Assembly (NCBI GenBank): GCA_021730945.1
Contig: JAKFYH010000020.1
Location: 1-43,716, forward strand
Direction: 5' to 3'
Source: Acidobacteriota bacterium
GTDB lineage: Bacteria; Acidobacteriota; Vicinamibacteria; Vicinamibacterales; UBA2999
DNA: 43,716 nucleotides
This document shows positions 1 through 43,716 of this stretch, in pieces (within the stretch, counting starts at the first letter, position 1; each line of letters opens with the position of its first letter). Both the position numbers and the translations under genes were made by a program. Under the pieces are notes generated by a model. That model saw only the letters and a list, made by a program, of their open reading frames with translations. It had not been told where the DNA came from and ran no database searches.

Positions 1-37
1 CACCTGCCCCACCTGCCCTACCTGCCCTACCTGCCCT
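1..37. repeat. 9-bp tandem repeat downstream of msrQ
   Basis: About four head-to-tail copies of the 9-bp unit ACCTGCCCT run from position 2 to 37, just beyond the msrQ stop codon at 44-46. The array may continue to the left of the window. The unit length is a multiple of three, like the other minisatellites in this window. A related AGGTAGGGC stretch lies at 23297-23306, after the NmrA-like gene. Confidence 0.7.
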
Positions 38-43
38 ATGTCC

Positions 44-649
44 CTAGGATGCCGGCCTGCGGCGGGCGTTACGCCACACCCGAATGCCCAAGAGCACGGC
101 GACGCCGATGCCGTAGTAGATGGGGTAGGTCGCATCGAGCTTCACTTTCCAGAAGTAGTGCAACACCGCCGCCAGGGCGGTGATGTAGATCAGGCGGTGC
201 AGCAGGTTCCACTTCTTGCCGCCCATGCGGCGAATCCAGCCGGCGGTCGACGTAATCGCCAGCGGAATCATCAACACGAACGCGGTAAATCCCGCCGTGA
301 TGTACGGCCGTTTCACCACGTCGTCCCACAGGCCGGTGAACTGCAACTGGTGATCCAGGATGAAGTAGGTCAGGAAATGCAGCGTGCCGTAGAAGAACGC
401 AAACAGGCCGATGAGACGCCGGTAGTTAATGAGCTGATTGACGCCGGTGGCCCAGCGCAGCGGCGTAACCACCAGGCTCGCCACAATCAGCCGCAAGGTC
501 CAGATGCCGGTGGAGTTGGTGATGGTCTCGACCGGATTGGCGCCCAGCTCGCCCTGGAAACCGTTGTACAGCAACAGGGCCGCGGGGGTGAGGCAGGCCA
601 GCCAGGCGACGGGCTTGAAAACCCGCCGCCGCCATTGTGTGTGAGTCAC
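44..649 (-). CDS. msrQ: MsrQ, heme-binding membrane subunit of the MsrPQ methionine sulfoxide reductase
   Basis: A 201-residue inner-membrane b-type cytochrome of the ferric-reductase-like (YedZ) family. It passes electrons from the quinone pool or flavin to periplasmic MsrP, which repairs oxidised methionines in envelope proteins. About six hydrophobic segments are visible, with candidate heme-ligand histidines H91 (GTLHFLTYF), H151 (LLHRLIYI) and H164 (AVLHYFW). The length is normal for the family. The start is GTG at 649, since no in-frame ATG lies nearby. It follows msrP by about 38 bp on the same strand, which is the usual msrP-msrQ operon order. The pairing with msrP makes the assignment firm. 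Confidence 0.95.
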   Translation of the reverse strand: MTHTQWRRRVFKPVAWLACLTPAALLLYNGFQGELGANPVETITNSTGIWTLRLIVASLVVTPLRWATGVNQLINYRRLIGLFAFFYGTLHFLTYFILDHQLQFTGLWDDVVKRPYITAGFTAFVLMIPLAITSTAGWIRRMGGKKWNLLHRLIYITALAAVLHYFWKVKLDATYPIYYGIGVAVLLGIRVWRNARRRPAS

Positions 650-654
650 TCGTT

Positions 655-689
655 GTTCGGATCCCGGATCCCGGGCCCCGGATCCCGTT
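655..689. repeat. GATCCCGG direct repeats in the msrP-msrQ gap
   Basis: The short spacer between msrP and msrQ is largely made of repeated GGATCCCGG or GGATCCCG words, three copies in about 30 bp, with a central GGGCCCCGG. It looks like simple-repeat expansion. Adjacent copies could pair into a hairpin in the operon transcript. I see no separate promoter for msrQ here. Confidence 0.45.
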
Positions 690-1659
690 AGTAATTCTTC
701 CGCAGATCCATCCCGGCGTAGAGGGATGCGACCTGGTCGCCGTAGCCGTTGAACATCAGTGTCTTGCGGCGGAAGAACTCGCCCAGACGCCGCTCGCTGC
801 CCTGCGTCCAGCGCGGGTGATCGACCTGCGGATTGACGTTGGCGTAGAAGCCGTACTCAGACGACTGCTGCTGCTTCCAGGTGTTGAGCGGTTCGTTCTC
901 GACAAAGCGCACGCGGACGATTGACTTGATGCTCTTGAAGCCGTACTTCCATGGCACCACCAGGCGGATGGGCGCGCCGTTCTGATTGGGCAACACCTCG
1001 CCGTAGAGCCCGAGGCCGAGCAGCGTGAGCGGATGCATGGCTTCGTCCATGCGCAGGCCCTCGACATACGGCCAGTTGAGCGCCGGCTCGGTTTGACCTG
1101 GCATCTGTCGCGGATCCACCAGGGTCTTGAACTCGACGTACTTGGCCTTCGAGGTCGGCTCAAAGCGCTTCAGGAACTCGCTCAGCGGGTAGCCGACCCA
1201 CGGAATGACCATCGACCACGCTTCCACGCAGCGCAGCCGGTAGATGCGCTCTTCAAGCGGCGCATACTTCATGATGTCTTCGATGTTGTAGGTGCCAGGC
1301 TTGGCGCATTGCCCTTCCACCACGACGCTCCACGGCCTGGGCTTGAGCGTGTGGGCGTACTTGCCGGGGTCGGCCTTGTCGAGGCCGAACTCGTAGAAAT
1401 TGTTGTAAGTGGTGATGTCCTTGTAGGAGTTCAGCTTCTCGTCGGTGCTGAACGGACTCTTCTTGAGGTTGGCCAGCTTCTGCGCGGCCGGATTCTGCGC
1501 GGATGCCGTGGGTGTGCCGGTGAAGACCGGACCGAGACCATTGGTGGCCACCGCGACCGCCGTACTCCCGGCAACCGCCAGGAACTCACGGCGCCGAAGG
1601 AACGTTTCCTTGGGGGTGACGTCGGATTCGCGCAGGTCAGCAGCTTTCTTAATCAGCAT
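688..1659 (-). CDS. msrP: MsrP, Tat-exported molybdopterin methionine sulfoxide reductase
   Basis: The periplasmic catalytic subunit that reduces methionine sulfoxide in proteins using a mononuclear molybdenum cofactor. The ATG at 1659 is chosen because it gives the family N-terminus ([16 protein letters not shown]) and has a GGAG about 8 nt upstream; an upstream in-frame start at 1689 would add ten atypical residues. A twin-arginine signal ([11 protein letters not shown], about residues 21-31) is followed by a hydrophobic stretch. The predicted Mo-coordinating cysteine is C144 in [11 protein letters not shown]. The oxidoreductase molybdopterin-binding fold covers the remaining sequence, and the length (about 323 aa) is typical. 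It is the first gene of the msrPQ operon. Confidence 0.96.
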
Positions 1660-1770
1660 ACAGGGCTCCAGGCGGGGCAGCCGGCCCACCTCTACGACCT
1701 CACCATCTCACTACGCCGATGATACCGCACCGGTTACACGTTCAGACGCCAGGCCCGCGTTCAGGGTTTC

Positions 1771-1803
1771 AGGTGAGCACCTGAGCACCGTAGCACTTCA
1801 GCC
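1771..1803. repeat. GCTGAAGTGCTA-type repeat, inverted copy before the kinase gene
   Basis: On the minus strand this stretch reads GGGGCTGAAGTGCTACGGTG followed by CTCAGGTGCTC. It matches, in opposite orientation, the GCTGAAGTGCTAGGGTGCT words at 2554-2680. The two sets bracket the histidine-kinase gene at 1828-2466. The rest of the 1690-1827 gap holds no recognisable gene. Confidence 0.5.
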
Positions 1804-1827
1804 CCCGTGTGGGATTATTAGGACCCC

Positions 1828-2466
1828 ATGGCTCACCCCGCACTGCCCACCTTGCTTTCCCTGGCCTCACATGAACTGCGCGGGCCCACTGGCGTCGTCC
1901 GCGGCTACCTGCGGCTGCTCGAGCAGGATCCCACGATCGGCGCGCGGCCGCGCCGGGTGATGACCGAGATGACCCGCGCCACCGATCGGCTGGCCGCCCT
2001 GCTCGATGAGTTGAGCGAGCTGGCCCACCTCAAGGACGGCCGCCTGAAGCTCACGCTGCGCAGCATGTCATTGCGGTCGGTACTCAACCAGGCGGTGCAG
2101 GCGGTGGAACTGCCCGACGGCGTCGGCGCCGACCTCGATGTACTGGCGCCGGCCGACGTCCGCGCGCGTGTCGATGAGACCCGGCTCCGCGCAGTGTTCT
2201 GCACCCTTATCCTCACTCTGGCCCGCGCCCAATCCGGATCCACCAGCATCGACCTGCGCCTGGTGGCGGGCCGGCGGTCAGCTCAGGTGGTGGTGCAACC
2301 ACGCTCGATTGGCCGGGGGACGGTCGAACTGCGCCCGGTGGACCTGTCGCGTGGTGGCACCGGCCTGCAACTGCCGATTGCCGACGCCGTGATACACGCC
2401 CACGGCGGCCGGTTGCGCGAGCGGTGGCTCGGCGGCCGCTGGGCGGGGTTTGTGGTCAAATTCTAA
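1828..2466 (+). CDS. Orphan histidine kinase-like protein with degenerate ATPase domain
   Basis: A 212-residue soluble protein that begins directly with a HisKA dimerisation/phosphoacceptor helix. The H-box LASHELRGPTGVVRGYLRLL puts the phosphoacceptor histidine at about residue 15, with no sensor domain or membrane segment before it. The C-terminal half resembles HATPase_c but is eroded: the N-box region (RLRAVFCTLILTLARAQ) lacks the usual Asn residues and no DxGxG G1 box is seen. A G2-like GGTGLQLPIADAVIHAHGG and a final strand remain. The ATG at 1828 has AGGA at 1820-1823. No response regulator lies next to it. It may be a phosphotransfer or decoy partner of another system. Confidence 0.75.
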   Translation: MAHPALPTLLSLASHELRGPTGVVRGYLRLLEQDPTIGARPRRVMTEMTRATDRLAALLDELSELAHLKDGRLKLTLRSMSLRSVLNQAVQAVELPDGVGADLDVLAPADVRARVDETRLRAVFCTLILTLARAQSGSTSIDLRLVAGRRSAQVVVQPRSIGRGTVELRPVDLSRGGTGLQLPIADAVIHAHGGRLRERWLGGRWAGFVVKF

Positions 2467-2476
2467 GTGTCAGGGT

Positions 2477-2680
2477 CCGCCTTCGCGGCCGGGAGGCCGC
2501 TCCGGCGAGGTCTTGCCGCAGCTCGCCTGGAGTATCGCGAGCGTAGGCGGATGCTGAAGTGCTAGGGCCCGCCTTCGCGGCCGGGAGGCCGCTCCGGCGA
2601 GGTCTCGCCGCAGCTCGCCTGGAGTATCGCGAGCGTAGGCGGATGCTGAAGTGCTAGGGTGCTGAAGTGCTAGGTGCTGA
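2477..2680. repeat. Two tandem copies of the 73-74 bp palindromic element plus GTGCTGAA repeats
   Basis: Two near-identical 74-bp units lie at 2477-2550 and 2569-2642, with a period of 92 bp including the linker ATGCTGAAGTGCTAGGG. Each begins CCGCCTTCGC and ends GCGNAGGCGG, so the ends are inverted repeats. An internal CGGCC...GGCCG hairpin is also present. Further short TGCTGAAGTGCTAGG repeats follow to about 2680. The same element occurs inside imuB (21011-21083) and dnaE2 (16637-16709). No gene is seen in 2467-2693. Confidence 0.85.
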
Positions 2681-2693
2681 TGTGCGGCGGAGC

Positions 2694-3350
2694 ATGGGGA
2701 TAGTGAGCGTGATTGTGTTGCTGGCGCTGGCGCAGCCGGCGGCCCAGGTGCGCCTGGCCGACGAGTCGGATCGTGCGGCCTTTCGGTCGTGGTTCGTGCT
2801 GCTGGCCGATGCGCAGTTTGAACGCCACACGCCCGATGTCGTCGACTGCGCCGCCTTGATCCGCCATGCCTTTCGCGAGGCGATGCGGGCGCATACGCCG
2901 GAATGGGTCCGCCGTGCGGACTTGCCTTTCGCGCCGCAATTTGCCGACGTCCGCTCCGCACCGAAGGCGTCGGCCCAGGGTTGGCCGTTGTTCCAGGTCA
3001 CTCCAGGTCCATCGCCGCAGTACGGCGAGTTCGCCGATGCCAAGACCTTGATCGCCCTCAACGCCAGGCCGCTTGGCCGCGACACGCGCGCACTGCACGC
3101 TGGAGATCTGCTCTACTTCCGCCAGCCTTCCCAACCCGATCCGGATCACCTGATGGTGTTTGTCGGACGTTCGCCGTTCGATCCGGATGGCGACGACTGG
3201 GTCGTCTACCACACCGGACCGACCGCCGACGGCCCGGGTGAGGTGCGCAAGGTGCGGCTCTCGATCCTGCAACAACATCCCGCCGCCCGGTGGCGGCCAC
3301 TCTCCTCCAACCCGCGCTTCGTGGGCGTGTTTCGACTGGCCGTGCTATGA
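2694..3350 (+). CDS. DUF1175 (YfaT-like) exported protein of an alpha-2-macroglobulin operon
   Basis: A secreted protein of about 218 residues, recognised as DUF1175 from its overall pattern and from its place directly before an alpha-2-macroglobulin gene, an arrangement also seen in the E. coli yfa locus. The ATG at 2694 gives an immediate signal peptide (MGIVSVIVLLALAQPAAQ); an in-frame start at 2667 would place nine polar residues first. The segment VDCAALIRHAFREA and a later DPDHLMVFVG resemble the Cys and His regions of NlpC/P60-like papain folds. A cysteine hydrolase role is therefore possible but unproven. The stop overlaps the next start (ATGA at 3347), indicating translational coupling. 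Confidence 0.8.
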   Translation: MGIVSVIVLLALAQPAAQVRLADESDRAAFRSWFVLLADAQFERHTPDVVDCAALIRHAFREAMRAHTPEWVRRADLPFAPQFADVRSAPKASAQGWPLFQVTPGPSPQYGEFADAKTLIALNARPLGRDTRALHAGDLLYFRQPSQPDPDHLMVFVGRSPFDPDGDDWVVYHTGPTADGPGEVRKVRLSILQQHPAARWRPLSSNPRFVGVFRLAVL

Positions 3351-6300
3351 CAATTGCCCGCGCGCTCCTGCTGTCATCCTTGTTTGTTCTTTGTTATTCG
3401 CTGCCGGCCCACGCGCAGGCCGACGGCAACGACCCTCCGGCCTTTTCGCTGTCGACGAGCGAGGTCTTCACCACCCGGGACGCACCAAGCTTCTACCTGA
3501 CCTTCCGCGGCGTGCCGCATCTCGACTTCCGGGTCTACCGAGTCCGTGACCCCTTCGCCTTCTTTACCGGCCTTCGCGATCCTCACCAGCTCGGGAGCCC
3601 CGAAGCCCAAGTGCAGCAGCAACGCACCTGGATCGAGCGGCTCGCCGACTGGAAACGCGGCCAGCGCCAATTGGTCCAGCGATTCGCCCGGGCACAGGCC
3701 AGCCGCGAGTACCGCGCCACCCGGCGCGCTTCCACCGACCAGGCCGTGGTCGCGCAGCGCGTGGTTCTCAACGCCAACACGTTCGCGCAGGTCCCGCTGC
3801 TCAACGCCGACCAGGTCGTCACCACCTGGCGCGAGTTGCTGCCGAACCATCGCGACCCTGAGGTCCGGCGGGTGCCGGTGGATCTTCGCCAGCCCGGGAT
3901 CTACGTGGTCGAAGCGGTCAACGAACTGCTGCGCGCCTACACCGTGGTGATGGTCTCGGACGTGGGCCTGGTCACCAAGACGTCACCCGGCCAGATGCTC
4001 TTCTTCGCCGCCAACCGGTTTACGGGCGAACCGGCCGCCGACTGCGCCATCCGCGTCATCGTGTCGCAAAACACGGTCGCCGAAGGGCGGACTTCGGCGG
4101 ATGGCCTGTTCGAGGCGACGCTGCCCGAGCAGCCGATCGACGCGGTCGTCGGCGTCGCGCAGTGCGGCGCACAGGTGGCCGCCACCGATCCTGGCGCCTG
4201 GTCACTGCAGGAGCCGGCACGGGAACTGGCCGGCTACATCTACACCGACAAGCCGATCTATCGCCCCGGACACACGGTCCACCTGAAGGCGGTGCTGCGA
4301 TGGCGGCATCACGACGCGCTGGCCCGCTTCGACCGTGCCGACGTCGAAGTGGTGGCGTCCGACCCCAACGACAAGGTGGTGTTCCGCCAGCAGGTCAAGG
4401 TGGATGCCTTCGGCTCGGTCAATGCGAGTTTCCCGGTGCCGCCCACCGCGGCGCTCGGCAATTACGTGCTGCGGGTGCAGAGCGGCGATCTCCAGACCTC
4501 CAGTGGCTTCGAGGTACAGGAGTATCGCAAGCCCGAGTTTGAAGTCATCGTGACGCCCGCCTCGCGCTTTGAACGCCAGGGCGGCAGCGCGGTGGTCTCG
4601 GTCCAGGCGCGCTACTACTTCGGCCAGCCGGTGGCCAACGGCCTGCTCCGCTGGGTGGTCAATCAACAACCGTACTACTCGCCCTTGCGCTGGGACGATG
4701 GGTTTGATGGTGGCGAGAGCAGCTACTGGTACGGCGACGACCAGACCGCCCAGGGGACGCTGCGGCTCGACGCCGACGGCAAGGCACAGATCAAGGTGCC
4801 GCTGGCGGTGGACGACAACGGCCGCGATTGGAGCGCGCGCATCGAAGCGCAGGTCAGCGACGCGGCCAACCGCGAGGTGTCGGGCAACACCGTGGTCCAC
4901 GCCACGTTCGGGTCGTTCCTGATTTCCGCCCAGACCGCCAACTCGGTGTTTCGCGCCGGCAGCACGGCTGACATCACCATCCGGACCATCGACTACACCG
5001 GCGCGCCGCAAGCCAACGTGCCTGTCACCGTGATCCTCGAGCGGCTGCGCTATCGCTCGGGTTACTACAGCGAGCCCGAAGTCGATCGGATCAGCGAGAA
5101 CGGCGTAACGACTGATGCCGCTGGACATGCCACGGGGCGTGTGACGTTGCCGGATCAGCCGGGCAGCTTCCGCGTCCGCGTTCGCGCACCGAGCGGCGAC
5201 CGCACCATCCAGGACGATGCCTGGCTATGGGTGCCGGGGCCGAGCGACACCGAGGTTGACAGCACCGACCGCTATCTCGAGCTGCTGTCCGATCGCAAGA
5301 CCTACCAGCCCGGCGAGTCGGCGCGATTGATCGTCCGCGGCGAGACCGTCACCGGCCCGGTGCTCGTGACCAAGGAGGGACAGCACGTCTCGTGGTTCCG
5401 CGTGCTGCGGCCGACGGCCACCGAGTCGATTGAGGTCCCAATCGATGACGGCGACGTCGGCGATGTCTTTGTCAGCATCGCGTTCATGCGCGAGGGGCGG
5501 TTGAGCCGGGCCGAACGGCGGCTGGGTGTCCCGGCGGCCTCGCGGACCCTGACGGTGTCGGTCACCGCCGACCAGGCGGTCTCGAAGCCCCGCCAGCCAG
5601 GCGCGTTCTCGGTGCTCGTCACCGACCAGGCCGGCCAGCCGGTGCGCGCGCAGGTCAGCCTGGCCGTGATCGATGAAGCGGTCTACGGCGTGAAGGCCGA
5701 TGGCACGCCCGACCCCATCCGGCACTTCTATCGCCGCGAGTACTCGCGCGTGAGCACCACCTTCTCTCGCGAGTACTACTTCACCGGCTACTCGGGGCGG
5801 GACCGGCTGCAATTGGCACGCAAGGGCCGGCGACCGTTCACCCTCGCCGATTTCAAGGGCGACCAGGAGGTGCAGCCCGAAGTCCGCAAGGACTTCCCCG
5901 ACGCCATCTATTGGGTCGGCGACCTCGTCACCGACGCACAAGGCCGCGGACGCATTGCCGTCAACTACCCCGATGCCCTCACGACGTGGCGCCTCACGGC
6001 CCGCGCGATCACCGCCGACACCAAGGCCGGCGTTGGCATTGCCAGGACCACGACCACTAAGGATCTGATCGTCCGCGTGATCACGCCGCGCTTCCTCACC
6101 GAGGGCGACGAAGTGGTGGTGCCGACCATGGTGCACAACTATCGGCCGGAGGCGCAGACCGCCACGGTGTCGATGCAGGCCTCGGGGCTGGAGTCGGGCT
6201 CGCCTGCCACCACCGTCTCCTCCCTGCTGGCCAGCGGCGGCGAACGCCGCGACGACTGGCGCTACTCGGCGGCCACGGTGGGCACGGCGACGATCACGGC

Positions 6301-8041
6301 GACCGCCCGCACCGGCTTCGACAACGATGCGGTTGAGTGGCCGCTCCCGGTCCTGCCCTTCGGCATCCATCGCCAGGCCGGCGCGGCCGGCTCGATTGCC
6401 GGTGAGGGCGAGGCCTCCGCTGTCGTGACCATCCCTGATGGCGCCAATCCGGTCGCGCGCACGGTGTCGATCGCGCTGGCGCCATCGCTGGCCGGCTCGA
6501 TGCTCGGCGCCCTCGACTTCCTCACCGCTTATCCCTATGGGTGCACCGAGCAGACGCTCTCGAGCTTCCTGCCGAACCTGCTGGTGACACGCGCGCTCAC
6601 CGAGTTGAAGCTGGCCCCGACCGAGCGCCTGTCGGCGCTCGACCGCCAGGTCTCGTCGGGATTGCAGCGGCTGTATGACTACCAGCACGACGATGGCGGC
6701 TGGGGCTGGTGGAAGTCGGATGGCAATCATCCGTTCATGACGGCCTATGCGCTGTGGGGCCTGGATGAGGCGCGGCGCGCCGGCGTCAAGGTCCAGGAGT
6801 TCCGCATCAACAACGGGGCGCGCGCGCTCGCGCAGCTATACACGGCCTATCCACGGGTCGAGCCCGACCTCAAGGTCTACGAAGCCTACGTCCTGCAACG
6901 AGCCGCCGCCAACGAGGCCGAGGTCACGTGGTTCATGGACGGCCGCCAGTTCAGCTACACGCACCGGGCGGCGCGTGAAGAACTGTGGAATGCGCGCGCT
7001 CGCATGAGCGCCTACGGGCGCGCCCTGCTGCTGCTGTTGATGGACGAGGTGAAAGACGCCCGCGGCAACGAGCTGGCTAGGTCCCTCGCGGGCGAAGCCG
7101 AGAGCCGCGGCGACCTGTCATGGTGGACGGTGGCCAGCGACCCTTTGCTGTTGGACGCCGCCGAGACCAGTGTCGAGGCGACCGCGTTCGCGGTGCAGGC
7201 CCTGGCGCGGCGCGATCCGAACAATCCTGTGGTCGAGCGCGCAGTGCGCTGGATGATGCTGAACCGTACCGCCGGCTACTGGTCGAGCACCAAGCAGACG
7301 GCCATGGCCATCTACGGCTTGTTGACCTTCATGCAGGCGCGTGGTGAAGCCGCCCAGCCCTTCTCGGTTGACATCTTCGTGAACGGCGTCAACGCCGGCC
7401 GGCGCACGTTCGCGGCAAGCGCCATGGCCGCCCCGGATCCACTGGTGGTGACAGTGCCCGCTAGCGCCGGCGCCAACCAGGTGCGGCTGGTGAAGCGCGG
7501 CGCCGGCACCGTCTACTGGTCGGCGGCAGCCGACTACTACGACACATCCGGCGCGGGCGCGCAGAGTGGCAGTCGCCATCTCGCGCTCACGAGAGCATAT
7601 GCCCTGCTCAGTCCGGTCACGGTCAAGGGCCGCATTGTCTATCGCGAGGAGCCGTTCACGGGAACTGCGAAGCCCGGCGACGTGCTGACCGTGCGACTGA
7701 CCGTGGCCGGTTCTCCCGAATGGCGATACCTGGCGATCGAGGATCCGTTACCGGCCGGCGTCGAGGCCATCCAGGACACCACGGCCTATCCGCTCGAACG
7801 CGAGGCGCCCGACTCGTGGTGGTTCGGCTCGCGGGTCGAGTACCGCGACTCGCGCACGGTTTTCTTTCAGGAGACGTTTGACCAGGGCCGCTACGAGTAC
7901 AGCTACCTGGTGAAGGTGATTGCTCCCGGACAGTTCCGCGCCATCCCGGCGCAGGTGTCGCCCATGTATGTCCCCGGCGTGCACGCCTCCAGCGAGCCAC
8001 AGACGTTTGTGATTACCGCGCCCGGTGGAGGTTCGCGATGA
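3347..8041 (+). CDS. Bacterial alpha-2-macroglobulin with intact thioester
   Basis: A 1564-residue periplasmic protease-trapping protein. The start at 3347 overlaps the previous stop by ATGA and gives a clean signal peptide (MTIARALLLSSLF...AHAQA); no lipobox is seen, so it is probably soluble. Macroglobulin-type beta domains fill the N-terminal two thirds, including YTDKPIYRPGHTVHLKAVLR at about residues 286-305. The bait/MG region around EVQPEVRKDFPDAIYWVGDLVTD is followed by the thioester motif YPYGCTEQ (Cys at about 1066) and an alpha-helical thioester domain with GGWGWW. A C-terminal domain contains the YEYSYLVKVIAPGQF strand typical of the family. It is expected to tether attacking proteases covalently. 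Confidence 0.95.
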   Translation: MTIARALLLSSLFVLCYSLPAHAQADGNDPPAFSLSTSEVFTTRDAPSFYLTFRGVPHLDFRVYRVRDPFAFFTGLRDPHQLGSPEAQVQQQRTWIERLADWKRGQRQLVQRFARAQASREYRATRRASTDQAVVAQRVVLNANTFAQVPLLNADQVVTTWRELLPNHRDPEVRRVPVDLRQPGIYVVEAVNELLRAYTVVMVSDVGLVTKTSPGQMLFFAANRFTGEPAADCAIRVIVSQNTVAEGRTSADGLFEATLPEQPIDAVVGVAQCGAQVAATDPGAWSLQEPARELAGYIYTDKPIYRPGHTVHLKAVLRWRHHDALARFDRADVEVVASDPNDKVVFRQQVKVDAFGSVNASFPVPPTAALGNYVLRVQSGDLQTSSGFEVQEYRKPEFEVIVTPASRFERQGGSAVVSVQARYYFGQPVANGLLRWVVNQQPYYSPLRWDDGFDGGESSYWYGDDQTAQGTLRLDADGKAQIKVPLAVDDNGRDWSARIEAQVSDAANREVSGNTVVHATFGSFLISAQTANSVFRAGSTADITIRTIDYTGAPQANVPVTVILERLRYRSGYYSEPEVDRISENGVTTDAAGHATGRVTLPDQPGSFRVRVRAPSGDRTIQDDAWLWVPGPSDTEVDSTDRYLELLSDRKTYQPGESARLIVRGETVTGPVLVTKEGQHVSWFRVLRPTATESIEVPIDDGDVGDVFVSIAFMREGRLSRAERRLGVPAASRTLTVSVTADQAVSKPRQPGAFSVLVTDQAGQPVRAQVSLAVIDEAVYGVKADGTPDPIRHFYRREYSRVSTTFSREYYFTGYSGRDRLQLARKGRRPFTLADFKGDQEVQPEVRKDFPDAIYWVGDLVTDAQGRGRIAVNYPDALTTWRLTARAITADTKAGVGIARTTTTKDLIVRVITPRFLTEGDEVVVPTMVHNYRPEAQTATVSMQASGLESGSPATTVSSLLASGGERRDDWRYSAATVGTATITATARTGFDNDAVEWPLPVLPFGIHRQAGAAGSIAGEGEASAVVTIPDGANPVARTVSIALAPSLAGSMLGALDFLTAYPYGCTEQTLSSFLPNLLVTRALTELKLAPTERLSALDRQVSSGLQRLYDYQHDDGGWGWWKSDGNHPFMTAYALWGLDEARRAGVKVQEFRINNGARALAQLYTAYPRVEPDLKVYEAYVLQRAAANEAEVTWFMDGRQFSYTHRAAREELWNARARMSAYGRALLLLLMDEVKDARGNELARSLAGEAESRGDLSWWTVASDPLLLDAAETSVEATAFAVQALARRDPNNPVVERAVRWMMLNRTAGYWSSTKQTAMAIYGLLTFMQARGEAAQPFSVDIFVNGVNAGRRTFAASAMAAPDPLVVTVPASAGANQVRLVKRGAGTVYWSAAADYYDTSGAGAQSGSRHLALTRAYALLSPVTVKGRIVYREEPFTGTAKPGDVLTVRLTVAGSPEWRYLAIEDPLPAGVEAIQDTTAYPLEREAPDSWWFGSRVEYRDSRTVFFQETFDQGRYEYSYLVKVIAPGQFRAIPAQVSPMYVPGVHASSEPQTFVITAPGGGSR

Positions 8042-8748
8042 GGCTGGTGCCGGTCACGCTGTGGATTCTGGCCGGCGCGGTGCTGGTGGGCGGCCTGTAC
8101 TGGTCGTTCCTGAACACGCCCGAGTCAACGGTCTGGAGCCTGGCCGCCTCGGCGATCCTGCTGGCGACCGCGGTGCTGTTGACCGGCGTGACCGTGAACG
8201 GGGCCGTGACCGGATGGCGCGACGGCCTGTCGTTGAGCCAGGCGCGACGCGCGCTCGTGGGCGCACCCGCCGTGGCGCCGGCCGCGCTGCTCGTCGCCTT
8301 TGCCTGGTGGCTCGTGGGCAGCCTGACCGATCGCATGACGATTTACAGCGGGCCGATCAACGCCTGGTTCATGGCCACGTTGGGCTGGTCCGATGTGTCG
8401 TGGCTGTTTGTCACGGCGACGTGGCTGGCGGCGTGGTTGACCTGGGTGGTCGCGCCGATGCTGGCACTCTCGCTAATGGCTCATATTAACGGTGACGGCT
8501 GGCGCGCGATGGCCAACGCCATCTGGATCACCCGAGTGTTGTCGCCGCTGCGAATGGCGGCCGCGACCGCGCTCTTCGTCGTGCTGGTGGCGGTGCCGTG
8601 GGTCTACCTGGCGCCGTGGCGGCCGGCCGGACTGCCGGCCACCTCGCTGGAACTGGCGTTCATCATCGCGAAATTGTCGGTGACCGCCGTGTTGATGGCG
8701 GCCGGGGTCGCGCTAATCATTCGGCAGGCGGCTTCAGCACCTACCTAA
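8038..8748 (+). CDS. Polytopic membrane protein of the alpha-2-macroglobulin operon
   Basis: A 236-residue integral membrane protein with about six hydrophobic segments (roughly 5-24, 33-52, 75-95, 115-146, 170-190 and 207-230). The ATG at 8038 overlaps the macroglobulin stop (ATGA), so it is translationally coupled. I do not recognise a family or catalytic motif. The operon position suggests a membrane partner of the macroglobulin/DUF1175 pair. Its 3' end overlaps the convergent gene's stop (8741) by eight bases, leaving no room for a separate terminator. Confidence 0.75.
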   Translation: MRLVPVTLWILAGAVLVGGLYWSFLNTPESTVWSLAASAILLATAVLLTGVTVNGAVTGWRDGLSLSQARRALVGAPAVAPAALLVAFAWWLVGSLTDRMTIYSGPINAWFMATLGWSDVSWLFVTATWLAAWLTWVVAPMLALSLMAHINGDGWRAMANAIWITRVLSPLRMAAATALFVVLVAVPWVYLAPWRPAGLPATSLELAFIIAKLSVTAVLMAAGVALIIRQAASAPT

Positions 8749-11056
8749 CCTGGTCCCACTTCTTCCCCTCAGCAATCGCGCGCGCGAAGCACGCCTCGGC
8801 TCTGGCATAGGCGTCGCGTTGGGAGCCAGCCGAGATCGGACGCAGCAGTTCGACATCACCCGGGCAGGTCACGCGTGCGGGCGTGGCGCGCCCGGCTGAC
8901 GGGTTGGCAAAGTAAGCCGCGGCACCTTCGCGCACCCACATCGGCCGCGTCGAGAGCGCGCCGTCGAGCAAGGCATGCGCCAGCTCGTGGCGCACGGTCC
9001 GCTCGAGTTGCCCTTGTTGCTTGAGCGTCGTGAGCGGTAACAGATCGATCGATGCGCCGTCGGTGGCGCCCGACACCCACCACGATTGGCCGGTCGCCCG
9101 GCCAAAACTGTCGACGGTGGGATGCACGGTCACGCGCAAACGGGCCGGGGGCACGACACCGGTCGCCTTGGCCAGCGCATCGCGGCTGCGCCGGAGCAGG
9201 GCCAGCAACTGCGTCCGTTCGCCCTCTTCAGCACCCGGCAGGGCCAACGCGATGTCGGTCGCCTGAGCCGGGGCGGGTGCCGACGCCGCGACGGGTGGCG
9301 GCGGCGTTCGGGCCACCGTGGTTGTCGTCGCCACTGCAAGACCGCCAATCGTGAGGCCTGGATAGTAGAACCGGAGGATGTCGTCTGCGGTCGCGCCCCG
9401 AAGCGCCCGCTGGCCGGCGCCGATCACGCACAAGCCAACCCCGTGGCCGAAGCCACGACCGCGAAAGCGATAGCCGCTCGCCGTCCGGGTGATGTCGAAG
9501 GCGGTGCTCTTGAGCGACTGAAAACCGGCGATGCGGCCCACCGCCATGCGGAACTCGTGGCCGCTCATCTCCGGCGGCGTAAACCCGTCGACGCGCACGC
9601 GCGAAGTCCGGCCCGACTGGTTGCGCGACAGCACCCGCAAGTCGCGCAGGCGATCACCGCGCAGGCCGCCCGCGCGCAGCGCGCGCTCAATGTCCTGCAC
9701 CCGCACTTCGCTCTCCCACGCCGGCTCGTGCTCGTCCGCATCGTCGTGGAACGACGGCTCGCTCGAGTAGTTGATGGCGCCCGGCCACACCTCGGAGGCC
9801 AGTTCAGTGCGGCCCCCGCACGAGGCCGAGTAAAAGACAAACGCCGGCTGCCCCTGATGCAGGAGCATCCGCCCCGATGTGGCCAGCGCCGCCCGGCGCG
9901 TGGTCGCGGTCGCCGGCCGCACCACCTGGCAGTGCGTCGTGTCGCACAAGTCGAAGCCCTCGCGACGATGGCGATTGCGGTTGGCCATGGCGAATGTCCG
10001 CGCGGTAATTGCCAAGGCCTGCTGAGCGCTATCACCCGCGCGCGGCTGCCCTTCACCGGCTAGTACCTGGGCGATGTAGTCGTCGACGGCGATGGTCTCT
10101 ACTCGCGTGCTGCCGTTGGCCAGGGTGCGGCCTAAACGAATCGGTGCCAAGGGTGCTAAGGGTGCCTGGGGTGCCGGGGTGGGTGCTGGTGCTGGTGCCA
10201 GTGCCGGTGCGATCAGATCTGCGGCGATGGCGGCGGCGTCGATGCCGGCGCCGCCGGGGGCGGCGACCACTACGACGTGGGTGGGACGGGTGGCTGGTGA
10301 CAGGGCGACGACCAAGCCGAGGGCGGCGCCACTCGGCATGAGGATGGTGCCGGTCTTGGCCAGGGCTGAGACGCCGCCCGCCTTGAAAGCCGATGCCGTG
10401 CCGTACTCGGCGGCGCCGCGCAGGCCTTCGCGCAGCACCATCCGGGTGGCAGCCGTCATCGGCACTGGCGGGTCCTGACCAACACCCACCAACCGGGCCA
10501 TCAGGTCGACCATGGCCCGCGGGCTGGTGCGGGGCCCGGCGAGGCCGACCAACGCCGACGACATCGGCGTCCCACTCGGTATCGGGGCGATCCCCGCGGC
10601 CAAGCGTGTCTTGTTGAGCTGATCGCGTGACAGGCGCGAGGCCAGCGAGACAAAGAAGTCATTGCACGAGTAGGCCAGTGCTTCCGCCGGCGACAGCGCC
10701 CGTTTCAAGTCGGGATGCGCGCAAACATACTTCTGTCCGTCGACGGTGACCGTCCTCCGGCACAGGTGGTTGGCGTCGGCGCGGAGCACGCCGCTCTCGA
10801 GCGCCGCCACCAGGGCCACGGCCTTGACGATCGAGCCCGGCAGGACGGGCGTGTCGAGAATGTCGGCGCGGGCTTCCCGACGTTCGCGCGGATTGTCCAG
10901 GCTGCGCACGAAGTACGCCGCCTGCCTCGCCGGCTGGTCCGTCGCAGGCGTGGCGGAGATGGACGCGTCGTCGCGAAGGCGGGCCGAGGCGGAGGCGTAC
11001 GCGGTGGCCACGGCAGCCATCAGCATCAGCGCCAGCGCGCCCCGGCGCCTGGTCAT
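8741..11056 (-). CDS. Three-domain fusion: PBP-type transpeptidase, SpoIID-like and HExxH peptidase
   Basis: A 771-residue exported protein starting at the ATG at 11056, which overlaps the SET gene's stop (ATGA). A signal or anchor segment (residues 6-22) is followed by a compact penicillin-binding/beta-lactamase-like domain with SIVK (S75-K78), SCN (130-132) and KTG (234-236). An Ala/Pro linker (about 284-305) made of 9-bp-type DNA repeats leads to a SpoIID/LytB domain (about 305-575). This has the conserved Glu of VLAGEGQP (E335), SASCGG (C413) and RGRGFGHGVGLC. A second Pro-rich linker joins a gluzincin-like domain with RHELAHALLDG (H690, E691, H694) and WVREGAAAYF (E710). It is probably a periplasmic peptidoglycan-remodelling enzyme; I know of no standard protein with this order. 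Confidence 0.85.
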   Translation of the reverse strand: MTRRRGALALMLMAAVATAYASASARLRDDASISATPATDQPARQAAYFVRSLDNPRERREARADILDTPVLPGSIVKAVALVAALESGVLRADANHLCRRTVTVDGQKYVCAHPDLKRALSPAEALAYSCNDFFVSLASRLSRDQLNKTRLAAGIAPIPSGTPMSSALVGLAGPRTSPRAMVDLMARLVGVGQDPPVPMTAATRMVLREGLRGAAEYGTASAFKAGGVSALAKTGTILMPSGAALGLVVALSPATRPTHVVVVAAPGGAGIDAAAIAADLIAPALAPAPAPTPAPQAPLAPLAPIRLGRTLANGSTRVETIAVDDYIAQVLAGEGQPRAGDSAQQALAITARTFAMANRNRHRREGFDLCDTTHCQVVRPATATTRRAALATSGRMLLHQGQPAFVFYSASCGGRTELASEVWPGAINYSSEPSFHDDADEHEPAWESEVRVQDIERALRAGGLRGDRLRDLRVLSRNQSGRTSRVRVDGFTPPEMSGHEFRMAVGRIAGFQSLKSTAFDITRTASGYRFRGRGFGHGVGLCVIGAGQRALRGATADDILRFYYPGLTIGGLAVATTTTVARTPPPPVAASAPAPAQATDIALALPGAEEGERTQLLALLRRSRDALAKATGVVPPARLRVTVHPTVDSFGRATGQSWWVSGATDGASIDLLPLTTLKQQGQLERTVRHELAHALLDGALSTRPMWVREGAAAYFANPSAGRATPARVTCPGDVELLRPISAGSQRDAYARAEACFARAIAEGKKWDQVR
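10130..10215. repeat. GGTGCT/GGTGCC-rich tandem repeat encoding the Ala/Pro linker of the fusion
   Basis: A run of degenerate repeats (GGTGCTAAG, GGTGCCTGG, GGTGCTGGT) in which most units are 6 or 9 bp, so the reading frame is kept. On the coding strand they encode the APAPTPAPQAPLAPLAP-type linker between the transpeptidase and SpoIID domains. The words resemble the GTGCT repeats at 2554-2680. Confidence 0.6.
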
Positions 11057-11469
11057 AGCTTGGTTTTGCACCCCGGCCGGCACAGGCACGGGATAATCTT
11101 GTCGCCTTCCGTGTTGTAGTCGTAGGTCAGCTCTTCGCCCTTGGCGATGGGCTTCGAGGCGCGCACCCAGATGGTCTTGTCCACGACCTCGATCCAGCAA
11201 TTCCCCTTGCAGGAATGGTTGATGAAGCGGGCGTCGTTGCCGCCGACGTGGGCGTCGCGGCTCCAGTTGCGGTTGACGCGAAAGACCCAGATGCAGCCCT
11301 TCGACAGGTACTTATCTTCCCGACTCTCACTCTGCTTGTTGGTGATGAGTTCGCCGGCGTAGTCGATGATGCGCTTGTTCTTGTTGATGGGCTCCATGGC
11401 GAAGACGCCGTAGCCGTGCAGTTTGGAGCGTTTGCGGAGAATCTTCGGAAGCGGCGTCGCTTTGGGCAT
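11053..11469 (-). CDS. SET-domain lysine methyltransferase-like protein
   Basis: A 138-residue, compact bacterial SET protein. Family motifs are in order: HGYGVFA (about 18-24), RFINHSCKGNC (81-91, cofactor and knot region), GEELTYDY (111-118, catalytic Tyr region), and a post-SET-like cysteine cluster CLCRPGC (128-134) near the C-terminus. Together with the Cys of NHSC these could bind zinc. SET proteins transfer methyl groups from S-adenosylmethionine to lysines; the bacterial target here is unknown. No signal peptide is seen. The gene is translationally coupled (ATGA) to the downstream cell-wall fusion, which is unexpected for a cytoplasmic methyltransferase. Confidence 0.9.
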   Translation of the reverse strand: MPKATPLPKILRKRSKLHGYGVFAMEPINKNKRIIDYAGELITNKQSESREDKYLSKGCIWVFRVNRNWSRDAHVGGNDARFINHSCKGNCWIEVVDKTIWVRASKPIAKGEELTYDYNTEGDKIIPCLCRPGCKTKL

Positions 11470-11476
11470 CTGTATT

Positions 11477-11494
11477 TTTAACGACCTCTTAACG
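11477..11494. promoter_or_regulatory. 11-bp-spaced TTAACG pair in the divergent SET/RidA promoter region
   Basis: TTTAACG (11477-11483) and CTTAACG (11488-11494) are spaced exactly 11 bp apart between the divergent SET and RidA genes. The spacing is that of Pho-type direct repeats, but the sequence is less TGTNACA-like than the boxes at 36840 and 41697, so this is a weak candidate. Confidence 0.25.
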
Positions 11495-11546
11495 GTTCAG
11501 CCAGTGTAGCAAGAGGAATGATACATTGTCGCCCGAGAGGTGCACC

Positions 11547-12713
11547 GTGCGAGGCTATTTGACGACGTTTCTACTTGTGTCCGTGGTGAGTTTGGGGGTG
11601 ACCGTGCAAGGCCAGCGACAGCTGTTCCCGGGAACAGGCAACCTGCCGTTCAGCGCGGCGGCCAAGGGTGACGGCCTGATCTATGTCGCGGGCACGATCG
11701 CCGCCCAGGGCGACATCAAGGCGCAGACCAAGGCCGTGCTCGACAGCATCAGCCAGACCTTGACCAAGGCCGGCTCGAGCCTGTCGATGGTCGCCAGCGT
11801 CAACGTCTACCTGAAGAATGCCGCCGACGCCGCCGCCATGACCGAAGTGTGGCGCGAGACCTTCCCGAAGAACCCGCCGGCGCGCACGACCGTGATTTCC
11901 GACTTCGTCGTGCCCGGCGCGCTGCTCGAGATGTCGGCCGTCGCCATTCCCACCGGCGGTGAACGCGTCGTCGTGACGCCGGCCGGCTGGTCGACCGCCA
12001 ATCCCTACAGCTACGCCATCAAGTCCGGCGACAGCCTGTTCATGGCCGGCCTGGTGTCACGCGGCGTGAAGGACAACGTGCCGGTCGAGGGCGACATGAC
12101 CATGCAGATGAACACCATCATGGCCAACGCCGGAGAACTGCTGAAGGCCGCCGGGTTCGGCTTCGAGCACGTGGTCGCCAACCGCGTCTACATCACCGAC
12201 GGCACGAAGTTCGGCGAGATGAACAAGGCCTACGTGCCGCACTTCCCGAAAGACCCGCCGGCGCGCGCCACGGTGATTGTCGGCCTGCCGGGCCCGCAGT
12301 ACCAAGTGGAAGTCACGATGACGGCCAACCGCCGGCCGAAGGAGACCTTTGCCACGCCCAACGCCGACGGCACGCCAGGCCGCCCGAGCGCCACGCTCAG
12401 CAGCGCCGTCAAGGTCGGCAACACCCTGTACATGGCCGGCCTGCTCGGCAACAACGCCACCAATAAAGGCGACATGGAAGCGCAGACCAAGGAAACGCTC
12501 GCGCGCGTGGGCCGCACGCTGACCGCCGCCGGCTTCGGCTGGGACGACCTGGTGGACGGCATGGTCTACATCACCGACCTGGCCGGTTTCGACGCCATGA
12601 ATGCCGGCTACCGGTCGGTCCTGCAAAAGGACTTCCCGGCCCGGGCCACCGTCAAGACCGGCCTGGTCGGCGCTGATGGCCTGGTCGAAATCATGTTCAT
12701 CGCCGCGAAGTAG
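11547..12713 (+). CDS. Secreted protein with three RidA/YjgF-like domains
   Basis: About 388 residues from a GTG at 11547, preferred because AGAGG lies 6 nt upstream and it starts the signal peptide (MRGYLTTFLLVSVVSLGVTVQGQ); a TTG at 11526 is also in frame. Three RidA folds follow in tandem, at about 25-135, 140-255 and 265-388. Each carries the pattern of YVAG/FMAGL/YMAGL, a central alpha helix and a PARTTV or PARATV segment with conserved Arg. RidA proteins hydrolyse reactive enamine/imine intermediates in the cytosol. Tandem exported versions are unusual and their substrate is not known. Confidence 0.85.
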   Translation: MRGYLTTFLLVSVVSLGVTVQGQRQLFPGTGNLPFSAAAKGDGLIYVAGTIAAQGDIKAQTKAVLDSISQTLTKAGSSLSMVASVNVYLKNAADAAAMTEVWRETFPKNPPARTTVISDFVVPGALLEMSAVAIPTGGERVVVTPAGWSTANPYSYAIKSGDSLFMAGLVSRGVKDNVPVEGDMTMQMNTIMANAGELLKAAGFGFEHVVANRVYITDGTKFGEMNKAYVPHFPKDPPARATVIVGLPGPQYQVEVTMTANRRPKETFATPNADGTPGRPSATLSSAVKVGNTLYMAGLLGNNATNKGDMEAQTKETLARVGRTLTAAGFGWDDLVDGMVYITDLAGFDAMNAGYRSVLQKDFPARATVKTGLVGADGLVEIMFIAAK

Positions 12714-12726
12714 CGCGGGTGCGTGG

Positions 12727-14421
12727 TTAAGGGGACGCAGGTGGCGGGCCAGCCGGCCCGCTGCCTGCGGCCAGTTCAGCGGCGCGGTTCAGCGCCGCCT
12801 GCACGCTCTCGCAGATGTTGGCGGCGCCGAGCCGCCGATGCAACTCCGCCTTCTGCATCGCCGCCAGCGGCTGTGACGGCGCGCCGCACAACACCAGAGT
12901 CCGGCCCTTCTTCTTGAGTTCGTCGGCCAGTTCCTCAATCGCGCTGAGTCCGGTCGCATCGACCGCGGTCATGTTGCGCAGCCGCAGCACCACCACCGGC
13001 GGCAGCCGCTCAGCCTGTGCGCCAATCTCGTGCAGCTTGTCGGTGGCGCCGAACAGGAACGGACCGTGGATGCGAAAAATCGCGACGTTATCGGGAATCA
13101 CCTTGTCCTGCAGGATGTGCGGACGCCCGGCCTCGATGTAGTCGCGCGTCACGCGCGTTACCGTGGTCGTGACGGCGACACGGCGAATGAACAGCAGCGC
13201 CGCCAGCACCATGCCCACCTCCACCGCGACGGTCAGGTCGGCGAGCACCGTCAGCAGGAACGTGGCCGTCCACACCAGGATGTCGGTGTACGACTGCTTG
13301 AAGACGCCGCCGATTTCCCGCCACTCCCCCATGTTCCACGCCACGATGAACAGGATCGCCGCCAGTACCGGCAACGGCACGTAGGCCGCCAGGCCCGCGC
13401 CAAAGAGCAGCACACCGAGCAGGGTCAGGGCATGGATGAGGCCCGCTACCGGTGAGCGGGCGCCCGAGCGGATGTTGGTGGCCGTGCGCGCGAGCGCACC
13501 GGTCGCGGGCAGGCCGCCGAACATCGGCGACACGATATTGGCCACGCCCTGGGCAAACAGCTCGGTGTTCGGGTTGTGCCGGCCACCGCCCATCCGGTCG
13601 GCCACCACGGCCGAGAGCAAGGACTCGATCGCGCCGAGCATGGCGACGGTCACCGCCGGTGAAATCAGCGTCAGGATCAGTTCGGGCCGGAACGCCGGCA
13701 CATGAAACGACGGCAGGCCGGACGGGATGCCGCCAAAGCGCGACCCGATGGTGGCCACGTCGAGCTGCAACACCAGGGCGGCACCGGTTCCGGCAAACAA
13801 CGCGACGATGTAGGCCGGGACGCGCTTGATGTAGCGGCTCCACAGGATCAACAACAGCAGGGTGCCGCCGCCAAGCGCCAGGCTGTCGGGCGAGACCAGT
13901 CCCAGATTGCCGGCCACCACCCGGATCCTCGGGATGAACTCCCCCGGCACTTCGCCGGTCAGGCCGAGGAAATCGCGCAACTGCGTACTGGCGATCACCA
14001 GCGCGATGCCGTTGGTGAAGCCAATGATCACCGGCCGCGGGATGTATTTGACCGCCGTGCCGGTCCCGGTCAGCCCCATCACCATCAGCATCACGCCGGC
14101 CATCAGCGTGCACATGAAGAGGCCGTCGATGCCATGCTCGGCGACGATGCCCGAGACCACCACCACGAACGCACCGGTGGGACCGCCGATCTGGAACCGC
14201 GATCCGCCCAGCGCCGAGATGATGAAGCCGGTCACAATGGCGCAGTAGATGCCGGCTTGCGGCGTGAGGCCCGAGGCAATGGCAAAGGCCATGGCCAGCG
14301 GCAGCGCCACCAGGCCGACCGTGATGCCGGCGGTTGCATCAGCCGCGAAGGCGCGCGAGTCGTAGCCCTCAGCGAGGGTCAGAAACAAGCGCGGCAACCA
14401 CCCAGGCAAGCCAGTTTTCAT
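12727..14421 (-). CDS. SulP-family anion transporter with C-terminal STAS domain
   Basis: An inner-membrane anion transporter (sulfate, bicarbonate or related) of about 564 residues. The ATG at 14421 overlaps the stop of the upstream propeller gene (ATGA), and gives MKTGLPGWLPRLF. Family motifs include GITVGLVALPLAMAFAIASG in the first transmembrane helix and a GGSRFQIGGPTGAFVVVV segment that forms the substrate-site half-helix. The C-terminal cytoplasmic STAS domain (about residues 435-550) contains VVLRLRNMTAVDATGLSAIE. The anion cannot be told from sequence alone. Confidence 0.93.
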   Translation of the reverse strand: MKTGLPGWLPRLFLTLAEGYDSRAFAADATAGITVGLVALPLAMAFAIASGLTPQAGIYCAIVTGFIISALGGSRFQIGGPTGAFVVVVSGIVAEHGIDGLFMCTLMAGVMLMVMGLTGTGTAVKYIPRPVIIGFTNGIALVIASTQLRDFLGLTGEVPGEFIPRIRVVAGNLGLVSPDSLALGGGTLLLLILWSRYIKRVPAYIVALFAGTGAALVLQLDVATIGSRFGGIPSGLPSFHVPAFRPELILTLISPAVTVAMLGAIESLLSAVVADRMGGGRHNPNTELFAQGVANIVSPMFGGLPATGALARTATNIRSGARSPVAGLIHALTLLGVLLFGAGLAAYVPLPVLAAILFIVAWNMGEWREIGGVFKQSYTDILVWTATFLLTVLADLTVAVEVGMVLAALLFIRRVAVTTTVTRVTRDYIEAGRPHILQDKVIPDNVAIFRIHGPFLFGATDKLHEIGAQAERLPPVVVLRLRNMTAVDATGLSAIEELADELKKKGRTLVLCGAPSQPLAAMQKAELHRRLGAANICESVQAALNRAAELAAGSGPAGPPPASP

Positions 14422-16181
14422 TGCATGGCAAAGAAGACCGCGTCGTAGTTCCACACGGTGAAGGCAATCCGCGAGCCGTTGGGCGACCAGGCCGGCTGCG
14501 TCTTGTGTGAGGGATCGGTGGTCACCTGGACCGGCGCGCCACCGCCAACCACCGGCATGCGGAAGATCTGAAAGAAGCCGTCGGCCGCCGGCGCGGTGAA
14601 GGCGACGAAGCGGCCGTCGGCCGAGACGCCCAGGCCGGGAAAGTCATGCTCGGTGGCAAACTCGTGCACCAGGTGCGGGCGGCCGCCGGTGACCGGCATG
14701 GTGATGACGGCGTGCCGGCCCGGCGCGGTCTTGGCAATGGCGATCACGGTGGTGCTGCTCGGGAGCCACTCGGCATGCGTGATCTCGCCGTCGAAGCCCT
14801 CGGCCCTGACCTCGCGCAACTCCGAGGTCACCTCACCTGACTCCTGATCGACGCCAATGCGATAGACCACGGATCGGCCATCCCCGCTGCGAGCGCCGTC
14901 GAGCAGGACGGTCTGGCCGTCGGGCGACCAGCGCGGCCACCCGACTTCGGCGCCACGGCCGAGAAACGTGATCCGTCGATCGGGGCCCTTGCCATCAGCC
15001 GGACGCAGCCAGACATCATCAGACATCTCGCGGTGGGTGTGAAACGCGATCCACCGGCCGTTGGGTGACCACGCCATGGCCTGATCTTCGGAGTCGGAGC
15101 GGGCGATCACGTCGAGCGGCGTGGCCGCCGGCAGCGGCTGCGCCAGATCGATGACGCCAATCTCCTGCGCGATATCCGGATACTTCGCATCGTCCACGAC
15201 TCGCCGCCAGGTGCCATAGGTAAAGGCAATGCGCGGACGAGTGGGATGGTAGGACGGTGTTTCGGACTGGAAGGTGGTGAGCTGGCGGGTGAGGCCGCCT
15301 GCCGCCGGCGCGTCGGCCAGGAAGGTCCGGTACGACTGGACCTTGAAGATCGTGGTGCCATCGGCGGCGACCGAGGGCGCATACGCATCGCGCGAGAACG
15401 AGGTGCGTTTCCAGGCCAGGTTCCTGGCCGGGTCGGCCGCCCACAGGTCGACCATGCCGCGGTCGTTCGGCGACGCGAAGAACACTTGCTGCCCGTTGGC
15501 CGAAAACGCCAGCGGGCCGATGACATCGAGATCGGGATCGAAGCGCAGCGGCGGCGCGCCACAGGGGATGGCCAGGCGCGGACGGGCGCCGTCGTTCGAG
15601 ACGCAGGCGACCTCACCCGCCGGCGTCCACGCCGGCGAGGATGGACGGCCGGTGAGGGCCGTGCGTTCGCGGGTCGCGCCGTCGGCGGAGATCCGCCACA
15701 GTTCCGGACCGTCGGTGCCGGTGGCCAGCGCCACCACCCGCTTGCCATCCTTGCTCCACGCCGGCTGGCGCAGATGGTTGACGTCCTTGCCGCCCCACAG
15801 CGGCTGGCGCGTCACGCCGGCTGGCGAAAGACGATAGCTCTGCCAGCGCACGGCGGCTCCGGTGTCTTCGGCCACCAGCGTCTGTTGGTCGGCCCAGGTC
15901 AAATAGCGAATCTGGCCGTCGCCGGCCGGGAGCGTCTGCGGCACGCCGCCGCCAATGGGCACCACCCTGATGTGACGGCCCTCGGTGTAGGCCAGCCGCG
16001 TCGCATCCGGTGAGATCACGCCAACCGGGTCGCGATAGCCGACGACCCCGAGTTGATGAGCGGTCGTGATGTAGCTCAGGCGAGGCGGGTCCTCAAGCGG
16101 CACGGCGGCGGGCCGCGCCCAGAGCAGGGCCACGAGGGCGCCGACGACGACGCCGAACAGGACGAGGGCACGCATGGGCAT
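14418..16181 (-). CDS. Exported PD40 (TolB-like) beta-propeller protein
   Basis: A 587-residue protein with an N-terminal signal/anchor (MPMRALVLFGVVVGALVALLW) and repeated PD40 blades. The recurring words are PAWSKDGKRVV, MAWSPNGRWIAFHT, PRWSPDGQTVLLDG, LGVSADGRFVAFTA and PAWSPNGSRIAFTV. These form a TolB-like propeller that usually binds peptides or partner proteins. A second possible start is 16175 (MRALV). No peptidase domain follows the propeller, unlike S9 peptidases, so a scaffold or sensor role is more likely. It is translationally coupled to the SulP transporter. Confidence 0.8.
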   Translation of the reverse strand: MPMRALVLFGVVVGALVALLWARPAAVPLEDPPRLSYITTAHQLGVVGYRDPVGVISPDATRLAYTEGRHIRVVPIGGGVPQTLPAGDGQIRYLTWADQQTLVAEDTGAAVRWQSYRLSPAGVTRQPLWGGKDVNHLRQPAWSKDGKRVVALATGTDGPELWRISADGATRERTALTGRPSSPAWTPAGEVACVSNDGARPRLAIPCGAPPLRFDPDLDVIGPLAFSANGQQVFFASPNDRGMVDLWAADPARNLAWKRTSFSRDAYAPSVAADGTTIFKVQSYRTFLADAPAAGGLTRQLTTFQSETPSYHPTRPRIAFTYGTWRRVVDDAKYPDIAQEIGVIDLAQPLPAATPLDVIARSDSEDQAMAWSPNGRWIAFHTHREMSDDVWLRPADGKGPDRRITFLGRGAEVGWPRWSPDGQTVLLDGARSGDGRSVVYRIGVDQESGEVTSELREVRAEGFDGEITHAEWLPSSTTVIAIAKTAPGRHAVITMPVTGGRPHLVHEFATEHDFPGLGVSADGRFVAFTAPAADGFFQIFRMPVVGGGAPVQVTTDPSHKTQPAWSPNGSRIAFTVWNYDAVFFAMQ

Positions 16182-16200
16182 ATTCTACGTGCTTCGTTGG

Positions 16201-19200
16201 TCAGTGGAAATCGTGTGAGTCGATCGCCGCGCTGTCCGGCAGGCCGGCCAGTTTCGAGACGCGCTCGGCCTTGATCGAGGTGACGCCGTCCTGGTTCTGC
16301 AGCACGCCCTCGACGAGCAGGAATGACGACTCGACGATGATCAGGCGATCGGTGGCATACAGGTCCGGCCGGACGATGATGTTGGCAATGCCGGTTTCAT
16401 CTTCCAGCGTAAGAAACACAAAGCCCTTCGCGGTCCCCGGACGTTGGCGCGTGATCACCATGCCGGCGGTGCGCACGCGCCGGCCCGCTCGCGCTTTGGG
16501 CAATTCGCCGGCCGGCAGCACCCCGCGCATGGCGAGCTCGTGCCGGCGGAAGGTCAGCGGATGCGGGCCGACGGTGAGACCGGTACCCGAGTAATCGGCG
16601 ACCAGCCGTTCGGAGACGGTCATCTCGGGAAGCGGCCCGCCTTCGCGGCCGGAGGCCGCTACGGCGCGGTCCCGCCGGAGCTCGTCTGATTCCTCACGAG
16701 CGAAGGCGGATTCCTCGAACAGTTCGCCGGCCGGGCGCACGGCCCGCTCGACCTGCCACAGCGCCGAGCGGCGATCGTGACCCAGCGCATTGAGCGCGCC
16801 GATCTCAGCCAGTACGACCATCTCGTCGCGACGCAGCCCGGTGCGGCGCACCAGGTCATCGACACTGCGGAAGCGGGTGGCCTGGCCGGTGACGGCCGTC
16901 CACTCGTGTGAGCACACATTGCAAAACTGCGAGGCCTGCGGCGTGGCCTCGATCATCGACGGATCGTCGCAGCCACACTTGGGACATCGATCAGGGCTTG
17001 CCGAGCCGAAGCTCGCCGGACTCTGCGCGAGCGAAGGTTGGGCGATGGCGTGACCCGCCTCGGCTCGCAAGCCGCGGACATAGCGCAAGCCCAGTCGAAT
17101 TGCGCCATCGGCGTCGACCACGCAGTCCCACTCCGAAACCTGGACATCGATCGGATGGAAGCGCACCCCGCGCCGCTGGGCGTCCTTCACCAGCGTGGCG
17201 GGATGATAGAAGCCCATCGGCTGGTTATTGAGCAGCGCCGTATAGAACGCCGCCGGATAATGCGTCTTGAAATAGGCGCTGGCATAGGCCAGCAACGCAA
17301 AGCTGGCGGCGTGGGACTCCGGAAAGCCGTACAAGGCGAACGAGGTGATGGCCAGCACGATGCGATCGGCGGCGTCGCTGGTGATGCCGTTCTTCGCCAT
17401 GCCCTCGCGCAGCAATCCTTCGAGCTGCAGCATCCGCTTCTCGGATCGCTTGAAGCCCATGGCCCGGCGCAAGTCTTCGGCCTGGCCGCCGGTGAAGCCC
17501 GCCACCGCCATGGCCATGCGCAGCAACTGTTCCTGGAACAGCGGCACCCCCAGCGTGCGCTTGAGGATCGGTTCGAGCAGCGGGTGATCGTAGGTCACCG
17601 CCTCGCGCCCGGCCCGCCGGTTGAGATAGGGATGCACCATCTGGCCGACGATCGGCCCCGGCCGAATCAGCGCCACCTCGACGACCAGGTCGTAGAACTT
17701 CTCGGGCTTGAGCCGCGGCAGCGTCGCCATCTGCGCCCGCGACTCGACCTGGAACACGCCAATGGTGTCGGCCGCGCGCAGCATCTTGTAAACCTCGGGG
17801 TCATCTGCTGGAAGAGACGCGAGGCTGACCCCTCGCTGACGGGAGGCCCCAAGTTCCAGGTCGGGAGGTTGAGTCCTGTCGGGAGACAATTCGTGTCGGG
17901 ATTCTTCCAGACGCCACTCACATTCCCGACCAGTAGTTCCCTCCCGACCCGCATTGCCCTCCCGACCAGTGGTTCCCTCCCGGCTGTTAATCAGATGAAT
18001 GGTGTCCTGCAGCACCGCCATCATGCCGAGCCCCAGCAGATCCACCTTGATGATGCCCATGTCGGCGCAGTCTTCCTTGTCCCACTGCACCACCACGCGG
18101 CCGGGCATGCTCGCGTTCTCGAGCGGCACCACCGACGACAAGTCGCCCTGGCACACCACCATGCCGCCCGAGTGCTGGCCCAGATGACGCGGCAGGTCCT
18201 GCAGTTGCCGCCAGAGCGCAGCAAAGTGCCGCACGCGCGGCTCGTCGCCGGCCATGCCGACTTCGGCCAGCTTCTTCGACAGCGTGTCGGCGGGATCGAT
18301 GAACTCGAACTGGTGCATTACCTTGGCCAGGCGATCGACCTGTCCTTCGTCGAGGTCCAGCGCCTTGCCCACCTCGCGCGCCGCGCTCTTGCCGCGATAG
18401 GTGATGACGTTGGCGGTCATGGCGGCGCCGTGCTGTCCATACTTCTGGTAGACGTGCTGAATCACGCGCTCGCGCCGATCACCGCTCGGCAGATCAAGAT
18501 CGATATCGGGCCACTCGCCACGCTCTTCCGACAGGAAGCGCTCGAACAGCAACTCCATCGCCACCGGATCGACCGCGGTAATGCCCAGGCTGTAGCACAC
18601 GGCGCTGTTGGCGGCCGACCCGCGCCCCTGCACCAGGATGTTCTGCTGCCGGCAGAAATTGACGATGTCCCACACGATCAGGAAGTAGCCGGCCAGCTGC
18701 AGCTTTTCGATCAGATCCAGCTCGCGCGCGACCTGGGCACGGGCCTTGTCGTAGTACGGGCGGTAGCGATCGCGGGCGCCGACTTCGGTAATCTTGCGGA
18801 GAAACGAGATCTCGGTCTCCCCGTCGGGCACTGGGTAGCGCGGAAAGCGATACCCGAGGTCGGTCATCGTGAACTGCAGGCGATCGGCCAGGTCGCGCGT
18901 GGCGTGGATCGCGGCCGGCCGATCCGCGAACAGGCGCGCCATCTGCGCCGGCGGCTTCAAGTAGCGCTCGGCATTGGCCGCCAGCCGCCGGCCGGCACGA
19001 TGCAGCGGCACGTGTTCACGAATCGCGGTCAGCACGTCAAACAGCGGCCGCTCCTCAGGCGTGGCAAAACTCACGCCGCCGGTGGCCACCAGCGGCACGC
19101 CAAAGGCCTCGGCCAGGCACACCAGTGTGTCGTTGTCGTCCTCCTGGTCGCGGTGCAGGTGCCGCTGCAACTCCACGTAGGTGTTGGCACGGCCGAAGGT

Positions 19201-19725
19201 GCCGACGATGCGGTCGAGCAGGCCGCCGACACCGTAGCACTCGGCCCTGAGCAACGCGCGGCCCGGCATGGCAATCAACCCGGTGGTGAAGCCGTCGAGT
19301 TCATCGATGCCGAGCGCGCCCTCGCCCTTGGGCGCCCGCAACTTCATGCGCGACAGCAGACGACAGAGGTTGCGCCAGCCTTCTTGCGAGGACACCAACA
19401 CGGGCAGATGAAATCTGGCGATCTCGTGCGCTGGTGATTTGAGGATTTGGTCACGGGATCTGGGGGCCTGGCGAACTTTGTGATTGCGGGTGGCGGCTTC
19501 GACCGTGAGTTCGGCACCGATCAGTGGACGCAAGCCCGCAGCGCGTGCTGCCTTATGGAAACGCGGCGCGCCGGAGACGCCGTCGCGGTCGAGCAGCGCC
19601 ACCGCCGGGTAGCCCAGCATGGCGGCGCGCTCGACCAGGGTTTCCGGCGCCGACGCGGCGCGCAAGAAACTGAACGCAGATGAAGTGTGAAGTTCGATAT
19701 ACACAGACGGAGCCGCAGATGACAC
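16201..19725 (-). CDS. dnaE2: DnaE2 (ImuC), error-prone DNA polymerase III alpha subunit, with several in-frame insertions
   Basis: The catalytic polymerase of the ImuA-ImuB-DnaE2 mutasome for damage-induced mutagenic translesion synthesis. The PHP-like N-terminus (YIELHTSSAFSFLRAAS) has lost metal-site histidines, as in DnaE2. The palm has GRGSAANSAVCYSLGI and PDIDLDLPSGDRRE, with KVDLLGLGMM carrying a further Asp. A C-terminal OB fold (RTAGMVITRQRPGTAKGFVF) and FVFLTLEDETG follow. At 1174 aa it is longer than usual. The extra sequence is in linkers: about 78-101, 577-640 (18-bp repeats), 895-943 (zinc-ribbon-like C914/C917/C935/C938) and 1005-1030 (palindromic element peptide). The GTG at 19725 lies in repeat DNA; a GTG at 19704 is an equally good start. 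Confidence 0.93.
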   Translation of the reverse strand: MSSAAPSVYIELHTSSAFSFLRAASAPETLVERAAMLGYPAVALLDRDGVSGAPRFHKAARAAGLRPLIGAELTVEAATRNHKVRQAPRSRDQILKSPAHEIARFHLPVLVSSQEGWRNLCRLLSRMKLRAPKGEGALGIDELDGFTTGLIAMPGRALLRAECYGVGGLLDRIVGTFGRANTYVELQRHLHRDQEDDNDTLVCLAEAFGVPLVATGGVSFATPEERPLFDVLTAIREHVPLHRAGRRLAANAERYLKPPAQMARLFADRPAAIHATRDLADRLQFTMTDLGYRFPRYPVPDGETEISFLRKITEVGARDRYRPYYDKARAQVARELDLIEKLQLAGYFLIVWDIVNFCRQQNILVQGRGSAANSAVCYSLGITAVDPVAMELLFERFLSEERGEWPDIDLDLPSGDRRERVIQHVYQKYGQHGAAMTANVITYRGKSAAREVGKALDLDEGQVDRLAKVMHQFEFIDPADTLSKKLAEVGMAGDEPRVRHFAALWRQLQDLPRHLGQHSGGMVVCQGDLSSVVPLENASMPGRVVVQWDKEDCADMGIIKVDLLGLGMMAVLQDTIHLINSREGTTGREGNAGREGTTGRECEWRLEESRHELSPDRTQPPDLELGASRQRGVSLASLPADDPEVYKMLRAADTIGVFQVESRAQMATLPRLKPEKFYDLVVEVALIRPGPIVGQMVHPYLNRRAGREAVTYDHPLLEPILKRTLGVPLFQEQLLRMAMAVAGFTGGQAEDLRRAMGFKRSEKRMLQLEGLLREGMAKNGITSDAADRIVLAITSFALYGFPESHAASFALLAYASAYFKTHYPAAFYTALLNNQPMGFYHPATLVKDAQRRGVRFHPIDVQVSEWDCVVDADGAIRLGLRYVRGLRAEAGHAIAQPSLAQSPASFGSASPDRCPKCGCDDPSMIEATPQASQFCNVCSHEWTAVTGQATRFRSVDDLVRRTGLRRDEMVVLAEIGALNALGHDRRSALWQVERAVRPAGELFEESAFAREESDELRRDRAVAASGREGGPLPEMTVSERLVADYSGTGLTVGPHPLTFRRHELAMRGVLPAGELPKARAGRRVRTAGMVITRQRPGTAKGFVFLTLEDETGIANIIVRPDLYATDRLIIVESSFLLVEGVLQNQDGVTSIKAERVSKLAGLPDSAAIDSHDFH
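16637..16709. repeat. 73-bp palindromic element inside dnaE2
   Basis: A copy of the dispersed element with ends CCGCCTTCGC and GCGAAGGCGG and the internal CGGCCGGAGGCCG hairpin. On the dnaE2 strand it is open and encodes ELRRDRAVAASGREGG with flanking ARE-SD residues. This is nearly the peptide encoded by the imuB copy. It sits in the variable linker before the polymerase's C-terminal OB region. Confidence 0.88.
16897..16990 (-). other. Four-cysteine zinc-ribbon-like module inserted in DnaE2
   Basis: Within the dnaE2 frame, CPKC (codons at 16975-16986) and CNVC (16912-16923) are separated by 17 residues, followed by SHEW. This C-x2-C-x17-C-x2-C spacing fits a small zinc ribbon. In DnaE2 proteins I would expect this place, between the helix-hairpin-helix region's RAEAG and RFRSVDDLVRR, to be a short connection. 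It is flanked on one side by a palindromic repeat (16986-17040). Confidence 0.65.
16986..17040. repeat. Second type of palindromic repeat inside dnaE2
   Basis: Contains GAGCCGAAGCTCGCC and GCGAGCGAAGG, which form overlapping inverted words (CGAGC/GCTCG, CCTTCGCTCGC). It encodes AQPSLAQSPASFGSAS in DnaE2 directly before the zinc-ribbon-like module. It is related in composition to, but not the same as, the 73-bp element. Confidence 0.5.
17919..17983. repeat. 18-bp minisatellite inside dnaE2
   Basis: About three and a half units of an 18-bp repeat (TTCCCTCCCGACCAGTGG and variants at 17937, 17955 and 17973). On the coding strand they encode REGTTG-REGNAG-REGTTG-RE. The same 18-bp unit occurs at 26478-26536, 27491-27612 and 43663-43716. 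The insertion lies between the palm (KVDLLGLGMMAVLQDTIHLINS) and the conserved SLPADDPEVYKML. Confidence 0.85.
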
Positions 19726-19830
19726 AGATGACGCAGAGAAAACAATTATGAAAAGGCGGCGTGACAGTTCAGGTCAGGTCAGCCGCAGTACGAATAGAAA
19801 TGCCTCTGCGTCCTCTGTGGCCGGCTTTCA
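19706..19830. repeat. Repeat-derived spacer between imuB and dnaE2
   Basis: The imuB-dnaE2 gap holds CAGATGACACAGATGACGCAG and CTGCGTCCTCTGTGG words. The former also make up the 42-bp imuB repeat, and CCTCTGTGGCCG recurs at 28869-28880. The proposed dnaE2 GTG at 19725 lies within it, so this repeat has formed the 5' end of the gene. No clear ribosome binding site or promoter is visible here. Confidence 0.5.
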
Positions 19831-19833
19831 GCG

Positions 19834-21474
19834 CTAATCCACGACGCCCTCCAAGAACCACTGGCCAACCGCGCGTTCGACCACCAGCCGGTAAATGGTG
19901 CCGTCGGCCATGGCCACGTCCCATTCGTCGCGATCCCACGACGCAGACGCAGACAGACCCAGGGCCGCAGATGACACAGATGACGCAGACGCAGACAGAC
20001 CCAGGGCCGCAGATGACGCAGATGACGCAGACGCAGACAGACCCAGGGCCGCAGATGACGCAGATGATGCAGATTCGGGACCGGGCGTCGTCCACCACTC
20101 TCCAGAGGTCCGCCAGGGGCCTGCGGCCTGGACGACGGCGCCGCTTGAGAAGCCGTTGCGGTCGGTGACAATGCGGACGGGACGGCCTTCCTGGACATGG
20201 ACGCGCGTGGGGATGGGAAAGCGAAAACGGCGGAAGGCACATGGCAGATTGGCGATTGACGATTGACGATCAATTTCAGGTTGTCGATTGGCCATCGACG
20301 ATTGATTGCCAATTGACGATTGGAAATCACCCATTGCGAAATCACCCGGCCGCCAGGTATCCACGAGGACGGGTGAGCCCACGTGCTTCTCGCCCATGAG
20401 CGCGCTCAGGCGGGCCACCAGGGTCGCCACCTGTTCCGGCGCCGGTTGCGCCCGTTCGAGCAGCGTCCACTGCAGCACGCGGCCCGGCGTCGGCTCGATG
20501 AAGACCCGCACGGTGTCAATCGGCGCGTCGGGCGGATGCGTTTCGAGGTCGAGCAGCACCAGCGTGCGCAACGTCTTGGCATCGCGCATGGGCGCCGGCA
20601 ACTGTAACGTGCGCGCGTGGACGCGCCGGGTGGTGAGGCGCAGCGACGTGTGGATGACGGCCGCCGAGCGATCGGCGCCCTCCAGCCGTTCCGCGAGCGG
20701 TTCGAGCAATCGCGCCAGCACGAAGGACAACGGCTCGAGGCCTTCGATCGGCCACTCCAACGCCAGGTCCGCCTCGAACGGCACTTCGTCCACCCACGGC
20801 ACCAGCGGCCGAATATCAAGACCACGGGCCAGGCCCTGCCATCGCAGGCCGCGATCGCCCAGGCGCTCGAACACTTCAGGACCGGCAATCTTCGTCAACG
20901 CACCGAGTGTGCGAATGCCCCACTTGGTGAGAATCTCGAGCTGACGGTTCTCACCAGCTCGCGATTTCGGGCGGCTGGCTTGATGGGTCTGCCGGGGGTG
21001 GTGCCAGCCCCCGCCTTCGCGGCCGGAGGCCGCTACGGCGGGGTCTCGCCGCAGCTCGCCCGATTGTTCGCGAGCGGAGGCGGACAACTTCTCGTAGCGA
21101 TCGAGCACGCTGATGCTGAGCGGCGCGAGGGCCTGCTCTTCTTGCCCAGGCGCGACAACCGTGAGACCGGGGCGACCGAGTGCGAGCAGTGCCGCGGCGG
21201 TTTGCGTGGCGGCAATCGCCACCCGCCCTTCGATGCGGTCCCGATCGCGATCGGGCCCGCGCTCAGGACAAGCGGCCAGCCCACCCGGAGCCTGCCTCTG
21301 AATCGCATCGCGGAGATGTTCCCCCAATTCCTGCGGGCTGCCAAACAGACGCGACAGGCCATTCGCATCGAGCAGCATAAGCGGACCCACCTGCTCGAAG
21401 CGCGGCGTAAACGCCCGCGCCACTTCGGCAATGGCCGCCGCCGGAACCGACGGGGCAAACAGCGCGGCAAACAC
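19834..21474 (-). CDS. imuB: ImuB, inactive Y-family polymerase-like subunit of the mutasome
   Basis: About 546 residues. The GTG at 21474 is chosen because it starts the family N-terminus (MFAALFAPSVPAAAIAEVA) 3 nt after the imuA stop; a GTG at 21531 would overlap imuA by 55 bp. ImuB has a Y-family polymerase fold without catalytic acidic residues and links DnaE2 to the sliding clamp. Recognisable parts are the palm (MLLDANGLSRLFGSPQELGE), the helix-hairpin-helix (LTKWGIRTLGALTKIAG) and the little finger. Three in-frame repeat insertions are seen: the palindromic-element peptide (about 131-154), an AT-richer SSIGNQSSMANRQ stretch (about 382-409), and three 14-residue ASSAALGLSAS repeats (about 470-511). 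The last two sit near the C-terminal tail. Confidence 0.92.
   Translation of the reverse strand: MFAALFAPSVPAAAIAEVARAFTPRFEQVGPLMLLDANGLSRLFGSPQELGEHLRDAIQRQAPGGLAACPERGPDRDRDRIEGRVAIAATQTAAALLALGRPGLTVVAPGQEEQALAPLSISVLDRYEKLSASAREQSGELRRDPAVAASGREGGGWHHPRQTHQASRPKSRAGENRQLEILTKWGIRTLGALTKIAGPEVFERLGDRGLRWQGLARGLDIRPLVPWVDEVPFEADLALEWPIEGLEPLSFVLARLLEPLAERLEGADRSAAVIHTSLRLTTRRVHARTLQLPAPMRDAKTLRTLVLLDLETHPPDAPIDTVRVFIEPTPGRVLQWTLLERAQPAPEQVATLVARLSALMGEKHVGSPVLVDTWRPGDFAMGDFQSSIGNQSSMANRQPEIDRQSSIANLPCAFRRFRFPIPTRVHVQEGRPVRIVTDRNGFSSGAVVQAAGPWRTSGEWWTTPGPESASSASSAALGLSASASSASSAALGLSASASSVSSAALGLSASASWDRDEWDVAMADGTIYRLVVERAVGQWFLEGVVD
19940..20065. repeat. 42-bp tandem repeat inside imuB
   Basis: Three near-perfect 42-bp units (19940-19981, 19982-20023, 20024-20065) plus a partial fourth. 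Each encodes 14 residues of the pattern ASSASSAALGLSAS in ImuB. One unit contains GCAGATGACACAGATGACG, shared with the spacer upstream of dnaE2. The near-identity of the units suggests recent expansion. Confidence 0.92.
20248..20329. repeat. AT-richer GATTGACGATTG repeat inside imuB
   Basis: Interspersed GATTGACGATTG, GATTGGCCATCGACGATTG and AATTGACGATTGG words, partly inverted, in a region clearly richer in A and T than its surroundings. In frame it encodes QSSIGNQSSMANRQPEIDRQ. It looks like an insertion in an otherwise conserved C-terminal region. Confidence 0.75.
21011..21083. repeat. 73-bp palindromic element inside imuB
   Basis: Ends CCGCCTTCGC and GCGGAGGCGG with internal CGGCCGGAGGCCG. 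On the coding strand the element is open and encodes ASAREQSGELRRDPAVAASG followed by REGG. The same frame is used by the dnaE2 copy, so the element seems to be tolerated as a protein-coding insertion. Confidence 0.9.
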
Positions 21475-21476
21475 GA

Positions 21477-22319
21477 TTACACCGCGTGGACGAAACGTGT
21501 CTGAATGGCGACATGCTGGGCGTGCGACCACCGCGCTGCCGAGACGGCAGCACCAGCACGAACACCGCTCAAGCGGCGCGAACGCTCATGGTCGCCTTTC
21601 CAAACGGGAGTCGGGAGGCGGGAGGCGGGAGTCGACGGGCGAGAGGCGGAAGTCGACGAGGAGTCGGCGCCCATGACGATCGAGCGCCCGCCGGAACTGC
21701 GAGCCACGGACTGGGCGGCCAGAATAACAACGGCCGTGTCGCTGCCTTCAATGGCGCGCTCGATGCGGAACCAGGTGGCGGCCGGCAACCGGCGTAACGC
21801 CTGGGCCGGCACGTCGATCAGGTCGATGGCGACCAGTGTGCATACACCCGACTGCACAACCAGGTTCAACGACTTGATGGCACGGTCAATTACGCGCTCG
21901 ACGAACGTGCCGGGGCCGTTGACCGCGCGCACGCCTGGGAGCCAGGCCGGATCGATGGCCACCGCGGTCTTCGACACCGCCTGGCCGCGCACCCACAACA
22001 GGTGCGGCAACACGATGCCGCACGCCGAAGCCGTCGGCGGATCAAAACGGTCGAACGTATCGATGAGCGCGACGGTTTCGCCACGGCGCGTCGCCGCCGC
22101 CAAGGCTGCCCAGACCAGTCCCGTACGACCAGACGAAGCCGGTCCCACCACTTCAGACACCTGCCCGCGCGGCAAGCCACCGGCTAGTCCGCGGTCCAAA
22201 GCGGCGACGTCAAGCGGCGAGACCCCGTCTTCGCCCAGGCGTTCGGGAATGGCAGAGGTGAGGGTACGGTCGAGTTTTCGCTCTCGGAGCAGGGCTTCTA
22301 CGGTGGCGCGGACGGCCAT
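21477..22319 (-). CDS. imuA: ImuA, RecA-like accessory protein of the mutasome
   Basis: A 280-residue RecA/SulA-related protein, first gene of imuA-imuB-dnaE2. The Walker A-like segment GPASSGRTG (59-67) has Arg in place of the usual Lys, as I recall for ImuA. Conserved RecA-like strands VSEVVGPASSGRT, ETVALIDTFDRFDPP and VVILAAQS are visible. The C-terminal part carries a Ser/Pro stretch (SSSTSASRPSTPASRLPTP) encoded by CGGGAGTCG-type DNA repeats. The ATG at 22319 has GAGGTGAG just upstream and a good promoter at 22349-22376. Confidence 0.9.
   Translation of the reverse strand: MAVRATVEALLRERKLDRTLTSAIPERLGEDGVSPLDVAALDRGLAGGLPRGQVSEVVGPASSGRTGLVWAALAAATRRGETVALIDTFDRFDPPTASACGIVLPHLLWVRGQAVSKTAVAIDPAWLPGVRAVNGPGTFVERVIDRAIKSLNLVVQSGVCTLVAIDLIDVPAQALRRLPAATWFRIERAIEGSDTAVVILAAQSVARSSGGRSIVMGADSSSTSASRPSTPASRLPTPVWKGDHERSRRLSGVRAGAAVSAARWSHAQHVAIQTRFVHAV
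21600..21664. repeat. CGGGAGTCG/CGGGAGGCG simple repeat inside imuA
   Basis: Degenerate repeats of GGGAGTCG, GGGAGGCG and GCGGAAGTCGACG encode the Ser/Thr/Pro-rich stretch in the ImuA C-terminal region. The frame is preserved. Confidence 0.6.
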
Positions 22320-22331
22320 ATCTCACCTCTA

Positions 22332-22381
22332 TTCGCTTAACTTTCGCCATTGTAACGAGCCCCTGGCGAAAGTCAAGCGAA
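22332..22381 (-). promoter_or_regulatory. imuA promoter embedded in a 50-bp inverted repeat (candidate damage-response operator)
   Basis: On the imuA strand, TTGACT (22371-22376) and TACAAT (22349-22354), spaced 16 bp, make a strong sigma-70-type promoter about 30 bp before the ATG. Both hexamers are covered by the arms of an inverted repeat. The left arm TTCGCTTAACTTTCGCCA (22332-22349) and right arm TGGCGAAAGTCAAGCGAA (22364-22381) match at 17 of 18 positions across a 14-bp centre. This suggests repression by a dimeric regulator, plausibly LexA, but no canonical LexA box was recognised. Confidence 0.7.
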
Positions 22382-22456
22382 TGGTATCTTCGGAGAAGAA
22401 TCGGCGTCCTAATCTGCGGCTGTCCTGTTTCGGCGGCCCTTTCGAAGGAGCAATCT

Positions 22457-23302
22457 GTGGCCGAACGCATCATTCTCATTTCCGGCGCAACCGGCCAGCA
22501 AGGTGGCGCCACGGCGCGAGCCCTGGCCGGCAAGGGTTTCAAGCTTCGCGCCCTCACCCGCAATCCTGACAGCAACAGCGCCAAGGCACTGGCCGCAGCC
22601 ACCGGCGCCGAACTGGTCAAGGGCGACCTGGATGACGAAGCGTCGATCGCCGCGGCCCTCAACGGCGCCTGGGGCGCTTACGGCGTGCAGAACACATGGA
22701 CCGCCGGCGTCGAGGGCGAAGAGGCGCAGGGCCATCGCTTCGCCAAGCTGGCGCGCGCGGCCGGCGTGCAGCACTACGTCTATGCCTCGGTCGCGTCGGC
22801 CGATCGCCAGACCGGCATTCCCCACTTCGACAACAAGTCGCGCGTCGAAGACACCGTGCGCGGCCTCGGCTTCCCGTCCTACGCCATCATCCGGCCGGTG
22901 TTCTTCATGGAGAACCTGCCCAGCCCGTGGTTCCTGAACGGCGACCAACTGGTCAGCACGCTGGATCCCAAGACCGTCCTGCAGATGATCGCAGTCGTCG
23001 ACATCGGCCAGTACGGCGCCCTGGCGTTCACCGACGGGCGGTTCAAGAATCTCGAACTCGATATCGCCGGCGATGCGGTCACGCTGCCGCAGGCGACCGC
23101 TACCATCGGCGCCGCGCTCGGACGCCCGCTGACGTACTTGCAGATTCCGATCAGCGAGGTCCGCAAGAACAGCGAGGACTTCGCATTGATGCTGGAATGG
23201 TTCGAGAAGGTCGGCTACGACGCCGACATCGCGGGCAATGCGAAGACGTACGGCGTGAAGCCGACGTCGCTCGCCGACTGGGCGGCGGGATTGGGCAGGT
23301 AG
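22457..23302 (+). CDS. NmrA-like NAD(P)-binding protein
   Basis: A 281-residue atypical short-chain dehydrogenase. The GTG at 22457 has GAAGGAG 6 nt upstream (22444-22450). The dinucleotide-binding motif GATGQQGG (about 10-17) is intact, and the sequence runs through the NmrA pattern (LTRNPDS, VKGDLDDEASIAAALNGAWG, YASVASADR, IRPVFFMEN). The usual YxxxK active-site pair is absent, as in NmrA proteins that act as redox sensors or quinone/isoflavone-type reductases. The substrate is unknown. It is divergent from imuA and convergent with the amidase. Confidence 0.87.
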   Translation: MAERIILISGATGQQGGATARALAGKGFKLRALTRNPDSNSAKALAAATGAELVKGDLDDEASIAAALNGAWGAYGVQNTWTAGVEGEEAQGHRFAKLARAAGVQHYVYASVASADRQTGIPHFDNKSRVEDTVRGLGFPSYAIIRPVFFMENLPSPWFLNGDQLVSTLDPKTVLQMIAVVDIGQYGALAFTDGRFKNLELDIAGDAVTLPQATATIGAALGRPLTYLQIPISEVRKNSEDFALMLEWFEKVGYDADIAGNAKTYGVKPTSLADWAAGLGR

Positions 23303-23308
23303 GGCTGG

Positions 23309-23363
23309 GTCGGGCCGGTAAGGCAGGTGGGACGGTCTTCCCCACCCGCCTTACCGGCCCGAC
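23309..23363. terminator. Long hairpin between convergent NmrA and amidase genes
   Basis: A 23-bp stem with one mismatch: left arm 23309-23331 (starts GTCGGGCCGGTAAGG) and right arm 23341-23363 (ends CCTTACCGGCCCGAC), with a 9-nt loop. It lies after the NmrA stop (23302) and close to the amidase stop (23370), so it could end transcription from either side. No U-tract is present, and part of the sequence resembles the 9-bp repeat at 1-37, so it may also be a repeat element. Confidence 0.65.
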
Positions 23364-23369
23364 TCCGCC

Positions 23370-25193
23370 CTACCGGCCCTGACTGGTCGTCGGAGCACTA
23401 TCCAGTTTCGTGGGCTTCTTCGTGTGGAAGCCGGCCACATCCTGGTACGCCTTGGCCAGCGCGATGATCTCGAGCTCGCGATACGGCTGCCCGTAGATCA
23501 CGGCATTGGTCGGCGTGCCCGTGTCGGCAAAGCCGTTCGGCAGGTTGATGGCTGGATAGCCGGCCGAGTTGGCCATGCCGAAGTGCCGCTGCGTCGGCCC
23601 CTGCGGCGTCGGCGGCGGCGGTGTCGCGGGCGGCGTGGCCGGCGCGCCGGGCGGGCGTCCGCCCGGTCCGCCCACCCCGGTGTTGTTCGATCCCACGAGG
23701 TAGACATCGACGTGGGCGGTGGCCTTGGCCAGTTCCATCATCATCATCATGCGCGCGCGCTGCTGCTGCAGGTAGTCGGGCGCCGGAATCAGGCGGCCGC
23801 CGGCCTGGTTGCCGCCGCGCGTGCCCTTCATGCGCCCGGCGCGGATGTGCTCGTCGAAATACGCGGTCCGCTCGACGTTGAAGCCATTCACACTGGGATT
23901 GAACTCCGGCACGTTCACCGGGATGAACTGGGTGACGCCCAGGCCCCGCAGCGTCTCAAGCGTCTGCGCGGCGTTGGCCTTGGCCGAGGCATTGGTGATG
24001 CTGTCGAACGAGTCCTGAATAATCCCCACCTTCAGCTTCTTGACGTCGAACTGGGCGTTCCAGTTGAACGGCACGTCGGTCACGCTCATGTCGCGGCCAT
24101 CGGGCTTGGCGATGGCCTGCATGACGATGGCCGTGTCTTCGGCGTAGCGGCAGATCGGGCCGAGGCGATCGAGCGTCCACGACAGCGCCATCACGCCGTA
24201 GCGGCTGACGCGGCCAAAGGTGGGCCGCAGGCCGGCCAGGCCGCAGCGCGCCGACGGACTCAGGATCGAACCGCTGGTCTCGGTGCCAATCCCGAACGCG
24301 ACGCACCCGGCCGCGGTGGCCGACGAGGGGCCGGCCGACGAGCCGCTTGACCCTTGCGTCGGATCCCATGGACTCTTGGTCTGCCCGCCGAACCAGTTGT
24401 CGCCGCCGGCCAGTTCGCCGGTCGTGACCTTGGCAATCAGCACAGCGCCGGCATCGCGCAGCATCTCGACCACGCTGGCGTCGTAATCAAGCACTTGATC
24501 CTTGAACGGCGCCGATCCCCACGTCGTGGGATGCCCCTTCACCGAGATGATGTCCTTGGCGCCCCACGGAATGCCGTGCAATGGTCCCTTGTACTTGCCG
24601 GCGGCAATCTCGCTGTCGGCACGGCGCGCTTCGGCGCGGCCATAGTCATCGAGAAACGTCACCACGTTATTGAGCACCCCGTTGTAGCGGTGCAGGCGCG
24701 CCAGGTACATCTCGGTCAACTCGAGTGAACTCACCTGCCGGGTCCGCAGCAATTCAGCGAGATGGCGCACCGGCCAGAACGCGGCGTCTTCGAGGTTGGC
24801 CGGCCGCTTCACGGCCGGCGCGGCGCTCAGGCGGAAGGGCTGCCGGGTCTTGTTGACCGCCAGTCCGGGCACGACCGGACTGAAGTGAAACGGCGGCGAC
24901 ACATCGGGCGGAATGTGGAGCTTGCGAATGTCCTCGTAGCCGGCCAGGTTGCGATTGGCGCCCTCCACCAGGGCGGTGCGCTCTTCCTCGGTCAGGTCGA
25001 TGCCCGACAGCTTGAGCGCCTCGGTGACCATGGCCAGGTTCACCCGTTGGGCGCCGGCGTCCTGCATGCGCGCCCACAGAATGCCTGGAGCGAGGGTGGA
25101 ACCCAGGCCCGCGCCGGCAAAGTGCGCCATGAACCGGCGTCGGGTCTGGTCGATCTGTCCGCCGTGACCTTGGCGAGGGTGGATATTCTTCAT
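23370..25193 (-). CDS. Tat-exported amidase-signature hydrolase
   Basis: A 607-residue amidase-signature enzyme, which hydrolyses carboxamides through a Ser-cisSer-Lys triad. A twin-arginine signal (TRRRFMAHFAGAGLGSTLAP, from about residue 17) directs export. The catalytic Lys lies in IPWGAKDIISVKG. The serines lie in GSSGSSAGPSSATAAG and GIGTETSGSI. A Pro/Gly-rich insertion (GVGGPGGRPPGAPATPPATP) sits in the C-terminal third and is low-complexity. It is not GatA: it stands alone, is exported and is larger. The substrate cannot be told from sequence. Confidence 0.9.
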   Translation of the reverse strand: MKNIHPRQGHGGQIDQTRRRFMAHFAGAGLGSTLAPGILWARMQDAGAQRVNLAMVTEALKLSGIDLTEEERTALVEGANRNLAGYEDIRKLHIPPDVSPPFHFSPVVPGLAVNKTRQPFRLSAAPAVKRPANLEDAAFWPVRHLAELLRTRQVSSLELTEMYLARLHRYNGVLNNVVTFLDDYGRAEARRADSEIAAGKYKGPLHGIPWGAKDIISVKGHPTTWGSAPFKDQVLDYDASVVEMLRDAGAVLIAKVTTGELAGGDNWFGGQTKSPWDPTQGSSGSSAGPSSATAAGCVAFGIGTETSGSILSPSARCGLAGLRPTFGRVSRYGVMALSWTLDRLGPICRYAEDTAIVMQAIAKPDGRDMSVTDVPFNWNAQFDVKKLKVGIIQDSFDSITNASAKANAAQTLETLRGLGVTQFIPVNVPEFNPSVNGFNVERTAYFDEHIRAGRMKGTRGGNQAGGRLIPAPDYLQQQRARMMMMMELAKATAHVDVYLVGSNNTGVGGPGGRPPGAPATPPATPPPPTPQGPTQRHFGMANSAGYPAINLPNGFADTGTPTNAVIYGQPYRELEIIALAKAYQDVAGFHTKKPTKLDSAPTTSQGR

Positions 25194-25218
25194 AGCCGCC
25201 TAGTCTACCCAAATCGCA

Positions 25219-25224
25219 TAAAAT
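25219..25224 (+). promoter_or_regulatory. Candidate -10 element for the MFS exporter
   Basis: TAAAAT stands in the 40-bp gap between the divergent amidase and MFS genes. A start point about 7 nt downstream would fall almost on the TTG at 25233, giving a leaderless or very short-leader transcript. No convincing -35 is seen. Confidence 0.3.
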
Positions 25225-25232
25225 TGAGGCTC

Positions 25233-26468
25233 TTGCAAAACAGATTGAATCAAGCCGCCTTACGCATTGCGGTGGCACTCACCCATCGCAACTTCCGGCT
25301 GCTGTGGCTTGGCGCGCTCACTTCGAGCATCGGCACCTGGATGCAGAAGATCGCGCAAGCATGGCTGATTGTCACCATGACCGGGTCGGCGTCGGCGTTC
25401 TACATCGGCCTCGACAGCTTCGTCGGCGAGTTGCCCATCCTGCTGTTCACCCTGATCGGCGGCGTGGTCGCCGATCGCCGCGATCGGCGGCACATCATGT
25501 TGATGTCGCAGGTCACGCAGATGGCGATCGCCTTCATTCTGGCGGCGCTGGTGTACACCCAGACCATCCAAATCTGGATGATCCTGGGGCTCTCGTTCAT
25601 TTCGGGCTGCGCGCAAGCATTCGGCGGACCGGCCTACCAGTCGCTCATCCCCACCCTCGTCGGCAAGGATCACCTGCCCAACGCCGTGGCCCTCAACTCG
25701 ATCCAGTTCAACCTGGCCCGTGTGATTGGGCCGATTGTGGCGGGCACGGCCCTGGCCGTCTTCGGCATGGTCGCCTGCTTCGGCCTGAACGGCATCTCGT
25801 TCCTGTTCGTGATCGCCGCGATCCTCGCGCTACGCAACGTGCACGTGCCGCCGACGGCCACCACCAACATGGTGGAGCAGATGAAGGACGGCCTGCGCTA
25901 CGTGCGCGACTCGCGCAACCTGAAGATCGTGACCGCGCTCGGCTTCACCGGTGCGTTCCTCGGCTTGCCGCTGCTCACCTTCCTGCCGGTCATCACCAAG
26001 GACGTGTTCCAGCAGGACGTGGCGTTCTATTCGTGGCTGATGACCTGTTCGGGCGCCGGCGCGGTCACCGGCGCACTGATCGTGGCGTGGATCGGCCGGC
26101 ACCGCCACATCGGACGGGTGTTGCTGGTGTCGCTCGGCCTGTTCGGCTTCGCGATGGCGGCCTTCTCGCTGTCGCGCACGCCGCTCTTGAGCGCCGCCAT
26201 CCTGTTTCTGGCCGGCGCGCTGCTGGTGATGTGCTTCTCGCTCACCACCTCGCTGGCGCAACTGCTGGCACCGGGTGAACTGCGGGGCCGCGTGGTCAGC
26301 ATTTACATGGTGGCGTTTCGCGGCGGCTCGCCGCTCGGCGGCCTGGCCAGCGGCTGGCTGGTCACCCAGGTCGGCTCGGCCCCGACGGTGCTGCTGGTCA
26401 ACGGCCTCGTGCTCGCCGCCATCGCCAGCTTCTTCCTGGTGAAGGGTCACGGGCTCAAGGACGTCTAA
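25233..26468 (+). CDS. MFS exporter of the EntS-like (MFS_3) group
   Basis: A 12-helix major facilitator of about 411 residues. The start is uncertain: TTG at 25233 or 25245, or GTG at 25272, are in frame, and none has a good ribosome binding site. The family opening LTHRNFRLLWLGALTSSIGTWMQ is present in all cases. The loop 2-3 motif GGVVADRRDRRHIM and the repeated half GRVVSIYMVAFRGGSPLGGLASG are clear. EntS-like members export siderophores or drugs; nothing here shows the substrate. The gene ends just before an 18-bp minisatellite. Confidence 0.9.
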   Translation: MQNRLNQAALRIAVALTHRNFRLLWLGALTSSIGTWMQKIAQAWLIVTMTGSASAFYIGLDSFVGELPILLFTLIGGVVADRRDRRHIMLMSQVTQMAIAFILAALVYTQTIQIWMILGLSFISGCAQAFGGPAYQSLIPTLVGKDHLPNAVALNSIQFNLARVIGPIVAGTALAVFGMVACFGLNGISFLFVIAAILALRNVHVPPTATTNMVEQMKDGLRYVRDSRNLKIVTALGFTGAFLGLPLLTFLPVITKDVFQQDVAFYSWLMTCSGAGAVTGALIVAWIGRHRHIGRVLLVSLGLFGFAMAAFSLSRTPLLSAAILFLAGALLVMCFSLTTSLAQLLAPGELRGRVVSIYMVAFRGGSPLGGLASGWLVTQVGSAPTVLLVNGLVLAAIASFFLVKGHGLKDV

Positions 26469-26477
26469 CGGAACCTG

Positions 26478-26536
26478 GCGGGAGGGCACGGCTTGTCGGG
26501 AGGGCACGGCTCGTCGGGAGGGCACTGCTCGTCGGG
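26478..26536. repeat. 18-bp minisatellite after the MFS gene
   Basis: Three units of GGGAGGGCACGGCTTGTC-type 18-bp repeat, the reverse complement of the array at 27491-27612. It fills the gap between the MFS stop codon and the 3' end of the frameshifted thioesterase gene. Confidence 0.85.
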
Positions 26537-26549
26537 ACCGCCTATCCGC

Positions 26550-26962
26550 TCAGGCCGTCGCGTCAACTGCCATCATGGTCGCGGTCATCTTCGCCAGCAC
26601 ACGCGTTCGGGTGGAGTCGAAGACCGCGCCATCGCATACCGTCAAGGTTCGCCCTGACTGCACACCTTTCCCACGGCAATCACGCAGGCGGACTTCGCGG
26701 GCTTCAGGAAGTTGATCTTGAACTCGACCGTCAGCACTTCGCGGCCCTCCGGAATCATGGTCAGTGCCGCGTAGCCGCACGCGACGTCAGCCAGGCTCGC
26801 CGCGATGCCGCCGTGCATCGCCATGCTGTTTTGCGTCATGCGCTCGTCGAAGGCGCAGCCAATGGTCACGGTGCCGGATTCAACGGACTCGAGGCTGGCG
26901 CCCAGCGTCCGCATGAACCCCTGTCTGTCAAAGCTCTGACGAATGCGATCCGTGGCTTCCAT
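26550..26962 (-). pseudogene. PaaI-like hotdog thioesterase with a single-base frameshift
   Basis: The first part (26962 to about 26675) reads as a PaaI-type acyl-CoA thioesterase, with MAMHGGIAASLADVACGYAA carrying the family's HGG and Asp region and VEFKINFLKPAKSACVIAVGK. It then runs into a stop at 26642. The rest of the domain (VQSGRTLTVCDGAVFDSTRTRVLAKMTATMMAV) continues in another frame to 26550. One extra base in AAGGTGTGCAG (for example AAGGTGGTGCAG) restores GKVVQSGRTL, so a 1-bp deletion near 26675 is likely. It is either a recent mutation or a sequence error. Confidence 0.8.
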
Positions 26963-26992
26963 TGAAGCCCCATGTTACAGTGCGCGGCAGAA

Positions 26993-27268
26993 ATGGATTT
27001 CTGGCAGGCTCACGGCTGGCTGTTTCTCATCGGCATCACGGTGTTTCCGCGCCTGACGATGCTGCTGGCCGTGTCGGTGCCGTTTGGATTCCTGGCGTGG
27101 GCCGGCTGGCTGTTCTTCCCCCACCTGACGGTCGCGATCCTGGCGACCACCTATTACTGGCACACCAACCCGGTGCTCTGCGTGATCGCGTGGTTTGTGG
27201 CACTCGGCGGTACTGCGGGCGAAGGCAAGGTCGCGTCGAGGCGGATAAAGAAGACGCAGACCCGCTGA
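26993..27268 (+). CDS. Small inner-membrane protein
   Basis: A 91-residue protein starting MDFWQAHGWLFLIGITVFPRL. Two to three hydrophobic segments are present (about 10-45 and 48-75) with a conserved-looking TTYYWHTNPVLCVIAWFVALGG and a basic tail. I have an impression of similar small membrane proteins in other Gram-negative bacteria, but know no function. An upstream in-frame ATG at 26972 is less likely because it would put MLQCAAE before the aromatic N-terminus. Confidence 0.6.
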   Translation: MDFWQAHGWLFLIGITVFPRLTMLLAVSVPFGFLAWAGWLFFPHLTVAILATTYYWHTNPVLCVIAWFVALGGTAGEGKVASRRIKKTQTR

Positions 27269-27480
27269 TCAAGGATCCGCGAGGCGATTTCGGCCTTGGC
27301 AGCGAGAATCAGTTTCTGCGCCCGCGGCATGGCGGGGAGCGCCTCGATCGGCGACGGGCATTGGACGAGTTCGGATTCGGTTTCGGGCTCGATCGCATGT
27401 CGGGCGACGCAGTCGGGGCACACCCCGGCCTCGTCATCGGTGGTGTGACACGCACAATCGCAGCCAGCGCCTTCGGTCAC
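27154..27480 (-). CDS. Possible small cysteine-rich protein (doubtful)
   Basis: From a GTG at 27480 an open frame of about 108 residues begins MTEGAGCDCACHTTDDEAGVCPDC, with two C-x-C/C-x2-C groups that could bind metal, then a helical MPRAQKLILAAKAEIASRIL. It overlaps the convergent membrane-protein gene by about 115 bp, which is rare for two real genes. Without it, 27269-27632 contains only the minisatellite. Reported with low confidence. Confidence 0.25.
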   Translation of the reverse strand: MTEGAGCDCACHTTDDEAGVCPDCVARHAIEPETESELVQCPSPIEALPAMPRAQKLILAAKAEIASRILDQRVCVFFIRLDATLPSPAVPPSATNHAITQSTGLVCQ

Positions 27481-27490
27481 TGCCGCAACT

Positions 27491-27612
27491 TCTGATCCCG
27501 ACAAAAAATGCCCTCCCGACAAGAGGTGCCCTCCCGACAAGAAGTGCCCTCCCGACAGGAGATGCCCTCCCGACAAGAAGTGCCCTCCCGTTCAGGAGAT
27601 GCCCTCCCGTCT
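27491..27612. repeat. 18-bp minisatellite array
   Basis: About six head-to-tail units of TGCCCTCCCGACAAGAAG (starting at 27509, 27527, 27545, 27563 and 27581) with degenerate ends; the last full unit is 19 bp. There are no unique spacers, so it is not a CRISPR array. It is the longest of four copies of this family in the window. Confidence 0.92.
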
Positions 27613-27632
27613 GGCGCAGCGTGGCCAGCCGA

Positions 27633-28775
27633 CTACTGCGGCTTCTTTGCCGCTTCGCGCTCCCTTGACCGCGCGCCTGACAGGATGTTCGACATCGCGT
27701 AGTTGCCCTCGTGGCAGGCATACTCATAGATCATCTCGTCGATGCGATTGAACGGCAGCTCGCCGGTGACCGGCGCGGTGAAGCTGTCGGGGTCGTCCAT
27801 CGTAAATCGATAGCGAATGGTGTCGGGGCCGGTGCGCGTGAAGCGCTCGGTCACCTTCAACCGCTCCGACGCGCCACGGTAGGCCCACAGGATGCTGGTC
27901 TGCGCCAACTGCAGCGGATGGATCTGGGTGGTTTCGACCACCAGCGTATCGCCTTCCCACCGGCCAATCGAATCACCAAACCACGGACGAAGGCTGGCCG
28001 GGGCGTGCTCGCCGCTCAGCCGAATCACCCGCGCATCGTGATTCATCTCGGTCAGGATCATCACGTGATCCCGCGTCTGCACGATGGTGTAGTTGTTGTT
28101 GTAGAAGTAGTTGGGCAGCATCGGCGGCCCGGCGTTCGAGCCGAACGAGAGCAGGCAGCGGTCGGCCAGCGGCCGCATCTCGGGATGGTCGAATTCGCCA
28201 AACGCCTTCGCCCGGGCGGCCGCTTCCGCAAGACGCTTCCGGCCCGCATCGGTCGGTGCCGGCATGCGGCCATTCGGCGGATCGATGATGATCGAACTAC
28301 GGGCCACGCCGTCGATGCGAATCACGTTCAGACCCGGGTCCAGCCAGAAGCCGTTGTAACCGCCGACCGCCCCGCCCGCGGCCTCGGAGATTAACTCGAT
28401 GAACGATTTCTCACCCGGCGCGGTGAACCCGCCTGAGCCGCCGCCCTTGGGCGGCGCGGCCCGATTGGGATCGCTCGGCTGGTCGCGATACTCCTCCACC
28501 TGTTGCGCGCGTTGCTCGATGGCGGTGGCCTGCTGATCCGTCAGCGTCGTGCCTTGCGCACTCATGCGCTCGAGCGGCGTCTGCGTCTCGTTGGTCCAGT
28601 TGCCTTGCAGGTCGGGCTTGCCATCGGAGGTGCGGGGCATCACCCAGGGCTTCGGCTTGGCGGCCGGCACTTGCGCCGCTTGCGGCGCAGGCGCCTGCCC
28701 CATCACCGGCACCACAACACCGCCCAACACACACACGACAAAGGCGCCGATCGCTCGCGTGAAACCACGGCTCAT
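27633..28775 (-). CDS. Secreted protein of an acidobacterial family of unknown function
   Basis: A 380-residue exported protein with a signal peptide (AIGAFVVCVLGGVVVPVMGQA). It carries the segments SDGKPDLQGNWTN, RCLLSFGSNAGPPMLPNYFYNNN, VMILTEMNHDARVIRL and WFGDSIGRWEGDTLVVET. I associate this word set with a large paralogous family in Acidobacteria and some alphaproteobacteria, whose function I do not know. The latter half is rich in beta strands and ends with an ACHEGNYAMSNILSGAR segment. It probably acts in the periplasm or on the surface. Confidence 0.75.
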   Translation of the reverse strand: MSRGFTRAIGAFVVCVLGGVVVPVMGQAPAPQAAQVPAAKPKPWVMPRTSDGKPDLQGNWTNETQTPLERMSAQGTTLTDQQATAIEQRAQQVEEYRDQPSDPNRAAPPKGGGSGGFTAPGEKSFIELISEAAGGAVGGYNGFWLDPGLNVIRIDGVARSSIIIDPPNGRMPAPTDAGRKRLAEAAARAKAFGEFDHPEMRPLADRCLLSFGSNAGPPMLPNYFYNNNYTIVQTRDHVMILTEMNHDARVIRLSGEHAPASLRPWFGDSIGRWEGDTLVVETTQIHPLQLAQTSILWAYRGASERLKVTERFTRTGPDTIRYRFTMDDPDSFTAPVTGELPFNRIDEMIYEYACHEGNYAMSNILSGARSREREAAKKPQ

Positions 28776-28837
28776 GGTGTCCTCCGGTACGACCTGATTC
28801 TAGACCTGATTTAGCCACCGGGGACACAGAGAACACC

Positions 28838-28861
28838 GAGTCACTCATTGATGAGTGACTC
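28838..28861. repeat. Perfect 24-bp palindrome in a dispersed CACAGAGAACAC repeat
   Basis: GAGTCACTCAT (28838-28848) and ATGAGTGACTC (28851-28861) form an 11-bp perfect stem with a 2-bp centre. It is flanked by GGGGACACAGAGAACACCGA on the left and CCGGAGTCCTCTGTGGCC on the right, the halves of a dispersed repeat. It lies between two minus-strand genes and could act as an attenuator or terminator, or as an operator. Confidence 0.6.
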
Positions 28862-28885
28862 CCGGAGTCCTCTGTGGCCGACCAG

Positions 28886-30064
28886 TCAGAGAGAATCAAG
28901 AAACGCCCGCAGTGCCCGACGCAGGGGGGCGGTCGTCGTGCGGAAGCGTTCGATCACGCCAGCGGCTTCCCCGCCGTGCCTCAGGATGGCGTCGTCAAGT
29001 GAGGCCGAGCCGCCGTCGTGCATCAAGGTGCGGCGGAAGCGCAGGCCCCAGAGCGCCGGGGTCCGAATCTCGTCCGGCTGCGCGGCCCCTTGCACAATGC
29101 CGTCGCCGGTACCGACATCGTGCAGCAGTAAATCGGAAAAGAGCGCCACCGTCTGGCGATTGAGGGATGCCGACCGATTGGCGCCGGTCATGAGGGCCGG
29201 CGTATGGCACGACGCACAGCCCACGTCGGCAAAGACCTGCTCCCCGATCCTGGCCTCGGCGGTGATGGTGCCGCGGGCGGGCGGCGCCAGGAACTTCATG
29301 AAGGCCTCGAAGTTATCGATTGCGCGCTTGCCCGTGCGCGGGTCCACCAGATCCTCGGGATCCTTCACCAGGTCGCACTCGCGCATCTGCGCCGGCGAGA
29401 TGCCGCCGTGCGGTTCGTCCGGAAACAGGTCGTTGGTGATGCCCATCTCGTTGGTGTAGGCATCGCCGGCAAAGGTCAGGAGCGTCGCGATCTGCGCCTT
29501 CCAGCCAAAGCGTCCGACCCGGCGCTGGCCGGAGGCGACATCGGTGACGATGGCCGCGCGACCACTGATGCCGTCGCGGTCGCGATCGAAAGGGTCTTCG
29601 AGGGCCAGCAGGGTTTCGTCGGCAATGGCCTCGATCAGTCCGGCGCCAAACAGCGGCACCGATGTGCGCCGGGCAATCACGGTGGCCTCGGCGGGAATCA
29701 CCGCCTGGCAGCGATGATTCGGGATGGAAAACAACTGGAAGAGCGTCGTGCCCCCCACTTCGCGAAACGAGCCATCGGCGTGGCGGCCGCCGACGCGCAG
29801 TTCGGTCATGGGACTGCCGCCGCCAATCGCCGGCACGTTGTGGCACGAGGCGCAGCCGGTGCCGTTGAACAGCGGGCCAAGCCCCTCTCCGGGTTCTTCG
29901 ATCTCGCGAAAGTCGTCAAGTCCCAGCCGGAACTCCTCGAACTCCCGCGGCGTCGAGCCCGCCAGCGGATCCCCCGGCGCGGCCGGCGACTGCGCCCCGG
30001 CGTGAAACGCCGTCGCCGCCATGACCAGGCTGATGGCGCCGGCAAGCCAGTGCCGCGGCCTCAT
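28886..30064 (-). CDS. Periplasmic di-heme cytochrome c-like protein (DUF1111 group)
   Basis: About 392 residues. The ATG at 30064 overlaps the previous stop (ATGA) and gives a signal peptide (MRPRHWLAGAISLVMAATAF). Two c-type heme sites are seen: CASCHNVPAIGGG (C71, C74, H75) and a second CASCHTPAL at about residue 293. Further family segments are the metal-site-like DRDRDGISGRAAIV and FGWKAQIATLLTFAGDAYTNEMGIT. Members are often called thiol oxidoreductases, but a redox substrate is rarely known. It is the last gene of the barrel-cupredoxin-di-heme operon, so electron transfer to or from the CuA protein is plausible. Confidence 0.9.
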   Translation of the reverse strand: MRPRHWLAGAISLVMAATAFHAGAQSPAAPGDPLAGSTPREFEEFRLGLDDFREIEEPGEGLGPLFNGTGCASCHNVPAIGGGSPMTELRVGGRHADGSFREVGGTTLFQLFSIPNHRCQAVIPAEATVIARRTSVPLFGAGLIEAIADETLLALEDPFDRDRDGISGRAAIVTDVASGQRRVGRFGWKAQIATLLTFAGDAYTNEMGITNDLFPDEPHGGISPAQMRECDLVKDPEDLVDPRTGKRAIDNFEAFMKFLAPPARGTITAEARIGEQVFADVGCASCHTPALMTGANRSASLNRQTVALFSDLLLHDVGTGDGIVQGAAQPDEIRTPALWGLRFRRTLMHDGGSASLDDAILRHGGEAAGVIERFRTTTAPLRRALRAFLDSL

Positions 30065-30453
30065 TTGACGATCAGCGTGGCGCGCATGGCGGTATGGCCG
30101 GCGCCGCACGGGCGCGAACACTCGATGATGAAGCGGCCAGCCTCGACGGCGGTGTAGGTCACCACGGTCACGCCGCGGCGCCGTTTCGGGATGGCGACGT
30201 CAACCGGCGTGCCGATGATGCGAAAGCCGTGGTCGGTGTCCTCGCTGGTCAGGTGAAACTCGATCACCGTGCCCTTCTCGACGACGATCTCAGAGGGCGA
30301 GAAGGCAAAGCGTTCGGCTGTCACCTTGACAATCTTGACTGGCGCCCGATTTGGCGATTGATGGACCTTGAGGTCGCTTCGCTCAGCCGCCGTTGCCGGC
30401 ACGCACCACATGAGAGCAACACACAGAAGGCCGGCAACGCTTGCTTCGCGCAT
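30061..30453 (-). CDS. Exported cupredoxin with a CuA-type site
   Basis: A 130-residue periplasmic cupredoxin. The ATG at 30453 (2 nt after the upstream stop) gives a signal peptide (MREASVAGLLCVALMW...ATAA). The ligand set is that of the binuclear CuA centre in cytochrome oxidase subunit II: H75 (DTDHGF), then C112-x3-C116-x3-H120-x2-M123 in ECSRPCGAGHTAM. No oxidase gene lies nearby, so this is a free-standing CuA electron carrier. It overlaps the di-heme gene by ATGA. Confidence 0.88.
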   Translation of the reverse strand: MREASVAGLLCVALMWCVPATAAERSDLKVHQSPNRAPVKIVKVTAERFAFSPSEIVVEKGTVIEFHLTSEDTDHGFRIIGTPVDVAIPKRRRGVTVVTYTAVEAGRFIIECSRPCGAGHTAMRATLIVK

Positions 30454-30455
30454 GA

Positions 30456-31616
30456 CTAAAACCACCACCCGATGCCTGCGTTAATCTGCCAGGGCGCGCG
30501 CACCACGCCGCTCTTGTTGCGAGCGCGCACCACGTCGAACTTGAAGGCCACGTCTGGATCCGGGTAATACGTGGCGCCCACGACCACCGCCGACCGCTGG
30601 AACTCGGCCAGCGGCAAATAGCCGTCCGGCATCCGGTTCTGGGTGTCGAACTTCTCGTAGCGGCCGAAGACCACCACTTCATGCGTCCAGGCGTTGGGGC
30701 TGACGCGGGTGGCCGCCTCGGCGTAGGCACCCAGCAGGCGGCTGGCCACGTTGGGATTGATCCCGGACTGCTGCTGCAGCGCGCGATTGAGATCGCCGGC
30801 GCCGTCGATGGTGACCATCGACCACTGGCCACGCAGCTCGTGGCGGCCGCGGCGATATCGGGCATCAAGTGAACCGACACCGACGCCCGGCGTCTCGATC
30901 GTGAGCCGGGTCAGCCCGAAGCCGCTGCCGCCACGCCAGAAGCTCGCGCCCGACGTGAGCCCGCCGCGCCGGAACTCGAGACGCCCGGCGATGGCCGGCT
31001 CACTCGCGTCAGCCCGTGCCCCTTGCTGGCGGCCGCCCTTGATCCCTTCGTCGGCGCTGAAGCCGGTCGCGTCGAGGCCGGGCAGCACGTAGGCACGGTA
31101 CGACAGCCCGCCGCCGAGCTCGCCGAACACGCCCGCCCCGGTATCGCGCCAGGTCGTCGGCACGATCACGGTATCGACGAACGTGCGCTCCACGCCGTTG
31201 AAGGTCGGCGGCTCATGACGCTCGTTCTGGATGCCCACCGGCACCAGCACCATGCCGGCCCGCAGGTTAAGGCGGCGATGGACCATCAGGTCGATGTAGG
31301 CCTGCTCCACCGCAACTTCGCCGGACTCCTCGCCACCCTCGACCAGGGCATGCTCGACCTCCACCTCGGACCAGAACTTGAGGCGGTCGGAAAAGCTGTG
31401 CCCAATCATCAGCACGAACCGATGTAGATCGGTCGCCGTCGGCTGGGCCTGCTCCTTGTTGAGGTGCAGTTCCATGTAGCCCGACAGCGTCGGTACGCCC
31501 TCGCGGGACGGGTTCGCGGGCGTTTGCGCCAGGGCCGGGCCACCGGCCCAGAGCAGACCACAAACCGCCAGGAAATTCAGTCGCGCTAACTTATTTAAGC
31601 TACTCATCCAAATCAA
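30456..31616 (-). CDS. Outer-membrane beta-barrel (porin-like) protein
   Basis: A 386-residue barrel with a signal peptide (ARLNFLAVCGLLWAGGPALAQ), alternating amphipathic strands, and a terminal aromatic residue (GIGWWF), typical of Bam-inserted proteins. The sequence resembles porins of the OprP/OprO-like type in places (SGYMELHLNKE, SFSDRLKFWSEVEVEHA, AYIDLMVHRRLNLRAGMVLVPVG). The first ATG may be at 31616 or 31607. It heads a tightly spaced operon with the CuA cupredoxin and the di-heme protein, which suggests transport of a metal or redox-active substrate. Confidence 0.85.
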   Translation of the reverse strand: MIWMSSLNKLARLNFLAVCGLLWAGGPALAQTPANPSREGVPTLSGYMELHLNKEQAQPTATDLHRFVLMIGHSFSDRLKFWSEVEVEHALVEGGEESGEVAVEQAYIDLMVHRRLNLRAGMVLVPVGIQNERHEPPTFNGVERTFVDTVIVPTTWRDTGAGVFGELGGGLSYRAYVLPGLDATGFSADEGIKGGRQQGARADASEPAIAGRLEFRRGGLTSGASFWRGGSGFGLTRLTIETPGVGVGSLDARYRRGRHELRGQWSMVTIDGAGDLNRALQQQSGINPNVASRLLGAYAEAATRVSPNAWTHEVVVFGRYEKFDTQNRMPDGYLPLAEFQRSAVVVGATYYPDPDVAFKFDVVRARNKSGVVRAPWQINAGIGWWF

Positions 31617-31674
31617 TATTTTGAGTCACCAAAATAGCGGGGCAGTCCAATACTGTCAAGCAGAAAAGCGTGAT

Positions 31675-32565
31675 CTACTTCGGTGGAAGAATGCGGCCGG
31701 CGGTCAGGAAGCGCCGGTAGTTCGAGTACTGGGTGCTGGTCCGCAGGCGCGGGACGCCGGCGCCACGCGTGATTCGAAACGAGGTGGAGGAAGCAGGCAG
31801 CACCAGCGTCTCGTGCGGATCTTGAAAGCTGACCGGCTTGAACCGAATCGACGTGTCCCACCGCTCCATCGTCCAGCTCCCCCACCGCGAACGATTTGCC
31901 GCCTTCTTCGGCAATGGGATGTCGACCAGGCCAATCAGCGACTGATCCATCCGCAGCACGTCGAACGTTACCGCGTCGATCCAGATCCGTCCGCGCATGC
32001 CGCCGTCGAGCGCGAAGCTCACGCACTCCTCGTTGCCGTTGACGAGTTCCGACGTCACCGAGGGCTTGTCCACCATGCGGTAGTTCAGCAGAATGGCGGC
32101 GCGGTTATCGACGCGGCCCTGGCCTCCGTGGGTGAAGACATATTCGTGGCGCTGCTGGGGAAGCAGCATCGACAGCGGCTGCACTTCCGACGTGTTCTGT
32201 TCGGGCGGCGTGCAGTTGTCGGAATCATCCTTGCGGGGCGGATGACCGTTGACCTTGATCACCTCGCGCAGCGTGCGCGCCTCGATCGGCACCGGGACTT
32301 CTTCGGTGGGCTGCCACGACAATCGCAATTCCGATTCGACCGTCCGGCCCCGCGACAGTGACGACACCGAATCCACCGGCATCAGGCCGACGATCTCGAG
32401 ACAGACAATGCTTTGGGCGCGGGTGAAGTACTGCTGGACGCGCTCACCAACTCGCTGCAGCACCTCGGCGAGCGCGGCCTGATCGTTCGCCGCGGTGGCG
32501 GCCGAGCCGGCCAACAGCATCAGCGCTGCGACGGCGACGACGGTCGAGGTTAGACGTCGGTGCAC
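31675..32565 (-). CDS. Secreted protein of unknown function
   Basis: A 296-residue exported protein with a signal peptide (TSTVVAVAALMLLAGSAATAA). The helical LAEVLQRVGERVQQYFTRAQ is followed by beta-rich sequence with a pair of cysteines (SIVCLEIVG and NCTPPEQ), NEECVSFAL, and a run RIWIDAVTFDVLRMDQSL. The latter recalls LolA- or outer-membrane-lipoprotein-sorting-like beta sheets. I do not recognise a named family. It is 58 bp upstream of the barrel operon on the same strand. Confidence 0.65.
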   Translation of the reverse strand: MHRRLTSTVVAVAALMLLAGSAATAANDQAALAEVLQRVGERVQQYFTRAQSIVCLEIVGLMPVDSVSSLSRGRTVESELRLSWQPTEEVPVPIEARTLREVIKVNGHPPRKDDSDNCTPPEQNTSEVQPLSMLLPQQRHEYVFTHGGQGRVDNRAAILLNYRMVDKPSVTSELVNGNEECVSFALDGGMRGRIWIDAVTFDVLRMDQSLIGLVDIPLPKKAANRSRWGSWTMERWDTSIRFKPVSFQDPHETLVLPASSTSFRITRGAGVPRLRTSTQYSNYRRFLTAGRILPPK

Positions 32566-32616
32566 GTTGGCGGGATTATACCTACCCGCCGTTCAGGGCT
32601 AAAGCCCGGCCGTGGC

Positions 32617-33135
32617 CTACTTCACGGCCAGCGTGAAGCTGACCGGCACGCGCTTGGGCGCGTAGCAGACCTTGTCGTCGCACGCCTGGTACTCGAGCCA
32701 GCCCGAGATGGTCACGGACCCTGACGCCGCCAGCGCCTTGCGCGCCTCTGGGGTATTGAGGATCGCCACGTCCTGGATCAGCTTGAAGGGCTTGCCGTAA
32801 GTTTCGACCCTCTCGTCCAGTTCCTTGAAATGGTAGATCTCCGACGGCGGATAGGTGGTCGGCAGCGCGCGGAGCCAGGGCTGGGGGTCGATCTTGACGG
32901 CAATCACCTGGTAGTCGTGCTTGCCCGGAGCGTAAACGTGCATCAGCTTCTTCGGGGTGATGTCGAAGGCGATGGCGACGCGCTTGCCGGGCGTCGCCTC
33001 GGCCTCGCTGATCGAAGTGAGCAGCGTCAGGTGCATGGTGTCGGTGCGCTGCGGCGCAGGCGACGATTGGCCGAACGCGCGGGGCGCGCCTGCCACCAGC
33101 AGACCCGCGAAGGCGAGCAGGGAAATGAATTTCAT
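32617..33135 (-). CDS. DsbD-alpha-like exported domain protein
   Basis: A 172-residue periplasmic protein from the ATG at 33135 (AAGGA about 10 nt upstream) with a signal peptide (MKFISLLAFAGLLVAGAPRAFG). The C-terminal YQACDDKVCYAPKRVPVSF matches the redox cysteine pair of the N-terminal domain of DsbD, which passes electrons to periplasmic acceptors. No DsbD membrane domain is fused to it. A start eight codons upstream (33159) is less likely. Confidence 0.83.
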   Translation of the reverse strand: MKFISLLAFAGLLVAGAPRAFGQSSPAPQRTDTMHLTLLTSISEAEATPGKRVAIAFDITPKKLMHVYAPGKHDYQVIAVKIDPQPWLRALPTTYPPSEIYHFKELDERVETYGKPFKLIQDVAILNTPEARKALAASGSVTISGWLEYQACDDKVCYAPKRVPVSFTLAVK

Positions 33136-33203
33136 GGCGGTGTCCTTGTGCGATGCCATCGCTGCCCTAAACGATACCGCAACTGCTAAGATCCCGGGAA
33201 ACC

Positions 33204-33908
33204 ATGTCGGCGAGGCCTCCCACTCGGATACTGGTCGCGGAAGACGACCCTGACATCGGCAGCCTGCTCGAGCATTACCTGCGCAAGGCGGGGTTCCTGG
33301 CCACGGTCGTGGCCTCCGGGCGCGACGTACTGCCGCAGATCAAGCGCGAAGCCCCCGACCTGGTGGTGCTCGACCTGATGTTGCCGGGTCTTGACGGCCT
33401 GCAGATCTGCCGCGCGATTCGGGCCGACGCCAACATCGCCGCCATCCCCATCATCATGCTCACGGCCAAGGCCGAGGAGTCGGATCGCATCGTCGGCCTC
33501 GAGCTCGGTGCGGATGATTACATCAGCAAGCCGTTCAGCCCGAACGAAGTGGTGGCGCGGGTGCGCGCATTGCTGCGCCGCGCGCACCGGGCGGCGCCGC
33601 CCAACAGCCGCCTGACCTACGGCGGCCTGTCGGTCGACGTCGATCGCCACGTCGTCAAGTTGAACGGCGCCGAGGTCAAGCTCACGGCGAAGGAATTCCT
33701 GCTGCTGCAGTACTTGATGTTGCATCGCGGCCGGGTGCTGTCGCGCGACCTGCTGCTGTCGGATGTGTGGGGTTATTCCTACACCGGCGGCACGCGCACG
33801 GTGGATGTCCACGTCCGGCGGCTGCGCGAGAAGGTGCCGATGCTGGCCGACGCGATCGTGACCGTCAAACAGTTCGGCTACAAGCTGCTCGATCCGTCAC
33901 CGCTGTGA
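33204..33908 (+). CDS. phoB: OmpR-family response regulator, PhoB-like
   Basis: A 234-residue two-domain regulator. The receiver has acidic pocket EDD (13-15), phosphorylation site D57 (LVVLDLMLPGLDG), T87 (MLTAK) and K109 (SKPF). The winged-helix C-terminus has the usual LTAKEFLLLQYLMLHRGRV and TVDVHVRRLREK recognition segments. It overlaps the next gene by TGATG (33906-33910). The adjoining PhoR-like kinase and convergent pit genes support PhoB, the activator of phosphate-starvation genes. Confidence 0.9.
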   Translation: MSARPPTRILVAEDDPDIGSLLEHYLRKAGFLATVVASGRDVLPQIKREAPDLVVLDLMLPGLDGLQICRAIRADANIAAIPIIMLTAKAEESDRIVGLELGADDYISKPFSPNEVVARVRALLRRAHRAAPPNSRLTYGGLSVDVDRHVVKLNGAEVKLTAKEFLLLQYLMLHRGRVLSRDLLLSDVWGYSYTGGTRTVDVHVRRLREKVPMLADAIVTVKQFGYKLLDPSPL

Positions 33909-35194
33909 TGCCGCTCACTTCGTCCACCATGCTCCTGCTCGGCGTGGCCGCCGGCGCTGCCCTGGCGGTCGCGGTCATCGCCATCATCAGCCAGGCGCGG
34001 GCGCGGCGCGAAGCCACGCGGGTCGAGGCGTTGCTCGCAGTGGCCCGGCGCTACGTGCTGGGCGACCTGAGCCGGCCGGCGCCGCACTACGGCGACGACG
34101 ACCTGGGGCGGGTCGCGCGCAGCCTGGATCAGGCGGTCCAGGAACTGGGGCGGCGGATCGACAGCCTGGCCCGCGATCGCGCGCGCATGGAAGCGATCCT
34201 GGCGAGCATGATCGAAGGCGTGCTGGTGGTCGACGAACAGGGGCGGCTGCAACTGGTCAACAACGCCGCCCGCCGCATCCTGAAGCTCGAGAAGGGCGCG
34301 CTCGATCATTCCTACGTCGAGGCGATCCGCCACCCCGGCATTGTCGAGCACCTCGGCCGCGCCCTCGCGGGCGGTGACCCCAGTGTCCTGGAGCTGTCGG
34401 TGACCCGCGATACCACGCGCACGCTGGTCGCCCAGATCGCGCCGGTGGTCGCGGCCGGACGCGGCGCCGTGCTGGTGATGCACGACATCACCGATTTGCG
34501 GAAAGCCGACTCGATCCGCCGCGACTTCGTGGCCAACGTGTCGCACGAGTTGCGCACGCCGCTGACGGCGATCAAGGGATACGCCGAAGCACTGCTCGAC
34601 GACCCGGACGACCGCGAGGCCCACGATCGCTTCCTCGAAATCATCCATCGCCAGGCCGAGCGCATGGAGCGCTTGGTGAAAGACCTGTTACGGCTGGCGC
34701 GGCTCGAGGCCGGCCAGGAAACGGTGGACCGGGCGCCGTGCGACATCGCCGCCCTGCTGCGAAGCATCGTCGGCGACTTCGAGACGATGTCGACGGCGAA
34801 GCGGCAGACCGTGGCGGTTACCGTGGCCCCCGAGGCCGCCGAGCTCAACACCGACGCCGCCAAGCTGCACGACGTCGTCCGCAACCTGGTCGAGAACGCC
34901 GTCAACTACACGCCGGATGGCGGCGACATCAGCGTGACCGCGGCGGTCGTGGGCGGACGCTTTCACCTGGGCGTGGCCGACACCGGTCACGGCATTGCCC
35001 CCGACGATCTCGGACGCGTCTTCGAACGGTTCTACCGAGTGGACAAGTCGCGCGCCCGGCCGGGCGGGACCGGGTTGGGACTCTCGATCGTCAAGCACCT
35101 GGTCCAGGTGCTGGACGGCGAAGTGGTGGTCGAGAACCAGGCGACCGGCGGCGCGCTGTTCACCGTGATCCTGCCGATCGAACACGACCGCTGA
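33908..35194 (+). CDS. phoR: Membrane histidine kinase, PhoR-like
   Basis: A 428-residue kinase starting at the ATG at 33908, coupled to phoB. A single N-terminal hydrophobic segment (about 8-27) is followed by a HAMP-like region and a PAS domain (about 92-200: GVLVVDEQGRLQLVNNAA). The HisKA box VSHELRTPLTAIKG puts the phosphoacceptor at H213. ATP-site boxes are N (NLVENAVNYTP), G1 (DTGHGIAP), F (FERFYRVDKSR) and G2 (GGTGLGLSIVKH), all intact. It lacks a large periplasmic sensor, as PhoR does; it ends 12 bp before the convergent pit gene. Confidence 0.9.
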   Translation: MPLTSSTMLLLGVAAGAALAVAVIAIISQARARREATRVEALLAVARRYVLGDLSRPAPHYGDDDLGRVARSLDQAVQELGRRIDSLARDRARMEAILASMIEGVLVVDEQGRLQLVNNAARRILKLEKGALDHSYVEAIRHPGIVEHLGRALAGGDPSVLELSVTRDTTRTLVAQIAPVVAAGRGAVLVMHDITDLRKADSIRRDFVANVSHELRTPLTAIKGYAEALLDDPDDREAHDRFLEIIHRQAERMERLVKDLLRLARLEAGQETVDRAPCDIAALLRSIVGDFETMSTAKRQTVAVTVAPEAAELNTDAAKLHDVVRNLVENAVNYTPDGGDISVTAAVVGGRFHLGVADTGHGIAPDDLGRVFERFYRVDKSRARPGGTGLGLSIVKHLVQVLDGEVVVENQATGGALFTVILPIEHDR

Positions 35195-35206
35195 TCGGCG
35201 GGCCGG

Positions 35207-36202
35207 CTACGGCAGGCCGATCGCGTGCAACAAGTAGAACGTGATGGCGGCAATGCCGGCCGAGGCCGGAATGGTCAACACCCACGCCCACACGATCTTG
35301 CCGGCGATGCCCCAACGCACGGCCGACAGCCGCCGCGTGCTGCCCACGCCGATGATCGCGCCGGTAATGGTGTGCGTGGTGCTGACCGGCACCCCCATCG
35401 CGGTGGCCGTGAACAGCGACACTGCGCCGGCGGTCTCGGCGGCAAAGCCGCCGACCGGCTGCAGCCGGGTGATCTTCGATCCCATGGTGTGGATGATGCG
35501 CCAGCCGCCGGCCAGCGTGCCCAGCGAGATGGCGCCGTGCGCGGCCATCACCACCCAGAACGGAATGGTGAACTCGGCCAGGTAGCCGCCGGCGTAGAGC
35601 GCGCCGGCGATGATGCCCATGGTCTTCTGCGCGTCGTTGCCGCCGTGGCCGAGGCTGTAGGCCGCGGCCGACAGAAGCTGCAGCTTGCGGAAATGCCGAT
35701 CGACCCGCGACGGCGCGGTGTTGCGGCAGAGCCAATAGACCGCCACCATGAAGACGAAGCCGAGGGCGAACCCGAAACCCGGTGCCAGCACGATAAAGAT
35801 CAGCGTCTTGGTCCATCCCGAGGGAATCAGCGCCACCATGCCGACCTTGGCCACCGCGGCGCCGGCGTAGCCGCCAATCAAGGCATGCGACGAGCTGGTC
35901 GGCAGGCCGTAGAACCAGGTGATCAGGTCCCAGATGATCGCGCCCATCAGGCCGGCCAGGATCACCGACGTCGTGACGATGGTGATGTCGACCATGCCCG
36001 ACCCGACGGTCTTGGCCACGGCCGTGCCAAAGACAAACGCAGCGATGAAGTTGAAGAAGGCGGCCCACACCACCGCCTGCCCGGGCCGAAGGACCCGGGT
36101 CGAGACGACGGTCGCGATCGAATTGGCGGCGTCGTGAAAGCCGTTGATGTAGTCGAAGATCAGCGCGACGCCGATGACGAGAATGACGAGGGCCAGGTCC
36201 AC
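35207..36202 (-). CDS. pit: PiT-family inorganic phosphate transporter
   Basis: A 331-residue low-affinity phosphate transporter with about ten hydrophobic segments. PiT signature segments occur in both halves: FDYINGFHDAANSIATVVSTRVL near the N-terminus and SLGHGGNDAQKTMGII in the second half, plus GVPVSTTHTITGAIIGVG. It starts at GTG 36202, 7 nt after the DUF47 stop, and is the second gene of the DUF47-pit operon. Confidence 0.95.
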   Translation of the reverse strand: MDLALVILVIGVALIFDYINGFHDAANSIATVVSTRVLRPGQAVVWAAFFNFIAAFVFGTAVAKTVGSGMVDITIVTTSVILAGLMGAIIWDLITWFYGLPTSSSHALIGGYAGAAVAKVGMVALIPSGWTKTLIFIVLAPGFGFALGFVFMVAVYWLCRNTAPSRVDRHFRKLQLLSAAAYSLGHGGNDAQKTMGIIAGALYAGGYLAEFTIPFWVVMAAHGAISLGTLAGGWRIIHTMGSKITRLQPVGGFAAETAGAVSLFTATAMGVPVSTTHTITGAIIGVGSTRRLSAVRWGIAGKIVWAWVLTIPASAGIAAITFYLLHAIGLP

Positions 36203-36209
36203 GGCAGCG

Positions 36210-36827
36210 CTACCCGTGCTTGACGACGACGCTCTCGAGCACGTTGGCGCAGTCCTCGCAACGGTCGGTGGCCTCCTCGAGCAGGTCGAGGACTTCTTTC
36301 CACTTGATCACGGTAATGGCGTCGCGCTCTTCCTCGAACAGCCGCCGCAACGCTTCGTCATGCACATCGTCGGCGGCGTTCTCGAGGCGGTTGACCTCGA
36401 CGGCCAGGTCGTGGACGCCGACCTTGCGTTCGAGCGCTTCGACCGCCACTTTGACCTGCATGGCCGACTGCCACGTGAGTGAGGCCAGTTCGCGGGCGCC
36501 GTAGCGCAGCGACGCCATCCGGTAGCGGCGGGTGACCGCCGCGGCCGCGTCGATCGCATCCATCACATCATCGAGCGACTTGGCCAGGGCGTGAATGTCC
36601 TCGCGGTCGATCGGCGTGACGAAGGTGGAATTGAGGCGCTTGATGATGTCGTGCGTCATCGAGTCGCACTCGCTTTCGACCTGCTTGATCTTCAGGGCCA
36701 CGTCCCAGTCGGGCGGGTCTGAGGCCAGCATCCGCTCCAGCAGGGTGGCACCGGTGACGATCCGGTCGGCCAGCACGATGAAATCGCTGAAGAACTTTTC
36801 TTCTTTGGGGATTAGGCGGAAGCGCAC
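36210..36827 (-). CDS. DUF47 / PhoU-like Pit accessory protein
   Basis: A 205-residue all-helical protein of the DUF47 family, which is commonly encoded beside pit and is thought to modulate the transporter. The N-terminus MRFRLIPKEEKFFSDFIVLAD and the metal-binding-type E/D-xxx-D segments (VESECDSMTHDIIKRLNSTF, IDREDIHALAKSLDDVMDAID) are typical. The GTG at 36827 has no clear ribosome binding site. A CATACT -10-like hexamer lies about 7 nt upstream, so its transcript may be leaderless. Confidence 0.92.
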   Translation of the reverse strand: MRFRLIPKEEKFFSDFIVLADRIVTGATLLERMLASDPPDWDVALKIKQVESECDSMTHDIIKRLNSTFVTPIDREDIHALAKSLDDVMDAIDAAAAVTRRYRMASLRYGARELASLTWQSAMQVKVAVEALERKVGVHDLAVEVNRLENAADDVHDEALRRLFEEERDAITVIKWKEVLDLLEEATDRCEDCANVLESVVVKHG

Positions 36828-36839
36828 GAGCGGAAGTAT

Positions 36840-36868
36840 GTCACACGAATGTTACACAAACGTTACAT
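36840..36868 (-). promoter_or_regulatory. Three-unit Pho box upstream of DUF47-pit
   Basis: GTCACAC (36840-36846), GTTACAC (36851-36857) and GTTACAT (36862-36868) are 7-bp units repeated every 11 bp. This is the arrangement to which PhoB binds (7-bp repeat, 4-bp AT-rich spacer). On the minus strand the units read TGTAACG, TGTAACA and TGTGACA, and the end of the second unit is about 10 bp before CATACT, as in E. coli Pho promoters. phoB lies 3 kb away. Confidence 0.75.
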
Positions 36869-36884
36869 CTTTGCCCCCCCCCGC

Positions 36885-37400
36885 CTAATCGACCACGAAG
36901 GAAAACACCTTGTAGCGGCCGTCCTTGACGAGCGCCGAACCAAACAACTGCAGCACCAGGTCGCGGCCGTTTTCATCGGCCGCCACGATCTCACTCTCGC
37001 GCATGACCACAAACGAGGCGTACTGCGTCGTCGCACCGGTAAAGCGGGTCCGGACGAACCGAAGCGGCTTGCCGCCGTAGCGGCTCACGGTGGCCCCGAG
37101 CGAGCCGTCGCTGCGCTGCTTCATCTGACCCCACGCATAGTCAAAGGGCACGTTACGCTCGGGCCGGCTGGTATCGAGCTCTGGCCAGACGTGGTCCTTG
37201 AATTCCTGTTCCGACAGGGCCAGGGCCCGCAGACCGGCCACGTCGGACTGGGCGAGGCGGGTCAGGACCGCCTGTGCCAGCGCCTCAGGAGAATCGAAGG
37301 TGTGGCCGAGCGGGGCCGCCGAGGAGGGAGAGGCCGGCTGGGTGCAGGCCGCCATCGCCATCGCGACGACCACCACACCCAGCCGTCTCAGCATGATCAC
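36885..37400 (-). CDS. Small lipoprotein of the TonB receptor operon
   Basis: A 171-residue protein with a lipoprotein signal ending in the lipobox MAAC (about residues 16-19), so it is anchored in a membrane. The body has a helical SPEALAQAVLTRLAQSDVAGLRAL and beta strands (FVRTRFTGATTQYASFVVM, KVFSFVVD). I do not recognise the family. It lies 15 nt after the beta-helix gene and is the third gene of the TonB receptor operon. The start may be 37394 (MLRRLG) rather than 37400. Confidence 0.7.
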   Translation of the reverse strand: MIMLRRLGVVVVAMAMAACTQPASPSSAAPLGHTFDSPEALAQAVLTRLAQSDVAGLRALALSEQEFKDHVWPELDTSRPERNVPFDYAWGQMKQRSDGSLGATVSRYGGKPLRFVRTRFTGATTQYASFVVMRESEIVAADENGRDLVLQLFGSALVKDGRYKVFSFVVD

Positions 37401-37415
37401 TCTGCTACCTGCACG

Positions 37416-38738
37416 TTAGCGCTGCGGGAACGAGGTCCAGCCGCTCATCCAGTTGTCAGCCGGTGCCGGCGGCACCGCGCCGATAAACGTGACCGGCTCG
37501 AAGAAGCCGTCGTTGGGCGGCTGAATCGGCGCCATCTGGCCGCCGGCCAGGGTGGCCACGCCGCTGGGCTGGAACTGCGGGTTTTCGTGATTGGCGCAAC
37601 CGGCCGTCGACAGTCCGGGATCGACGCCCAGCGTGACGCTGGGGAAGCGCCCGCTCGTGATGTAGCCGGCCACGCTGGCGTGCATGTTGGCCGGGATGCC
37701 CCAGGCCACGCCTGCGCCCATCTGGGACGTGCCGTTGTCGACCTGCGCGCTGGTGGCGGCGTCGCTGATCTGGAAGCCGACGCTCTTGAAACCGGTGACC
37801 AGGAAATTGCGGATGGTGAAGGCCGTGCCGCGGCGCAGGTTGGCGGCGCGCGGGCCTTCCCCGCCCTCGTTGCGGTCGGGGTCGCCGCACAGCGTGATGT
37901 TGTAGATCTGCGGGTTGGAACGCGGCAGCAGGTTGTTGTTGAACTCGTTATTGTCCGCTTCGATGCCGTTGTCGGCATCGTCGCCGCGCTGGTGGATGGC
38001 GATGAACTGGGCGCGGCCACTCCAGCCGAACGTCCAGTCGAAGCTGTCGTCGGCGGCATTGGAAGCCACCGCGTACTTGATGTCGGCGGTGCCGCCGAAC
38101 CACTCAAGTGCGTCGTCGCGATTCATGTGCACCTGGATGTACTCGTAGAAGCCGCCGCGGCCGACACCCTGGAAGGCGATGCCGTTCAGCTCGTTGTCGG
38201 GGCTGAACTCGACGCCGGCAAACTCGACCCGGACATAGCGCATGGTCCCGCTGCTGTCGTTGGGGTTGGTGCCGCCGTAGACGCCGGTATCGGCCTCGCC
38301 CTGGCCTTCGCCACCCTCGATGTTGACCGGGGCGCGGCCGTTCAGAATCAGTCCGCCCCAGTCACCACGGGAGCGGCTGCCGACCGGTTGATCGCTCGTG
38401 AACACGACGGGCGCGGTGCGCGTGCCGATCGCATTCAGGCGGCCGTCGCGCAGCACGATCAAGGTACCGACGCTGCCCGACTCGCCAATCACGCGGGTGC
38501 CAGCGGCGATGTTCAGGGTCGCGCCGGCCTGGACGAACACGGCGCCACGCAGGACGTAGTAGTAGTTGCTGGTCCAGTTTTCGGTGCCGGTAATGCTGCC
38601 GGTCACCACGATCACCGGCTTGTCGATGCCGGCGACGTTGACCGGCGGCGCCTGGTCGGCGCGCACGGTGGCCAGTTGACCTACCGTCAGCGCCGCGGCC
38701 ACCCACATCGCGGCCATGGTGCGTGAAACGTATTTCAT
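37416..38738 (-). CDS. Exported beta-helix-like partner of the TonB receptor
   Basis: A 440-residue secreted protein with a signal peptide (TMAAMWVAAALTVGQLATVRA) and an AGGAC just upstream of its ATG. Repeating strands of parallel beta-helix type (PVIVVTGSITGTENWTSNYY, GAVFVQAGATLNIAAGTRVI, FEYIQ/ADIKYAV) are visible, with Asp/Asn-rich turns (DDADNGIEADNNEFNNN) suited to Ca2+ or ligand binding. It follows the TonB-dependent receptor by 33 bp, like the surface-exposed partners of other TonB receptors. The ligand is unknown. Confidence 0.8.
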   Translation of the reverse strand: MKYVSRTMAAMWVAAALTVGQLATVRADQAPPVNVAGIDKPVIVVTGSITGTENWTSNYYYVLRGAVFVQAGATLNIAAGTRVIGESGSVGTLIVLRDGRLNAIGTRTAPVVFTSDQPVGSRSRGDWGGLILNGRAPVNIEGGEGQGEADTGVYGGTNPNDSSGTMRYVRVEFAGVEFSPDNELNGIAFQGVGRGGFYEYIQVHMNRDDALEWFGGTADIKYAVASNAADDSFDWTFGWSGRAQFIAIHQRGDDADNGIEADNNEFNNNLLPRSNPQIYNITLCGDPDRNEGGEGPRAANLRRGTAFTIRNFLVTGFKSVGFQISDAATSAQVDNGTSQMGAGVAWGIPANMHASVAGYITSGRFPSVTLGVDPGLSTAGCANHENPQFQPSGVATLAGGQMAPIQPPNDGFFEPVTFIGAVPPAPADNWMSGWTSFPQR

Positions 38739-38771
38739 GATGTCCTCATCCGCTCCTATGAAATCGCCGTG

Positions 38772-41588
38772 CTAAAAGACGTTGATACCCAGTGAGAACC
38801 CGAACACCCGGCCGAGCTTGAACAGCCGCTGGTGCTCGGTGCCCTGCGTAAACAGGTAGTCGGCATCGGTCAGGTTCTCGGCGTTGAGACGCAGGTTGAA
38901 CCGGGAGCCGAACTTCTGCTGCACGACGACGTCCACCGTCTCGCGTCCCTGCTCAAGAATGTCCGGCGCCTGGTTGGAGCCGACGTCCGAGATCCGGTCG
39001 CCGAAGTAGTTGAACAGCATGCGCGCCGAGAAGCCCCGCCTGGCATACTCGGCCGTGAGGTTGAACAGGTTCTTCGACTGGCCGGCCAGCGGCCGCTCCA
39101 GCGAGGTCTGCACCGTGCGCTGTTCTGGCAAGAGCGTGATCTTCGAGTCCACGAAGGTGTAGTTGGCATTGACGAACAAACCGGCGCCCAGTTCGTAGGC
39201 CGCCTCGACCTCGACACCGAAGTTGCTTGCCTTGTCGGAGTTCTGGAAGGTCGTAATCGGCTGCGCGCCGGCAATCACGACCCGCTCAATCGGCTGATCG
39301 AAGCGCTTGTAGAACACGCTGGTGGCCACGATGCTGCGGCCGCCCGGAAACAGCTCCCAGCGCGCGTCGACGTTCTGGATGGTCGCCCGCTTCAAGTCGG
39401 GATTGCCGCGCGTCGCGCGGCTGCCGACGATGTCGGTAAATTCGAAGGCCGCCAGCTCGCGGAATTCGGGGCGGTTGACCGTCGAGCTGTAGCTCAGGCG
39501 GATGTTCTGGTTGCCGGCGAACGATTGCACCAGGTTGACCGCCGGGAACACATCGGTGTTCTGGTTGGTGGCCGAGATGGTGCGCACGAACAGGCCGAAC
39601 GGGTCGAAGGTATCCACCGTCTGCTCGAACTTCTCGACGCGCACGCCGCCGTTGATGCGGGTGCGGCCGCTGAGCGCGATATCCACCATGCCGTAGGCCG
39701 AAGTGGTCTGCTGGTCGCCGGCGTAGGCGTCGACCGGGCGCGTTTCCTCGTTGAAGCGGAATGCGGTGCCGATGTTGGCGGTGGCGTAGAGCTCCTCCGG
39801 TGTCAGCGCCTGGCTGATCGCCGGCGCGCCGTCCTTGGTCAGGACGATCGGGATGAAGCGGAAGCGCCGCGACTCGAAGTCGCGCTGGCGGTCCACGTAG
39901 TTGACGCCGAACTTGTACTGGGTCGGCCGGCTGCCCGCCGCCTGGAACAGGCTCCAGTTGACCGCCACGTCGGTGGTCTTGTCGTCCAGGTTATTGAACA
40001 ACCGGAAACCGCTCTGCGACTCGTCGGCCAGCACCGGTGCCACGGCGGGGTTGGGATTGGTGCTGCCCGACAGGAACGGCTGCTGATAGAGGGTCTCGCG
40101 CAGGTCCGGCTCGTCGCGGTTCGCATTGGCGTAGCTGGCACGCCAGTCAATGCGGCTGTTGCCCAGGTTGCGGAAGAAGTGCTCGCCGCTGACGGCGTTC
40201 GAGAGCAGGCCCTCCTCGATGAACTGCAGGCGGTTGTTGTAGTAGTAGAAGAGGTTCTCGGTGTTCGGCCCCTGGAACGTCCGGCCTTCGTCCTTGCCGC
40301 TGTGGCTGTAGAAGTTCTCGAACGACAGGCGGTGGTTGGTGCTGAACTGGTAGGCCAGGTTGACGACCCCGCCGATTTGCGCCTTCTGCGTGCCGGTCTG
40401 GATGCGATAGTCGCTGACCGCCTCGAGATCGCTGGCGCTGTCGCCCACGCGGTAGAACGCCCGCTGCTCGTCGACGTAGGTCTCCTTGTACGACTGCATG
40501 GCGCTGGCGACAATCCCGAACTTGCCGAAGCGGTTGCCGAAGACCATGCCCCAGTTCTGGCCGGGCGCGCCGTCGGCGTTCACCGGCCGCCACTGGTTGC
40601 CCAGCAGCTTGCCGAACGCGGTGATCTCGTCAGGGCCGTAGCCGACCTCGGGCGTGTAGATGCCGCGCCGCACGATCTTGTTGTTCGGGATGCCCGCCGG
40701 CAGGGCGCGGGCGCCATCGTCGAACCCGAGCCAGTCGCGCCTCCCCAGCGAACTGAGCGGAATCGACTTGCCGGTCGCGTTCGACTGCACCGAGAGGCCA
40801 TATGAGAAGTCCACCACCGGCCGGTTGGGGAACTTGAGCGGCACGATCTGCACCAGGCCGCCGGCGAATTCCGCCGAGCGGTCGGGCGAGTACGACTTGA
40901 TGACCTGCACGCTGTCGAGCAGGCCCGCGGGGAACAGGTCGAGCGGCACGACCTTCTTGTCGGGCTCGGTGGTCGGCAGCGTCGAGCCCGAGAGCGTGGT
41001 GTTGCTGTAGCGCTCGCCCAGGCCGCGGACAAACACGTACTGGTTGTCCACTACCGACAGGCCGGTGACCCGCGACATGGCCGCGGCAGCGTCGGAGTCG
41101 GCGTTCTTCTTCATTTCCTGCGAGCCGAGGTTGTCGGTGATGACCGCGGCATTCTTGCGCTCGGCAATCTGCGCCTCCGCCGACGAGGTCACCGCATCGA
41201 CCGGCGCATCGCCGGTGACGACCACCGTCTCGGCAAACCGGCTCATCTGCAGACCAATGTTCGCGTCGACGACGCGCACCCCGGCGGCGACCTCCACCTT
41301 GATGGTGCGGGTCTCGTAACCCTCCATCGCCACCTTGAGTTCGTGGCTCCCGGGCGCCAGATCGAGCACATAGCGGCCGTCCACATCGGTGTAGACGGTG
41401 GCGCCGCCCGTCACTTCAACCGGAATGCCCGGCAGCGTGATGTTGTTGGAGTCGTCACGGACCACTCCGGTCACGCGCACCTTACGCGCCGTGGCAGTTT
41501 GCGAAGCCGGCTCGGCCCACACCGGCACGACGGTGCTGGTCAACAGCCAGCCCGACAGGACGGCGACGCTAATCGTTCGAAGGCTCAT
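38772..41588 (-). CDS. TonB-dependent outer-membrane receptor with carboxypeptidase-regulatory-like domain
   Basis: A 938-residue receptor. The ATG at 41588 has GAGGAG upstream and starts a signal peptide (MSLRTISVAVLSGWLLTSTVVPVWA). An Ig-like carboxypeptidase-regulatory domain (about residues 33-115: RVTGVVRDDSNNITLPGIPVEVTG) comes before the plug (SSAEAQIAERKNAAVITDNL, VVDNQYVFVRGLGERYSNTTL) and a large 22-strand-type barrel that ends FGFSLGINVF. It heads an operon with the beta-helix and lipoprotein genes. An upstream Pho-box-like element suggests phosphate control. Confidence 0.95.
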   Translation of the reverse strand: MSLRTISVAVLSGWLLTSTVVPVWAEPASQTATARKVRVTGVVRDDSNNITLPGIPVEVTGGATVYTDVDGRYVLDLAPGSHELKVAMEGYETRTIKVEVAAGVRVVDANIGLQMSRFAETVVVTGDAPVDAVTSSAEAQIAERKNAAVITDNLGSQEMKKNADSDAAAAMSRVTGLSVVDNQYVFVRGLGERYSNTTLSGSTLPTTEPDKKVVPLDLFPAGLLDSVQVIKSYSPDRSAEFAGGLVQIVPLKFPNRPVVDFSYGLSVQSNATGKSIPLSSLGRRDWLGFDDGARALPAGIPNNKIVRRGIYTPEVGYGPDEITAFGKLLGNQWRPVNADGAPGQNWGMVFGNRFGKFGIVASAMQSYKETYVDEQRAFYRVGDSASDLEAVSDYRIQTGTQKAQIGGVVNLAYQFSTNHRLSFENFYSHSGKDEGRTFQGPNTENLFYYYNNRLQFIEEGLLSNAVSGEHFFRNLGNSRIDWRASYANANRDEPDLRETLYQQPFLSGSTNPNPAVAPVLADESQSGFRLFNNLDDKTTDVAVNWSLFQAAGSRPTQYKFGVNYVDRQRDFESRRFRFIPIVLTKDGAPAISQALTPEELYATANIGTAFRFNEETRPVDAYAGDQQTTSAYGMVDIALSGRTRINGGVRVEKFEQTVDTFDPFGLFVRTISATNQNTDVFPAVNLVQSFAGNQNIRLSYSSTVNRPEFRELAAFEFTDIVGSRATRGNPDLKRATIQNVDARWELFPGGRSIVATSVFYKRFDQPIERVVIAGAQPITTFQNSDKASNFGVEVEAAYELGAGLFVNANYTFVDSKITLLPEQRTVQTSLERPLAGQSKNLFNLTAEYARRGFSARMLFNYFGDRISDVGSNQAPDILEQGRETVDVVVQQKFGSRFNLRLNAENLTDADYLFTQGTEHQRLFKLGRVFGFSLGINVF

Positions 41589-41685
41589 ACACTCCTCGGT
41601 CAGGACACTAGGGAAGCGAGTCTGCCGGTCCTGCAATCGGGCCGGCAGCAACCCAGTCAGGCTACCGAGGGGGTATGAATCGAGG

Positions 41686-41714
41686 ATGACGTCTGTGTTA
41701 CACGGCGGTTAACG
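41686..41714. promoter_or_regulatory. Pho-box-like repeat between the TonB receptor and sodC
   Basis: ATGACGT (41686-41692), GTTACAC (41697-41703) and GTTAACG (41708-41714) are 7-bp units at exactly 11-bp spacing, as at 36840. It lies about 100 bp from each of the divergent TonB-receptor and sodC starts, so it could serve either. The rest of 41589-41830 shows no further element. Confidence 0.55.
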
Positions 41715-41830
41715 ATTCCGGCGGCCGCCCGCCTCCACGGGCCGGCAGGACCGAAAATATGCCATCATCAGGCGACTGCGGATCGCCCCGGGGCGATCGG
41801 GATTGGCAGGAATCAGCCATGAGGAGAAAC

Positions 41831-42343
41831 ATGACTCGTTTATTTTCAGCACTTGCACTCGCATCGGTGGTGACGCTCGGCTTGTCCGCCCAGGGAATTG
41901 CGCACGTCGACTTGAAGGACGCCAAGGGCGCCGCGGTGGGCATGGCGATGATCTCGGCCGCCAGCGGCGGCGGCATCTCGATCGCGCTCGACGTGAAGGG
42001 CCTGACGCCAGGCGCTCACGCGATCCACATCCATCAGATCCCCAAGTGCGAAGGACCGGCCTTCACCAGCGCCGGTCCGCACTTCAATCCCGGCGCCAAG
42101 AAGCACGGCCTGGAGAGCCCCGACGGTCCGCACGCCGGCGACATGATGAACTTCACGGTGGCCGCCAACGGCACTGCCAAGGTCACGGTTACCAACAAGA
42201 ACGTGACGATGGCTGATGGTGCGAATTCGATTTACGCCAGCGGCGGCACGGCGCTGATGATTCACGCCGGAGCCGACGACATGAAGTCGGACCCGGGCGG
42301 CGCCGCCGGTGACCGCATCGCGTGCGGCCCCATCGTCAAGTAA
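41831..42343 (+). CDS. sodC: Periplasmic Cu,Zn superoxide dismutase
   Basis: A 170-residue enzyme that converts superoxide to peroxide and oxygen in the periplasm. The ATG at 41831 has AGGAG at 41822-41826 and starts a signal peptide (MTRLFSALALASVVTLGLSAQG). Copper ligands H66 and H68 (HAIHIHQ), bridging H84, zinc ligands H92, H101 and D104, and copper ligand H145 are all present. C73 and C165 form the structural disulfide, and the active-site Arg is in GDRIACG. It is shorter than some family members but complete. Confidence 0.95.
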   Translation: MTRLFSALALASVVTLGLSAQGIAHVDLKDAKGAAVGMAMISAASGGGISIALDVKGLTPGAHAIHIHQIPKCEGPAFTSAGPHFNPGAKKHGLESPDGPHAGDMMNFTVAANGTAKVTVTNKNVTMADGANSIYASGGTALMIHAGADDMKSDPGGAAGDRIACGPIVK

Positions 42344-42359
42344 GCCGCGACAGCAAGGC

Positions 42360-42407
42360 CACCGCGGGCCCGCTCCTTCTCATGGCGGAAGGAGCGGCCC
42401 CGCGGTG
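42360..42407. terminator. Hairpin between convergent sodC and the HExxxH gene
   Basis: A 20-bp stem with one mismatch: left arm 42360-42379 (starts CACCGCGGG) and right arm 42388-42407 (ends CCCCGCGGTG), with an 8-nt loop. It lies 16 bp after the sodC stop and 20 bp before the convergent stop. No U-tract follows, but its position supports a bidirectional terminator. Confidence 0.75.
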
Positions 42408-42427
42408 ATGCCGCCGAGACTACGAGG

Positions 42428-43081
42428 CTAGAAGTCGTGACGGCGCGCCAGCGCCAGTCCGTTGAGGCCCGAGTCGACGCGGCGGCCCAGTCCCAATTGC
42501 GATCGCACTTCGTTCTCCCGCTGGATGGCGCACGCCTCGGTCGGGCGCTGGCCGGGCGCCGGATCAGCGCACCTGGCCGACAGGTGACCGCTCAGGAGAT
42601 AAGGAATGGCGTGGCCGTAGACCTCGTGCGCCAGGATCCGATCCAGATCGGCCTCCAGGTCGAGCCGGCGCCAGTTGCGCGCGTGCAGCGTCTCGAGCAG
42701 GTCGACATTCACAATTACCACCACGACGTTGACACGCTCGTCGGCCTCGGCCAGCGGCTGCACTTCAGCGAGTACGTTGGGGTCGAAGGGCTGATCGGGC
42801 CGCCCATGCGCATCGACCACGCGCACCTGATCGGGCGTCACAATGACGGCGCGACGGCCGGTCCGGGCAATGGCGGCAAGGGCGTCGCGCCAGGCGGCGC
42901 TACCGGCAAACAGCCGGTCCAGGCTCGCCCGAACCTCCGGGTGATCGGTCGTGATCGCCACCAGTCCGGTCGACTGCGACGGAGTGGCCTCGCCGCGACT
43001 CGCGGAAACCGGGGTCGTAAGCCCGCCCATCCATGCCGCGATCACGCACGAGGCGAACCCGGTGAAACGGCTCACACTCAT
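42428..43081 (-). CDS. Exported HExxxH protein, possible zincin
   Basis: A 217-residue exported protein with an N-terminal signal (FTGFASCVIAAWMGGLTTPVSA). The motif LAHEVYGHAIPYLLSGH gives H152, E153 and H157, an HExxxH arrangement like dipeptidyl peptidase III (HELLGH) rather than the common HExxH. It is followed by acidic residues in QRENEVRSQLGLGRR (E189, E191), which could supply the third ligand. The conserved context VVVVIVNVDLLE points to a small zincin-like fold. I do not recognise a named family, so the substrate is unknown. Confidence 0.7.
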   Translation of the reverse strand: MSVSRFTGFASCVIAAWMGGLTTPVSASRGEATPSQSTGLVAITTDHPEVRASLDRLFAGSAAWRDALAAIARTGRRAVIVTPDQVRVVDAHGRPDQPFDPNVLAEVQPLAEADERVNVVVVIVNVDLLETLHARNWRRLDLEADLDRILAHEVYGHAIPYLLSGHLSARCADPAPGQRPTEACAIQRENEVRSQLGLGRRVDSGLNGLALARRHDF

Positions 43082-43097
43082 AAGACCTGAGTGCGAC

Positions 43098-43124
43098 GTT
43101 AATGTTAATTGTGTGTTACATCAA
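43098..43124 (-). promoter_or_regulatory. Pho-box-like repeat upstream of the HExxxH gene
   Basis: GTTAATT (43104-43110) and GTTACAT (43115-43121) are 11 bp apart, with CGTTAAT just to the left. On the minus strand this gives TGTAACA and ATTAACA upstream of the HExxxH start at 43081. It has the same phase as the elements at 36840 and 41686 but fewer good units. Confidence 0.4.
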
Positions 43125-43716
43125 GTAAATTTCCCCGGGTCAACATCGTTCGCGCGGATCAGCAGGGCCACGGCCGCGAGCAGTCCGGCCAGTAGCGCGA
43201 ACACGAACCCGTAGCCGCTCGCCTCGGCCATGGCGGCGACGCCGACCGGCCCAGCCGCCCGCGCCAACTGTTGAGGGCGGGCAAAGCGGCCGTTCATTTC
43301 ACCCGCGCGATCCTGGCCGTAATAGACCAGCACGAGAAACGGCCGCGCGATGGTGGCCAGCCCAGAACCACCAGCAAACAGCGACACCCCGGCCGCGATG
43401 CCAGCCACCGAATGCGCCATCGCGAGGGACGCCAGCCCGATCACCTGCAACCCCATGCTGACGGCCACCAGCACCATCGGGCTGACCGACCCGGTGTGGC
43501 GCATGAAGAGCAGGCGTCCGGGCAGTTGCATGATGCCGAACAATCCGCCGACGGCACCCGCGGCGGTCGGGGTCAAGCCGCGCTCCAGCAGCGCCGGCAC
43601 CAGGTTCGACGCCAACGCCGCGCCGGCAAAGCTCGACGCGGTGAACACTGCCATTAGCACTCCTTGCCGGGAGGGCACTGCTTGTCGGGTGGGCACTGCT
43701 TGTCGGGAGGGTGCTG
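43121..43716 (-). CDS. C-terminal half of an MFS transporter, open to the window edge
   Basis: The visible part has about six hydrophobic segments and matches helices 7-12 of a major facilitator (FAGAALASNLVPALLERGLTPTAAG, GIMQLPGRLLFM, GGSGLATIARPFLVLVYYG, GLLAAVALLIRAND). The frame stays open through the 18-bp repeat to base 43716, so the first half is probably encoded beyond the window. The repeat then encodes PSRQAV-type hexapeptides in the central cytoplasmic loop. A GTG at 43696 or a start at 43654 would give a half-size protein instead. Confidence 0.7.
   Translation of the reverse strand, partial: APSRQAVPTRQAVPSRQGVLMAVFTASSFAGAALASNLVPALLERGLTPTAAGAVGGLFGIMQLPGRLLFMRHTGSVSPMVLVAVSMGLQVIGLASLAMAHSVAGIAAGVSLFAGGSGLATIARPFLVLVYYGQDRAGEMNGRFARPQQLARAAGPVGVAAMAEASGYGFVFALLAGLLAAVALLIRANDVDPGKFT
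43663..43716. repeat. 18-bp minisatellite at the window edge
   Basis: Nearly three units of GGGAGGGCACTGCTTGTC at 18-bp spacing, in frame with the MFS gene and encoding PSRQAV, PTRQAV and PSRQGV. The array runs to the end of the window and may be longer. Confidence 0.85.

Follow-up and report, generated by a model that had tools for sequence, protein, structure and literature searches.

The closest described counterparts of the element reported here are the Rickettsia palindromic elements (RPE), which, according to the accessible portions of two sources, are palindromic, multi-copy and found both between genes and in frame within unrelated genes (PMC2229807, PMC10969869). REPs have in turn been reported within DNA synthesis and repair genes, including DnaE2 genes, and the available part of that source adds that upstream genes may end on a stop codon within the repeat (PMC3733652), as possibly happens in one of the relatives considered here (G013). 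Bacterial MITEs such as ERIC/RU-1 and Correia/NEMIS, as far as the accessible text of PMC2229807 describes them, are small, bear terminal inverted repeats and are sometimes fused in frame to genes. In the literature on palindromic repeats and intragenic elements of Acidobacteria we found no report of the element family described below, subscription papers being mostly outside our reach.

The family came to light in a 43,716-nucleotide stretch of an Acidobacteriota genome, hereafter the window; the window's own genome is G000, and other G numbers denote the relatives searched. Like RPE, the element is a palindromic repeat that lies in frame inside unrelated protein genes (45 of 151 copies; 35-36 sites when the imuB copy is included), and this likeness of behaviour supports the view that it works in much the same way. 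Unlike RPE, it measures 75 or 78 bp (versus 105-146 bp in the accessible part of PMC2229807), belongs to a different phylum, has a four-arm structure with C...A ends, and uses four of the six strand and frame combinations. With the GTAG- and CGTC-tagged intragenic REPs it shares the character of a short in-gene palindrome with DnaE2 among its hosts, yet it is longer than their 20-40 bp (both as given in the available part of PMC3733652). Its ends are CCGCC...GGCGG, with GTAG only internal and in some copies, its conserved ends and flanks are without CGTC, and, in contrast to the GTAG REP/RAYT arrangement, no RAYT gene is flanked by the element at the five Y1 loci of its own genome. The outer stem provides the terminal inverted repeats typical of a MITE, but whereas ERIC/RU-1 and Correia/NEMIS have TA ends and target-site duplications (accessible part of PMC2229807), the element shows no duplication in the 8 informative copies out of 135. 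Translated palindromic elements, best known from Rickettsia, are hereby extended to another phylum, with copies enough for selection to be measured.

Within the window, dnaE2 encodes an error-prone DNA polymerase (16201-19725, minus strand; NCBIfam PRK05672, 1213.5 bits, cut-off 939), and an imuB-like gene (19834-21531, minus), Y-family-related with weak profile matches below cut-off, overlaps an imuA-like RecA-domain gene (21477-22319, minus) whose ImuA model match also lies below cut-off. The initial annotation had marked 73-bp elements with common ends in the first two genes, correctly as to position, length and ends: the imuB copy occupies 21011-21083 and the dnaE2 copy 16637-16709, both bounded by CCGCCTTCGC and GCG(G or A)AGGCGG. 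The shared frame claimed for them also holds, since each is read on the minus strand in the identical frame, giving SASAREQSGELRRDPAVAASGREGG at ImuB residues 150-174 and SAFAREESDELRRDRAVAASGREGG at DnaE2 residues 1006-1030, the latter in the linker that joins the HHH domain to the OB-fold domain; judged by the open frame, the element would be translated in its host genes. The 73 bp stand as the core, but what inserts extends one base further on either side (21010-21084 and 16636-16710), giving C...A ends, 75 bp and 25 codons. Alongside the single dnaE2 copy recorded earlier there is also a second, decayed piece at 17005-17037 (minus; QPSLAQSPASFG, starting at residue 896), immediately ahead of a zinc-ribbon-like motif. 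The two non-coding copies previously placed at 2477-2642 are present between genes on the plus strand (2477-2550 and 2569-2642, 74 bp each); they lie within a tandemly duplicated 92-bp unit with 96% identity across it, and so probably arose by local duplication.

A pattern search of the whole genome with the two ends and a variable middle gave 9 matches, the reversed-pattern control giving 0, and a covariance model placed the element at 29 distinct places in its own genome at E ≤ 0.01, weak ones included (150 candidates scored; 51 matches when both strands are counted). In an Rfam search of the window no family reached its gathering score. Matches at E ≤ 0.001 were present in 36 of the 60 genomes searched, the own genome included, with 4 to 59 per genome within the genus (both strands counted, at most 82 candidates scored per genome). 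Of 149 genomes sampled evenly across the phylum, 5 matched at E ≤ 1e-5, own included, and all of these belong to the same order. From regions drawn from the best 150 matches, 151 copies were located, which take in almost every match listed for the genus, for G029 and for G036, and most of those for G013; this set, in which most copies are 73-76 bp long, is the better-conserved part of the family. The inference that the window holds members of a family of translated, gene-inserting palindromes was sound: there are many copies, relatives differ in where they have it, and the element stands in frame in many genes. The G013 version is 74-76 bp long (L213-L231) and never genic, and several upstream genes there may end on an in-element stop. 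A public bin labelled Acidimicrobiia contains a DnaE2 that matches this genus's at 79%, and is probably mislabelled.

The letters flanking the copies are C..A or T..G in 139 of 151 cases. In a test on tandem arrays, removal of one extra base per side restored the array unit in 8 of 135 copies, three of the eight coming from G013, and none of 35 other cuts restored more than 3. It follows that an insertion comprises 75 or 78 bp running from C to A, and that it produces no target-site duplication; these boundaries are seen directly in the few testable arrays. The dinucleotide GG precedes 62 of 102 testable copies outside G013 (21 of 36 genic, 41 of 66 non-genic) versus a background of 0.09, 16 non-G013 copies having been excluded for their ends or short flanks. 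In G013, cgt/gaa flanks are common to 32 of 33 copies and no copy is genic, so that the element may spread there together with its array.

The palindromic folding noticed in the initial annotation is real, but it comprises three internal hairpins plus an outer stem rather than one hairpin, which together would make a possible four-way palindrome. Three of four DNA minimum-energy folds take this form, and for the fourth the centroid does (z = -2.3 to -2.8), and a cloverleaf appears in four of five RNA folds (z = -1.6 to -3.6); both minimum-energy folds without it, one of four for DNA and one of five for RNA, are those of the imuB copy. Across 19 own copies 93.2% of stem cells are paired, as opposed to 35-51% with the partners slid. 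Shuffles that keep the column make-up are nevertheless 92.6% paired on average, and the case for the stems thus lies more in complementarity than in compensatory change; with 42 of 500 such shuffles reaching the observed pairing, covariation was judged weak as proof of the stems. Stem pairs are retained to the same degree in genic and non-genic copies (0.943 versus 0.934, P 0.18), and in the outer stem, the source of the terminal inverted repeats, the first five pairs form in 96-100% and 97-100% of them, respectively. At one A-T pair, which if intact would place TAG stops in two reading frames, most copies carry a mismatch, and this includes the non-genic ones. Stop avoidance at this position in genic copies was considered and dropped as circular, because the in-frame criterion nearly forces it.

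Copies were called genic from the coding potential of their flanks together with the lack of a stop through the element, on either strand, and the in-frame copies make up 34 of 108 in the discovery set, 11 of 43 in the held-out set and 0 of 33 in G013. When the flanks alone are considered, 34 of the 108 discovery copies are strongly coding on one strand, 26 of these 34 keep one frame, and in 24 of the 26 the element is stop-free. The strand and frame common to imuB and dnaE2 are not kept in all other genes: four of the six combinations occur (minus/2 in 17 copies, plus/0 in 11, minus/0 in 9 and plus/2 in 8), and the two phase-1 combinations are absent. The imuB copy, which had failed the automatic coding threshold, was included manually, giving 46 copies at 36 scripted sites, or 35 once the dnaE2 site of G000 and G005, split by the script, is merged; hence the figure of 35-36. 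Although phase 1 (CGC CTT CGC) is usually an open frame, it is used at none of these sites, against an expected share of 0.358 (non-genic copies outside G013 have 324 open frames, 116 of them in phase 1). With six frames taken as equally likely except for stops, zero in 35-36 has P of about 1e-7; in the held-out set alone (11 copies, with six new sites and five common to the discovery set) P is about 0.07. Phase-1 peptides would be 33-38% Arg with a mean charge of about +7.6, versus 10-23% Arg and charges of +1.4 to +3.6 for the others. We infer selection as the source of this bias, which amounts to a natural test of the 25-residue peptides that proteins tolerate. Outside the 151-copy set, the PHP region of the G029 DnaE2 contains a decayed copy whose left half is read in phase 0 and whose right half appears to be in phase 1, a switch that seems to follow an indel.

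In at least 7 of 29 host proteins scanned the copy splits a single Pfam domain, the domains concerned being poly(A) polymerase head, Beta-lactamase2, Ni_insertion, DUF2400, PseudoU_synth_2, DUF1800 and Amidohydro_3. Copy length is 1 mod 3 in 44 of 45 genic versus 46 of 73 non-genic copies outside G013 (P 4e-6); as a sign of selection this was rejected, since the in-frame criterion nearly forces it, and it supports the boundaries instead. At one gene site, counted once, the copies L159 (G002) and L237 (G007) are opposite in orientation and differ in frame, an arrangement suggestive of two insertions into a single hot site.

Comparison of aligned relatives revealed full, empty and decayed states of the same sites. 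In the head domain of poly(A) polymerase the site is full in G001 and empty in G000, G003 and G005, and G002 and G004 retain the first part of the element in frame (G006 gave no match, and three genomes of other families were not aligned). The pseudouridine synthase site is full in G007 only; G000, G001, G003, G004 and G005 are without the element there, G006 may hold a short remnant and G002 carries a different insert.

Across the family the two mutasome genes carry elements at five sites, three in dnaE2 and two in imuB, and the aligned ImuB and DnaE2 positions are mostly element-free in relatives, so the inserted peptides are not native. Only G000 and G005 among the aligned genomes carry the element at 16637-16709, the two copies being 92% alike over 75 nt with the same hypervariable loop, and their flanks 82-83%. 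The ImuB site at 21011-21083 is whole in G000 only and decayed in G001 (blastn 2.5e-10, model E 0.014), and G005 has another copy in a second imuB linker with opposite strand reading. At the zinc-ribbon site of dnaE2 (17005-17037 in G000) remnants also occur in G003, G006, G007, G008 and G013, with best E from 1.3e-8 to 3.6e-5 where the reversed-library control reached 1e-4, and G029 has a nearly full-length copy at this site as well as one further copy in the PHP linker. Remnants in G031 and G032 (E 2.6e-4, from one or two library copies) were left uncounted, given that the reversed-library control produced three matches down to 1e-4. Among 80 further DnaE2 loci, the sole match at E ≤ 0.01 was L273, from G029. 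The four-cysteine zinc-ribbon-like motif itself (CPKCGCDD...FCNVC, about 16900-17000) is conserved in 16 aligned DnaE2 of the order, and a simple pattern finds it in 5 of the 80 further loci.

The claim that the family had struck two subunits of one mutasome stands insofar as both copies are real, but these genes are not the sole target, there being about 30 other gene sites. Since the linkers of dnaE2 and ImuB hold several unrelated repeat families across the order, the double insertion partly reflects permissive linkers, which are the simplest cause. In AlphaFold models pLDDT averages 68 for ImuB and falls below 50 at 158-178 and 180-192, taking in most of the insert at 150-174; for DnaE2 the mean is 42. 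Because such insertions recur in DnaE2, as was already noted with other REP families, how far mutasome linkers tolerate them can be tested directly. A 42-bp tandem repeat, ASSASSAALGLS, in the 3' part of imuB (19940-20073) resembles 19688-19737, a stretch spanning the start of dnaE2 and the spacer upstream of it.

Sites that are full in some genomes and empty or decayed in others, together with the frame bias, are very probably best explained by a non-autonomous mobile palindrome that inserts cleanly into genes, becomes a translated cassette and is subject to selection after insertion. Such a palindrome, 75 or 78 bp long and foldable as a four-arm cloverleaf, would be mobilised in trans by an enzyme and would insert without target-site duplication, preferably after GG, into both intergenic tandem arrays and genes. 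A unit length divisible by three means that each insertion lengthens the host gene by 25 or 26 codons, and that gene would survive when the added peptide lands in a tolerant linker or loop. Copies in the arginine-rich phase were probably removed by selection after insertion rather than at the insertion step, and the remaining genic copies would later be passed on by descent or eroded by in-frame deletions.

As to what moves the element, neither a transposase for it nor an autonomous partner came to light. A Y1 mechanism would fit the hairpin ends and the clean, duplication-free insertion behind a short 5' motif. The element could accordingly be a REP mobilised by a RAYT (Y1, IS200/IS605-like) transposase, as for GTAG REPs, and five Y1_Tnp matches exist in the own genome. 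The terminal GTAG is absent, however, the five own Y1 loci contain zero elements at E ≤ 0.1 over 16,590 bases searched, and G052 and G057 (the latter 74% complete) yield no Y1 match despite 42 and 49 matches to the element. Y1 counts track element counts across the 60 genomes (Spearman 0.39, P 0.002), yet in the nine genus genomes alone the correlation is -0.17 (P 0.66). A RAYT origin is thus unlikely and not favoured, yet the positive 60-genome correlation weighs against dismissing it. Alternatively, the copies could have passed from one tandem array to another by recombination or template switching instead of transposition. This would suit the many non-genic copies in short tandem arrays, the tandem duplication at 2477-2642 and the identical flank letters of 32 of 33 G013 copies, but genic copies have varied flanks and sit inside conserved domains, and the empty sites of relatives are without array sequence, which leaves this route rather improbable.

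The reading of the peptides as native to ImuB and DnaE2, with convergent DNA, has in its favour that both stretches are open in frame and that the dnaE2 copy is common to G005. It was rejected as scarcely credible: the DNA matches the intergenic copies over the full 73 bp, stems included, most relatives are without the element at the aligned positions, and other genes read the same DNA in other frames and on the opposite strand. Insertion into mutasome genes might itself be selectively favoured, tuning mutagenesis. Five sites in two genes are occupied across the family, other REP families are also reported inside DnaE2 genes (available part of PMC3733652), and the imuB copy of G005, among the matches listed, is independent of the original finding, with an expectation of about 0.04 (P about 0.04), itself an estimate for roughly 35 genic copies, with about 5.2 kb taken out of some 4.3 Mb. 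Tolerance suffices, on the other hand, where unrelated repeats share the same linkers, the majority of genic copies lie in other genes, and the G000 pair was noticed because of the coincidence itself, so we regard such tuning as very doubtful. Hardly more probable is an element adapted to intragenic life as a reusable 25-codon linker cassette for flexible protein regions, with DnaE2 and ImuB as recurrent hosts, a suggestion prompted by the unit length being a multiple of three and by the mismatched TAG-forming A-T pair in most copies. The mobile, non-autonomous palindrome with selection acting after insertion is the reading we retain.

The window also contains an 18-bp tandem repeat (CCCTCCCGAC...) at 17906-18000, within dnaE2, and at 26474-26537, 27478-27608 and 43657-43711. 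Genome-wide, its pattern has 203 matches with at most 2 mismatches, versus 2 for the reversed pattern.
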